Source of the DNA: Pyrenophora tritici-repentis
Taxonomy: Eukaryota; Ascomycota; Dothideomycetes; Pleosporales; Pleosporaceae
Reading direction: 5' to 3'
NCBI RefSeq assembly: GCF_003171515.1
Contig: NC_089394.1
Span: 1,178,001-1,242,000, forward strand
Length of the DNA: 64,000 bases
Under the pieces are notes generated by a model. It made no database searches and was not told the DNA's origin. It was given only the letters and a program-made list of their open reading frames with translations. Below are positions 1-64,000 of the stretch, piece after piece. Position numbers and translations under genes: made by a program. Numbering within the stretch: the first letter of the stretch is position 1; every line of letters begins with the position of its first letter.

Positions 1-835
1 TCACTGGCAGCACCGCTATCGGAAGTCTGATAGCGCGGCACTGCAGCTACGGGCTGAAGAAGCTGACCCTGGAACTTGGTGGCAACTGCCCCTTCCTTGT
101 GTTCGACGACGCTGATTTGGATTCCGCTCTTAGTGCCCTGATGATCTTGAAGTGGAGGACCGCTGGTCAGGCATGCACTCATGCAAATCGCATCTACGTA
201 CAGAAGGGTGTATTCGACAAATTTGAGGGCATGATCCTTGATGCCGTGTCCAGAATTCGCGTCGGCCACGGTTCTGAACCAGGGAGCACCATGGGCCCCC
301 TGACAACACCACGGGGCATCGAGAAGCTGGAGAAGCTGATCGAAGATGCTCGTAGTAAGGGCGCCATTGTGAAGACTGGCGGCCAGCGACCTCCTCATCT
401 TCCTACGGGTAACTTCTTTGAGCCCACAGTTATATCTGAGATGACCTCAGATATGCTGGCCTACAGGGAGGAAATCTTCGGTCCGCTACTTTGCTTATAT
501 CGTTTTGAAACCGAAGGCGAGGCTATCAAGCATGCCAATGACACTTCGATGGGCTTGGCTTCTTACTTCTTCACAAGAGACGTTAACAGGACTTGGCGTC
601 TACTGGAAAAGTTGGAGACCGGCATGATTGGTATGAATTCAGGTCAGTACTCACAAACAATCTCACATTTCACAGCGCCATTAACATAGGCGTAGGAAAC
701 TCCTCATGTGCAGAATCGCCTTTTGGTGGTATCAAATCATCTGGATATGGGAAAGAAGCGGGCAAAGATGTTGCTATCGAGGAATACTTGATTACTAAGA
801 CAGGAACGCTCACGCTAGAACAGAGTCGCCTCTAG
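1..835 (+). CDS. Aldehyde dehydrogenase, succinate-semialdehyde dehydrogenase-like (3' part)
   Basis: NAD(P)-dependent aldehyde dehydrogenase superfamily. The 5' part lies outside the window; the reading frame is open from base 3. Exons are about 1-642 and 690-835, with a 47-nt intron 643-689; splicing there restores the frame and gives MNSG followed by VGNSSCAESPFGG. Seen directly: the NAD-loop segment TGSTAIGSLI, the catalytic glutamate in LELGG, the catalytic cysteine in GQACTHANRIYVQ, EEIFGPLLCLYRF, and the C-terminal SPFGGIKSSGYGKEAG. These features are typical of ALDH class enzymes, and the overall wording resembles succinate-semialdehyde dehydrogenases, which oxidise succinic semialdehyde to succinate in the GABA shunt. 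Exact substrate cannot be read from sequence alone. Confidence 0.85.
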
Positions 836-975
836 AGGTAGTCTGAATAGAAGAAATAGCCTCCAAGCTCTCTTTTCGGTCGTCAAGTCAAGTCTTGCCC
901 CGATTCATACAGCAATTTCATACCTCATACCACATTGAGTGCAGTTCGACGACTCAACATGTTACATTGATGATG

Positions 976-1701
976 CTATGATTTATCTACAATCTGTTGC
1001 GCCATGTCTTCCAAACTTCCAGCCACAACCTCCAGTTTCGCATGGCTGAAGATGTCCAAACAGGGTTCCAACTCATAGACCGAACTCCATGCGCCTCGGA
1101 ATCCCACTTTCGTCGCCGCCGTAACATCCCACATGTGCGCAGCAGCAAACCATTTGATGTCGTTCGCTCCCAACTTGTTAAAGACTACCTGATAAGCCGC
1201 CATGGCGGGCTTTGCCACTCCAAGACCGTCGCAGCTGATGAAGTTCTCCATCGGCATATGAACGCCGGCACGCTCAAAGTAGCCCATGACACGCTTCACA
1301 TCTCCGGTAGTGAAACACCACACTGTGAAGCCATTGTCGCGCAGGATCTTGAAAGCCGCTTCACAACCAGGCCGGAGTAACAAAGCCGAGTAGCCTTCAA
1401 TGCATTGGTCGCGCTCCTCATCGGTAAACAAGGCCCGAGGGTCGGCGACACCGGCAAGCATGAGGGTCCGGTAAAATGTTCCCCGGAGAATGTCTTTGTA
1501 GGGCTTGTAGCTGCCAGCTATGGACAAAAAAGTAAATTCCAACTCGGCAGCAGATTGCCAGGTGAATCCAAAATGCTTCGGTGTGATGGTGTGTTTGAGA
1601 AGTTTGTCGCCCAATACGGATTCTATGACCTCGTAGTATGCGTCAAACGACACGCAGGTTCCGACAACATCGAAGACGACATGTTTTGCAGGCTTCGTCA
1701 T
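976..1701 (-). CDS. HAD-like hydrolase (haloacid dehalogenase type II-like)
   Basis: Protein of 241 aa if translation starts at the ATG at 1701 (MTKPAKHVVFDVVGT). A longer open frame runs to 1872, but its extra N-terminus is low-complexity and reads like 5' UTR. The N-terminal FDVVGT is the HAD motif I, with the nucleophile Asp. FTTGDVKRVMGYF in the middle resembles motif II. DGLGVAKPAMAAY carries the motif III Lys, and the HMWDVTAATKVGFRGAW region resembles motif IV of type II dehalogenases. HAD enzymes of this type hydrolyse 2-haloacids or small phosphate esters; the true substrate is unknown. The gene is divergent from the FAD oxidoreductase at 2070. Confidence 0.75.
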   Translation of the reverse strand: MTKPAKHVVFDVVGTCVSFDAYYEVIESVLGDKLLKHTITPKHFGFTWQSAAELEFTFLSIAGSYKPYKDILRGTFYRTLMLAGVADPRALFTDEERDQCIEGYSALLLRPGCEAAFKILRDNGFTVWCFTTGDVKRVMGYFERAGVHMPMENFISCDGLGVAKPAMAAYQVVFNKLGANDIKWFAAAHMWDVTAATKVGFRGAWSSVYELEPCLDIFSHAKLEVVAGSLEDMAQQIVDKS

Positions 1702-2069
1702 TTTGTGGGTGTGGTAGATGAGCTTGGAGAGTTCGATGATGATGCTTGCATCGGCCGATCTAGTTGAGATTATACATAATGGTTGTTGTTGGTGTTGACG
1801 GCGCTTGCATGAGAGCCTCACCGCTCCGGCTGACTGACTAATAGTTAATGAACCGGGCCGGTGGATCGACAAGCATTTCCGGACCTTGGTGGAGAGCTTA
1901 TCGCCATCGACCGGGGTACGCGTACGTAGCCGTTTGATTTACCCAGAGACGCGTTCTTGCAAATATCCATCACGTGTTCAGGGGAGATGATGGTGCTCAT
2001 CTATGAATAGTCGAGACGTGCCGGTGAGCGACACCAAACACCAACAACCTGATTTTCCAACGTCCCATC
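1702..2069. promoter_or_regulatory. Divergent promoter between HAD hydrolase and FAD oxidoreductase
   Basis: A 368-bp intergenic stretch between two divergent start codons. It must hold the 5' UTRs and promoters of both genes. I see no clear TATA box or recognisable operator. Confidence 0.45.
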
Positions 2070-3764
2070 ATGGTCCTGCCCAAGATTAACCCCACAAAGT
2101 CCTATTGGATCGAAGCTGCCGAGTCGCCTTTGCGCAACTTTCGATCAAGCGAATTGTTACCAGCGGAAACCGATATAGCAATCATAGGATGCGGCTATGC
2201 TGGCGCGTCCACAGCTTATTGGATTCACAAGGTCCGTGGCTGCATCAGAGTACCTGATCAATGGGATTACTCTAATGAAAGCCTAGTATACGGAGAACAG
2301 CCCAAAACAGCCCAAAGTAATTCTGCTTGAAGCTCGAGAGCTCTGTGGTGCTGCAACGGGAAGGAACGGAGGACAGTTAAGACCACACCTTTATTCTAGA
2401 TATCCCAAATGGTCCAAACAATGCGGTCGCGATGGCGCAATGGATCTCATCAGACATGAATTCGCCCATTTGTCTGCGTTTAAAGAGCTTGCTGAAGAGG
2501 AAGGAATTACTGAAGAAGTGTGTCTCAAGTTTGTAGAGACCTTTGATGCTGCCATGACTGAGGATGCATGGGCACGACTAAAAGGCGCGTTGGAAGCTAT
2601 GCGGAAAGACCAAGGGGAAGACAACGAGATCGTCAAGTTATGCAAGCTCATCGAGGACCCGCGCCAAGCAGAAGAATTTTCGCAGATGAAGGGAGCTCTT
2701 GGGGCGATAACACATCCTGCCGGTCAAATGTCAGTTCTTCCTATCTATGTGGCACTAAAAGCGTCTGACATATCCCCAGTTGGCCATACAAATTTGTGCA
2801 TGCGCTCTTACGCATCGTTTTGGAGAAGGGGAATCTGAATGTGCAGGCACACACGCCTGTTGAGCAAGTTTCAGAACGGGATGACAATGGCTGGATCACC
2901 GTCACGACTGAGCGGGGTAGTATCCGTGCCAGGACAGTAGTGCACACAACCAACCGATGGGCATCACACCTCCTGCCCGAATTTACTAAACTCATTGTAC
3001 CGGACCGGACCAACATCGCTGCTATAAAGGCACCCCCGAACTTTATTAAGCATACCGGTGCTCAGCACTGGGATTGCGTCGTCAACGTAAGTGTTCCCCT
3101 ACCCTCTATCAAAAGACGCCCTTCTCACCCCCAGTAGAACTACCATCTTCAACTCCCTCCACCTTACAACACCATCATCTTTGGAGGATCCAGGCAACTC
3201 CTCTGTCACATGCCAGAAGAAACCCTTCTAAGCGATGACAATGACCGACAGATTGTCGGAACGCCTCAATTCGCCAGAACTTGGCCTGCTTCAGACATTG
3301 CAAACTGGCCTGGTCCAGCCGTCGCGGAGCTTAGCTTGGAGGACAACGAAGGCGGCTCGTGGACGGGTGTACAAACCGAAAGCGCAGACAAGTTCCCTTT
3401 TGTCGGTCCCGTACCATCTCGTGATGGACACTATATGGCGGCGGGCTTTGCTGGACACGGCATGCCTCGCATTCTACTTACAGCTGCCCACATCGCGCCT
3501 ATTGTGATTGAGTCTATTGGCTTTGAACACAGTCAGCCGCATCTCGCCGCGGCGTATCCCCCACTGCCGAAACCATTCCAGGTCACAGCCGAGAGGATTG
3601 CGAGGCTTCAGAATACTAACCTTGAGGCGTTTGCGAGGGATTTCGCAGCACAATGCAACGCGAGTGCGAAGAAGCCGTTTGCTAATACTCCGCGGGTTCT
3701 TGTGGCACTTGGTGGTAAGAAATTTGAGAGCTTGCCTGTTTATCAGGAGACTGCTAGCTTGTAG
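2070..3764 (+). CDS. FAD-dependent oxidoreductase (DAO family)
   Basis: Four exons: 2070-2231, 2311-2729, 2780-3086 and 3138-3764. The introns are 79, 50 and 51 nt, and each splice keeps the frame, giving about 504 aa. IAIIGCGYAGASTAYWIHK near residue 37 is the GxGxxG dinucleotide-binding fold for FAD. GAATGRNGGQLRPH is a typical DAO-family segment after the first strand. THPAGQIWPYKFVHALL, formed across the second splice, is the usual central motif, and the C-terminal FVGPVP, GFAGHGMPRI segment closes the FAD site. Family members oxidise amines or amino acids (sarcosine, D-amino acids, gamma-glutamylputrescine). The substrate here is unknown. Confidence 0.85.
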
Positions 3765-4292
3765 AGACAGTTGTTCAATGACATGAAGACAATGATCCCG
3801 ATGGTCCCGATGAGACTGTTGAGCGTGATATTCGAGTGTGCAGAGTGTGATTGGGTCTGTCTTCTGGTGCCATCAGCAACACCCGTCGCCTTCTTCTTTT
3901 CCCCCGTAGCACCTAAGTGCCCCGCACATGGCAATGGCGTGATCAATAGTAGTAGTACGTTACGTATCGTATGCGCGGCAGAAAGAAACATTTTGTGTAA
4001 ACTACCTAGGTAGATGGGGATTTGCGCAGATGGGGCTAGTACGTAAACGGAAGCGGCGAGGGCACATCCTGCTGCCTACCTAGGTACCCTACCGGTAAGT
4101 TAACAACCTGAGGTGCGGCCAAAACACGTCACTCAATCCGCTCATCCATCACCTGTCTTCAAACGCCAACAGTCACTGTACGGCAAGTCTTCGATTCATA
4201 CATGACTTTGGGGCGGCAAATTCTTGCGACGAGAATGTAGCAGCCCATGTGCAGACGATTGAGCTCTGGACTGTACTGATGCCTCCAGGTAG

Positions 4293-5093
4293 ATGTCCAC
4301 AACACCTGATTTACCAAAAGAGAGAGTCATTACTCAAGAAGAATTCGATAATGCCGTCAAATTGGGCGGCAAGTTTGCCCCAGTGTTCAAGGTCGATGAG
4401 AAGACAGTGGTGAAAACTAGCGACATGACCCAGCTGGGTGAAGCGGCTGCTATGAAGATGGTCCGTGAAAAGACGACTATTCCTGTGCCGGAGGATCAAA
4501 ACGTATATACCGATCCCACGACAGGCGACGTGCCAATCGTCATGGACTTCATCGAGGGCGATTGCCTTTTAGATGTCTGGGACACATACGATAACGACCA
4601 AAAACAGCAGATCATCGAACAACTGCACAGCTACTTCGCACAGCTCCGGGAACTGAAAGGGTCATTTATCGGATCCGTCGATGGAAAGTTCTGCTTCGAT
4701 CAAGTCTTTGACCAAGACATCGGTGGGCATGGGCCTTACGAGGACGAAGCATCGTTCAATGAAGGTCTCGTCAAAGCGCTCAAGAACACCATGATCAGCG
4801 GTTGGGGCGACACGGTTTGCGATATGGTCCTCGCGATGAAAGATCACGAGATAGTGTTTACGCACGGAGATATATCGCCAAGAAACATACTGGTAAAGGA
4901 CTGCAATATTGTTTCTGTACTGGATTGGGAGTATTCAGGTTACTATCCCGAGTACTGGGAGTATGCGAAAGCTTTCTTCAGGCCGGCGTGGGAAAAGAGC
5001 TGGATCAAAGACCGGGCGGTGAACAAGATACTCAAGCCCTATCCCTTGGAGAATGCCATATGCCAGCATGTATTCAGTTTTGGGGCTTGGTAA
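4293..5093 (+). CDS. Aminoglycoside phosphotransferase (APH)-like kinase-fold protein
   Basis: Single open frame of 266 aa. FTHGDISPRNILV is the Brenner catalytic loop of APH/choline-kinase-type enzymes (Asp and Asn for catalysis and metal). SVLDWEYSGYYPEYWEY supplies the metal-binding Asp and the tryptophan/tyrosine-rich motif typical of the large fungal APH family. The N-lobe contains VFKVDEKTVVKTS with a candidate ATP-binding lysine. Such proteins are abundant in Pezizomycotina and mostly uncharacterised; antibiotic resistance should not be assumed. The protein ends in FSFGAW at a stop that follows the fold directly. Confidence 0.8.
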   Translation: MSTTPDLPKERVITQEEFDNAVKLGGKFAPVFKVDEKTVVKTSDMTQLGEAAAMKMVREKTTIPVPEDQNVYTDPTTGDVPIVMDFIEGDCLLDVWDTYDNDQKQQIIEQLHSYFAQLRELKGSFIGSVDGKFCFDQVFDQDIGGHGPYEDEASFNEGLVKALKNTMISGWGDTVCDMVLAMKDHEIVFTHGDISPRNILVKDCNIVSVLDWEYSGYYPEYWEYAKAFFRPAWEKSWIKDRAVNKILKPYPLENAICQHVFSFGAW

Positions 5094-5825
5094 GAGATGG
5101 ATGTCACTGCCATCCGAATCTTTGGCCTGCAGTGTAGCGTCATCATTACAGGATCAGCCGTACAGTCTTAAGTCGCGCAATTCTGCACGGGAATCGTGAC
5201 ATCGCGTCCTTTCCGTAGATGTAGAAGATGCAACTGAAGCGAAAGACGGCGAAACGGAGACCCGTCGGTTTAGTTACTGTGGTTTATCTGGACACGATGA
5301 CTCAAGCCAGGAACGGCTAGCGGCTGTGGGGCAAGGATGCGGGGAGATTTCAGGGCCATCTGTCCAGATTGTTCTCCGCATCGAAACATTCAGCCAAGAA
5401 ACAAGGAGCTTGGAAGAACTCCAGAGTGTCTCGGGCCAATGGCAATGTTCAATTCGATACTCATAGGTCTTTTCTCGATTTCTCAATAACCGTGTTTCAA
5501 TTTCCCCACCTATCGCTCGGCCGGGGCGTGTGAAACCGTCGCATTGCAGCAGCCACAGGACTCCATTATATTATCTTCAGCCGCGGAAGATTCTTGTTTT
5601 GGACATCTGTCACGAATTGATGAGGAATGACATGCGTTAGCTCCTCGGCCTCATCAAACTAGCGGAGAAATTTGGGCCATGTGTGCCATCTCGAAAGAGC
5701 ATGTATCGCCTAGATTCGAACTACTGTAAGCTTGGCTGGCTCGGTGACATCAAAAGGACGCGCTTACCTCCGTCGCTTTCGCGCAATCGACAAAACCTGG
5801 AAATACCATCAAGATGTTGTCAAAC
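5094..5825. other. Intergenic, no gene seen
   Basis: No supported gene. Scattered short frames lack start context or domain character. The last part is the promoter and 5' UTR of the SGNH esterase. Confidence 0.5.
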
Positions 5826-6667
5826 ATGGTCAACCGGTTCGCTTCGGCATTTGCTATTCTTGCATTCTGTAGGCCTTTCGCATCCATCGGATACTCAGGC
5901 ATATGTAGCTAACATGTACCAGTCTTCTCCCTTGTCAACGCTCTCCCTCACGAGTCCCGCAATGTCCTCGAAGCACGCCAAACAAAAAACCTGAGGATCC
6001 TACCCCTAGGCGACTCCATTACTTGGGGCTTCATCAACGGTGGGGGATCGAACGGTTACCGTGAACGCCTGCTCAGCGACCTGAAGTCCTCCGGCTACAC
6101 CGTTGACTTTGTCGGCAGCCAAAAGTCCGGAACGATGGCAGACAAGGACAACGAGGGCCACTCTGGCTTCACCATCAGTCAGATCCGAAACGTTGCTTCC
6201 GCTGGGTTAGCATCTCGCCCAAACGTCGTGTTGCTGCATGCCGGAACCAACGACCTGAACCGAGGAAACCCTGCTTCAGAACCGGACTCAGATGCGCCTA
6301 GGAGATTGGGACTCTTACTGGACGATGTTCTGAAGGCGGTCCCCAACGCTGTTGTTATTGTGGCCAAGATCATTCCGTCAAGGCAGTCAGGTCTCAATGC
6401 GAACATCAAGACCTTCAACAACGCGTTACCGGCTATCGTTGCGGCCCGCGTTAGCAAGGGATCAAAGGTATCGATTGTCGATATGAACGTCCTCAATACG
6501 AGCTCGGAGTTGAGCGATAACCTGCACCCGTGAGTTTGACTCTTGCATGATTTCATAGATCTTGTGTCTAACTCGTTGATAGGAACGCTGCTGGATACTC
6601 GCGCATGGGTAGTATCTGGAATGCTGGTATCAAGGCTGTTGCCGGTTCTATCCCGGCGCCTGCCTGA
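5826..6667 (+). CDS. Secreted SGNH/GDSL hydrolase (CE3-like esterase)
   Basis: Three exons: 5826-5868, 5923-6529 and 6583-6667, giving 244 aa. The first exon plus the start of the second encode a hydrophobic signal peptide (MVNRFASAFAILAF, then FSLVNA). Block I is LPLGDSITWGF with the nucleophile serine. Block III is GTNDLN. The C-terminal DNLHPNAAGY, formed across the second intron, holds the catalytic Asp-x-x-His. This arrangement is typical of small secreted esterases of carbohydrate esterase family 3 (acetyl xylan esterases), which deacetylate plant cell-wall xylan. The substrate is inferred from family only. Confidence 0.85.
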
Positions 6668-8108
6668 TTGTAGTGAGGTCTAGGTACATATGATTTGCTA
6701 GCCCTATGCACGATAGCTATCGCAAAATGAGAGCTCAAAATCTATTCAGAAACCCCGACCCTCTGAGATTGTGTCATTTTCTACTTGATATTTTGTTCGT
6801 ACTAAGTAGTTATTTATAGCGTTATAAAGGCGAACGAAGTAATCCAGGAGCCTCGAAGACCAACTTGTAACCCATCTAGTGAATGAACTCACAATTCCCA
6901 GGAAAGAATCTATTGGGTGTTAAATTGGAAACTAGGAAACTATCTGCCGTATTTGGTGATACGGTTAAGCATCCTTGGACGGGGCAGATCGGCTGTGGAA
7001 GGTACAACGTCAGAAATGACCTGATACATCTATCCTCATTTGCTCAACAGTCTGTAAAGAGTTACTTTTCGGTGTCTTCAATAATCTTATTTCAGAACCG
7101 TCTATAACACAGGTGATATCACGCACGTGCGGACGTCGTCGTCTGCATCGCGTTCTGATAAACACTTTCTAGACGCCGGATGAATACGTCAACATGGCTG
7201 CATTTGGAAGAAATATACGACCTATTGAAAAGCTGGCACTATTAGTAGTAGTATGACTACCTAATAGAGCGCTCTCTAAGGCACAACGGTAGTGGTGGTA
7301 CGACTCGTATTGTATTGACTAAGGAGCTATTCACACGTTCGTAGATCCGTGTTGCGTGCAGCTGCGTCCAAGCTCCCCGCTAGGACCCACCTGCACGTGT
7401 CACCAATCATGTGACTACTCCTCCGCTTGATACCACCAAGTCACTTACGGACTGTATTCTCAACACGACCGCAGTTTTTGCATACATTAAGAGGTCCTAT
7501 CTATATGACGGTTCTATATTTGGATACAGCAACTTCTCAAAACTAGGAAACGCCATGAGGAATGTACAAGCATCCCCTGGCCATATTCCTTGCCACCAAT
7601 TCTAATCCCTTAGCAAGTTACGTTCTCATGAGGACTGTGCTCAATAAGAGTACGATAATGCTCAGATACCCCGGCTTCAATGATTTTCTTGTTTTCAAGC
7701 GCCTCAATTGCGTCGCATGTCCATCGTTGACAACGCTGTAGTGGCACAGCTTGGACAGCCCTCTCCAGCTTATTTAGATCCTTATGTGACACTGATGACT
7801 ACGCCGTAGCGTAACGCCGCACCAGGATGAAAGCATTGACCTTAAGTCACCTGACCAATGGCCGCCACACGCGAAGAGGAAGCATCATTTTGTCTCCACA
7901 AAATTTCGTCGATCGGAATATGGCATGGCAAGTCCGAAATGTCAGGATAATCATAGTAAGGCAGTGTATAGTCCCATGTTGTGGTTGCAAAGGCTGCAAT
8001 CCTTTTAGCGTTTATCAAGTCAGTTAGTTATACAAGATTTGTGAGATTAAACAGTCTTAAATCCTATCTGAAATTCCGGTAATGCTTCTTCACTAGTCGA
8101 ATTCTAAG
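6668..8108. other. AT-rich intergenic region, no gene seen
   Basis: About 1.4 kb with only short frames. I found no transposon ends, tRNA or conserved protein segment here. Confidence 0.5.
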
Positions 8109-9014
8109 CTATGCCTCCAGGTTTTCCAGGAACTCGACAACATCTCGCAGCATGTCGTCAGAATACCAGTGGCCTGACCCCTCGTACTCCTTCCATGTGA
8201 CACTCACATCCAGAGTAGTCAGGAATTCTGCTGCCAGCTTGCCAATCCTACATGGAACCTTCTCATCGTCAATCCCATGGCCCATGAAGAGAGGAATCGA
8301 CTGCATTGCAGGCTGATCATGCTCCCCGCTTACGCTCCCGCATGTCCCTAGCTCCTCACCCAGCCATCCGACAGCCTTCTCGAACATGTCTTCCGCATCC
8401 TCATCTGACCTTACTGACGCATCGTCATCTTCATCTTCTGGTTCCTCCACAGAATCATGCATGCCTTTGCGGAATGGCAAATAGCCACACATGCCGACCA
8501 ATGCTCCAAAGGGCTCACCCTTCCATAACAGCGTCGATACAATGCTAGCTGCACATCCTTGACTGAGTCCCATAGAGACAACATTCTTTGCGCCTATAGT
8601 CTTGATCTCCTCCTTCAACAAGTCATGTAAGAAGGCGCTTGTTTCGCGCAGGCCTTGGGACTGCAAGTGTTGCTTGAGTTCTGGCTGTGTTAAAGACCAG
8701 TTGTCGAATCATTGATGCGTGAGGCTCCGCTTGAATACTACAGCTCTTCGCAGAGGCGCAGTTGGGAAGACAAATCTTGTATCTGGGAAGTAGTCTTGGA
8801 AATACTTTGGCGGTTCGGTTTTTTGTAATGATCCCGTATTCGAACTTGTGGTTGTGCATAAAGGAGAGACAATATGCTTGAGTAGTGGCTCAGCGAACTT
8901 TTCGTCGGTAGAGCCGCGCCCGTGGAGAATTATCAGAGTTGTCTTGTGGTCTCGCAGAGGTGGGACGATGAGAGGCGGAGAGGGAACTTGCGCTATCTTA
9001 TTTGAGGGCGACAT
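8109..9014 (-). pseudogene. Serine hydrolase (phospholipase/carboxylesterase, acyl-protein thioesterase-like) with one in-frame TGA
   Basis: Alpha/beta hydrolase of about 301 codons. The N-terminal half has TTLIILHGRGS (oxyanion region) and DTRFVFPTAPLRRAVV. The C-terminal half has SMGLSQGCAAS (GxSxG nucleophile), DDEKVPCRIG (acid) and GSGHWYS (histidine). The halves are in the same frame but separated by a TGA at 8709-8711, in the context RSLTHQ-stop-FDNWSL. Family members usually have a tryptophan in this position, so a single TGG-to-TGA change explains it. Nothing else is broken. It could be a recent nonsense allele, a sequencing error or a read-through site; the following bases (UUC) are not the known strong read-through context. 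Confidence 0.7.
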
Positions 9015-10097
9015 TTTCCAGAGACTTCCTTGAAGCAGAGGTTGATGTGCAGGACGTTCTTTGCGCGCTTCTATGCTTTTGGGTATAATAATACGTGATT
9101 ACTTTAAGCGCCGTGAAATCAATTTCACGAGTCCTATGCCTAATTGAGGCCTGTCGCCAGGAGAAGCACCAAAGTCGCTAAGGCGTGGCTGAGTTTCTGA
9201 ATGGATCGTGGCTGCACCCAATCAGCGTAAAAGTTTCAACGCTGCCCTGATCAGACTTGTCAACAATCAAGCGGCTTGCAAGCGCTTAATTAATAGCTTG
9301 ATAACTACCAATCCTATCAAGTCAAGCTCAACTATACTAATTTTTTAGCAATCCAAGCTGAGGAGGGTCAGCTTGATTGTTCAGCTTGATGGGCTTGATT
9401 AAGGTAGCGCGTGAGGCTGCTCGTTTTGGAGCAGGAGCGATCTCACGATAACTATATTTTTAGTGTTGTAGTCGTCGCACTACTACTACGTAATTAGCCT
9501 AACTTCTGCAACACTATACTCCCTCCACTAGCTACCTAATTAACCTACTATCGCGTCGTTTTTTTGCTCCCGTCGCCCTTATCGTATTGCCACCGCTATG
9601 CCTCCTACGAAACGCGCCTCTGATAACCTTACTCGCCCGAAGAAACGCGTTAAATCTTCTACCGCCCGCGGCACTGTCAGCCAGTCTATAGCCGTTAATA
9701 GTCAGCTATCGCTATTGCCGTCGCATCTGTCGCCTCGCAGAGCTATCGTAGAGGCATCCTAGGCTTCAACTTTTAAGTCGCAACCACGCAAGTTACGGCC
9801 TGAAGACGCTATCGTCGCGCCTACCGAGGGCAGCGAGAGGGTAACAGCAGCCTCGTCGGCGGCAGCCCTAGATAATAAGATCTTGCAAGAGGCGCTAGAC
9901 GCGAGCCTTATAGACGACTTTAAGGGAGTCGATTAGGGGCGTTTACGCAAGTATATGAAGCCGCTCTCGTCACAGAAGTCGCGCAAGAGCTAGATCTATC
10001 GCTATAGCTACAGCGTTGCGCTGCTAAAGGACCTAAGTAAGCTATACTTCGTGTGCCGTCACTGCTACGAGCATAAGTACACAGATACCGACGTCGG

Positions 10098-10549
10098 TGT
10101 TACGAACCTAAGGAGAGGACACAGTGCAAGATATGAAGGGCAGAAGGATGGAGACCTTGTCGGAATCCCTTCTCAGACAAAGGCGTACAAAGGTGTACAA
10201 GGACCAATGACGTAAGCCTGCCCCGCATCCCACAAAGCTTGGCGGAACGCCACCATGGGACATGTCACGTGTGTCCCAAGGAATCCCACGATGTACCACG
10301 ATGTCCCACGCATGGGACAGTGTAGGACAACGTAGGACGTATAGGACATAGGACATTCGTTAGTATATAACAATAGGCAATGAGCCCTTACGGTTCATTG
10401 TGTTCAACTTTGAAATCTAAGGATTAGTACTTGATTCTCAACTCCCCGTATATTATATCGATCTACCAATCGTGCTATACACCCTCGTGTCCATCGCATC
10501 ACTCTATCCCCGAGAACCAACCCAAGATCATCTTCGGACGACCTTCACA
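10098..10549 (+). mobile_element. Solo LTR, family A (452 bp)
   Basis: Starts TGTTACGAACC and ends CTTCACA, flanked by the 5-bp duplication GTCGG at 10093-10097 and 10550-10554. A TATA-like TATATAA near 10362 suggests the plus orientation. The internal region is absent, as expected after LTR-LTR recombination. Confidence 0.85.
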
Positions 10550-10793
10550 GTCGGTATATATAAGACGACGCTCTTAACGTCGTCAGCGCAGCGATACTTA
10601 GAGCTGCCTAAGCGCGGGCATAGCCACAGCAAGTCAGCCGCCGCTGTAAAATCTACCTAGTGTTGCAAGTACGAGCTTAGGAATAATCGGGATGAAGATC
10701 ATTGTTTTACTATCTATGAGATGAGAGCTCGTTATATGCGAGCTCTGCTGTGTACTAGTCTACAAAGGGAAGGTGCAAGCTCGGTGTCGGAGC

Positions 10794-10927
10794 TACGCTG
10801 GTAAATGGGTCGGGGTTGGGTTGGGGTTGGGTTACCTTAATAGGTAATGACTAGGCTAACTTGGAACTAGTCATTACCTATTAAGGTAACCCAACCCCAA
10901 CCCAACCCCGACCCATTTACCAGCGTA
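10794..10927. mobile_element. 134-bp foldback MITE of the histone-carrying hAT family
   Basis: Flanked by the perfect 8-bp duplication GTCGGAGC (10786-10793 and 10928-10935). It starts TACGCTGGTAAATGGG, and the reverse complement of its right end reads the same. The arms are near-perfect inverted repeats of about 57 bp around a short loop, so the element can form one long hairpin. The ends match those of the intact hAT at 12091-17963 (TACGCTGGCAAATGGG), and it carries the same GGGTTGGGG repeats. It is therefore a non-autonomous derivative likely mobilised by that transposase. Confidence 0.9.
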
Positions 10928-11277
10928 GTCGGAGCTCCGTCACCGAGCAAGTATGAAATGGAGCTTTGCTGCGACACCTACCTATAACGCCTGCTTAAAG
11001 ACGGCAACAATAGCGTGTCGCAGAAGGTGGCTAACGAGCTCGCTAGCTTTAATACCTAGCGCTTCTAGCTAGCAGCTGTTAGCTGGCTTATTAAGAACAA
11101 TTACCCTCTCTCTAAGTTTAAAACACCAGCTTTTTAACGCCTCCTTAAAACTTCTAACCTACTAGCGGAGCGAGCGCTTTAGATGTCTTATGTAAACATC
11201 TCCTAGTACGTTGTACGCTTATATAAATACCTAAAACCCCGCGTTATCTTGTAACTGTCGCAGGCGCTTAGCAAAGT

Positions 11278-11493
11278 TGTCAGATAATAGCACTGTTGAA
11301 GATGAGAGCGTACAGACTCTGGGTTAGACTAGCGCGACCCGGCATCTGTGAGAGCCAATCGGATCACAGGAAGGCTTGGCACCCCCTAGGTGTGCCCACA
11401 ACCGTAGACAGAACAAAGACACAATCAATCATCAATATTATCACCATCATTACCTATTTCATCAGTATTCCAGACGAGAGTGAATATCTGACA
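11278..11493 (+). mobile_element. Solo LTR, family B copy 1 (216 bp)
   Basis: TGTCAGATAATAG to ATATCTGACA, flanked by the 5-bp duplication AAAGT (11273-11277 and 11494-11498). It is homologous to the inverted copy at 23804-24020. No internal sequence of this retroelement is present in the window. Confidence 0.85.
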
Positions 11494-11538
11494 AAAGTAC
11501 ACCTTAGCTTTAATAGATAGACGATAAAGGGCGGCAAG

Positions 11539-11732
11539 TGTAAGGAGTATTCGAACAGGCACTGAGATGTAGGTATAGGCTTGTATTAAGACGAATCCTT
11601 GAGGAGCAATCAAGGATTCAGTGAGATGCTATATACGACTATGGCACGTGACTGTGGCTGGCTCGGGCCGATGGGTCTCCGAAGGGGTCCCCGAGGCCTA
11701 CCGAAGTATGGCCCAGCTAGAGTATCGTGACA
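11539..11732 (-). mobile_element. Solo LTR, family D (194 bp)
   Basis: Read on the minus strand it runs TGTCACGATACTC to CTCCTTACA. Flanked by the 5-bp duplication GCAAG (11534-11538 and 11733-11737). Confidence 0.8.
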
Positions 11733-11852
11733 GCAAGCGTGGCTTTCTAGGCGTCGTTGCGCACTTTGTTAACAGTAGAGGCGACCTGTAGGACTTACCT
11801 ATAGCGCTGCCCTAGCTAATAGGCGCTTATAGTAGCAAGAGGATAGCTAAGG

Positions 11853-12048
11853 TGTCGCGGAAATGGACTTGATGTTGGACGTCGGGTGCTCACGTGATCG
11901 GATCGGGTCTTTGAGACTCCGGATCCGTGCCAGGGGACTGATCCATCATGTACAAATACCGGACTAGCCCTCTGATCTTTCTGATCCTTAGAGCAATCAA
12001 TAATCCCACTCTTGAACGAATCTGATCGGTGCTATCCCAACAACCACA
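11853..12048 (+). mobile_element. Solo LTR, family E (196 bp)
   Basis: Runs TGTCGCGGAAATGG to CAACCACA, flanked by the 5-bp duplication TAAGG (11848-11852 and 12049-12053). Removing it rejoins the outer hAT reading frame. Orientation is assumed from TG...CA, which fits both strands. Confidence 0.75.
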
Positions 12049-12090
12049 TAAGGTTATTATAAAAACGCTGCAGGACTTTAAGATTACGTC

Positions 12091-12290
12091 TACGCTGGCA
12101 AATGGGTTGGGTATACCCAGTCTTGGGTTGGGGTTGGGTTGGGGTCGCACAGACCATGGGTTAGGGTTGGGTTGGGGTCGCACAGACCATGGGTTAGGGC
12201 TGGGCTGGGGTCGCACAGACCAAGTGGTAGGGTTGGGCTTGGGTTGGGTTGGGTTGGGTTGGGGTTGGGTTATATTTTTTGGGTACTTTA
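12091..12290 (+). repeat. Left terminal repeat and telomere-like G-rich subterminal array
   Basis: After the 16-bp inverted repeat come many GGGTTGGGG/GGGTTAGGG-type units. Three copies of a unit containing GGGGTCGCACAGACC lie at about 12140-12222. The G3-4 runs are spaced so that G-quadruplexes are possible. An inverted counterpart is at the right end. Confidence 0.85.
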
Positions 12291-12368
12291 ACGGAACAAC
12301 ACTTAATTAAGATAATGTGTACACGTTGATGATATAGTAGATACATAAAACGAGATATATTAACACAG

Positions 12369-15105
12369 CTAATTATCACGGTAGCGCTGAGGACGCTGGC
12401 GCTTTCGAGGTGGCAATTGACGCTCCTCCTGGACCTCTTCCTCCGACTCTTCTTCTGTAGTCTGGTTCTCCTCATCTATATCGAAGGTATGCTCTAACGA
12501 GGCTGGAAGCTCAAAAAGATCATTAACCTCGTCAATTGGCTCTCCATCCTCCCCTAATTGAGCAACTAGGTAGTCTAGACCCTGTTCTTCCTCTTGAGAT
12601 ATTGTATCCTTAAGAACCATTATCTGCTGTATTGTCCGGGCAGATAGTCGGTGCCTCCGACTACCAATAACATCCTTAGCAACATTGAAAACTCTTTCAA
12701 CCCCAACCTGAGCAATTGGTATTGCTAGTATATCCTTCGCCACTTGGGATAGTCGTGGGTAGGTAGGCTCGTTCGTCTTCCACCACTCTAGAATATCGAA
12801 AGAGTCATCTGTCATTACACAGGCAGTACTAAGGTAGGACTCTCCTTCTTGGCGGGTTGGGCCAGTTGTCTTGTCTGATTCTACTAGTGAAGAGTTCTGG
12901 GAAGAAAAGCTGTTTAACGCTGATGTAGGGGGAGGAGCTGGCTTTCTGAACCACTCATTCCCAAGTGACCTCCTTTTGACTATGCTAGAGCCTGGGGTTG
13001 AACCTCTCCCGTCCGTATTATCATAACGATCAAGGTAAGCAAGAAATTGGCCTCGGTAGAGATGCTTGTACTGTGGCTCCCATGAATCGTCCTATAAGCG
13101 TAATTAGAGCGTGACTGTGATAAATAGCTGTGATAATCATACTTCATATGCTGTAAGCTTCTGCGTTGGATCAAGGATAGTGGCACAATTAAACAAGAAC
13201 CCACGTTCTGCGTCTGTCTTCGAATAGTACTTGCTCAGTTTTAGACGACCCCTGTCAGCTGCAGCTCGTACTACGTCTAGCCATTCCCTATCATCTTGAT
13301 TTTCTTCATCCTCATCTAGGTCCTCTGACATTTTGTCCAAGAAATCAAACAGTCGATTGTACATTAACCAAATATACTGAATCTGGGGCTTCTCGTTCTG
13401 GCTGAGGAAGCTAGTTGCTGTTTTAAACCGTTTAAGCATCTCAGTAACGAGTTCGAGATGATGCCACTCAGTCGAAGATAAGCGGAGGCGTTTAAGATCC
13501 CGGAAATCAATCTCAGCCATTTGATTGTTGTCTAGAGAGCTATCCAGGTGACTACCTGGCCTTAGCAAGATTTCTTGTTTAAGCCATTCATCAATATATT
13601 TTTGGATTTTGAGCGCGCGCTCTAACATGTCGTATGTTGAGTTCCATCGGGTTTTCACGTCGCGGATAACAGATAATCGCTCCTTTGGCGGTAGATGTTG
13701 TTGTACCGCAATAAACCGCTCAAAGCGTTGAGGTGATACGTCAATAGCGATACAAATCGCCCTTATCTAGTCTATTATTAGTATGTGATAAATGAATGTG
13801 TTAAAAGCGAAATACCTTGCGAAGGGAATTTGGGACTGAAATATGCGTCTCAATGTCCTGTATATGACGTCTCTGTAGGGTATCCCTTGCTCCTAACTCT
13901 GTAGTTGCTGCTAGCCGAAGGTGTCGGATAATATCCTGGACAACGAGGTTGATAATATGGGCAAGGCAAGGGATAGTGTTTTCTCTGGCACTCCACTGAA
14001 TGTCGACTTCTTGGAGTTTAGACTGGAGAGTGCGAGCAAGTACGCTATTGTTACTAGCGTTATCACAAGTAATAGCTAGAAGCTGGGTTTTGGTCTTTGT
14101 ATCCAGAAGAATATGCAGTACCTCGTCTGCCATAGAAGTACCGGTGTGCCTGCCGCGCATAGGGAGAAAGTCAAGTAGCTTTTCCTGAAGTTTCCAGTCT
14201 TTGTTAATGTAGTAACCCTTTACCGCAAGAAAGCAGAGGTGATTAGCTGCAGACCAGGCATCTAAGGCGATTGAGATCTTTGTTGATTTTCCAAGATCTC
14301 GAAGGATAGACCTTTTTGCTTCCTCATGTTGACTCTTGAATATCGTCTTGAATTTACAACGACTAATTATCACAGTATCTGGTCGAAGGAACCGAAGAAA
14401 TCGATGGAAAGATGGTCGTTCAACTGTTCGGAATGACCAGTTGCTGTCGATTACTACCCGTACAAGCTCCTTTTCAAAGGTAGTAGTAGTGTAAGCTGGT
14501 ATTGATGAAGTACTGTTTCTTTGTTGACGTTGGGATAGAGTAGAGGCCGATAAGTCTGCCTCATTATGAATAGGAGTAAGGACATTTCGACAGCTTTTTG
14601 TTTTAAGATGAGTAATAAGGTGCTTTGTCCCAATACCACCTAGATTTGGATGCTGGAGTGCAAGACTACAGTTGTAGCAGAACACGTAGGGGTGGCCAGT
14701 TCGAAGCTCAGCAGCTTCTCCAAATCGTAACCATACTGTGCCATAGCGAGTAGGAGAGTTCCATCGTGGGTTATCATTTTTAGGGTTTATACCCCAGCTA
14801 GTATTACTCCACCACGCTGTCCATGTCCCTAAGATCTCACTTACACTATAATCTTGCAGAAAACGATTATTTGGATATTTCACTAATCCAATCGTTCTCC
14901 TGTCACCCCCCTTTGTAACCTGTGGAGAATTGATTTTTAAACAGTTGAGGTCCTCCGGAAATTCAATATTAGTAGGATTAGGCATAAGCTCAATAGACTG
15001 TGCAGCTATGTCCATCGCTTCTAGAAAGTAGTAGAATAAGGCATTAATAGTAGTAGCACACAATAGGAAAAAGTTGAGAAGTTTAAGTTTGGATGTAGGA
15101 CTCAA
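12369..15105 (-). CDS. hAT family transposase (inner element)
   Basis: Three exons on the minus strand: 15105-13816, 13766-13143 and 13091-12369, giving 878 aa. Introns are 49 and 51 nt, and both splice in phase 0. A BED-type zinc finger lies at about residues 95-172 (CYNC at 143-146, then KHLITHLKTKSC). RNase-H-like catalytic residues are visible as LDAWS (Asp282) and TCDNASNN (Asp348), followed by CLAHIINLVVQ. The C-terminal hAT dimerisation domain is at about 735-795 (WWKTNEPTYPRLSQVAKDIL, ERVF). The tail is basic. The protein should bind the terminal repeats and cut and paste the element, leaving 8-bp duplications. It appears complete and uninterrupted. Confidence 0.88.
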
Positions 15106-15364
15106 GGCTTCTCACGCTCCTCTCAGCTTTGCTTGCGCTATGACGCCTGTAATTTAACTTGAAACCTTGGCATATTACTAGCGGAATATCATTTTTAATG
15201 CCTCATAGTAAACACAGAGATCGTCAGGAGTGCACGGATATTAATCTGCATAAATGACAGATCACAATCTTAAGTTAAGATTATATGGCGCAATAATCCG
15301 TGTTAATTGGTTGTGATAACTGCTTACTATCCCTCAATGCTTGAAAGTGTCTTAGCCTAAAACT

Positions 15365-16568
15365 CTAATTATCAGACTCAGAAGCGGCATCAGAATCCGG
15401 AAACCCCTCAAACTCAGAGTCCTCAGATTCCTCAGACTCCTCAAGCGCTGCCTGCTTCTGTACAGCAGCCCACTGGTCGTCATCCTCGTACTCGTCTTCA
15501 AGTGAATTGAAATGCTCCTCAAGATCAGAGTCATAGTCAACCTCTTCTTCACACTCATCGCTATCGTCACCTTTAACGTACGGCTTATCACCCTCCAGCT
15601 CAATATCAGCGTCACCAAGTAAGTCGAGAATGCTAGGTGGCTCCCGTTGCCTTATTATATTAGTATCTCTGTGATAAAAGGATGTGATAAACTTACTGCC
15701 AGTCATTATCAGTTACGACTTTCATCTCATCAGGTGTAAGTTCCTCCACGAACTTCTCAAACTCTCTCTTAGCCTCCTTGCTCTCAAAGTCGTTGTTGTT
15801 AAGCTTTGCTAATCCTTCTTGATAGGTCTTTCGAAGAATCTTTTGCAAAACACCACCTGAGCCGTAAATTCTTGCTATTCCTCTACCACTAATGTCATGG
15901 GTGGGCTTGTCATCTTTGCTAAGCACTTTCGCAATCGTGATCTCGTGTTTTCTCATATCCACCTGCTTAGTGATCGCATCCCATTTACGATGCACATGAG
16001 TTAGGTTTGTCTCTAGCCATTCAGCTATAGTCTATTAGCAGATGTCTATGATAAACAGCTGTGATAACTTACCAGACTTTTTCTGGGTAAACCGCTTCTC
16101 TGAAAGTATATCCCACTCTTTCTCTAGCAGCTTAGCCTGTCTAGCACTATTTGCTAATTTATACTTAGGCTGTTGCAAAAGCGATTTCTTCAGTTGGTAC
16201 TTCGCGGAGTGGTCGGCTGTTCTAACGCTTTCAAGTACCTTCTCCTCTTTATCGAAAAGAGCTTTGCGTTCACGTTGAGCAATAGCACAGGCGCTACCAC
16301 TCAGAGAGCCAGTATAGGGGACGCTCAAATTGATAGGTCGGCCTTTTCGTGAACCCCCACTACCTCTTTGATCTAAGATACCGTCAATCTCGTCAGCTTC
16401 ACACGCAAATCCCTGCTTATATTAGCATAAGCTGTGATAAATGGCTGTGATTATTACATCGGTAAGCTGCTCCCACTCATCTTGTTCGAACCCAGGCGGA
16501 GGTTCAAGTTTGATGGCTGGAACTAGGCCTTCAGGTACGTCGCCGACTTGCTCTTTCGCGACAGGCAT
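15365..16568 (-). CDS. Transposon-encoded protein with long acidic C-terminus (candidate histone partner)
   Basis: Not a family I recognise. Four exons on the minus strand: 16568-16458, 16412-16073, 16024-15697 and 15650-15365. The introns are 45, 48 and 46 nt, each preserves the frame, and the product is 354 aa. I chose the ATG at 16568 (MPVAKEQVGDV) because it opens the exon that splices cleanly. The N-terminal third is mixed. The middle is lysine/glutamate-rich and probably helical (QRERKALFDKEEKVLESV). The last 95 residues are extremely acidic (DDSDECEEEVDYDSDLEE, EESEESEDSEFEG). Acidic tails of this kind are common in histone chaperones. Being divergent from the H3 gene in the same element, a role in delivering that histone is a reasonable but unproven guess. 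Confidence 0.7.
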
Positions 16569-17078
16569 GGCGGGGACTGTGATAATGCGCTGTTGTAAAT
16601 GGGGTGTTTTCAATGTAGTAAAGAGAGTTATTAGGTGTTGGGAGTTACTGGGCGTCAGGGGCTGGAGAAATGGGTAGACAGCATTATGCTCACCTAGAAA
16701 TGGTCCGTGCGCTGCTGCCTGCGCTAGCGCGAAAACGCGGAAATTACCCAAAATGATCAACACATCGATGATTCCTTCATTTTTGGGCTGCACGCATGCG
16801 CGAGCTCGGCGTTTATCACAGCAGTTTAACACGTTTGTATGATATGCTCGCTACTGATTTTGCAACAGAAATGGTTGTATGCGATCGTGAAACAGCAAAT
16901 TACGTCATGCAGTCCGTGCGCTGCTGCCTTTACTAGTGCGGAAATCGGGAAATTGCCGTCGCCCAAACTTTCCAGCTACCTAACTCTTTCAGCCTACTAC
17001 TTTCTTAATTGTCGAACACATTTATCACAGTAATTAATCACATACGTCGCCTACGTTCATCATCTACTCTACTACGCA
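16569..17078. promoter_or_regulatory. Shared divergent promoter of acidic protein and histone H3 variant
   Basis: 510 bp between the two start codons. It contains a direct repeat with period 209 bp: GTCCGTGCGCTGCTGCCT at 16703-16720 and 16912-16929, each followed by a similar GCGxAAAxCGGGAAATT-like stretch. The first copy's GCGCGAAAACGCGG matches E2F/MBF-type sites (TTTSSCGC or ACGCG), which drive S-phase transcription, including of histones. That link is an inference. Three of the paired TTATCACA motifs also lie here (16578, 16813, 17022). Confidence 0.6.
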
Positions 17079-17651
17079 ATGGCAAGGACAAAACCACGGC
17101 CTAAGGTCACCGGTAAAGCCGGCCGGGGTGGTCCTGATGGCAAGACAGTTACTGGCGGCAAGCCGGCTCAGAAGGCCCTTGCTAGTAAGGCTAGACGTCA
17201 AGTAGCAGGAAAGTCTACGCGAAAGGCACCTGTAGCTGTTAAGAAGAAGCGCAAGTTTAAGGCCGGCAGTAGGTTATCACAGTCGTTTATCACAGCTATT
17301 TTCTAATTTAGCTTAGCTGTCGCATTACGGGAAATCAAGAGATACCAGAGAGGTTTTGAACTACTCTTGCGAAAACTCCCCTTTTCCCGCGTAGTGCGCG
17401 AATTTGCACAGGTGCACAAGGCCGATATCCGCTTTCAACGATCTGCAATCGAAGCTCTTCAGGAAGCTACAGAAGCTTTCTTAGTTGGTTATTTTGAGGG
17501 TATAGTCTATCTACCCTATACTATTTTTCATTTAATAACTTTTATAGACTGCAACATCAATGCTATTCACGCAAAGAGGGTTACTATTCAAGAGAAGGAT
17601 TCTCAATTGGCTAGGCGCTACTTTGCGCGCGAGTTACTAGCTTTTCTCTAG
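17079..17651 (+). CDS. Histone H3 variant encoded by a hAT transposon
   Basis: Three exons: 17079-17268, 17317-17499 and 17548-17651, giving 158 aa (canonical H3 is about 136). The 48-nt first intron separates tail from fold and splices to KFKAGTVALREI, matching canonical PGTVALREI. The second intron (48 nt) restores YFED in the second helix. The fold is clearly H3: [54 protein letters not shown]. The tail starts MARTK and keeps [14 protein letters not shown], but it is about 19 residues longer and lacks the ARKS motifs around K9 and K27. The H3 K56 position is Arg. The C-terminus RGERA/S is replaced by [10 protein letters not shown]. Loop 1 has canonical length, so it is not an obvious CENP-A. 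Confidence 0.9.
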
Positions 17652-17814
17652 ATTATAAGATATATCTAGATACACGTGCTTAAATGCTAGCTGGCGAAGC
17701 CTCTGTATATTATAAATGAAACTAGTTAATGCTACACTGTGTTAATCTACTGTGATACTATATAAACTTTTCTTTTATTGAAATCTATATTATACATCTT
17801 GCAATTTTTTTACT

Positions 17815-17963
17815 ATAACCCAACCCTAACCCATGGTCCGTGCGACCCCAACCCAACCCCAACCCAACACTAAGCTTGGCGCTGACAAATGGGTTGGGGC
17901 TGGGTTGGGGTCGCAAAATTTCTAACCCAACCCCAACCACACCCCGACCCATTTGCCAGCGTA
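17815..17963. repeat. Right terminal repeat, G-rich array and terminal hairpin
   Basis: Inverted relative to the left array (CCAACCC and CCAACCCC units, and one GGTCCGTGCGACCCC unit). The last 84 bp (17880-17963) form a foldback: a CGCTGACAAATGGG copy faces the true terminal CCCATTTGCCAGCG. This sub-terminal hairpin looks like the 134-bp MITE at 10794-10927. Confidence 0.75.
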
Positions 17964-18062
17964 ATTACGTCGTAGTTAATCAGTTACTTTATACTTAATA
18001 ACGCTACTAATAACGACAGTACTATCGTAATATTAGCTTAAGAGTATAGTTTTAATGCTACC

Positions 18063-18268
18063 TGTTGGGAATCGAACCTGCGGTAGATAAGGCAGCTGGT
18101 TGCTGCATGCACGAGCTTGGATTACACGGCTGACTAAGCCGTGTGGTCCGAGCTCTAGCTGCTGCCTTACTGCCGACCTCCCTCCACCTCCATAGAACAA
18201 CAAGAACAATCACAATCATTTCAACTCGTTGCAACGAAGGTGATTCCGATACCTTAGCCGTATCAACA
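18063..18268 (+). repeat. Copia-1 5' LTR
   Basis: 206 bp, TG...CA, identical to the 3' LTR as far as I can compare. It contains an inner inverted repeat around ACACGGCTGACTAAGCCGTG. Confidence 0.9.
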
Positions 18269-18545
18269 CTGATCAGTGGTTGCTACACCACAGATCGGCT
18301 AGATATCTGACAAGGAGACCCATCAGCTCTTTTGCTGTGTAGTCTTGGCCAAGAAGCGACTCCTCCTACCTCACAGTAGCAAGGAGTGCGAAGTACAGCA
18401 CCGCCCGCAGAGACTACCTATCAAGGTAGCGCTTTCGCCGACAGTTCTGAAGGAGATCTTGAACGAAAAGATCTGCGTCAACCACGCACAAAAACAACTG
18501 ACAACGCCTGCAACTAACAGCAAACAATCGACTGACTTCAGCACC

Positions 18546-21500
18546 ATGGCACCATACAAGAGCGTCAAGTACCGATCGTGGTACTCCGAGATGCACAAGA
18601 GTGAGTATGTCAACGCGGAACTCGACCCGACCGACACAGTCATAAACACCGACAAACTGAACACTGTCGTCCTCGATTGGGTCGTCCAAGTTGAAGACGA
18701 TGGACAGTTCGACCTCTTCATCCTCCAGGAGTTCCAAAAGTCCTTCGAGGATTGGACTCAAGATATCATAAGTGCGGTCGACGTGCGGCTCCGGAAAGCA
18801 GTCAAGGAATTGCTCCGACACCGAGGGATTTACATCCAGATCAACAGTCGTGACACAGTAATAACGCAACTGTACAACCTCCTCCATCTCTCGTCGTGCC
18901 CGATATGGCCTGACGACGAGCTTGAGCTTATGCGACTCGTCGACGGTTTCAAGTGTCGACAGCTCACAAACAGCAACTACAGTTACCCTAACCCTCCGCA
19001 GCCACCAACAGGATACCCACAAGCACAGTACTCACCGTCGCCAGCTCAACTCAACGTGACAGCACTCACAAACCTCGCGAAGCTGTACAATAACAACGAT
19101 AAGTTCAGTGGTGACAAGTATGACGTGCTCAGTCACAAACTGGTCATCTTTCGAGAGCTTTGCGCCAAAGTCGGCATTCAACCTGGCCAAACTGACCGCT
19201 ACAAGCTAGCCATCTCTACTATGCTTACTGGCAAAGCGTCAACTTACTACTACCAATCTATCGCTCCACTTGACCTTGGATACGAAGACATCATCGCGAA
19301 ACTGGGCGCCTACTTCCACACTACCGAGAACTACCAGTTGTTCTTGAACGAATGGCGCACCATTATGCTAAAGGACGTCATCGCAAGTAATCCTGACAAG
19401 ACAATTGCGCAATGCCTTGACTTGCTCATCGACAAGCTCCACAAGCTGTACCAAGCGATGGCTCAGCAGAATGGACTCAGCGAGTCAAGCCTCACCGGAC
19501 AACTTGTGTCAGCATGCCAGGGTGTCGAAGCCTGCAGCGCAGTCCTGATCCGACCTGCGTCGACCTTTGAAGCAGTCGCTTCAGAGCTCCGCAACGCCGT
19601 CGGTAACTGGCAACGCTGTCACCCGCATGCTCGAACGCAGTTCAACTATGACAATGAACAGACAGACGATGACATCTTCTACACAAACCGACGATACAAC
19701 CGAAACGACGAACCTCGCGAAAGACCCCGAGGCTATGGCACCGGTCGCTTCAACCGCGGACCGACGCTGTCACGACCGCGATACCCTCCCCGCCGCTCGC
19801 ACGATAAAAAGTGCTATGTGTGCGGCAAACAAGGATGCTGGTCAACGCGACATTCACACGAGGAGCGCAATGAGTCGCACCAACGCTTCAAGACTTATGT
19901 CCAAAACCACGATCTTGATGACGACTACGACGTGTTCCTCGCCGGATTCGAAGGCATCGAGCTTCATGACGAGGCAGAGGACGACGACGGCAACCGCGTT
20001 GATGACCTCGATGCGTACTTCCAACATGAACAATTCAACACCGCTGCTTGCGGAACCATCGACGGGCAAGCGCTCACCATCAACCTCAACGACGCCGCGG
20101 CGACCCACGCGATCACTGGGATCGACCCATACGCGTCGGAGACTGCAAAGGAGGCACCCCACATGTTCACCTTCGATCACCGATATGGTGCTCACTGTTT
20201 CCAAGGCATCATGCCCGACACCGGCGCGGCCGGAGTCTCCACTGCAGGAAAGACCCAGGTCATGGCACTGCAACGCCTCCAGCCATCGGCCACGATCAAT
20301 GAGTCCACGGCAGGTCGCCACCGAATTCGATTTGGAGATAACCCAGAGTGTCTCTCACTTGGCGAGGTGAAGGTCAAAACCCCGCTCGGCGTTATACTTT
20401 TTGCGGTGATGCCGACCAACACGCCTTTCTTGCTGTGCCTTGCAGACATGGACCGCCACGGGATCTACCTCAACAATGTTGACAACGTGCTTGTACACGA
20501 GTCACGGGAGTACCCCATTGTGCGCAAATGGGGACACCCATGGCTCCTGCTCGACGACCAAGAGACCGCGACGCACTACCTCACCGAGGTAGAGCTTGCG
20601 CAACTCCATCGGCGCTTTGGTCATCCAGCTGCGGGACGACTCTACAAGGTCCTCGCGAGAGCAGGTTATGACGAAGTCGATGCGGCGACCATCGAAAAGA
20701 TCAACAAGTTCTGTCACCAATGTCAGATTACTGGCAAGGCGCCAGGACGATTTCGGTTTACCCTCCGCGACGATATCAACTTCAACTATCGACTTATCGT
20801 CGACGTGATGTACATTAATCAGAGGCCAGTACTTCATGCTATTGACGAAGCAACTGCCTTCCAAGCAGCGCGCTTTCTCACCGACATGAAAGCAAGCACA
20901 ACATGGGACACACTCCGCGCCATGTGGATCGATATGTACGTTGGTCCGCCTGATGTCATAGCCACCGACGCTGGCAAGAACTTTGCGAGCGAGGAGTTTG
21001 TCAACAATGCAAAGACAATGGCCATCGAGGTTGACGAGGTGCCTGTCGAGGCGCATAACTCCATCGGCAAGGTGGAGCGGTACCATGCGGCCATCCGCCG
21101 TGCCTTCGAAGTCATCTCCGCCGACATAGACAGCGACACGTCATCTGAACACCTCCTCCAGATGGCTGTGAAAGCCGTCAACGACACTGCTGGTCCAGAT
21201 GGCCTTGTGCCTACTCTCCTCGTCTTTGGCACCTACCCCCGCCTATCCAAGACATCGCCGCCATCACCATCCATCAGCGCGCGCGCGAAAGCGATAAAGA
21301 ACGCGATGGCGGAGGTCCGCAAGATCAAAGCAAAACGCCAGGTGAACGACGCACTTGCGACACGCAACGGACCGAACGTCATTGAAACGCTTCAGCTCCC
21401 GATCCAGAGCAGCGTAAAGGTTTGGCGCGAGAACCGCGGTTGGACTGGTCCCCATACCCTCATCGCCATGAACGACGACCTAACCGCCGCGATTGTCGAC

Positions 21501-23381
21501 GTCGACGGCAGGCAGGCGACATTTCGAGTCACATCGGTGCAGCCATACCACCGCAACAACTCCACCGTTATCCCGCGCGACGACGACGACAACGACAATT
21601 GCGGGGATGCGGACGATGACGAGTTTATCCCAGAGACAGAAGTTCCACCTCCACGAAAGCGCGGTCGCCCCAAAGGCTCCAAAAACAAGCCAAAACCAGC
21701 TCCCATCGAGACCAACGACGTCAACCTCACGCAACGCGAGGAGGACGACTTAGTGCTGTCCAGGAAGCTGCGTGCCACTGGCAAGATCACAACCCTAGGC
21801 GAACCATTCGAACTATCCACCAAGGCAGAGATTGACGCGCTGATCACTCGCGGAGTGTTCCGCTTCGAGGAGTATGACCCTCAGCGCCATGGTGGCATCC
21901 GCGTCTTTAAGTCACGGATTGTCAACGAGGTCAAAGGCAAAACTACCACTAAGCCGTACGAGAAATCGCGCCTCGTTGTTCAGGGTTATGCCGATGATGG
22001 AAAACGGATTGTGCTCACACAAAGCCCGACGATCCAGCGCGCCAGTCAGCGCATTATTATCGCGCTTGCACCCTCACTGCTTCAAATGGGCATGACGCTA
22101 TGGCTTCGAGATATCACGCAGGCGTACACGCAAGCCGATGACCATCTCCAGCGCACGATCATCGCGGATCTTCCCACGCAACTCCGCAATGTCTACCCCA
22201 AAGGCACCATCATGGTGGTCGTGAAGCCGCTGTACGGCATCGCCGAGGCAGGAGCGTACTGGTGGTCAACCTACTTCAAACACCATACCACGACACTCGG
22301 GATGGAAACATCAACCTATGACCCGTGCCTCTTAATCACCAAGCCAACGGCGTTAGGCTTTGGTATTGTCGGCATGCAAACTGATGACACGCTCGGTCTG
22401 TCCGATGACGTGTTTGCCAATAAGGAGAGCAAGGAGCTGCGCTTCAGCGCCAAAGAGAAGCAGTTTCTTACTACTAACAACCCTATCGACTTTAACGGGT
22501 GCGTCGTTAGTCTCACAACAGACGGCGTGATCACACTACGCCAAAAGAAACAAGGTGAGAAACTGGAGATCGCAACTGACAAGAAGACGTACATTCAACA
22601 ACGCGCACGTGGCGCTTACATCGCGACAATCTGTCAACCCGAAGCAAGCTTCGACCTCGCCGCTGCTGCGCAAGCGAGTGAGCCTACAAAAGAAGAAATA
22701 TCCAAGTTAAACAAACGCATCGAATGGCAAAAGAAGAACCTCTGCCATGGGTTGACCTACGTACCTCTGGACATACGCAACCTCAAGCTGTTTACCCTAG
22801 TCGACGCGTCCTTTGCCAACAACAAGGATATGAGCTCCCAGATGGGATTCGTCATCGTACTCGGCAATGAAGTCACCTCAAGCGACACAAACTTCGGGAT
22901 ACGTGGCAACATCGTCCACTGGTCCTCAGTCAAATGCAAGCGGATCACCAGGAGCGTCCTCGCCTCCGAGATCTACGCGATGGCGCACGGCGTAGATATC
23001 GCAGTCGCGATCGGCGGCACCATTGATATGGTCATGGAACGACTCAACTTACCTAAGGTCCCCATCGTGGTATGCACCGACTCGCGATCGCTATACGATT
23101 GCCTTGTCAAGCTCGGCACCACCAAGGAGAAACGCCTTATGATTGACATCATGGCAATGCGCGAAGCCTACGAGCGCAGCGAACTCATGGATATCAGATG
23201 GATCGACGGTCGCGACAACCCAGCAGACTCTATGACAAAGGCAGGTTGCAACGCCGCGATAGAGAACCTCATCAACTCTAACGAGCTCAACCTCCGAGTG
23301 CAAGGGTGGGTCAACCGTGATCGCAACACCAAGCCCACGACCGAGAGCACCGAGCTCAGCAACCTTGAAGGCACCAAGTAG
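18546..23381 (+). CDS. Copia-1 gag-pol polyprotein
   Basis: One open frame of 1,611 aa from the ATG at 18546; the same frame is open further upstream but without an ATG. Order of domains: gag; zinc knuckle-like KCYVCGKQGCWSTRH; protease with PDTGAAG; integrase with the HRRFGH...CHQC zinc finger and core (IVDVMYIN, VIATDAGKNFASEEF, and a Glu in SIGKVERYHA); reverse transcriptase with RDITQAYTQ, KPLYGIAEAGAYWW and MQTDDTLGL; RNase H with TLVDASFANNKD and ASEIYAM. Integrase before RT defines Copia. The usual Y/FxDD box is QTDD. Gag and pol are fused without frameshift or stop. All domains look intact. Confidence 0.9.
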   Translation: MAPYKSVKYRSWYSEMHKSEYVNAELDPTDTVINTDKLNTVVLDWVVQVEDDGQFDLFILQEFQKSFEDWTQDIISAVDVRLRKAVKELLRHRGIYIQINSRDTVITQLYNLLHLSSCPIWPDDELELMRLVDGFKCRQLTNSNYSYPNPPQPPTGYPQAQYSPSPAQLNVTALTNLAKLYNNNDKFSGDKYDVLSHKLVIFRELCAKVGIQPGQTDRYKLAISTMLTGKASTYYYQSIAPLDLGYEDIIAKLGAYFHTTENYQLFLNEWRTIMLKDVIASNPDKTIAQCLDLLIDKLHKLYQAMAQQNGLSESSLTGQLVSACQGVEACSAVLIRPASTFEAVASELRNAVGNWQRCHPHARTQFNYDNEQTDDDIFYTNRRYNRNDEPRERPRGYGTGRFNRGPTLSRPRYPPRRSHDKKCYVCGKQGCWSTRHSHEERNESHQRFKTYVQNHDLDDDYDVFLAGFEGIELHDEAEDDDGNRVDDLDAYFQHEQFNTAACGTIDGQALTINLNDAAATHAITGIDPYASETAKEAPHMFTFDHRYGAHCFQGIMPDTGAAGVSTAGKTQVMALQRLQPSATINESTAGRHRIRFGDNPECLSLGEVKVKTPLGVILFAVMPTNTPFLLCLADMDRHGIYLNNVDNVLVHESREYPIVRKWGHPWLLLDDQETATHYLTEVELAQLHRRFGHPAAGRLYKVLARAGYDEVDAATIEKINKFCHQCQITGKAPGRFRFTLRDDINFNYRLIVDVMYINQRPVLHAIDEATAFQAARFLTDMKASTTWDTLRAMWIDMYVGPPDVIATDAGKNFASEEFVNNAKTMAIEVDEVPVEAHNSIGKVERYHAAIRRAFEVISADIDSDTSSEHLLQMAVKAVNDTAGPDGLVPTLLVFGTYPRLSKTSPPSPSISARAKAIKNAMAEVRKIKAKRQVNDALATRNGPNVIETLQLPIQSSVKVWRENRGWTGPHTLIAMNDDLTAAIVDVDGRQATFRVTSVQPYHRNNSTVIPRDDDDNDNCGDADDDEFIPETEVPPPRKRGRPKGSKNKPKPAPIETNDVNLTQREEDDLVLSRKLRATGKITTLGEPFELSTKAEIDALITRGVFRFEEYDPQRHGGIRVFKSRIVNEVKGKTTTKPYEKSRLVVQGYADDGKRIVLTQSPTIQRASQRIIIALAPSLLQMGMTLWLRDITQAYTQADDHLQRTIIADLPTQLRNVYPKGTIMVVVKPLYGIAEAGAYWWSTYFKHHTTTLGMETSTYDPCLLITKPTALGFGIVGMQTDDTLGLSDDVFANKESKELRFSAKEKQFLTTNNPIDFNGCVVSLTTDGVITLRQKKQGEKLEIATDKKTYIQQRARGAYIATICQPEASFDLAAAAQASEPTKEEISKLNKRIEWQKKNLCHGLTYVPLDIRNLKLFTLVDASFANNKDMSSQMGFVIVLGNEVTSSDTNFGIRGNIVHWSSVKCKRITRSVLASEIYAMAHGVDIAVAIGGTIDMVMERLNLPKVPIVVCTDSRSLYDCLVKLGTTKEKRLMIDIMAMREAYERSELMDIRWIDGRDNPADSMTKAGCNAAIENLINSNELNLRVQGWVNRDRNTKPTTESTELSNLEGTK

Positions 23382-23562
23382 TCAACGGGCACGTGTGCGC
23401 GATAACGAAGGACACAAGAGGAGGACATAAGGGCATACAGGAAGGCGTATAGCGCTAGCCGAGATAGGCAACTAGCTACATTTCGGCAGCAGGATATTAT
23501 TACAGATTTGGAGGATTTGGGGACGGATCTGATCTCCCGGCACAAAAAGAAAAGATAGTCAG

Positions 23563-23768
23563 TGTTGGGAATCGAACCTGCGGTAGATAAGGCAGCTGGT
23601 TGCTGCATGCACGAGCTTGGATTACACGGCTGACTAAGCCGTGTGGTCCGAGCTCTAGCTGCTGCCTTACTGCCGACCTCCCTCCACCTCCATAGAACAA
23701 CAAGAACAATCACAATCATTTCAACTCGTTGCAACGAAGGTGATTCCGATACCTTAGCCGTATCAACA
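23563..23768 (+). repeat. Copia-1 3' LTR
   Basis: 206 bp, same sequence as the 5' LTR. A purine-rich AAAAAGAAAAG just upstream could be the polypurine tract. Confidence 0.9.
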
Positions 23769-23803
23769 CTACCTACCAGCGCCTCCGCTGCGGACCTTAC
23801 ACG

Positions 23804-24020
23804 TGTCAGATATTCACTCTTATCTGGAATACTGATGAAATGGGTAATGATCGTGATGATATTGATTATTTTACTGTGTGTTGGTTCTGTCTACGGTTGT
23901 GGGCACACCTAGGGGGTGCCAAGCCTTCCTGTGATCCGATTGGCTCTCTCAGATGCCGGGTCGCGCTAGTCTAACCCAGCGTCTGTACGCTCTCATCTTC
24001 AACAGTGCTATTATCTGACA
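23804..24020 (-). mobile_element. Solo LTR, family B copy 2 (217 bp)
   Basis: Inverted relative to copy 1 at 11278. Flanked by the 5-bp duplication ACACG (23799-23803 and 24021-24025). The sequence differs from copy 1 at many sites, so the two are older or from different insertions. Confidence 0.85.
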
Positions 24021-24386
24021 ACACGCTTAACCTTGTTAGCTAGACGCTCCTCTAGGGCAAGGGCAGCGCTGCCTCGTTCGTTAATGACGTACAAGAGCTT
24101 ACCGAAGAGCACGACTTCATAGAAGAGTAGAGGCGTGTAGGCCCACTCGGCGTACTGCTTAGTATTTTAAACTATATTAAAACACCGCAATAGCATAAGC
24201 TCTTTAAGGACTTCTAGCGCCTCGCCTACGCTAAGCTACTATCTAGCGCGTTAGCTAACAATCGTAAGATTCTTAAGCCTATTAAACTCGTTATTACGTA
24301 GTAGAACTGGTACTACTTATGCTGTAAGCGTGCTGTAAAGCTGCAGTTTATAGTTAACGCCTACGCCACTTACTATATATAGCGGG

Positions 24387-24579
24387 TGTAAAGGGAGGAT
24401 GTGATGGGCTAGACCCATGTAGGCCTACTTGTAGGCTGAGAGAGAGCAGCGCAGTCATGCCTCCTACATAAATATCAACTACGCAAGCTGAATCACGTTG
24501 ATTCAACTTGTGCATGCCTTTTGCGCACACGTGGTGCATGTAGTTGTGCCGCTAGTCTTATAGACTCACGCCCGTTACA
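24387..24579 (-). mobile_element. Probable solo LTR, family C (193 bp), no target duplication seen
   Basis: Read on the minus strand it starts TGTAACGGGCGTGAG and ends CTCCCTTTACA, the usual look of an LTR. Flanks are GCGGG and ACTAC, which do not match. The outer hAT frame continues across the insertion without any duplicated bases. Confidence 0.55.
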
Positions 24580-24897
24580 ACTACTACTCTAAGCTAGACG
24601 ACTCGCCCGCGTACTACGCTGCTATAATACCCCATCTAATGTACAAATACTACTGCGATAAGGCGTAGGCTAAGAAGCCTAACTAGCTTAAGGCTAGTAA
24701 CGCTAGCTTTTAGGCGCTCTAGGCGCAGTACAGCACCTTACCGCGCGCGGTAAGGCCGCTAGCAGTAATCGCAAGTGATATAGATAACGCGATTAATAGT
24801 ATACTTAATCGTAGTACTGCTAGCAGCCTTACTACTAACAAGGACAAGTTTAAGACGTAGAAGCGTAGCGAGCTAGTAGCTAAAAGAGGTATAGAAC

Positions 24898-25062
24898 TGT
24901 CAGATCAGATAAGATATTGCACAAAAGTGATGGATGTTTATGATTTATTTGTTCTTGTCTCTGTTCTAAGGTGCGCGCTGAGAGTTTTGTTCTGCTAAGA
25001 CGCTAACCCGTTATTAGCTAGCGGTGTCGGCACTTTCGGCTCGACACGCCTGCTATCTGACA
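24898..25062 (-). repeat. Copia-2 3' LTR
   Basis: 165 bp, TGTCAGAT...ATCTGACA, same as the copy at 29998. It lies downstream of pol on the coding strand. Confidence 0.9.
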
Positions 25063-25116
25063 CACCCCCTCAGCTTGGAAGGCATATTGCAAGCTGCATA
25101 AACTGGTTGATCGATC

Positions 25117-28100
25117 CTACATAATGAGGCCTTCCAGTTGCTCTTGCACCTCCTTGAGCTCAATCTCTCTGAGCGGGGCTTCTTCGCGCTCGACGAGTCC
25201 CAGTTGATCAAGGAACCTGGCCCATTTATTGGCTGGCAGTGGCTTTGTGAACCCGTCTGCGATCATGTTGTCAGACGGCACATACTCTACCTTGATCACC
25301 TTTCGGGTAACCTCCTGTCGTAGCCAGTGATTGTGTATGTCAACGTGCCGAAGCTTTGTTTGCAATTTGGCAACGTCTTCATTTACTAGACGGATCGTCT
25401 GAGTATTGTCGCACTTGATTGTGATAATTGGATTGCTTAGCTTTACCTGAAGCTCTTTTAACAACCGCGACGTTAAGATTGCCTCCTTAGCAACTTGTGA
25501 TAGGGCAAGCAGCTCTGCTTCTGTTGTTGATGTTGTCACAGTATCTTGCTTGCTTGCTCTCCAGGCGATGAGTCCTCCGAACAGCTTGATTGCGTATCCC
25601 TGCGAGCTTTTCCTATCCAGTGTGTTGTCTGCAAACGACGCGTCACTTGCTACCTCGAGGCCATCGCCTCTACCGAGTTCGAGGGCTAGGGATTCTGTTT
25701 TCTTGAGATACAGGAGCACACGGTCTGCAGCGTCTTGGTGTTCTGTACTTGGATTGATTAGGAAGCGAGCAAGTCGTGATGTTGCAAAGGCTATGTCGGG
25801 TCTTGTTGTGACTGCAGCGAATAGAAGCGATCCAATCTTGCGTTGGTACTTGTTGACTTCAGCTGGTGCTGCGAGTCCTTCTCGTGGTCGGAGTTCGATG
25901 CCTGACATTGGCGTATCATGCCTTACATTTTGGTGGTTGATGAGTTGACTGATTTTGTCGACGTATGCAGCTTGAGATAGCTGTATGGTCTTCTGCTTGC
26001 GATTGCGCATAACCTCTACACCGAGAAACCACTGTAAGTTGTCTCCTCCCGTACAAGCGTATTTTTCTTGGATCCAGTTGATGGCCTTCATGGCCTCTGA
26101 TTCTTGCTTTGAACGGTACGCAACGATGATGTCGTCCACATAGAAGAAGATGATAACTCCGTCTTTGATCATGCAGCATGGCTCCTGTGGTATTTGTTGA
26201 AACCCTATCGAAGCAAGAGTTGCGGTGAATTCTTTCTGCCACAGTAATGGTGAGATCCGGAGCCCGTAGAGTGCCTTTTGCACTTTGAGTAGAGTGCCAG
26301 GCTTCTGATATCCTTTTGGCATCCTCATGTATATTTCTCTGTCGATTGCAGCATGCACAAAAGCATTAGTGACGTCGTATTGTTTCAGCTCAAGATCGTA
26401 TTTGGCGGCGATTGCCATAAGCATTCTGAATGAGCGTCCTGCCAATGTTGCTGCGTATGTGTCTTGGGAGGTGATGTTGCGTTGTTGGTCTCCCCTTACT
26501 ACCAATCTTGCCTTGCATTTGATGAGGCGGTGATGCTTGTCGAGTTTGTAGGTGTATACCCACATACAGTCTAGGATCTGGTGCCCTGCTCGTTTGACTG
26601 GTGATGCTTGGACCTCAGTCCATGACTTCATTTGTTGGTGACTCCGAAGGTGTGTCTTTTCTGCTTCCTTGAACATTTCGTATAGTGGATGGTCTTCCAG
26701 CTTTGAGTATGCTGTTGGGAGTGGCGGTAGCTGGTTACGATGGGGCTTGATTCCCTTGGATAGTAGTCTCTTCACCTGAGCCTTGTCGATTGACTTTCCT
26801 TCGTGTTGACCAATGTGTCCTGATTCGGTGCCGGCCATGAATGCGGCTGCCCATGGACTGGTCATTGATGTTGATTGGTTGGACATGTTCGTCATATCCT
26901 CGTTGTTCACCTCTCCTTGAACTAGCAAGGCCACAGGTGGAGGAGTTGGTGGCGGGGTTAGATATGCCTCTACCACCTTCCTTCCTTGGTGGTATCTGGT
27001 TTTCTGAGTGCGCGGGCTCTCTTCCTGCGTCGTATCGTCCTCGTAGAACGTCTCGGTTTCTGCTTGTTGGCTCTGAGTACCTGGGAGTTCGACTGTTCTC
27101 ACCCACGTTGCGATTTCCTCTAGGGTGTTGTGCATGAGATTGTCCATCAGGTCCTCAGTCTTGCCATTGAAGATTGTTTCTTCGTCAAACACTACGTCGC
27201 GAGTGCTGATTACCTTTGCCATAGATGGGATCCATATGCGGTAAATGTTCGTCGACTGGTATCCCACTAGGTATCCAATCCAGGCCTTCGGATCTAGTCT
27301 CTGTAGCCTGGACTTTCCTCTGTGGGTGTCGTCTGTCATTGCGAAAGCCTTACACCCATATGCTTTTAGGTGAGCTTGATTTGGTTTTCGAGGTCCGGTG
27401 ACTATGCCGTTCATGGCAGCTGCGTGTGTATAGAATATTTCGTATGGTGTCTTCCAATTGTTTGGGTAATTTGGCGTTCGATTGTATAGGTATACCGCCG
27501 CTCTGGTAGTTTCTGGCCAGAGTTCCCATGGAAGGTTTGCATCCAGTCGAATTGCGCGTGCCTTTTCTTTTATAACACCCCCTGAGCGCTCAGCTCCTCC
27601 GTTTTGAGCTTGAGTATCTGGAGCGGAGGGCTCGAGTTTGATTGATAGGGACGTGCACCATTTTTCGACCTCTTGTTTGACGGTAACGATCTCGTTGTCA
27701 GTCTCGATGACTTTGACTGTGATGTTGAATTGTTTCTTCATGAACTGGACGAAGAGGCCTAGGAGGCGAATGATTGAGCGAGCCGGTCTGTTGTCCTTGA
27801 AGTAGAAGTCCCATGTGTATCGGGACCGTCGGCAAGTGATCAGCATTTGGCTCTTCTCCTTGGTGAAACTGCCGTCCTCATACTCATGGAAGTCGATGGC
27901 TACCCTTTCACCTGGCCCTTCGTCGTTCAGTCTAGGCGTCCTGCGTATTTGTCGTTTCGATTTTGACCTGCCGCAGGCGTCACACTCCACGGTGGTGATG
28001 CCCTTGATCCTCACCCCCTCAGATTGCTGCACGAGGTGCTCGATCGCGGATGGCCCGGGATGTCCGAGTCGTTTGTGCCATAGTATGGCAGTAGCCTTTT

Positions 28101-28599
28101 GTGGTGATCGTTTGGCTCGATTCATACGCACATGAAAGGCTGAAGTTGATGTAGTAGGTGGCTCGATAACCCATTGCCCATAGTGTTCCGATAAGGTGGC
28201 AATGGTTGAACCATCCCATCGTCGTAGGCTTGTCGGGTCTCCTCGATTGTCCCACCATATACCTTGTCTTCGGAGCAGCCTGAATGATACGAGGCTGCAG
28301 AGGAAGTCTGGGCACCAGGCAACATTGCTTAGGTGTAGAATTTGTTTGCCCTGAGCCCCCTCTGCCGTCACCTTGACTGCTCCGTATCCTTGTATCCAAA
28401 CCCTTGAGTTGCCAGCCCAAATGTAATCTCCCATCGCAGGCGGGCGTACGTCTTCGAGCCTTGAGAGGTTGTTGCAGATGTGCGTCGTCGAGCCAGAATC
28501 CAGGATGAATGCATCCTTTAATGGGTATCCTTGATTGCTCGCATTGAATGCCGCTTTCATCATGCCCTCGTCCAGCCTCGAGATCTCGCGTCCATCTAG
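25117..28599 (-). CDS. Copia-2 pol (protease, integrase, RT, RNase H), read through from gag
   Basis: Continuous frame of about 1,160 codons directly after the gag stop, in the same frame. The first internal ATG is at 28563. Domains in order: protease with LDSGSTTHIC; integrase with WHKRLGHPG...CDACGRSKSKRQ and AIDFHEY/ETDNEI core residues; reverse transcriptase with YDVTNAFVHAAI, KALYGLRISPLLW and FFYVDDIIVAY (canonical YVDD); RNase H with ASDASFADN, TTEAELLAL and VDIHNHWLRQ. No internal stop. Copia order, not Gypsy. Expression probably depends on UGA read-through. Confidence 0.88.
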   Translation of the reverse strand, partial: LDGREISRLDEGMMKAAFNASNQGYPLKDAFILDSGSTTHICNNLSRLEDVRPPAMGDYIWAGNSRVWIQGYGAVKVTAEGAQGKQILHLSNVAWCPDFLCSLVSFRLLRRQGIWWDNRGDPTSLRRWDGSTIATLSEHYGQWVIEPPTTSTSAFHVRMNRAKRSPQKATAILWHKRLGHPGPSAIEHLVQQSEGVRIKGITTVECDACGRSKSKRQIRRTPRLNDEGPGERVAIDFHEYEDGSFTKEKSQMLITCRRSRYTWDFYFKDNRPARSIIRLLGLFVQFMKKQFNITVKVIETDNEIVTVKQEVEKWCTSLSIKLEPSAPDTQAQNGGAERSGGVIKEKARAIRLDANLPWELWPETTRAAVYLYNRTPNYPNNWKTPYEIFYTHAAAMNGIVTGPRKPNQAHLKAYGCKAFAMTDDTHRGKSRLQRLDPKAWIGYLVGYQSTNIYRIWIPSMAKVISTRDVVFDEETIFNGKTEDLMDNLMHNTLEEIATWVRTVELPGTQSQQAETETFYEDDTTQEESPRTQKTRYHQGRKVVEAYLTPPPTPPPVALLVQGEVNNEDMTNMSNQSTSMTSPWAAAFMAGTESGHIGQHEGKSIDKAQVKRLLSKGIKPHRNQLPPLPTAYSKLEDHPLYEMFKEAEKTHLRSHQQMKSWTEVQASPVKRAGHQILDCMWVYTYKLDKHHRLIKCKARLVVRGDQQRNITSQDTYAATLAGRSFRMLMAIAAKYDLELKQYDVTNAFVHAAIDREIYMRMPKGYQKPGTLLKVQKALYGLRISPLLWQKEFTATLASIGFQQIPQEPCCMIKDGVIIFFYVDDIIVAYRSKQESEAMKAINWIQEKYACTGGDNLQWFLGVEVMRNRKQKTIQLSQAAYVDKISQLINHQNVRHDTPMSGIELRPREGLAAPAEVNKYQRKIGSLLFAAVTTRPDIAFATSRLARFLINPSTEHQDAADRVLLYLKKTESLALELGRGDGLEVASDASFADNTLDRKSSQGYAIKLFGGLIAWRASKQDTVTTSTTEAELLALSQVAKEAILTSRLLKELQVKLSNPIITIKCDNTQTIRLVNEDVAKLQTKLRHVDIHNHWLRQEVTRKVIKVEYVPSDNMIADGFTKPLPANKWARFLDQLGLVEREEAPLREIELKEVQEQLEGLIM

Positions 28600-29952
28600 T
28601 CAATCAGTGACTGAGTCCGGTGTTTGTGATGTCTTGATGTAGGGTGTAATCGATCGTGATGCCGTAGTTAGGCGTGGTCGCTTCGTTTCCAGGTTTGTTT
28701 CCTGTATTATTCTTTGTAAGTCTGCATCATGCTGAAGTTTGTACTGTACCAGCTTTGTGATGTGTTTGTTCGGTTTGAACCAATCTGGGGTCTCCAAAGT
28801 TGGGTTGACATAGTAGCAGCTACTGATGTCATGGCGTTGTTCACAAGCAGGACATATATCGCCAGCTTCTGCTGTATTCCTTTTCTGGAATTGCTTGGAC
28901 TTGTTGCCAGGTGCATTCATTTTGCGTTTGTTTGTTTGCCTTTGGTTTCCCTGGCTAGGGTTGGTAGATGGCGCTCTAATTTGCACACTTGAGGCGTCCC
29001 CCTGTGTGTTCGAGTCGGATTCACCGCTCGCCGCGTAGGCTGCTTCACCCGTCATAAAGGCACTTCTTGATTTGCCTCGTGTTGGGTGAGCTAGGCTCAT
29101 ATGTTCGCGGAAGAGTTTCATCATCTGCCTTCTTTCTATATTGTTCCGGTCGCTTCCCGCTCCAGTGAATGTTGCCATCCATGCTGGGGCAATCTTAGAG
29201 ACTGCTTTTAGGAAGTCGTCCACAACCAGCTTGCTTTGTATCACGTCCCCTATCTTTAGGGCTTCGGCGCGAGTTGCAGCTTGGTCGTATTCGCTGAGCC
29301 ATGATTCCCAATTTTGCGGGCTTCTCATAGGTCTCAAGGAATCGTGGTACCTCTCTCGTACCCTTCTGATCTCATCGTCGAGGTCTACTCCAACTGCTAC
29401 CTGGAGGTTTGTGATCCAGGTGCGGAGAGTTCCATGTTCCTCAAAGCAGCTCACTTGGAGGTGTGGGCTAACTGTTGCATTCAGGTGTCTGATCATTGCC
29501 GCAATGTTTGTGCGTTCGTCTCGATAGTTTCGTTCGCGTATTTTGTATGATTCAAAACCCATCTTGAATTCCCTTGAGTCCCCATCGTATGCCTCCTTCC
29601 CCTCCGCTGAGAGTTCTGAGTATCGAGCTGGTATGGCTGGAGTTTGAACAGCAGGGTTGACTATGTCAACTGTATCTTGTGTAGGCGCTCGGGCATTGGC
29701 TCTCGCGGTTCGTGTAGAGGAGGATGGAGCTGATGATGTATTTCTCAGAGCAGCGGCTGGTTCATAGTCGGATACGAGTGGAGGGAGAGGTTCGGTCGGC
29801 TTTGTACGAGGCTGTGTGTTGCCCGCTGGATCTACAATGTCCCAGATCTCTAGGGCTTCGCATTGCATCTTGATTTGGCGGTACCAGGGGATCCATTTGC
29901 TCGAGTCGGTTAGGATAACTGTCGCGTCCCTCTGGTTCTGGTTTATCGTCAT
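28600..29952 (-). CDS. Copia-2 gag
   Basis: About 450 aa from the ATG at 29952 (MTINQNQRDATVIL); the frame extends upstream into the LTR. The middle resembles Copia-type gag. Near residue 390 there is a zinc knuckle-like CPACEQRHDISSC (C-x2-C-x3-H-x4-C). It ends in a UGA at 28600-28602 that is followed immediately by CUAG. This is a well-known leaky-stop context, so the gag-pol fusion is probably made by read-through. Confidence 0.85.
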   Translation of the reverse strand: MTINQNQRDATVILTDSSKWIPWYRQIKMQCEALEIWDIVDPAGNTQPRTKPTEPLPPLVSDYEPAAALRNTSSAPSSSTRTARANARAPTQDTVDIVNPAVQTPAIPARYSELSAEGKEAYDGDSREFKMGFESYKIRERNYRDERTNIAAMIRHLNATVSPHLQVSCFEEHGTLRTWITNLQVAVGVDLDDEIRRVRERYHDSLRPMRSPQNWESWLSEYDQAATRAEALKIGDVIQSKLVVDDFLKAVSKIAPAWMATFTGAGSDRNNIERRQMMKLFREHMSLAHPTRGKSRSAFMTGEAAYAASGESDSNTQGDASSVQIRAPSTNPSQGNQRQTNKRKMNAPGNKSKQFQKRNTAEAGDICPACEQRHDISSCYYVNPTLETPDWFKPNKHITKLVQYKLQHDADLQRIIQETNLETKRPRLTTASRSITPYIKTSQTPDSVTD

Positions 29953-29997
29953 TATTGCGTGTTCGTTGCTCTTTATAGAGGCAGTGAGACTCTTAAT

Positions 29998-30162
29998 TGT
30001 CAGATCAGATAAGATATTGCACAAAAGTGATGGATGTTTATGATTTATTTGTTCTTGTCTCTGTTCTAAGGTGCGCGCTGAGAGTTTTGTTCTGCTAAGA
30101 CGCTAACCCGTTATTAGCTAGCGGTGTCGGCACTTTCGGCTCGACACGCCTGCTATCTGACA
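29998..30162 (-). repeat. Copia-2 5' LTR
   Basis: 165 bp, identical by eye to the copy at 24898. It is upstream of gag on the coding strand. Confidence 0.9.
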
Positions 30163-30624
30163 AGAACACGCAGAGAACCCTATTAAATACTAGGTGAGCA
30201 TGTGCGATTGCTACCCTAGCCTTAGTAAGCTTGCGCTTAACGTACTCTCTATTCTAGCGTCAAGCTGTGAGTGTGAGCGCCTGTTTAGTGAGCTGGGCGA
30301 CCTCTTAGAGCCGCGACGACGACGTCTAGGACCTCAACTTCTAGCGGCAATACAGTGCATACGAAAGTGGCAAAGAGCTGGCCTCGGAGGCAGCAGACGA
30401 CGACAATATGGAGCTTTTGTGCGGGCTGGCGACCTAGGACGACGAAACTCAACACTAAGGCTAGCGCTAGTACAGGCTACCAAGCCTATTAATTAAGCCT
30501 TAATTAAGCTCACGATCTTAGCTTGTTAGCCCTAACAATCCAAGCTCATGCCCTTAAAAGACGAGCAATCCAAGCTAAAACCTCAGCTTGGATTGGCTTG
30601 ATTGTTGACAACTATGGCCCTGAT

Positions 30625-31942
30625 GCTAGAGAATCGCGCGATCTCCCGAAATAGCGATCGGTAATCGTCTGTATCAGGTACGGGATAGTATCAGCGTGTT
30701 CTGTAGGTGTGGGAACTTTGCCGCGGTTTGTGTGTTGGTTGATAAGTTGCGCGTAAGGGCAGGCAGTATCGTATAGCGCTAAGCTCTTTTCTGTAGGTCA
30801 CCATTCACCCCACTACCTTGAATATTACCGGCCTTCCCATCTGCTTAGTGTTCAAAATATTTTGGGAATACTCGTCGGTAGTTCAAGGCTGCCTTTTTTT
30901 CTCCTTACTGCCACTTAGTAAGTCGGATTTTCGTCCGTATTGCCACCGCGAAAACGCTGAGAGAGCTCCATTCGTGATCTGGGCTTCATATGTTCGGCCA
31001 GCCTCAAGTCCCCCCATACTGCGTACAACGTCGTACTTATATTCCAGGTTTTACAATGTACATTCAAAACTCCATAGATGATTCAGTGAGATCTCTACAA
31101 AATCCCCGTCGGACGGGAATGAGGGATGAGGATCAGAGTCTCAGCAGCCGATAATGAAAGCCCAGCTAACTTTTTCTTTTGTATCGACATCCCGCCAGTC
31201 TATCAGCTGCTCTATACTGTGCAGGTCCTCCTCGAAGACAGATAAGGGCAAATATGATTTGTCCATTGTGATAGGTCTCACGCTATCTGTAGAGTATCAT
31301 ATCGTGAATGTAAATTGAGTAGAACTGAATAGGTGGCAGATAGCTAGCATTTGCAGCCTGGCAAGAAGGCTCGGGGGATCTTGGACGGTCGAGTGTGAAC
31401 TGATGCTCATTTCAAAGTTTTGCCTCTCCGAGACTTGAAAAGAACGTGTTGTCGATGACTTCGTCTCAACGATGATATATCGAACCTAGCGACCGTGGGA
31501 GTGACGTATGCGAGATACCCTCTCTGCGCTGCTTCGCTGAAAGAGAAGTTGAAAGCGCTTCCCGCGGATAGGTATGGAAGGAAGGGAATTCAATGATGGC
31601 AATGCGTGGTAGGTTTGCAATCTTCTTTCTTCTTGGCCTGGCTCTACGGGGACCGTGTTGGTTGCCTAAAGAATTGTGACGTCATTACACTTGTGCAATA
31701 CATCTCTCACTTCGTATCATTTGGCATTTTGACTGGCCGCCAGCTATATTGTAGGGCGCATCACTCTGTTGTCCTATTTCTAGCAATTTGCATTCAAAGT
31801 TTTACGTTTTGCATATTACTGGAGCTTCCTATAGTATGACTAGCTCAATTGGGTTATGAACCACGCCATTCACCGTGTATGAGGTAAAAATAGACTTCCC
31901 AGACACCCAACGCCAAAGTTAAACATGCTAGGAGTTTGAAAG
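30625..31942. other. Gene-poor region next to the nest, no gene seen
   Basis: Short frames only. I recognise no transposon end, tRNA or protein family. Rejoining the flanks of the outer hAT (9243 to 30617) gives one uninterrupted stretch of the same non-coding character. Confidence 0.5.
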
Positions 31943-32272
31943 TTAAGAGAGACTGCGTTGGAAATGCCCAACTTGATGGAACAGCGCATAAGCATTACAA
32001 CAGTACCAATCTGCCTTCTCATGGCGAACCTTGTCTTCTCGCATGACACCGGATAGTATCCGGTAGAATCCGGACCCCAGGACCAGGAACAAGGGGCCTA
32101 AAAAGAGAGCTGACATGAGGCCGATTGTTTGGTGATCGGCCTTTCCACTTGCGCATAACGGCAACGGTGAGTGTTAAGCTTCGGACGCTGACGACGCTGA
32201 ACAGGAAGGTGGGCATTTCTACCGGTCAAGGTAGTTCAGAAAGGCAGGCAGTACATCGGCTCCAGCGTTCAT
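31943..32272 (-). CDS. Possible small single-pass membrane protein (hypothetical)
   Basis: Tentative two-exon gene: 32272-32223 and 32147-31943 with a 75-nt intron, giving 84 aa. The second exon encodes a clear hydrophobic segment (IGLMSALFLGPLFLVLGSGF) followed by a charged stretch and WYCCNAYALFHQ. Splice phase is consistent. I do not recognise the family, and short length makes chance possible. Confidence 0.35.
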
Positions 32273-34392
32273 GATTGCGCCTGCGCTCGCACATCAACAC
32301 TCATCGCATCTAACCCTTTTCTTTTCTATTGACGTTGGGATGATACAAGTTGAGCGACAAAGACACAAAATTTGGGGCACGCACCCCCACGTGTGCGGGA
32401 TGGTTGACTAAGCGATGAATACCAACCACGCTAACGACCCATCGGCCTTCCCGCCTTCTCGTCCGATTACCTCATCATCGTCATCATCATCACATACCTA
32501 GGTGGGTATCCTCGAACTCACATTGGAACTGCGACAACATGAGCGACTATGAGTAGTGAAGGAGATTGCATCTCGTGTTGTATTATGCTGTGTCGCACAG
32601 TCAGAAACAGTTGGCCATGTGTAAATTGTAAATGTCCACGATTCGCAACCCTACCAAATGCACTTCATCAAGGCCCACTACGCCTCACAGGCGCACCGAT
32701 ACCTCAACAACACGCATTTGGTTCTCTTCTCCGCGGCCATCGATATGCACCGATATTTCGGATCCGTGACTCTGAGCGAGTAACTCCGCAAGCCAATCGT
32801 TAACGGTGTTTGCATTTAGCCTGCAGAGAGGCAATAGAGTCCCACCCTCCGGTCCGGTAACCTACTCGACCCTCAGCGTGCATGATGGATGCGGCGTGGC
32901 GGCTAGATACTAACAGTCTTCTCTTAGTGCACCCAGCTGGCCGGTTCTCTTCCGACTCCACTGTGAATGTTGGAGAAGCAAGCTTCGATTATCGATCGGC
33001 CTACTTGAGATGAGAGCAAGAATCTAATGACCGGTACCCTACTTGCGACTACTCAGTTGTTAAGTTGTCTATACACCTTCTCTTTCTCTGATGACTGGTG
33101 TAGCAATTCGATTCGCAATGCGGAATGAGCTGCGAGCTTACCTTCGACCTGGACCAACCCGAGAACCGAGCACATGCATCGTGAGAAAGCCTAGGCCATG
33201 TCAACGGCACGGGACGGCTACCCTGCAGGATCTTCCATAAAAAATGGTGAACCCGATCCGTAGGCTGTCGGAGGCGAACTCCGGCACAATGTTCTCAACG
33301 ACTCTCAGGCGATCTAGCGTCGGCGCAAGTGCTTGCCCAGCTGAAAACCTAGTCTAATCCCATTACCTGAACACCTGTCATACCAAATGCGTACTAGTCT
33401 CAATAGCAAGGCTGCAAGGATCGTGGGGACGTCACGGCGACGCAGGTTCATCCTGGGCGGCTGACGCCGAAAGACAAAGGCGACTATCTTTATGAGTTCA
33501 TCGGCATCTGGTAAGAGCCCATATGGAATTGCGCGTAAATATGCCCTCTCTTGAGCGGAGCCGACAAGATAATCGAGGGTCCTGCTGGTCATGTCTTCTT
33601 GCCTTTCCGACAACCACAAAGACAATACTCACTTACCGGCCACGTACACATACCTGTCAGCACGATGAGCTGTTCTGGTAAACGCCACACTTCCCAGCGG
33701 CCACCCGAGGTGCCCGATGTCATGCGTTCTGGCGCTCTAGGCCGCGATTTCAACTAGCCTCATCAGCAGACATTACATGACACACTAATCATCTCTGATC
33801 TTACTTGCACGATCTACCAACTATGATCTACAGTGGAAGGGCAGACTACAAGCACCAATAGGTGGGACCATGTACTCTTCGGTCTCCGATCCAAAGCATA
33901 ATCCTTACACCAACTCAGTGAGGCCATTCACGAGAACATTGATCTGATCGCCCAGATGTTGGTGCATGTATCATATGCAGGCCGATATGCCAAACGCAAA
34001 AGAAAGGAGGAAGAAAGCCCACGGTTCGAACTTTCGACCAGTCATCTTCCAGGCTCTTCAAATGTGAGCTTACCAACATCGGTGCCGTCCCATAGTCGAC
34101 AAGGGCCACCGCCTAGTATCTATCCGCACCTAGCCTATTATTGAACGACTCGGGTGTTAGCAGGCCCGTGTGCGATGGGGAGAGTCCTGTCAGGAGTAAG
34201 TTTTGGCTAATTTTGGGTCACGGCGGGAGGAGACGGGCCGAACGATGATATCGTGAGGACTAACAAGAAAAAAGGAATATAAAGTCTGAACGACTTCCAC
34301 CAGTATTCAAGCATCCTCAACGCACATCACTACCTCAGGATCATCACCTTTCTTCCCAACATCATTAGCCTCCCTAAACAAAAACCGCTACA
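32273..34392. other. Intergenic, no firm gene; promoter of secreted protein at its end
   Basis: Several short frames, for example on the minus strand at 33314-33592, show no recognisable domain. The last 120 bp carry the TATA-like element and pyrimidine-rich leader of the gene at 34393. Confidence 0.45.
34278..34283 (+). promoter_or_regulatory. TATA box candidate for the secreted small protein
   Basis: TATAAA in GGAATATAAAGTC, 110 bp before the ATG at 34393, followed by a CT/CA-rich leader typical of strongly expressed fungal genes. Confidence 0.5.
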
Positions 34393-34850
34393 ATGCAGTT
34401 CTCGACTCTCTTTACCTGCTTGGTTGCTGCCGTCAGCATCAACGCCGCTCCTACCTCCATCAGCAAGCGTCGCTCCGACATTCCCCTCTTGTTCTACTCT
34501 GGCGACAAGTGCAACACTGCCATTTCCAAGGGCGTCACAACTATATACCTCCCCACGGACGGCAAGTGCTTCGGCACCTCCCCCATCTTCAGCGGAAACA
34601 CAGATTCTGCCATCATTGACAAGTCGGTCGTAAGCTCGCTACCTACGGGTTGCTCCAGTAAGTTCAAAAATCTTATGCGCAGCGATGGGGATGTCTTGTG
34701 GTACTAACGACGGGGCTAATAGTCGTTCTGTACACCGACAACCTTTGCACAAGCACGAAGACGATTACCATCACTTCTACCACCAAGTGCAACACCTTTG
34801 GCGCTGGTGTGCCTATCTTTGGTGCCAAGACGGTGGGCAACTGCACTTAA
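34393..34850 (+). CDS. Small secreted cysteine-containing protein (candidate effector)
   Basis: Two exons: 34393-34657 and 34723-34850, with a 65-nt intron, giving 130 aa. The N-terminus MQFSTLFTCLVAAVSINAAP is a signal peptide with a likely cut after NAA. ISKRRS shortly after could be a Kex2-type KR processing site. The mature protein has six cysteines (GDKC, GKCF, TGCS, NLCT, TKCN, GNCT), enough for three disulfides, and is Ser/Thr-rich. No known domain. The size and cysteine content are those of candidate effectors or secreted surface proteins of plant-associated fungi; no activity can be assigned. Confidence 0.75.
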
Positions 34851-35133
34851 ACGGTCACGGGCTTGCATGAGAGGTTGGAATGATGGAAGTGTCCGCTCGA
34901 AAGCCAACTCTAAAGCGAAGACGACGTCCGAGCCCAACATTCCGACGATGATGACATGCCAAAAACTCCAACGATGACGAGATGCCGAAAAAAAGTGTAA
35001 TGATCATGACTTGCGTGGGCTCCCCACAAAAAAGATCGCCCACGTACTGAATAAAAATCTAATTATAATACAATAACGTCTCTTGTATCAACCATCAATG
35101 ACCAAAACCGTTCATGTGCATGCAAGTCTCCAC

Positions 35134-38100
35134 TTAATCCATCTTCCGCGTACTCCTCTTCACCAGCGTCTCATCCGACCCACTCACACTCGCACTCCCA
35201 TCCCTCGTACTAACCACATGAAACGAAAAGTCCATCTCACCCACCAGCCCTTTAACCGCTTTCAACAACTTCTCCACATCCATATGTATACACCTCGTAC
35301 TAATACTCATAACCGCAAACGCCGCATACCCCGGCTCAGAAACATGTCTCAAGCTCATAATCTCTGGGTCGATACTCGCTAGTTTCTGGCTTAGTTGGGT
35401 ACCGGGGGGCGTATGTAGGTAGGGCGGGAGGGGCTGTGCGTTTGAGATGGAGGAGGAGAGCATGGCAAGTAAGGAGGTTAGCTCGTGGGAAGTTACTTTT
35501 GCGTCGAGGATCACGCGGCGGAAGTCTGAGAACCATTGCGCTGAGGACTGGGGGTCTTGGTTGTTGTTTGGGGAGTAGAGGGGGGTTGGGGCCGTGTCTG
35601 CAGTTGTGGAGGTGGGGGTTTGGGCTTGGCGCTCGAGGGAGGATTGAGTAAAGGCTTGGGAAGAGTAGCCGAGGAGGGCGGTGTAGTTTACGATGCTAGA
35701 AGGGAGTGATGTGTTAGTCTGATTCGGCGGCGATGGAGAGATGAAAGCTTACTTTTCAACCAAACCGATGATTTTCTCGTACTCTTTTCTGGGGAACTTG
35801 CCGCCAAAGGGGAATTCCCACTTTACGAAACCGGCGTGCATCTTCAAGCCTTGGAGCGCGAGCATTTGCTTGGCAAACACCTTGTTGCGCGCCTTGATGA
35901 GCTTGTAGCCGGGGCATTCCTTGTTGCTTTCTTCCTCGCCGGCGAGTTCGCCGCGGATTCGTCCCATGACCTGCTCGTGCATGATGGAGTACAAGTTCGC
36001 TGATAGATACAACGAGCCGCCCAGTTTCTGGCGGAGAGCAGAGTGTTCCGTGATGGGGTATGGGAAAATTTGCCAGAAGAAAGCTACTGCCAGACCGCCA
36101 ACAACGGTAGCCAAACGGTAAGGTCCGAGTTCGTAGATGGGATATGCAGGCTGACCGGTCACCGTGGAGGCCTGTACGCCAATCTTGCGGACTTGTAGTT
36201 CATAACCGACAATCATGGTGGCTGTGACAACGCTGATGATACCAACAATAACCAGGTCTATACGCTTGATAACAATGTAGAAGCCTATCGCTGCAAAAAT
36301 CCAGAGGAAGACTAGGATACCAGCGGTTTTCTGAGCGGGAATATACCATATACACCATGCGAATAACATTGCGACGAATGTTCCGACGATCCGTAGTACG
36401 AACTGGAAGATTGCTTGACCGGAGGTGGGGGTCATAGAAATGGCGACCATAATGAGTGCCCAGACCAAGCGCTGCTCGATGAAGAAGGCCTGCGTTGGGC
36501 GAAGAAAGGCGACGACTGCTATACTCATTGTGGCGCAAGCGGCGCGGAAACCAAAGGCTGATTCAGGACTTGCAAGGAACTTGGAGATGCCTCGTACGCC
36601 ATTACCAAATTTCTCCCATGCATTGGCTGGAGGCAGATGCTCTGGATCTTTCTTTGTGTGGTATGCTTCTCCCATGTAGACAGTCGTGTTCTGCCTGTCG
36701 GATCCCACGGCCATCGTTTCGTCTTCGAGATTGGCGTCCTGGCTCTGAAATATACTCTTTACCCATTTCTTGAAGCGCCTCCCACCGGGCCAGATGAGTT
36801 TGCTCTTCGCAGTAGCTTGGTCGCGTTCGTCAGCGAACTTGACAAATTCGAGCGTGGCACGACTGATTGAGTTTAGTAGGAACATAATGTATAGGACAAG
36901 GAATAACTGTCGCTGATCCCGCTGTCGTGTGGTGATACTGGGGAGTAGATTTTCCATCTCTTCTTCGAGTGTTGACGGGGTGCTGAAGTAGTCGTCACGA
37001 AGCTTGATACCTTTGGTGTCGACCCAGTGGCGGAGGGTTGGTTCTTTCTTACTGAAGAACAGATTGGCTTGCTTCTGTAAGTGCTCTGCAAAACCAGCAT
37101 CTCCGGGTTTGACCTTATCACCCTTGGCTTCTGCGTCATCCTGGTTCTGGCCCTTTTTCTTCTTTGGTGGCGGGGCGAGCTGCAGTTTAAGCAAGATGTG
37201 GGCGAGTCCATCATCGAGGGCTTCGAATATGTTGTTGAACGGCTCATGAACGAATTGAAACATATCATTCCACTCTTTCACAGTCTTTTTACGCATTTGT
37301 TCGTCGTGTTCGTCCTCTTCTCCATCCCAGTGGTTCATTTCCGCTCCGCGCTCGAAAAGATCTACGATGGAGCCCAGACCCAAGACTGGCAGCATGATCG
37401 ACCGGAGATGCTTGAAAATAGCTTCGAGATCATTGCATGACAGCTTACCATATGCGATCTCGCGCTTCGCAAATGGCAGGTCCGCAGTGAGTTTTCCGTG
37501 TAATCCTTGCAATGCACCCGCCATTGTCTTGATCGTCTGAACCTCAGGACTGACCTTTGCCTTCGCGCCTTTCTTATCTTCTGGTACATATTTCTGCCCA
37601 AACATATCGCTAGTTTCCAAGCTGTGGATATAAGTTTTGTGTGCACCAAGCATACCCCTCAACAATCCAATGTATCCTGCAGCCTCTTTCATGACGACTT
37701 TTCGGGAGGTAACGGGTAAGATGAACAAGCTCACACCCGTCGCGATCGCAAAACCGGTCAGGAACGCTTCCAGCAACCTTTGAACAAAGGCCTCGCATTG
37801 CGCTACTGTTTGAAACAGAAAGCCTGTGGTCGCCGCAACATTGACTAGAATTCCATAGATGATTGTTGGGAACGCCAGTTGTGGGAATTTGGCCTTCATG
37901 ACATTGATGATATAGATCTGGAAGAAGAGCCAAACTGCGAGTACAACGGATTGGGAAGAGTTATATCGTTGTAGTGGTGCGCCCGGGACCGTTGTGTGTT
38001 GCCGCGCCTTGACGCCAGACCAGACCATGAGCATCGCAAGGGCTGAGCCGACGCATGTCGCTAGTATATTCAAGGTCATAGTTTGAACGAACTTGGCTCT

Positions 38101-38469
38101 AGGCATAATACAGAACCCGAGGATACTCATGATGGCGATTAAGTAACCGAGAGTAGTGTAGTGTTCCGCGACATCGTCTGCTTGATACATAGCCAACGCA
38201 ATGGTTGGAGGCAAAGCCGCTTTGCCCATCATCATCACCGTTCCCACATCCAATCCCAGCTTCCCCCATGCTGCCTTCAGCTTCGACGGGTTCTTCTTTT
38301 TCTTTTCTCCATCTTCTGCGCCCGTCAATGTCGCGTCCTGGTGGTAGCCGCTCGATTGCGCATCCTCGTCACTCGTTTTTTCGTGTTTTGTCTCTGATTC
38401 TCTTGTCGCCATTCCAGGATCTGACTCTTCCCGGTCCACAGTATTTCGACCCGTTGCGGTAGATGCCAT
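35134..38469 (-). CDS. Fungal ArAE/FUSC-type multi-pass membrane protein (BRE4-like)
   Basis: Two exons on the minus strand: 38469-35753 and 35695-35134. The 57-nt intron completes an Asn codon, and the product is about 1,092 aa. I chose the ATG MASTATGRN; another in-frame ATG lies 10 codons upstream. A hydrophilic N-terminus is followed by about six membrane segments (LPPTIALAMYQ, LGYLIAIMSILGFCIM, FPTIIYGILVNVAATTGF and others). A large soluble middle follows, then a second membrane block (FRAACATMSIAVVAFLRP, VWALIMVAISMTPTSGQAIF, GILVFLWIFAAIGFYIVI) and a soluble C-terminus. This is the layout of the putative ER transporter 6TM/DUF2421 fungal family, related to aromatic acid exporters. The cargo is unknown. 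Confidence 0.82.
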
Positions 38470-39020
38470 TGCGGTGTTGGAACCACAACAATTGTACACC
38501 GAATTACAGGTGGGTGAAAAGGAAGAAAAAACAGGACAAATGTCCTAGGCATTGACAATGTCAATACAGAATCCTATATTATCACCGGATCTTCCGCACA
38601 CGCGCCGTAGCGCGCGCTCGGCCTGCTGCTAGACCAAAACACGTCATGGCGAGTGGCCTTAGGGGATCAGTTCGAATGCCAAGATGACGCTAGGGATCAG
38701 CGCGCATCTTTGTACGAACCAAATCGGGCCGAGCGCCTCCGATCGTCCGCTTACTGTCTCGACATCAGCAAGCCACAAAGAACAAGAGGAATCGCCCAGG
38801 TGTCCATAAAATACTTGACACAATAGTGTACAGAGGCCATTTTAGTCACCAGACACGCTGATTAGGTGCTTACCCACACTGTCGAGTATTTTAAGACACC
38901 CCGGAGGATTAATCAAATTGATCAACGGATGGAGATTGTTTTCATAATACGGAAACGCTTAAGCAGCTATATGGACAAGAATCTTGCTATAGGAAGGGCA
39001 TTACTGCCAAGGTGCGACAA
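38470..39020. promoter_or_regulatory. Promoter region of the ArAE protein; 3' flank of utp8
   Basis: About 550 bp between the utp8 stop and the ArAE start, both on the minus strand. No other gene seen. Confidence 0.4.
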
Positions 39021-41922
39021 TTATACGACAATGCGCTCGAAGCTGTACTTCGGTACCCTCTTACTGATCAGCATACCCATTTCACGCTTGCTCCGCTGCT
39101 CCTTCTTTCCGCCTTTCCCGTTCTTCATCTTTTCTACTCCTTGTTCCGCCTTCGCACCCAGAGGCAACATAGGCAAGTCCTCCTCTCCGTTCAGCTTACC
39201 CGTAACACTAAACGGTTTGCCTTGCAGTTCCAATTGCTTATTAGAAGGCTTCTTTGGAGCTGGTACCGTAGATGCGTAGCGTAAGAACTCAGAGAGCAGA
39301 CCTCGTATGAAGTGAGCTTCGAAGAAGCCACTAAGTGCGATGGATGCGTCTCTGTTTAAGGATTTGAGCATGTCCTCGCCACTTTCAGAGGCGGAGAGTG
39401 TGCTAACAGAAGCGAGCCAGGCTCCTGCGCCAATTGCGTCGAGAGTACTCGAGAGCAGAGACGCAATAATAGAGACAGCGTGGTCGTCTGGATCCTCTCC
39501 TTCACTCTCGATACCAGAAGATTCAGGATCAACAAAGCCAAGTGGTGACGACCATCCACCGTTCTTCAGCTCAAGATGCAAAAGGCGGATGAGCGACTCA
39601 AGATCTCTTCGCGGCAACACTGAACGAAGCGTGCTACTGATCATAGGAGCTGAGAAGGTATGCAACCGGATGAGAGCAGGTCGCAATGTGTGGCTTCGAG
39701 TCAGAAGGCCGTGGTCGAGCACTGATAAGGCGTGGTCAATTTCGTGCGAGGCTGCTTCGAGCTCAGTGGCAAAGTCGAGATCCATCTCATCTTCCGACGG
39801 CGCGGTACCATTGGTTAGTAGCTTCATTTCCTCCTCTTCTCTTGGTACATCATCTATGCTCTGGATTAGGAGCTTGATTGCTTGGACGACTTCACCAATC
39901 GGAAGGAATTGGCTGTGGTTGAGCACTGCCGATAGGATGTGTAGATCTGAATCATAGTCGACGAGAGCCTTGACAATGTCTCCATCTACAATCTCCGATA
40001 CGGACTGGATTTGACTGTGGCTTTCGTCAAGCAGAGCTCGGCGAATAGACTCTTTGGTGAGCTGACCAGTCTGTAGAAGCCATTGGAACACGTTCGGTGG
40101 AAAAAAGCCGACTTTCAAGTGTCCTTGAGACTCCTCCTGTTCGCTGGCGTCGGGCAGATAGAAGATCTTACTTAATGCGTACAATGCATACTGACGGTAC
40201 AGTTGCCGCTGGTTTCCAGGGATGGTTGTGGGTATTTTCCACCGCGGTAGATCATCCTTGGCGGGCTCATCGTCAAGCTCGTTGACAACCATGGCGTCCT
40301 CGTCTGGAAGACTTGGTCCGCCCCCATTCGTCAAGGGACCGCCATTGATCTCGTTCTCGTGTTTTTGCGCCACATCAGCAGACTCAAGCTCGATGTTCAG
40401 TTCTGAAGCAAAGTGTTCCTCGAACTTTGCAATCTTTCCTTTTTCAGCATACTTGTTCAGTTTTCCCTTCCGCTCCTGCCATTTTTGGCCCTCAAAAACC
40501 TTGGCTTCAGAGGCAACGCCCTTTCCGAGAGCATCAATGAGAAGGGTGCCTTCAGTTTTAACCCTCTTTCGGGGAGCCGCCCCTCCAAATTGCATACCGA
40601 ATATCTCAGCTTCCCGAGCAGCTACTACCAGCCCAATGTCAGCGTAATAGGCCACCAAACTGCAAGGTGCGGTTTTGTGTTCATGTGTGTCTGATTGTGC
40701 GTGCTTTCTCTTCTTCGATGGGCTGGTAGATTCCGTGGACACGTCAGAACTGAAGGAGTACAAACCCTGTAAGGAATTGTACTTGACATCAAACACCTGG
40801 CATATGTTTTGCGAAGTGACGAAAACAACGTCCTGGGAGGTTCGCAGGAAGGAGTCGACGCTAGACCCCGGAAGAACGAATTCTGAGTAGAGCTTTGGAA
40901 CAGTGCCTGACAGATCGTAGGAGAGCATTTGCCCCTTGGTAAGAATGTGAAGAGCGCCACTGGAAGGATGTAGGGCGATTTGTGTAGGAGAGGCTTTTCC
41001 ACTCGACGATTTAACTGGGCTGGGGAGATCCCATGACAACAGTTGCTTCAGTGGTGTGAGCTGAGCTGTAGGAAGATCAGCGGATCTTGGCTGAACTTGA
41101 AGGAGCGTCAACATCCTTGCGCCACCCGAATCTCGACCGACTGCGCAAAGGACCTGGACAAGATCCAGAAGGTCCGATGAAGCGTCTGGTGTTGGGTCCA
41201 GGGTTGAAGCAATGTCTTGTCGATTTCGCAATAGCCCCCGGGTGACTGACCTGGCACTGGCCAGCGTAGTGTGTTCGATCTCAACGTCAGTCCTTCCAGG
41301 CGCAATCAAGGATTTCAAGTTTGCGACCCATCTGACGACTCCCAAGTCATCAGAAAGACATGCGACATCCCCAGTGTCAAACGTCACAATAACATCGTGT
41401 GTGTTCTCCTTTGCTGAACCACCAGGCGCGACGGGGAGAGACTCCAAGGTTACAATATGCGCCGGGCCAGAGGGCGTGTACGAAGTTTTGGTGGTCTCGG
41501 TCTGGTCGCCTGAAGTCTTCTCGTGGAAACATACAAGCTGCGGCTTTTCGGCAGGCGAAGAGCCGACCAGGGAAACATACGTGAAGCGGTGCGTCGGTGT
41601 CTTGGGAGGGCCTTTGCGATAGATGGAGTACGGTGCGGTTGTGAAAGTAGCGCTCGGCGGCAGCGCATACGAAGTTACCAGTTGGGGGTTTTGAAGCTAC
41701 AAATGTTTGAGTGGCTGTTGCTTATTACAATATGAGGGTACATACACTGTAAATGGATACACCCTCTCCATCGATGCCGACTGCAATCTCGGTGCGCTTC
41801 CTCTTCTTTGCGCCGCTGGCACTGCACACTCCAGCAGCATGCACGCGTCCGTTGGTAGAACTGATAGGCTTGGACAGCGACGCCAATGTGAAGGGGGCGC
41901 CAATTGGCTGATCGAACGACAT
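39021..41922 (-). CDS. utp8: U3 snoRNP / t-UTP subunit Utp8
   Basis: Two exons on the minus strand: 41922-41746 and 41696-39021, giving 950 aa with a 49-nt intron in phase 0. The start MSFDQPIGAPFTLASL, then the basic AKKRKRTEIAVGIDGEGVSIYS joined to LQNPQLVTSYALPP, matches the start of fungal Utp8 beta-propellers. The C-terminal half is helical and ends in a basic tail. Utp8 belongs to the t-UTP/UtpA complex that binds nascent pre-rRNA, helps rRNA transcription and starts small-subunit processome assembly in the nucleolus; in yeast it is also linked to nuclear tRNA export. It is divergent from elg1. Confidence 0.8.
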
Positions 41923-42305
41923 GATGTTTGCCAGACCGTTGTATGAAATAATCCGAGTCTGCGTGAGCCGTAAAGTGAGGCGCGTGCTTTACATAGATTT
42001 GAGAAGCCGGGCCTGTCAAGAAAAAAGTTGGAGCTCCGGCAGAAAGCGGGCGGTGCGAAATCTTGGCGGCGGCGGAAGTGTGGCTTTAGTGGCGTCCCTA
42101 GCGCGTCACGTCGCGTGTACCGGAGCCCTGGAGGTGTCTTTAGGCCGTCTTTCACAACGACAAACACGAACCCTCACTTTCCGGTTCCTATGCAGCGCAC
42201 TTTTTCTGTTTTTTATAATCCCACCTCTGTCAATCTATTTATATATCTTCAATGCGCTGGTAGCTTTTGAATCTGTAAATGGCCCTCACAGCGGTGCAAT
42301 CTGCA
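41923..42305. promoter_or_regulatory. Divergent promoter utp8 / elg1
   Basis: 383 bp between two start codons. It contains GC-rich stretches near 42055-42135 and a pyrimidine-rich leader before elg1. No definite factor site recognised. Confidence 0.45.
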
Positions 42306-45300
42306 ATGAATCTAGAGAGCAAGACCGTACATCCATTCTTTTCCAAGTCCTCGAGTATGTGACCATGATGATATAGAGAAGTTTCCACTTACCTTTCCTG
42401 AAGGCACCCACGCCCCCGAATCAGTGGACCCCACAACCGAGCCCAAAAATGACGATGCACACGAGAACACCGAAACCACCGAAACCACCGAAACAAACCC
42501 CAAGGCTGGCCCAGGTCGCAAGAAACGGCCAAGGAAAACGGATGGGGTAAAGGACAAGAACTCCGGTTCTCACATGAGGAACCAGGCATCTCTAGACAGA
42601 TTCACTCGCCCACCAACACAGGGGGCCGAGGGAAACACCATGCACAGCACCGATACCTCTGCGGAAGCCTCTTTAGACGTGGACCCCAACCACGATCGGA
42701 GGAAAAGACAAAAGACCGCCTCTCCAGACCCTTTACTGGAACCGCCGCCCTCAGCGCAACCGCAACCAGATTCTCTAGATTGGCATCAGCAGTTACAGGT
42801 ACAAGCAGAGGGACCGATGGGCTTGCAAGGAACAACTGCACCGCTAAAACATACTGATTTGACAATGGTGGGCATCGTGGAGGAACCGACACATAAGCTA
42901 GAAGAAGAGTCAGGTCTGCCTCTTGCGCCTAGCACTCCACCATCCACGGCACTCCCAGGGACTGAGACCAGTCTATCGGAACCCGTCTTGGACGACCCCA
43001 AGAAAGTGATTCCAAAGAAACAAATCAAGATCAGCAAGAGCGGCAAACTTCTCTCCAGTCCACCGAAGCCAGCAATGGAGCCTGAAGCATCACTGAAAAA
43101 GCGACGAGGCCGCAAACCTACGAAAGCCAAGATCCTTCCTACTGTGACAGTCATTAGTTACGGCACAGATGCGACGAGTCGAGCAACAATCGGTCAAAAG
43201 ATTGAAGATATTATGAATGCGCAGAAGACATCGAAAACACGCACAGCGACACAGAACAAGGCTCCACCGAAGCCCACTGCGCCCACGAAGAACACTCATC
43301 CCTTCTTTCGCGGCAAAGCCCAGAAAGATGCACCCCCAGCTAAAGTGACTGCCGAACTACCTCCACCAAACCCAAGGAAAAGCGCTTGTACTCCCGGGAA
43401 GCTACGTGCTGAAGCGCTCAGAGATCGATCGCCTGAGCCTGTGCACGCATTCAATAGCGGACTACGGACCAATAAAGACGGGAAACAATCCGGGTTGAAC
43501 GAAGCTGTGTGGCCTACTGGGGAGAATGCACATGTTCGTAACATGGACACAACCAACCGGGAGCCACTTCTGGATAACTCAGCTTGCGTACAGCTAGCAT
43601 TAAGGCCGAGGAAGCTAAAAAATGCCGTCGTAACCGTTCCAAACCGCGAAGATCTAGTCGCCAGACTTGTGCATGATCTACTCAGCCATCGAATTAGTCC
43701 GGATGATCAGTCTACATCACAGCCAGGGCACACCGAAGGCGCCCGGCTACCAACTCGACTACTTACTACAGGTGTAGAGATACAACGCAGAATACGTGAG
43801 CAACTGTTGGCCAAAGTGTCTACGTCAGGAATACGGGCGCCTCATCCCGCCATCAAAGACCTTTTTGATGAGATAGAACACACTCTTACGCCTTTCGATG
43901 AAGGAAGATGTGAGGTTCTGCCTTGGACTCAGAAGTACGCCCCAAAAACTGCATCGCATGTACTACAGACCGGTAAAGACGCCATAGTCCTGAAAGACTG
44001 GTTGCAAAGCCTGACGGTTCTCGCTGTGAGTGGCACACTGAAAGCAACCACCATGCTAGATGCAAAACAGCCACCCAAGAAGAAACGAAAGAAGGCTCTA
44101 GACAGTTTCATCGTGGACGATGATGAAGAGGACGAGGACGAGGACGAGGACATGATAATGATACCCGGTCCAGAAGGAACAAGTCTTATACAGCCAGGAT
44201 CTTACAAGCTGCCACAATGGTCACGGAACAAGAACGTTGTGCTCATTAGTGGACCGCACGGAAGTGGTAAGAGCGCAACAGTGCATGCGGTAGCCAAAGA
44301 ACTGGGGTTCGAAGTGTTCGAAATAAACGCTGGTATGCGTCGCTCAGGCAAAGACATACAGGACAAGGTTGGCGACATGACTGCAAACCACTTGGTGAAT
44401 CATAAACGCCGTGCAGCATCTATACAAGAGTCTATGCAAGTCGACGAGGATACAGACGACGATCGCATGGACATGGCCTTAGAGAAGGACATCAGTAGCG
44501 GACGACAAGGAACGATGACGTCCTTCTTCCAAGCAAAACCCGGAGCAGCGACTGCCAAACCAAAACCCAAAGTACGAGTTCCAGAGGTCAAGAAGACAAC
44601 AGCCCCTGCAGCCCAATCTACACTTCCTCTAGTGCAAGGATCGCGTAACTCGCAGAAGCAGTCGCTGATCCTCGTTGAAGAGGCCGACATACTCTTTGAT
44701 GAAGACCAGCAGTTTTGGGCTCAAATCATCAAGATTGCCTCGCTATCCAAACGCCCCATTGTCATCACTTGCAACGACGAACGGCAAATTCCGATGCATG
44801 ATCTGCCGCTCGCAGCTATTCTTCGACTTCAACCAGCTCCCATGGATGTCGCGACTGACTATCTACTTATTCTTGCGGGCAAGGAAGGCCATATTCTTGA
44901 GCGGCAGGCTGTCAGAGATTTGTACGAGTCGAAAGATCATGATCTTCGAGCTAGTATCATGGAACTAGATCTTTGGTGTCAAATGTCGGTGGGCGATAGA
45001 AAGGGTGGCTTGGAATGGATGTACCAGCGTTGGCCAGCCGGCAAGGACATGGATGAGCATGGTCGGACACTGAGAGTCGCCAGCGAAGGCACCTACAAAT
45101 CTGGCATGGGTTGGCTTTCTCACGACGTATTCCAGACGCGATCCAACGCCGCATTTGACAAACAAGAAGAGCTCTTGCAGGAAATCTGGGCCGAGTGGGG
45201 AATCAGTCCATCCGCTTGGACAGCATCACTGAGGAACGAGCAACATCCACGTCCAACACACAACTCCGAACCGTCTTCTAGCATCGAACAGCTCAAGCGC

Positions 45301-46103
45301 CTAGACGCATACGCAGACTCCCTCAGTGCGGCAGATATATTCTGTCGAGTCGACCTCCCAAACTACGAAACCGACCACGACCAACCCATCGACGCAACCC
45401 AACCCCCCCATCCCCGAAAAGTCGCGCCTAAGCTACAACCTCGCCGCGCCACTCCTACAAGTCGACCCCAGCGCTGACTATCTAAACCTCGACACCGCAA
45501 TCTCCATTCAAACACACCTCCTCATCAACCGCACATACCCCGAACTATCAACCTCACAAACACCCCTCACAGAAGACGCTTCCGCCGCTTCCATCCTCCT
45601 CGCTCGCCACACCCAACGTACCTCGATCCCCCCTGACCCGCCCTGTCTTCGCCTCCGCCCTCGACTGTCTCGCCGCTCCACCAGATCAACTCCTCGCCGA
45701 ACGTACGTCTTTCACGCTCACGCCCTCGTCTTTCGACCGGACATTCAGCATCATTACGCTCGACCTCGCACCCTACGTCCGCAGCATAGTCGCCCACGAA
45801 CAAATGCTCGAGGACCAACGTCTTCGCTTGGGTACTCTGCTCACCGCGGGTGGCAACGGGAAAAGGGCGAGGACTACGAGGGCGAGTCGCGTGGCGCTTG
45901 AAGGGGGTGTGAGGGAGACGAAGAGGAGGGATAGATGGTTTGAGGCTGGAGTGGATTTTGAGGCGGTTATGAGGACTGCGGGGGAATGTTGGGCGGGCAT
46001 GGGTTGGAGGGGTGAGGGTGGGGATGAGGAAGGGACGGCGAGTGCGGCTGGGACAATGGTGGATGGGGATGTGGAGATGGAGACATCATCTTCTCAAGAG
46101 TAG
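42306..46103 (+). CDS. elg1: Elg1/ATAD5-like AAA+ clamp unloader (with two apparent frameshifts near 3' end)
   Basis: Exon 1 is 42306-42354 (MNLESKTVHPFFSKSSS), then a 49-nt intron, then a long exon from 42404. The N-terminal third is disordered and basic, with HPFF near the start resembling a degenerate PCNA-binding element. AAA+ module: VLISGPHGSGKSATVHAVAK (Walker A), LILVEEADILFDED (Walker B), VITCNDERQIP (sensor 1). This matches Elg1, the large subunit of the RFC-like complex that unloads PCNA. The first frame stops at 45477, but family-like sequence continues in the next two frames up to 46103. The shifts occur at C-runs near 45403-45409 and 45629-45634, each consistent with one extra C. 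This is either assembly error or real C-terminal damage. Confidence 0.8.
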
Positions 46104-46394
46104 GTAGTTTTGGCGGTTGTGTATTGTAAATAGTTGGAAGAGTATGTTGGGGTATTTATTGGCATTGCGTATGAGATGGGATCATGAAGTAGCATTATTA
46201 TTAGCATAGAAATCAAGCAAATCCATACACATCACATCACATACATCAAGTTTCAACACAGATAGTTATACCAAAAAAGAGTATTCATACCTCATTACCT
46301 CTCAAACCCTGTCTATGCCAATATAGCACGTAACAACAGGCGTCCGGGTACAACAGATAAAAATTACCAACCAAGCCAATTAAAAACAATGCCA

Positions 46395-46407
46395 CCCCCC
46401 CCCCCCC
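46395..46407. repeat. C13 homopolymer
   Basis: Run of about 13 C in the convergent 3' spacer between elg1 and the deubiquitinase. A likely spot for length errors. Confidence 0.8.
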
Positions 46408-46600
46408 AAGAAACGCCAACCTGACCCTGTCGGGCAAACAGGTACACAAAACGCCAATTTTTAATTCATCAAACCAACCCAAATCCAGCCCAGTCTCATC
46501 AGAATCGCAGTCTTGGCCTCTCCAATCCCAACTCCATCATACTCCTGACAAGCACGTCGCGTTCACAAACTAGCCTCACCCTCTTAGCCCCACGAGCAAA

Positions 46601-48886
46601 CTATGTCGCAGACACAAGTGGCAGACCACGGCGGTTATTGCTATTGCCCTGTTTGCGGCTTTTCTTGTTGCCGGCCGTACGCATCATGTTTGGCGAGACG
46701 GTTGGTGCTGTAGCGACGATTGGTTCGGGGAGGAGGGGAGCGGCCTCTTTGTCCGTTTCGATTTCAGACTCGTTGTCTGAGGTGAGGAGGGTGGAGGGTG
46801 CGGTTGTGGAATCTGCGTCGGAGCTGGCTTCCGTCTCTGGTTCGGGGGTTGTTTCGAGGGAGGTAGAGGTGGAGGGGGATGTGGGGGTTGGGGTGTCGAC
46901 GAGTGGTGGTGATGATGGATGCATGGGCTCTGCGGCTTCGGGCTGCTGGGTTGCAAGGAGTTCGAGATCGGGTTTGGGGAGCTCTGGGGTAGGTTCCGAG
47001 GGGCTCAGGTCGAGCAGATCATCGGCTTCATCTTCTTCTGGTAGAGCAATGGTAATGGCTTCATCATCCGCGGATGTTGGAGTGGACGGCGCAACGCCAA
47101 CTGCTGGCAGCGAGGCATCTTGGGCTGTCGAAGCAGACACGGCTGCAGTCTGGTCCGTGGAAGAAGTTGAATCATCGATACGCTCATAGAAGAGCATAAA
47201 GACGTTACCCTGATGCGCTTCCTGCTCCGAGACGGCGTAGACGCTGTCATCACTGAATCGCCACCACTGCTCCGACTGCGGCTCAGTGACCGCTTGCTGT
47301 GACTCATTTTCCTGAGCATCTTCAACATTCTCATCTTCCTCTGCTGCAGCTTCAGTATCCTCTTGAACCTCGGTCTTGGGCGCAGGCTTCGGGTGCGAAC
47401 GATAACAGACATAGTGACCGTTGCCATGCGAGCCGTAATGCGTGACGGCAGCGCGCAACTGGTACTGGAATGGCGAATCTGACATTGGTTCCCCCTTGGC
47501 TAGCATAGATTCCTTGGGATCCCGTGGCCACTCTTCCTCTGACGCAGCGGCCTGTTCCGAGTCCTTTGGCACGCCACCCAAGCACCAGTTCCCCAGGTCT
47601 AGTACAGTCGGGTATGTAACACCAGCAGTATTCTTGTATGGCATCCCAGTGTACTCGTTGAAACTGCTGCGGTTGACGTGGAGTACCAATGATTGCGGAG
47701 CACGTGCTACAACCGCCTGCTTGGACTTTGTGCTCTGTACCCAGTTCTTCTTGGGCACATTGAGCGTCTTAAGAAGTGTCTTATCCTCAAAATCCTCCTT
47801 TTCCAGTGCTTCTTGTACAGCGTCCAGACGTGCTTTCAGTGGCGATTCGGGCTTGGCAGTAACAAGAGGAGTCAGCGTCTTCTGCAGCTTAAGCAGCGTG
47901 CACTTTGCGCATTCCACACCATCAATAAACTCCAGTGTAGTGTACTCGTCAAGACAATCCCTAATGTCGTAGCCGTTGTTCTTGCCAAGCGATACGGTGA
48001 TGCAGTTGAACGGGATGAGCGTAAGGCCTTCTGAGTAGCCACAAGATGTGCAGCCGACGCGCTGGGCTAGGCGGCCCTCGAGTGGGTTCGATGGGATGTG
48101 TTCGGGTGACGCCTCGTCTTTTGCTCCGGCTTTCTCGTCCCCGACTGGATCTGGTGAGTTACTAAGGCTCTTCGTAACTTCAAGCCAGGAGACAGAGGAT
48201 CGCCGCTTACTACTGGCAGTCTTCTTAATCTCCTCATCCAGCGCATCCAAAATTTTGCTAAAATACTCCTGCGCGTCCTGTTGTTCAAAAGTGCTCATCG
48301 ACTTTAGTTTTCCGCGAATCCAGAAATGCTGGCCCTTGTTCTCTGGGTTGTTGAGCTTGGTGATGATTTCGAAGAGTGCACCGTTTGTGCTTTCGGGTGT
48401 GAGCGAGGGATTTTCGGACATGATCTTGGCGAGATGGTCGCGTAATGAAGGAAGGGAGGCAAGGCCCTGGATGACACTATTCTGGTAGCAAGAATTGCTG
48501 ATATTGCCCAAGCCAGGAGGCACTTCGCTGGGGCCTATGGAGAGGGCGTTCGCGACACCGCGTACTCCTTTCTGTATCAGGCCCCCCGGGCTCAGCGCGA
48601 AGAGGCTTCCCAGCATGCCTCCATGCTGCATTGTCTCGTCATCGGTCGACTCGGAAGACGTCGAACCGAACGACGAGCCACGCAGGCGTAACACGTCGGT
48701 AGCCATTTGTAGGAAGCGGTATACCCAAAGCGAGACTGGATAACCTAAAAAATCAAATGTCTTGAAAAGGGCGTATAACGCTATGATAGCACCTAGGATG
48801 ACAGTGGTGATGGTAGTATGCGAATCGGTGGTGGAATTCCAGTGTTGTTGGTATGCTTCGAACTCTGGGAACTGATTGTAGTTCAT
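46601..48886 (-). CDS. Membrane-anchored ubiquitin-specific protease (Ubp1/USP30-like)
   Basis: Single open frame of 761 aa. An N-terminal hydrophobic segment (ITTVILGAIIALYALF) suggests anchoring in the ER or mitochondrial outer membrane, as in yeast Ubp1 and animal USP30. The Cys box is PPGLGNISNSCYQNSVIQGL. A zinc-binding pair GCTSCG with ECAKC lies in the middle. The His box is VTHYGSHGNGHYVCYRSHP, with WWRFSDDSVYAVSE and VFMLFYER closing the catalytic domain. The C-terminal 150 residues are Ser/Thr/Pro/Glu-rich and disordered. The enzyme should cleave ubiquitin from proteins at membranes. Confidence 0.85.
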   Translation of the reverse strand: MNYNQFPEFEAYQQHWNSTTDSHTTITTVILGAIIALYALFKTFDFLGYPVSLWVYRFLQMATDVLRLRGSSFGSTSSESTDDETMQHGGMLGSLFALSPGGLIQKGVRGVANALSIGPSEVPPGLGNISNSCYQNSVIQGLASLPSLRDHLAKIMSENPSLTPESTNGALFEIITKLNNPENKGQHFWIRGKLKSMSTFEQQDAQEYFSKILDALDEEIKKTASSKRRSSVSWLEVTKSLSNSPDPVGDEKAGAKDEASPEHIPSNPLEGRLAQRVGCTSCGYSEGLTLIPFNCITVSLGKNNGYDIRDCLDEYTTLEFIDGVECAKCTLLKLQKTLTPLVTAKPESPLKARLDAVQEALEKEDFEDKTLLKTLNVPKKNWVQSTKSKQAVVARAPQSLVLHVNRSSFNEYTGMPYKNTAGVTYPTVLDLGNWCLGGVPKDSEQAAASEEEWPRDPKESMLAKGEPMSDSPFQYQLRAAVTHYGSHGNGHYVCYRSHPKPAPKTEVQEDTEAAAEEDENVEDAQENESQQAVTEPQSEQWWRFSDDSVYAVSEQEAHQGNVFMLFYERIDDSTSSTDQTAAVSASTAQDASLPAVGVAPSTPTSADDEAITIALPEEDEADDLLDLSPSEPTPELPKPDLELLATQQPEAAEPMHPSSPPLVDTPTPTSPSTSTSLETTPEPETEASSDADSTTAPSTLLTSDNESEIETDKEAAPLLPEPIVATAPTVSPNMMRTAGNKKSRKQGNSNNRRGLPLVSAT

Positions 48887-49441
48887 TGCTGAGCGGGTAG
48901 AAATAGGCTGAAACGCTAGGGCAGACAGTGTGCCGTGGAAAAAAGCGCGGCGTTGTGTGGGTATAGCGGTAGCGATGGGGTGGTGAACTGTGGATTTAAA
49001 GGTGGAGGCGCAAAATGTCGAGTCCTTTCACCCTTCGGGCCAGCGCAGAGACGGTGTCGAACAGAGCAAACGCGGTGGTGTGTTTGTCTGCGACATGGGA
49101 AGGATAGGGCGCGACAGTCGGGCGAGATGAGCGACGGCGGGAGTGGCGGCGTTATGGCGTGAATATACAGGGCAAGGGCTTGTGCTTGCCCGTGATGTGA
49201 AGGGTTATCGGTCGGGGAAGGCGCGGGAAGGTGCTAGCGGCTCAAGTGGATCTTGCTGAGCGAGCTAGTGGGGAACTTTTAGAAATGTTGGTTGATTTCA
49301 CAAGTCTGATCTCAGTTCAATTCACACTTTCTTTGCAGATTGAAAAAAGATATTCGCATTGTCGCTAGTCTTCGTTTTGTGCTTTTACAAAAAGCACCGG
49401 CATTCTCGAATTCAGAGCGCGAATAGCAATCTCAACACACA
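48887..49441. promoter_or_regulatory. Divergent promoter of deubiquitinase and alb1
   Basis: 555 bp between divergent starts. No gene and no distinct motif identified. Confidence 0.4.
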
Positions 49442-50077
49442 ATGGCGAAGACAGCAAAAGTCAAGAAGCGCCGTACGTCCTACATACTCAAACACCTATC
49501 GCCCATTCCTAACATCCTCCCAGAAGTAACAGTACACTCCCGCGCCGCCCGCCGCGCTGCCTCTCCTTCCCTCAACCTCGACAAATCCGCCCAAAAGCCC
49601 GCCCACACAACCCGTGACTCGGCCTCACCGTCCCGCCCCTCAAAAGTAAACCCACACGCCCTCGCCGCAAAAGATGCCGGCATACAAAAAAAGCAGCGCA
49701 AGAGCGGCAACATGACGCGCGCGCAACGGCTACGGTACCAAAAGGGCCTTGAGCGCGCAGAGGACAACATGGAGAAGCTAGAGAAGAAGCGCATGAAGAG
49801 TTTGGGTAAGGAGAAGAAGATCAAGGAAAGGGCCAAGGGCTGGGAGGATGTTAATGGCGAGGGCTTGAAGAAGAGTAAGAAGGGGCATGCGGTTGAAGAG
49901 GTTGAGGTCGAGGAGATGACGGGGGATGGGGGCTGGGTTAGTGATGAGGAGATGGATGAAGTGTTGGGAGATGCTGGTGCGACAGATGGCGAGGTGAAGG
50001 TAGAAGGCAAAAAGGTTGATACCGCCGTACCGGAGACTGTTTCGGCGCCGGCGGTGGAAGTGGAAGAGATGTTGTGA
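49442..50077 (+). CDS. alb1: Ribosome biogenesis protein Alb1
   Basis: Two exons: 49442-49472 and 49524-50077, giving 194 aa. The 51-nt intron after KKR yields MAKTAKVKKRQVTVHSRAAR, matching the conserved Alb1 start. Without splicing the protein would begin with an unlikely insertion. The middle is lysine-rich (MTRAQRLRYQKGLERAEDNM) and likely helical; the C-terminus is acidic. Alb1 works with the 60S export adapter Arx1 as a late pre-60S factor. It is convergent with the DUF4211 gene. Confidence 0.85.
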   Translation: MAKTAKVKKRRTSYILKHLSPIPNILPEVTVHSRAARRAASPSLNLDKSAQKPAHTTRDSASPSRPSKVNPHALAAKDAGIQKKQRKSGNMTRAQRLRYQKGLERAEDNMEKLEKKRMKSLGKEKKIKERAKGWEDVNGEGLKKSKKGHAVEEVEVEEMTGDGGWVSDEEMDEVLGDAGATDGEVKVEGKKVDTAVPETVSAPAVEVEEML

Positions 50078-50294
50078 GCAGGCAGGACCGAGAGAGTTGG
50101 AGAATACGAAAGAAACAGCATGATACCCAGACTCACGAATACATGTGTTGCACTTGTGTCAATTGCCTCCAGATTGATTCATGCACATCTCCGCGCCATG
50201 TGCCTTGTTTATACTATACAAAGACCATCCCAGGCCAACAATTAGAAAGGTCTCGTCCAAAGCAAACCTCACACAGCTTTCCTGCGTCACCTCC

Positions 50295-52466
50295 CTACCG
50301 ACCCCTCCCCCAACCATTTCGATAATCATTATCCGTCTCCAGCGCCGCCTGCAACTGATTCTTATAACTGTTATACAGAGACCGAATCTGGCCCGTCTCC
50401 TCCATGTAATCCACAACCTTCCTCGCCTTCTTCTCCCTCTTCCGATCACTCCACCCATCCCGCTTGACCAGCTTCTCTGCCGTAAGATGGCCCTCTGCTT
50501 TGAGGTAATCCTTGACCCACTGGTAGAGATGGTACTTCCAGTGATACAGCGTATGTGCCACCTGCGCGTTAGCCTTGCACGTAGAGCCGAGCGGGAAACG
50601 ATATGTCTCTGGCGGTATACGTTCTTTCGCGAAATTATACGCTTGCTTTTCGCCGTTGAGACCGGTTTCAGAGTCGGAGGATAGGCCAGAAGAGGAGTCG
50701 CTTTCAGAATCCGTGTCTGAGGCGACGGGCTCGAGCGTCTCTGGGTTGTAGGGCTGACCGGTGAGCATAAGCTCGAAGCTTGCAGTGTGGTTGGTGCGGT
50801 TGCAGGCATCGCAGTGAGGGGATATTATTGCTTTTTCAGCGGGGCTGAGGTCGTGGAGGAGAAAGTCTGGGCGGGCGCGTAGGGCGCGGGTGAAGTCTAC
50901 GGTCCAGGCTGAGGAGGTGTATTTCGAACCTGCTAGGCCTTTGACTTCGTCATCGAGTTTGCGGAACGTTAATGTGTAGACGTGTTTTGTTGCGTCGAAG
51001 CCTGGGTGGAGCTTCTTCATTACCATCCATTCGACGGCGTTTCTGAAGAGGTCCTTTGTCTTTGCGCGTGATAGGCTGAAGGCGAGGCGCATTTCGTCGA
51101 GATCTTCGTTTGCAGCGGGCTCCCCAAGGGTGTTGTCGACTTCGTCGTCGATGAATTGCTCGTCGTCTTGATCCTCTAGGAACATGTCAAGTGCGTTTGC
51201 GTCCCGATCTGGCTCTTGTACATCATCGTCGTCCTCGTCTTGCTCCAAGATTTCCAAATCACTACCTGGTTCTTCCTTGATGATCTCAAGTTCGGACTCT
51301 GAATCGGTTTCCACAACCACTGCTCGGCGGCGACCAGGCGTTGCGGATGACGATACCTCACTAGTGCCAGCTCGTCGCCTCTTTAAAGCCTCAAGAGCTT
51401 CCTGACGTTTGTTTTTTGGTTTGTCGTGTACACTCCTCAGTCTACCGCGGTCTGGTAATGGAGAAGATCGTAGGAATGCAAGATCTTCTCTTAGTTCAAC
51501 TAATTCTGGATCATCCTCACCCTCGCCAAAATCACCCGTATCTTCCTCATCCAAAGGAGAGACTTTCTTGCTTCTGCGTCTGGTAGGTTGCAGGCTGTTA
51601 TCTCTGTCATCCTCATCCTCATCCTCAGATGGAGATCTTCGCCTCTTGAGTCTGCGTCGAGTACTTCGAGGTGGACTTTGTTCTTCTTCATATTCTTCCT
51701 CAGGAGATGGAGATCGTGGCCGGAGGATCTTCCGTTTTGAGTTTCGGGTTGGTGTAAGTAGCTCATCCTCATCATCCTCAGTGTCATCATCACTCTCTTC
51801 CTCGGTCTCATTCTCAGACGAAGACGAAGGTAAAGAAGAGGACTCATCGGGTGTAGGAGCTTTCATAGATCTCCGCCGAGACTTCCGAGATGCAGGCTGA
51901 ATCCCAGTTTCTTCTGGTGTAGTCTCCCTCATCTTGCGCCGCTTACTGTCCCTCTTCTTCCTCGGCTCATCGTCCTCGCTGTCTGTTCCGATCTCCACAA
52001 TTCGTCGGTGTTTATTCCGTGGTATAACCTTGACTGTCGGCTCCGCGTACTCGTCCTCAGATTCATCGGGCGGTGTCTCGCGACGTCTCTTTCGTGATTG
52101 CCGCACCACATTCACTTTGGTCACCTTTACCTCCTCTTCTGAGCTCTTGGAGACAGCCGATTCGTTGTCTGAACCATCAAACATGCCGCGCGCTGTACTT
52201 CCGGTAGGCTTGCCCATGCGCATACCTTTGTCCGTCTCGGCGGCCAATTCGTCTTCACTAGATGTCTCTGGGTTCTTCTTCTTCTTCTTCTTCGCCTCCT
52301 TGTTCGGTGTCAGCCTATTTGATCTCGACGACGTGGAGTCTGGCTTTGACGGCGTGTTTGCCTTCGTTGTGGCGGTCGAAGATCTCGTCGCAGGTGATGA
52401 TTGCGTGGCTCGGGAGAAGTCGATTTTCGTCTGTCGTTTGCGGTCGCGCGCTTTCTTGGACCCCAT
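50295..52466 (-). CDS. DUF4211 domain nuclear protein
   Basis: Single open frame of 723 aa starting MGSKKARDRKRQTKIDF. The first 400 residues are highly charged and disordered: poly-Lys, then alternating acidic and Arg/Ser-rich blocks (SEEEVKVTKVNVVRQSRKRR, DEDEDDRDNSLQPTRRRSKK), typical of chromatin-associated proteins. The conserved C-terminal domain begins near MRLAFSLSRAKTKDLFRNAV and includes SPHCDACNRTNHTASFEL, a possible zinc-binding Cys-x2-Cys with later His. This matches the fungal DUF4211 family. Function not established; a nuclear role is inferred from composition. Confidence 0.78.
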   Translation of the reverse strand: MGSKKARDRKRQTKIDFSRATQSSPATRSSTATTKANTPSKPDSTSSRSNRLTPNKEAKKKKKKNPETSSEDELAAETDKGMRMGKPTGSTARGMFDGSDNESAVSKSSEEEVKVTKVNVVRQSRKRRRETPPDESEDEYAEPTVKVIPRNKHRRIVEIGTDSEDDEPRKKRDSKRRKMRETTPEETGIQPASRKSRRRSMKAPTPDESSSLPSSSSENETEEESDDDTEDDEDELLTPTRNSKRKILRPRSPSPEEEYEEEQSPPRSTRRRLKRRRSPSEDEDEDDRDNSLQPTRRRSKKVSPLDEEDTGDFGEGEDDPELVELREDLAFLRSSPLPDRGRLRSVHDKPKNKRQEALEALKRRRAGTSEVSSSATPGRRRAVVVETDSESELEIIKEEPGSDLEILEQDEDDDDVQEPDRDANALDMFLEDQDDEQFIDDEVDNTLGEPAANEDLDEMRLAFSLSRAKTKDLFRNAVEWMVMKKLHPGFDATKHVYTLTFRKLDDEVKGLAGSKYTSSAWTVDFTRALRARPDFLLHDLSPAEKAIISPHCDACNRTNHTASFELMLTGQPYNPETLEPVASDTDSESDSSSGLSSDSETGLNGEKQAYNFAKERIPPETYRFPLGSTCKANAQVAHTLYHWKYHLYQWVKDYLKAEGHLTAEKLVKRDGWSDRKREKKARKVVDYMEETGQIRSLYNSYKNQLQAALETDNDYRNGWGRGR

Positions 52467-53628
52467 TGCTGCCGTCGCCGTTGTGCAGGCTGCCTCACCA
52501 AGGAAATCTCACTTTCTCACCCGCAAGTTTTGCTATGCGCGCCTCTGTCGCGTCGAGCATGCGCGTTGCGAAAACGCTGCTGGTCGTCCTGGGGAATATC
52601 GCAAGAGTAGACAAGATATGTGTGATTACCTAGGTTAATCCAAAGTGGGTAGTGATGGTCCAAAATGGTGTCTTGCTTGACGCGGCCCTGTGCTACGCTG
52701 ACGGCGGCGGCGGGGTGCAGGCAGAGAGATTGCAAGGATTTGGCGATTACAACGAGGCGCGAGAGCACGTGTGCTAGCGTCATCGTACATTCACCGTTCA
52801 CAAAGTGGCTATGTTGGAACATGAACAAGGTGGAATGTGTATACTATCTGCAACGTCTTTTACAACGCTGTTCATACTATCGCACGTCCCTACCGTCATA
52901 TCGGTACTTAAGGATTTGTTCTGAATAATCGACATGTAGGTATAGACACAAGTCTCCAAAGCAGTTGGGTTGTACTCAGAGTATGTCTGTTGCAGCAGAA
53001 ATCTGACTTGGTGACTCTGTCTCAAGGTTCTTACATAAGGTAAATTGTGTAATTTTTATTATTCTCTTGACACGCATTTCCATCAACTTTGCTCAACACA
53101 TACAAATTCGTAAGTACTGTTTATGCCCGTACCCAACAACACAGTGGTATTTTGATTGCTTGTAATAGTCCGAACCCCCTTTATATACTACAAAGTTACA
53201 ATTAGAACTGTCGTCGCCATATCTGAGAATCATCGCACGTGCGTATTAAATGTCTACATTACTCCGAATTTATTTTTTATGTTGAGAATATCTGGGTTCA
53301 GTCCAGGTAGAAGGTGCTTGGGGGTCACATGATGTGCTGGTGTGGCAGGCACTGCCCGGTGGGCAATGGCATCCACCACAACAGCCTGAGAGGAGGAGAC
53401 ATAACACCATAGTCAATACAATACGTTGTAGCCACCCCGCCTTGTCCCTCCTCCCACTCGGTTATCCATAGTAGTCATACTACTAGAGGGACCTTGTTCC
53501 AATATTTTATTCTATTTCCACAACTGGATACCTCACAAGATTCAACGGAAGAAACATTCAAGAGATGTATCGCGTTGGTGCGCGACTCTACCTCTATCGT
53601 TACGTCATAATATATGGATCAGTGTATG
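52467..53628. other. Intergenic, no gene seen
   Basis: The first part is the promoter of the DUF4211 gene, the rest AT-rich. No reliable frame. Confidence 0.5.
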
Positions 53629-53834
53629 TGTTGGGAATCGAACCTACGGTAGATAAGGCAGCTGGTTGCTGCATGCACGAGCTTGGATTACACGGCTGAC
53701 TAAGCCGTGTGGTCCGAGCTCTAGCTGCTGCCTTACTGCCGACCTCCCTCCACCTCCATAGAACAACAAGAACAATCACAATCATTTCAACTCGTTGCAA
53801 CGAAGGTGATTCCGATACCTTAGCCGTATCAACA
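53629..53834 (+). mobile_element. Solo LTR of Copia-1 family (206 bp)
   Basis: Nearly identical to the LTRs of Copia-1; I see one difference (CCTACGG for CCTGCGG). Flanked by the 5-bp duplication GTATG (53624-53628 and 53835-53839). A former full copy lost its inside by LTR recombination. Confidence 0.93.
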
Positions 53835-53839
53835 GTATG

Positions 53840-56026
53840 AGAAAATGAGGTTGGGGTCATGTTAAATTCATGACACAGTTTTCAATGCATACTGTTCTCA
53901 AAAGACGCCCTTGATTCGATTGCATCCCCTATATTACCATGACCCCCTATAGCATCACCATAGAACCGCCATTCTCTTGGCAATATCAAGCACAATAATT
54001 CTCCTGCCAAAGGGGTACTTTGTTTCCTCGGTACATGCGACCCGTCAGGCGCGCCCACCTCCTTTACTCAACCTTAAGCCAACTCCAAGGCTCTGGGCCG
54101 TTTCGTCCACGTTGGGAACAGATTTCTGGCATCTTATTTAACATGCCAAACCCTTACCTGCAAGACCCCTCCCGGAAGGAAGACAACGGCCCGTGTTTCA
54201 AGCGCAGGTTAGTGACGGTGTGGACTTTCTGGAAGGACGTGTAGCATATGATTACCATGCTAGTTTGCGTTTAGATGCTCGTTAGTGAGTTGCAGGGTAA
54301 GTGATGCGCCTCGCCCAATCCTTTTCTCGCCCAACGTCGACGGGAAGGGATGGCAGATCGGGGCCGGGAACCAAGAGGTGTTACGGAAGCTGGGCGCTTG
54401 GGTGGTGGTATGTGCGGATATGCGTAGGATGGTGAGTCCGCAGAGTCAGGTCGCCTGCAGATTCTGCACATGCATGCGTGGACATGATATTCTGAGCCAA
54501 CTCCGTACCTTCTTATTGGCGGAGAGTAATGTTTTGGGAGTGTATCTACGCTAGGAAGCCATGTAGTGACATTGAGTAAGATGATGGACGAGACGATTCC
54601 TTGGGTCCCATCTTATCCAACAAGCACTTCTGTTGAGGATCGGAGAGCTGCCTGCTGAGAGGACCGCCTTGTCTCTCTCGTGGAACAAGACGGCAGTCTT
54701 GCTTATCATCGGTCTAGCGACGGTCTACGTTGTACGAGTACATGTACAGCTCTCCTCAGAACTGTAGCTTCCGCCTCGGTCCGCTGAGCCCGAGACGCTC
54801 ATCGCATCAAGTGAAGAGTAACGTTCAGTGCTGATGAGATGCTTGACGGCATATTCCACGTGTGGCTAGCTGCTTCGAGCATGCACAGGCGCCGAAGATC
54901 GAGATAGCACAGGGTTCGGAGATTCAGAGGCAGTGTGCAGGTTCCTCTGATGAGTGCGTCACCGTAAGCTAAGATGCAAGCAAGATCTAGATAGCGACGG
55001 GCAGGAGCTGGGCGTCGTGTAGCTATGAAGCTTGTTCAGCCGCACGCAGGAGCTGAATCGAGGCTATGCCCAAACATGACGATGTATATGCAAGAAGCGC
55101 AAACAGTGTTTGGACGTGGACGCGCACTGGTGCGAACGTGTAATGGTCAAAGTTTATGGGTTGGACGACGTTGGGGTAACGGTAGCGATCTTGGGTGGGG
55201 CGGCGGCCATGGTGGGCTCGGGCTGCTGGCATGCGGGACATCTGTCAAGAAATCACGCCATCTGCCTGTACCAAAGGAGTGGGAGAGAGCTAAACACAGC
55301 AGCGACTGTGCGCGCCACGAAACAAAATCCTTCTCCTTTGCGTGGAAGCAAATGCGTTGCAGTAAGCGCAAAAGGGTTTGACTGTCAAGTGTGTTAGAAC
55401 AGAAGGGGGGGTTTGGTATGGAAAGCCGGCATCACCCGAAGACGCATCTGGCTTCTTTGCGGTAGGCTTCTTCAGGCATGGATAGTAGTGATAGCGCAGC
55501 AGTTGCAATATGGGGCGCAGTTAACCATGTTGTTCATGTTCATGTCCATGTCCATGTTTCCATGTTGGTGCAATGGGTGGGCATGTTCAATGTTGTCGAG
55601 GGCATGGGATAGCATTTTGGATAGGATAACTACTCGTGTCTGGCCCCGTTTGACGGCTCCCTGCTGAGACGTTTTGCTTTGGCCCCTCTCTCGATGCGGA
55701 GCCCCCCCAGCCCCAGTCGCTCCGCGGCGAGTGGTAAAGCCGGCGGCCGGTGCGTTTTTTGACCCCAAAGGGCCGAAACCCTGCAGGCGTGGGCCCAATC
55801 ACACACCAGCTGGGGCAGGCTGGAACGGCAGGTGCCTCCAGAGCGCCTGCCTTTCCCCTTCCCTCAAGCTTCGCCCAGCCCACTCCCACTTGGCCTCGAC
55901 GCTTATCCAACGACTGCAACCCCCGACCTCACCACCATCCTCACGCCATGCCGATCGTCTGAACCCCGATGGGCCCCTTCTACCGGATACGAATTGCTGC
56001 TGGACCAGTATAGACCGCCTACAAAC
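53840..56026. other. Intergenic, promoter of palH at its end
   Basis: About 2.2 kb with only short frames. A short CATGTCCATG-type microsatellite is near 55528-55566. From 55680 to 55900 the sequence becomes C-rich and pyrimidine-rich, as in a promoter or 5' UTR. Confidence 0.45.
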
Positions 56027-58348
56027 ATGTGGGAGGCCGAGTCCTGGCTTGGGGCGCCGAACCTCCTGGACCGTCGCGCGCCCGATGCCACCAGGCCCTA
56101 CGTGAGTACCACGACTGCCGCGCCTGCCTCGACGCACGCGACTGACATTCGACACCAGCATTGTCCTTCGTATAAGCTTCCGGCCTATGGCACCATAGAA
56201 ATCTCTCCTGGCAACACCATCACCCTCGACGAAAACGCCCTCTTCCGCCCACTATGCACAAACACGGCCGGCAACCCCATCGACGACGGCACCGGCGATC
56301 TCACGAGCGTCGCCGACATGCGCGACCCTTTCCACGCCTCCATCACTCCACAGGCCTATGCGACGGGCGCGGCGACGGTTATTGCCTGGATGCTCGTCAT
56401 TATGCTCATCATCACGCCACGCACCTTCTTCGTCGGCAACGCTTCGGGACGGTCGGGCCTCATGGGACGGCGCGGAATGATTAGCGGGGCAGGAGGAGGA
56501 GGATCCATCATCGGAGTCGGAACCCGTCCATGGCTACAAAAGGTGGCCGCCCTTACCGTTGCCATATCGCTCACCCTCGCCACCGCCGACACTTTCAGGA
56601 TAGCCGAACGCCAGTATGACGAGGGTTTCATCGACGCCATGGAGCTGCGCGACCAGGTTGTGGCCGGCATGGAAATCAAGGTTTCGCGCGTCGTGTCCGA
56701 CATCTTCCTCTGGCTCGCCCAGGTGCAGACTCTGATACGCCTGTTTCCCCGCCACAAAGAAAAGGTCATCATCAAATGGGTCGGTTTTGCCCTCATCCTG
56801 CTCGACATCGCCTTTAGTTCGCTCAACAGCTTTGGTCCCTACGAAAACAGCCGACGCCCCGCACATTTCGACACTGCTATCCCCGCACTCAGCTACCTAT
56901 TCCAGCTATCATTGAGCATGCTTTACGCCGCCTGGGTCATGTACTACGCCGTCACCAAGAGACGATACGCCTTCTACCACTCCATGATGTGGAACATGAG
57001 CGTCGTCGCCCTCTTGTCCATCATCGCCATTCTCACCCCCGTTGTTTTCTTCATTACCGATATCGCCAACTACACCATTGCCGGCTGGGGTGACTACTTC
57101 CGCTGGGTCGGAGCTGCCGCTGCTAGCGTCATTGTATGGGAATGGGTGGAGAGGATTGAAGCACTAGAAAGAGAAGAGAGAAAAGATGGAATTCTGGGGA
57201 GGGAAATCTACGACGGAGACGACATGCTGGACGACAAGCCCCAGGAATCAAAATGGCCCTCGAAACGAAAGGGCCCGCAATCAGGGAGAGACGAGAAGAG
57301 GAGTGGGGGAGGACATGGCGGTTTTGGCGCATTCACGTCTGCCCATGCCGACCGATTCAACGAGCTTGCCCATCGACTTGGGCGTAAAATGACCGAATCT
57401 CCGCGAGCAGAAGCACGAAAAAGACGCAGCATCCATATCCCCGCACCCCCTCCAGCAGTGCGACGATCCATGGCTGCAACTAATGGGAATCGCGACTCAC
57501 GTTCCTACGTACGCGTACAAACCCCACCTCCAGTGCCTGTCATCTCGTCACCCGTTAGCCGGACAGACACAACAAGCGCTGACTCGACTGTATATACGGT
57601 ACGCTACCACCCAATCAGCGAAACACCACGACCTGAAGAGGTCGAAAATCGTCAAGCACAAGCACAAACACAGCACACATCCCAGGAACCACCAGGCCGA
57701 CCAGCGGATGCCGAGGACCCAGAGAAGGGCGGCGAGCTAGAACCTGTTAGCAACAGGAAGCAATGGCAGTGGCAAGCACTGGGAAACCCCTTTCGAAGAA
57801 AAGGACGGACACCACCACAAGAGCTCCAAAGGGGACAAGTGATCGAGCCGCTAAAAGTTGAAGATGTTGCGGCGAATATACCGCCCCGCAACTATAATGG
57901 ACTGGCACTATCTGATCGACTCGGCACCTTTGCCGCACAGCAAGGAGAGAAGCTAAGATCGAGAAAGAAGTTGGGCACTCAGCTCGAAACCAACCTGCCC
58001 GTCACAATCATCCCTGCGCAACCTCGCGGCCAAACATGGTCGCCGGACATTATCCGTCAACAACAAAAAGAGCAGCAAGATGATTCTTCTAGGGCGGGTA
58101 CCCAAGTTGCGAGTGAGGAGGAACGAGTAGGAGCATCTCCTGCGCAATCTCACGGGGCCACGAATTCGAGCGAGGCTGTGAACCTTTCTGCTTCATCCGG
58201 TTCGCCACGTACGCCTCGAATTCGTTTCTCCCCAGCGGTGCCCAACGAGCGAGAGCAGGCTAGCCCTGGAGTGCTCGGTGCAGAGACTACTTCTACAATG
58301 GATTTCAGCATCCCCCACCAGCACTCTCGAAGTGACCACAACAAGTAG
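56027..58348 (+). CDS. palH: pH-response regulator PalH/Rim21
   Basis: Open frame of 773 aa from the ATG at 56027 (MWEAESWLGAPN). An upstream in-frame ATG at 55832 would add 65 low-complexity residues. The N-terminal ectodomain has the TIEISPGNTITLDENALF motif with CTNTAG, typical of PalH. Seven membrane segments follow, from about TVIAWMLVIMLIITP to WVGAAAASVIVWEWVERI. A long cytoplasmic tail with Ser/Pro-rich stretches follows; in known PalH proteins it recruits the arrestin-like PalF. The protein is the plasma-membrane sensor of the Pal/Rim pathway, which activates the PacC transcription factor at alkaline ambient pH through ESCRT. Confidence 0.88.
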   Translation: MWEAESWLGAPNLLDRRAPDATRPYVSTTTAAPASTHATDIRHQHCPSYKLPAYGTIEISPGNTITLDENALFRPLCTNTAGNPIDDGTGDLTSVADMRDPFHASITPQAYATGAATVIAWMLVIMLIITPRTFFVGNASGRSGLMGRRGMISGAGGGGSIIGVGTRPWLQKVAALTVAISLTLATADTFRIAERQYDEGFIDAMELRDQVVAGMEIKVSRVVSDIFLWLAQVQTLIRLFPRHKEKVIIKWVGFALILLDIAFSSLNSFGPYENSRRPAHFDTAIPALSYLFQLSLSMLYAAWVMYYAVTKRRYAFYHSMMWNMSVVALLSIIAILTPVVFFITDIANYTIAGWGDYFRWVGAAAASVIVWEWVERIEALEREERKDGILGREIYDGDDMLDDKPQESKWPSKRKGPQSGRDEKRSGGGHGGFGAFTSAHADRFNELAHRLGRKMTESPRAEARKRRSIHIPAPPPAVRRSMAATNGNRDSRSYVRVQTPPPVPVISSPVSRTDTTSADSTVYTVRYHPISETPRPEEVENRQAQAQTQHTSQEPPGRPADAEDPEKGGELEPVSNRKQWQWQALGNPFRRKGRTPPQELQRGQVIEPLKVEDVAANIPPRNYNGLALSDRLGTFAAQQGEKLRSRKKLGTQLETNLPVTIIPAQPRGQTWSPDIIRQQQKEQQDDSSRAGTQVASEEERVGASPAQSHGATNSSEAVNLSASSGSPRTPRIRFSPAVPNEREQASPGVLGAETTSTMDFSIPHQHSRSDHNK

Positions 58349-58921
58349 CTCGCAGGTAGCTCTTCTTCTCTCGTATGTTTCTGTTTATATTTGGCATGTT
58401 GATAGCACGTATATACCCCCCATGTAGTAAGGCGTATTGGAGACAGGTTTTCAGGCATCTGGTTGGAAATAGCATGCAGCATTTGGCATGCACGGCGCAG
58501 TTGGAACTTAAAAGAATCTTTGGTGTTTTCACGAGGATTGGATACCCGCCGCCTTTTACGGTCAGGCTCTTTCATGTAAGAAGCGTAATGAAGCGCAGCA
58601 CAGACACGACCGTCTATGCATCATAGTTAGGACAGCAACAAAACAAGACATTTTGATCAATTGACACGTGCTCTCTCGGCGGTATTGTTGACTGTTGACG
58701 TCTATGCCAAGGTTCTTACTTGTTGATAAGAGTGGAGGAACCGGTAGAGCATGGGCCGGGCGGCAGTGGAGCCCGATTCCTTGCAACGCCGCATCATAGC
58801 TCCATGTTATCATCGCGCGTGGGCACCTTCCGTCTGAGCCGTGACCCTGCAGCCACTACCTCTCATCTACAGTGTGCAAGTTGAAGATATAGACAAACTT
58901 GCGCACTTTTCCCCAGTGACA

Positions 58922-61286
58922 ATGTCTCTCTTTGGCGACGACGACGCGCCGCACGCGAAGCAGTCGTCCTCGCTCTTCGACGACGATCCCAAGCCCGCGG
59001 GCAAGACAGGCAACAGCTTGTTCGCCGACGACGTGGGCGACAACGACTCGCCCTGGGGGTTCCCGACACCCAAGAAAGCCGACCGCGAAGCGCTGGTCAA
59101 GTCGCTCTTGCCCGCCGGTGACGTGCCCGACTCATACATTGACGCATTTGATGCATTGCTAGAGGCTGGGAATGGCGCGGGCAATGGTGTGAGTGTGGAC
59201 GGTGTAAAGAAGCTACTGGCCGACAGCGATATTCCGGCACATGCTCAAAACAAGATACTCGAGACTGTGCTACCGCCCGGTGGTGCCGCCGAGTTGGGAA
59301 GGAACGAGTTCAATGTTGTCTTTGCCTTGATTGGGCTGGCGCAAGAGCACGAAGATATTACCCTGGACAGCGTCGACGAGCGAAAAAGGAGTGAGTGTTA
59401 GCAACGTCTTTCATGTGCCCACAGAATCACGCTGATGTCGACAGATCTCCCCGTACCAGCCGTGTCGTTGCCGCAATCAACAAAGGTCCGAGAGCCTTCT
59501 CCTCCACCGCAAGACGCCCGCCCCCCAACCCCTCCAGCGCCCCAACGCCAGATTTCTGAGCAACAGACGCCGGCCGCGACCAAGCCAAGTGTGTCTATGC
59601 GCAAGCAGTCCTTTGGCGACCCAGAGGCAGATCCTTGGGGCAGCCCCGACCTTCACAGGGGCCATAGCCACGCGAGCTACGCCATTGCGCAGCCCCACAC
59701 GAATGGTTCAAGTATCCCTTCCACTGCACGAACAACGAGCCAATTTACGACGCAATCCACTTCCAACTCGTCGGCCATCCAGCCACCCATTCAATCAGGT
59801 TCCCTAGGCAGTGAGGGTGGCTGGGGAGGATACAACGGTGGGTCAACCCAGTCCTTTGCGCCAAGTGGTATGGGGGAAGGAGGTTTCGGCGTACCTGCAG
59901 CTGCAGAGAGCAGTTCCAATGGTCCGCCAGAGCTGGGCAGATCCATTGGTCGGCTGAATCCATCCGGTAGTGGCAATGAGGAAGTCATCGCAATCACAGC
60001 GCTCTCCGAGAAAGAAGGCATGTTCATGTTCCAGCACCGCAACTACGAAGTCGCCAGCTCACGGCGCACAACAAAGGTTGTCCGTCGATACAGCGATTTC
60101 GTCTGGTTATTAGACTGTCTGCATAAGCGATATCCCTTCCGACAGCTCCCGCTGTTGCCCCCAAAGCGGGTCGGCAGTAAGTTTTCCCTTGATAGTCTTC
60201 CTGATGTGTATTGAGAATTCTTAGTCAACGGCAACCCAATAGCTGCTGATGCCACTTTCCTCGAAAAGCGAAGAAAGGGCCTCGCACGGTTCACGAATGC
60301 GCTCGTACGACATCCAGTCCTTAACCAGGAACAACTGGTTGTCATGTTCTTGACAGTACCTACAGTAGGTTTCAACATCATCAACTGGCAGTGAACGTAC
60401 TGATCAAAAACAGGAACTCGCAGTATGGCGTAAACAAGCCAACTTATCCATCCAGGAGGAGTTTGCTGGCAAACCTCTCCCACCCGATCTTGAGGACTCT
60501 CTCCCAAAGACTCTCCCCGAACTCTTCGACACTGTCCGATCTGGTGTACGACGTAGCGCCGAGACCTACATCACCCTCTGCAGTATGATGGAGCGACTTT
60601 CACGCCGTAACGAAGGCATGGCTGCCGAATACGCACGCTTTTCCTCTGCCCTCAGCGGCCTCACCGAATGTAGCCAAGAAACATACGCCGTTGATGCAAA
60701 TGACGTTCCATTGTTAAACGAGGGCTTGAACTCCACAGCACGACATCTCGACTCAAGTAGACAGTTGCTTGAGGACGAAGCAAGAGGATGGGAAGAAGGC
60801 GTCCTCGAAGACCTCAAGCGCCAACGCGATACCCTCGTCAGCGTACGTGACATGTTCGACCGCCGCGACAAATACGCACGCGACAACATTCCCCAACTGG
60901 AGAAGCGCATCGCAAGCAACGAGACTAAACTAGGTAACATCCGTAACAAGCCCGCCGACCAAATCAAGCCCGGCGAGGCGGAGAAGGTCGAAGATGCTAT
61001 CTTCAAGGTACGACTACAGGCTTCCATCCGTCCTTTTGGTTCACTGTAGAGGGAAGTTTGTGCTAACTCAATCTAGGACAAGGAATCGATCGTCCAACAA
61101 CACGCCCGTGGTGTCTTCATCCGCGAATGCATCCGCGACGAACTCATCTTCTTCCAGAAATCCCAATATCACATTAGTAAACTGCATCAGGATTGGGCGC
61201 AGGAACGTGTCAAGTATGCCGAGTTGCAGGCGGATAACTGGCGTGCGCTTAGTGAGGAGGTGGAGAGTATGCCGAGTGCCGAGTAG
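58922..61286 (+). CDS. mvp1: Sorting nexin Mvp1
   Basis: Five exons: 58922-59390, 59445-60176, 60225-60364, 60414-61007 and 61077-61286. All splices are in frame, giving 714 aa. The start [20 protein letters not shown] is followed by an EH-like N-terminal region, then a Pro/Ser-rich linker. The PX domain is formed by [20 protein letters not shown] and [20 protein letters not shown] to QLPLLPPKR, with the phosphoinositide-binding RRYSDF. The C-terminal half is helical and BAR-like. Mvp1 binds PI3P on endosomes and drives retromer-independent tubule formation and cargo recycling. Confidence 0.88.
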
Positions 61287-62067
61287 TGTGGGTGAAGGTG
61301 GAGGAGAAAGGTGTGTTGAATGTGGAATGGAGGGTATAGGGGATGTGTTGAGAGAGGTGTTGGCTGGTTGATGGCCGAGAGGGAGAGGAGAGGAGTTTGC
61401 ATATCATTTGGGCTTTTTTCTTTGTGAAGAATGCGACGACGACGCTTTCATGATGCATGAATGTGATGGAAGTTGGGGGGGAAAGGGCTGTAATTTGTAC
61501 ATGTCTCATAGGCCCTTTTGTTGTTGTTGTTGTTGTGGGTTTCCTGTTTCCTATCTCTTTTTGGGGGGGTTTTGCATCAACTGTTGACGGCTCGATACGA
61601 TACCTCTTTTTGTTTATGATACGATAGCACAATATGTTTCTCTTGTCGTTTGTTGCTGTTTCCTTGAAGATTACTGGTGTGTCGTGGCCTTGACAAGCAT
61701 GCACCATGTCTCTGAGTTCTCACGTTGTCACATGACAAACATATGTATGCACAGAATGAGTTGTAGTTTGGAATTCAAGCATTTGATTCTTGGCAGTCAG
61801 TCTCAAAGCGAGATGTTAAACACTTTCCCCGCATTTGCCCATCCTGTGAAAGGAAAATAAAGCCATGCCCCATGCAAGAAACCATCGAACCGCCTCCGTT
61901 TCCCCGACAAAACAAAATCGCAATGTAATTTTTCCGTTTCTTTTGATCTCGTTAAGCCATGCTTGCCAAGTCGGGTTCGAAGGCGAGGTTTCGTTTGTCT
62001 TCGTTCAGGTAATCATCGCGGGTCAACTTGCGCCTCCTACGCCGGCCGTTGCAGAATCGTAGGGAAT
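61287..62067. other. Convergent 3' spacer, no gene seen
   Basis: 3' flanks of mvp1 and rps29. Contains a short GTT microsatellite near 61517-61537. Confidence 0.5.
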
Positions 62068-62486
62068 TTATCGGTGCTGAGCGATAATTAGCGTTTGCGG
62101 TCTTTTTGCAAGATGCACGCGTGATTGGCAGGGTCGTAAAAGAACACGTTGCGTAATCTGGTGGTGAGAGTGTTTGAAGGGTAAGACAAAACGCATACCT
62201 TGACGAAACCAATGTCGGCGGCCTTCTCGCGGAAGCACTGACGGCAGATGTTAAGGCCGTACTTGCGGATCAGACCAGCAGGGTGGGTGCAGACGCGGCT
62301 GTGAGTACTGTGTTAGCCATTGCGCATTGCCTAAACCCTAAACCATCTCTCCGCCCTCGCCATCCATCAGGGTGCGCTCAGCGCCCCGGAATCGGTATAT
62401 AAAGGCGTGCTGCTGTAGACGTACCACTCGCGGGAGCCCTTTCCGTAGGTCCTAGGACGCGAATACCAGACCGACTCGTGAGACAT
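62068..62486 (-). CDS. rps29: 40S ribosomal protein S29 (uS14)
   Basis: Three exons on the minus strand: 62486-62425, 62298-62199 and a 9-nt last exon 62076-62068 (His-Arg-stop), giving 56 aa, the usual length. It starts [20 protein letters not shown]. The first intron (126 nt) splits the Cys codon that begins [15 protein letters not shown]. The second CxxC is [18 protein letters not shown]. The two Cys pairs bind zinc as in all eukaryotic S29. The tiny last exon was placed by the expected C-terminal HR, with CTCAG as acceptor. The protein sits in the head of the 40S subunit. Confidence 0.85.
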
Positions 62487-64000
62487 GATGTGTGGTTGAA
62501 AGGAGGTAGATTGACCGTTAAAGGTGTCTTGCTGCGATGCCACAAAATCAGTATTTCTTTCGCCTTTATTTTCCTTGCCTTGTCCCTAAGGATTCAAAAG
62601 TGCACACTCACAAGATGTTCTCGTTGTCGTCGGGGGCGCAGTTAGCGGGCTGGAGGTCAAAGTTCACGATGTGCTGGGGAGGGTTGCGCTGCCTGCCGAT
62701 ATTCGCGTAATTCTGTGTGCTAGTCCGTGCGTTCTGGCGCTAAGAGCATCGCTATCTGTCGCTTTGCCAAGAGATCGCTGTCTTCGACGGCTTTCACCAG
62801 AAGTTGCCTGATGGGGAAGTTTAACGGGAAAGAAGCGGGGCCCGGGGTAAGGCAGAGATCTCGACTGCTGACCGCTGCAGCTGTATCGGCCGGGCTTGGA
62901 AAGCTTGGGCTTACGCAGCAGGCAGGTATAGCGTATACGAGGATGGTGATCAGTGTGTGGCGAAGTGAACTGTGGGATGGAAATCATGATGCGCTTGACG
63001 ATTTCGATGTTGAAATGACTACTACGACTACTATTTGGTCTGATAGGGATAGCGAGCCACATAGGCTACCCGACCACTCTCAAATCCCTACTCATGAGTA
63101 GCTATGACTTCCACTTCTCTGCTATGTACCCGCTACTTATGGAATATTCTCGGTGTCTTAGTTCCAAATTTCTTGTCCTTCGACACATGTGTTCATGCGC
63201 ACTGAAGCAACAGCATCCCACTTGCTAGAAACGGCCTAGCACAAGAGCATATGTAAGGCACCCTTTCACCTTACTCCTACTCTACACCTTTACTTCTTGT
63301 AGTTTTATTGACTAAAATCGACATGATGAACCGCCATGTCCCTGTTCGTGTGAATCAAAGAAAGTACGAAGACGTCCTGATAATGCCGCTCCTCCTTCCT
63401 AAAAAGCAACCACCCTCGTGAAAGACTTATATGACCCGTTGTGCGAACTCTCATATTTCTTTCACTTTTCCATCTTTACTATCATTCCATTCACTAATAT
63501 CACAGAAATGTCAGCGACATGAGGCAGACGACTGGTCGGCAAAAACATACCTCAAAACTACCTTCGTTCCTGTTTATGTCCGAAAGTCAGCCTGCTAGCG
63601 ATATTGGAGTCGTCTGCTCTTTTACAACTAAAACAAATCATACCGAATTCATGGAGCGCCTTTCCTTTAGCCCACGGGCCCAAGCATATGATTGTCTATA
63701 TAAACTATACCTCAATCTGCATTCTTCCTTCTTCCTTTCCACATTATCTCTCTAAATCTAGGAGTATTCGAAATCTTCGACATTTCCGATCATGTCTGCG
63801 TGGCCTGAATAAAAAAGGATATAGTGCCAGTACATGTTTTACCTTTGCCTTCCAGAGGCCGTATAGCATTCGGAGGTTGTCTCTATGCACTACAATTTCC
63901 ACCCACACTCTACTTGAAACTTCCCTTCTATATTTTCCCTGATCAAACCTGGGACACACAAAATGCCAATAATAGACCAGCATGCCTAGGTCTTTGAAGG
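62487..64000. other. Upstream region of rps29; one exon-like block, otherwise no gene seen
   Basis: The minus-strand block 62712-62612 is bounded by AG and GTGAGT and is open in a protein-like frame (NYANIGRQRNPPQH to APDDNENI). I could not attach it to flanking exons. It may be part of an unrecognised gene or of an rps29 leader. No further gene is seen to the window end. Confidence 0.35.

Follow-up and report, generated by a model that had tools for sequence, protein, structure and literature searches.

A histone H3 variant gene carried by a hAT element of Pyrenophora tritici-repentis: possible nucleosome subunit of the transposon or passenger

What is a histone H3 gene doing inside a DNA transposon? 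The original prediction placed an H3 variant gene, here called H3L, within an intact hAT element in the window (the whole 64-kb stretch of DNA analysed here), and the best database protein matches, at 99% identity, come from Pyrenophora tritici-repentis (Ptr), a tan-spot fungus of wheat. The element and its H3L gene are already known: they were described in Ptr by Manning et al. 2013 (PMC3538342) and are discussed in Dhillon et al. 2019 (PMC6710886), as seen in the accessible parts of both papers, so the earlier impression that no example had been described was wrong. In the accessible text of Manning et al., the element occurs as a ~5.6-kb form with a transposase, a central ORF and H3L in 10 copies, and as a ~2.3-kb form with an in-frame fusion of the central ORF and the transposase end in 16 copies; 26 near-identical H3L genes as well as H3L ESTs are reported for the Ptr reference isolate. 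The element analysed here agrees with that account in its layout, its long and short forms, its near-identical copies and the short-form fusion. The same text, as far as accessible, makes no mention of a wider H3L family, of the loss of Lys9, or of the interface residues, central ORF homologues and related introns reported below.

The element and its three genes

The element lies in the window as follows.

10794-10927, plus strand: separate, gene-free MITE-like element of 134 bp, TSD GTCGGAGC, whose TIRs belong to the same family and have one mismatch
12083-12090, no strand: left target duplication (TSD), ATTACGTC
12091-17963: whole hAT element, 5,873 bp, with perfect 16-bp inverted repeats (TIRs) and an 8-bp target duplication
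12091-12106, plus strand: left TIR, 16 bp, exact match to TACGCTGGCAAATGGG
12369-15015, minus strand: hAT transposase gene, 848 aa, three exons, from open frame, splice sites and PF05699
15365-16568, minus strand: second gene, 355 aa, four exons, the 'central ORF' of Manning et al.
17079-17651, plus strand: H3L, histone H3 variant gene, 158 aa, three exons, from frame, Pfam and solved structures
17269-17316, plus strand: H3L intron 1, related in sequence to three second-gene introns and two transposase introns
17500-17547, plus strand: H3L intron 2, unrelated to the other six introns in a shuffle test
17948-17963, minus strand: right TIR, 16 bp, exact match to TACGCTGGCAAATGGG
17964-17971, no strand: right TSD, ATTACGTC, identical to the left TSD

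The 8-bp TSD, the short TIRs and a transposase with the hAT dimerisation domain assign the element to the hAT superfamily. The transposase gene (exons 15015-13816, 13766-13143 and 13091-12369; introns 13815-13767 and 13142-13092) has an uninterrupted frame of 848 aa, with the dimerisation domain PF05699 in its last exon at 6.2e-21, above the cut-off, and the hAT-like RNase-H domain PF14372 at only 0.0037, below it. H3L consists of exons 17079-17268, 17317-17499 and 17548-17651 separated by GT-AG introns, and its product matches the Pfam Histone profile PF00125 at 9.4e-32 in a profile search, with histone H3 as the top solved-structure match over residues 22-149. The prediction of an intact element in which a complete transposase adjoins a spliced, open H3 gene with an H3 fold was thus borne out, including the perfect TIRs and TSD. 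The third gene, on the minus strand at 16568-15365, had not been listed.

Three further features of the region were observed. Subterminal G-rich repeats of GGGTTGGGGTTGGG, in places GGGTTAGGGTTGGG, which resemble telomere repeats, occupy both element ends (12107-12275 and 17815-17947). Adjoining the element, a 1,692-codon open frame at 18303-23381 looks by eye like an intact Copia-type retrotransposon polyprotein. The MITE-like element at 10794-10927 is palindromic, is flanked by a perfect 8-bp TSD, and has similar counterparts elsewhere in the genome.

H3L has the histone fold of a canonical H3 but not the near-invariant tail with ARKS at Lys9 or the RGER-type end: Lys9 is absent and the C-terminal end is of another type. 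Nor is it a CENP-A (CenH3), as H3L groups among non-centromeric H3s in the tree and lacks the loop 1 insertion of the host CENP-A-like gene. A structural model of H3L had the helix order of an H3 at a low mean pLDDT of 52.4 and was not counted as evidence. H3L agrees with host H3 at 62 of 86 fold positions and 21 of 44 tail positions; the single intron of host H3 lies near codon 19, where H3L has none, and the two H3L introns sit elsewhere. Given this divergence and the non-matching intron positions, recent capture of host H3 is not favoured as the source of H3L.

The second gene (introns 16457-16416, 16072-16025 and 15696-15651) encodes a protein in which Pfam and fold searches recognised no domain or fold, nor any DNA-binding domain; its model (mean pLDDT 60.6), which was not counted as evidence, gave no Foldseek match at E ≤ 0.001. 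Coiled-coil-like helices are predicted with low confidence, and the last 90 residues are strongly acidic (37 D+E versus 3 K+R in P0121). Its relatives number 17 proteins in all, mostly from Ptr, the others including proteins of P. teres (64%), a metagenome (47%), Bipolaris sorokiniana (46%), Exserohilum turcica (41%) and Parastagonospora nodorum (38%). Their C-terminal acidity is similar or strong in six of the seven aligned relatives, with 28-39 D+E in all seven. In P. teres, H3L (CFE70_001393) and the second-gene homologue (CFE70_001394) have consecutive locus tags, from which we infer that they are neighbours; the pair therefore probably predates Ptr.

Sequence kinship links six of the seven introns of the element, which are spread over its three genes: each of the 15 pairs that the six can form outscores at least 495 of 500 shuffles, a level that none of the pairs with H3L intron 2 reaches. 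The six have in common a core, TTATCACAG, which is mostly doubled and runs in the sense direction in every case. Allowing up to one mismatch, a genome-wide search finds 121 matches to the doubled motif, versus 0 for a reversed control, and among the matches listed only three lie outside TIR-bounded copies, one of them in an internal element fragment. Given this kinship across the element, H3L intron 1 probably arose within the element rather than coming from host H3. A DNA-binding site was considered as the role of the motif and is less likely than shared intron ancestry, since the intronic copies are all sense. The kinship may reflect an introner-like gain confined to the transposon or a shared function in RNA. 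The introner-like elements of Dothideomycetes (PMC4457414, accessible part) likewise comprise several related introns in unrelated genes; however, they occupy hundreds of host genes, whereas the Ptr motif is found, among the matches listed, almost only inside the element and not as near-identical introns in many unrelated host genes.

Copies in the genome and the action of RIP

The 40.9-Mb genome contains 31 exact-TIR pairs, and every one of the 31 intervals between them carries H3L. All 33 H3L genes in these intervals were read; 30 are intact and three (L001, L005 and L006) are broken. Since 31 exact-TIR pairs hold 33 H3L genes, the presence of H3L in the element is more than chance. Two intervals on C7 and C18 (L009 and L015) have identical flanks and are probably one locus assembled twice; treating them as one leaves 28 intact H3L genes out of 31. 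By layout, 11 intervals are long and 18 have the short form, with inserts present in L006, L007 and L014 among the latter; each of the C7 and C18 intervals contains a pair of short elements. The accessible text of Manning et al. (PMC3538342) gives 10 long and 16 short copies. Five of the 11 long copies have an intact transposase and eight an intact second gene. In the short form, element positions 664 and 3937 are joined, a junction that deletes the acidic tail of the second gene along with the bulk of the transposase and leaves H3L in place; the short-form copy L016 encodes a 275-aa fusion of the second-gene N-terminus with the hAT dimerisation domain, a protein also present in protein databases (P0128).

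A perfect 8-bp TSD flanks 21 of the 31 intervals. In two imperfect pairs, L006/L007 (C6:2874838-2883467 and C6:2911687-2916490) and L029/L030 (C4:2928690-2931284 and C4:2934227-2936820), the TSD halves are exchanged, the pattern that inversion through recombination between copies in opposite orientation should leave.

It had been asked whether close relatives of H3L lie between the same repeats, and in this genome they do: all matches fall within TIR-bounded intervals except host H3 (C1:7660399), the CENP-A-like gene (C1:4440829) and one chance-level match (E 1.5). Two observations that would have spoken against the original prediction, copies lacking the gene as a rule and a degenerate H3 frame elsewhere, were not made. 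Related sequence free of H3L consists of the 134-bp MITE-like elements, a transposase fragment (L041) and a second-gene relic (L040). L041 (3053-5180, on C2) is a 2,128-bp piece from within the transposase region; it matches the window element at 99.9% identity and has no TIRs, second gene or H3L. L040 (~4008-4282, on C7) is an old, diverged relic, 57% identical over 79 aa, and neither H3L nor a transposase was found near it in the 8 kb read.

L001 differs from the other long copies at 279 sites; 228 of these are C-to-T or G-to-A changes, 183 of them in CpA. The lineage has thus been subject to RIP, and L001 shows this for a copy that bears H3L. The remaining ten long copies have 2 to 9 differences from their common sequence. 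The proposed comparison of dN/dS between copies was made and gave 0.97 for the H3L of L001; the value is uninformative, because ten copies are near-identical and the eleventh is a RIP product. Selection on H3L, which the original prediction had suggested, is therefore not seen within this genome and finds indirect support in proteins of other species. P. teres has open H3Ls at 67-68% identity, one of which (P0054) is complete at 149 aa, and the Ptr and P. teres proteins agree at 68 of 86 fold positions versus 28 of 48 tail positions, the better-kept fold being what constraint on a histone would lead one to expect.

The same genome also has an abundant transposase family that is distantly related (~25% identity) and has no H3L; 44 of its 103 matches listed have a 784-aa frame with no stop. 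As this H3L-free family is open, escape from RIP does not need H3L. The notion of H3L as a shield against RIP is unsupported, with L001 RIP-mutated and the H3L-free family unRIPped.

H3L-like variants in other fungi

Proteins with an unusual C-terminus like that of H3L were found, besides Ptr, in four further Pleosporales, P. teres, Paraphoma, Alternaria and Massariosphaeria, as well as in two metagenomic proteins, P0067 and P0069. The named members were drawn from the best 120 of 7,917 protein matches and picked by a C-terminal RYY-like sequence; a second P. teres row, P0094, which is partly mis-spliced, and the broken Ptr proteins P0032, P0035, P0041 and P0053 were left out of the counts. 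The family is surely larger than the members found, and this selection may have passed over members with other residues. A search with an alignment of six H3Ls was swamped by double-length animal and plant H3s: only P0054 and P0066 of the six appeared among the matches listed, and no new member was recognised among the best 120 of these.

In a tree of 28 H3 folds built on all fold columns, the seven H3L-type sequences form one clade (99/95), and with the diagnostic C-terminal columns removed the clade is neither recovered nor rejected (p-AU 0.40). Asn110, Leu126, Tyr130 and Tyr or Phe131 occur in all five named fungi and Ile109 in four of the five, where host H3 has Leu109, Cys110, Leu126, Leu130 and Arg131. 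Positions 109, 110, 126 and 130 belong to the H3-H3 hydrophobic cluster, which has been used to design non-self-pairing H3s (PMC5626479, accessible part). In a gappy alignment of the tail, Lys9 is absent from all five named fungi (Thr, Leu, Ala, Ala, His or Pro), and Lys14, Lys18 and Lys23 are kept in all five and Lys27 in four, the Paraphoma protein being without a start. The metagenomic clade members P0067 and P0069 have Lys9, and its presence or absence changes at least three times on the tree, once in P0088 outside the clade. Residues such as Arg49, Leu65, Pro66, Arg69, Arg72, Arg83, Arg116 and Thr118, which we take to be DNA-contacting or structural residues of H3, are kept in all five named fungi.

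Several known systems resemble H3L in part, as far as the accessible text of each source goes. The RIP-inactivated H3-hATs of six Mycosphaerellaceae (Dhillon et al. 2019, PMC6710886), such as those of Pseudocercospora, Cercospora and Sphaerulina, likewise have an 8-bp TSD and amplify an H3-like sequence, but they are ~9.5 kb long, carry an intronless H3, number hundreds of copies and are all RIP-inactivated, and the authors saw no similarity between them and the Ptr hAT. The repeat R25 of Parastagonospora (Stagonospora) nodorum (PMC3017866) is RIP-degraded, has weak DNA-transposon similarity and includes an H3 region whose best match was the Ptr H3 EDU47581.1; it differs in that it was reclassified in that source as a region presumed to hold an endogenous gene. 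H3V-CTG of Candida albicans (PMC6703697) is also a non-centromeric ascomycete H3 variant but is an ordinary host gene of the CTG clade, with no transposon described in the accessible part. Searches of the open-licence literature found no printed account of a wider H3L family, of the loss of Lys9 or of the second-gene homologues.

Possible roles of H3L

We tentatively favour, at somewhat less than even chances, the reading that H3L is a nucleosome subunit which could not be methylated at Lys9 and would be likely to pair with itself, that the acidic second protein is its likely partner, and that the two may ease escape of the element from silencing. According to this model, which is drawn from sequence comparisons, the H3L protein would be made and would assemble with host H4, and the resulting nucleosomes, without Lys9, would be unable to carry the H3K9 methyl silencing mark. 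The changed interface at Asn110 and Tyr130 may favour pairing of H3L with H3L over pairing with host H3, and the second protein, a putative chaperone of H3L given its acidity and linkage, would bind or guide it. H3L would then act on the DNA of the element itself, not genome-wide, and the benefit may be escape from H3K9-dependent heterochromatin, with element copies that are likely harder to silence. Speaking for this reading are the H3 fold and the DNA-contacting or structural residues kept in five of five fungi, the loss of Lys9 in all five together with the retention of Lys14, Lys18 and Lys23, the altered residues of the H3-H3 cluster, the retention of the gene in 31 of 31 intervals, short forms included, the consecutive locus tags in P. 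teres, and the better-kept fold between Ptr and P. teres. Counting against it are the heavy RIP mutation of L001 in spite of its H3L, the observation that H3L is not needed for spread or RIP escape in this genome, the Lys9 kept by P0067 and P0069, the failure of the clade to be recovered, or rejected, once its diagnostic C-terminal columns are removed, a dN/dS that shows no constraint within this genome, and a second protein in which no domain or fold was recognised.

Nearly as likely is that H3L is a passive passenger, a captured H3-like gene that is copied along without a role and whose odd residues are the result of drift, since no selection is seen in this genome and spread does not depend on H3L. 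Manning et al. 2013 take this view, in that H3L is for them neither a true H3 nor a CenH3 and 'may have undergone drift' (PMC3538342, accessible part); Dhillon et al. 2019, who regard the Ptr H3L as a recent, independent capture of a housekeeping transcript (PMC6710886, accessible part), come close to it. The intactness of near-identical copies mostly reflects recent spread, the H3L-free transposase family spreads as well, and the one diverged copy has a dN/dS of about 1, although this is RIP-driven. However, drift over the 32-33% amino-acid divergence between the two Pyrenophora species should have broken the frame, and the P. teres gene is complete; their H3Ls differ less in the fold than in the tail, Asn110 and Tyr130 recur in five fungi, and every TIR-bounded copy, even a short one, has kept H3L. 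A role in transposition itself, in which H3L and the second protein would act at the element ends or target sites rather than in evasion of silencing, for example by opening chromatin or by assembling the transposase-DNA complex, appears improbable. The short form does keep H3L along with the fusion of the second-gene N-terminus to the hAT dimerisation domain, but the transposase of long copies could move short copies whatever their cargo, hAT elements generally transpose without any histone, and the second protein lacks a recognised DNA-binding domain. Still less probable is an untargeted dosage effect, in which many H3L copies would titrate host H4 or H3 chaperones, leaving the host's chromatin looser overall: about thirty intact H3L genes and the published ESTs (PMC3538342, accessible part) are in keeping with it, but a strong general effect should harm the host and be selected against.

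The reading of H3L as a nucleosome subunit of the element predicts that copies wrapped in H3L should be without H3K9me3. A broader form of it, which we consider rather unlikely, is that a hAT lineage in Pleosporales carries a two-gene chromatin kit, made up of a self-pairing H3 variant that would escape methylation at Lys9 and a dedicated acidic partner protein, and has kept it across species because it would place silencing-proof nucleosomes on the element's own DNA. The variant family in five fungi and the second-gene homologues across Pleosporales make the function of H3L worth testing. If the kit were real, a selfish element would replace the host histone on its own DNA, and the larger question is whether such an element can write its own chromatin.
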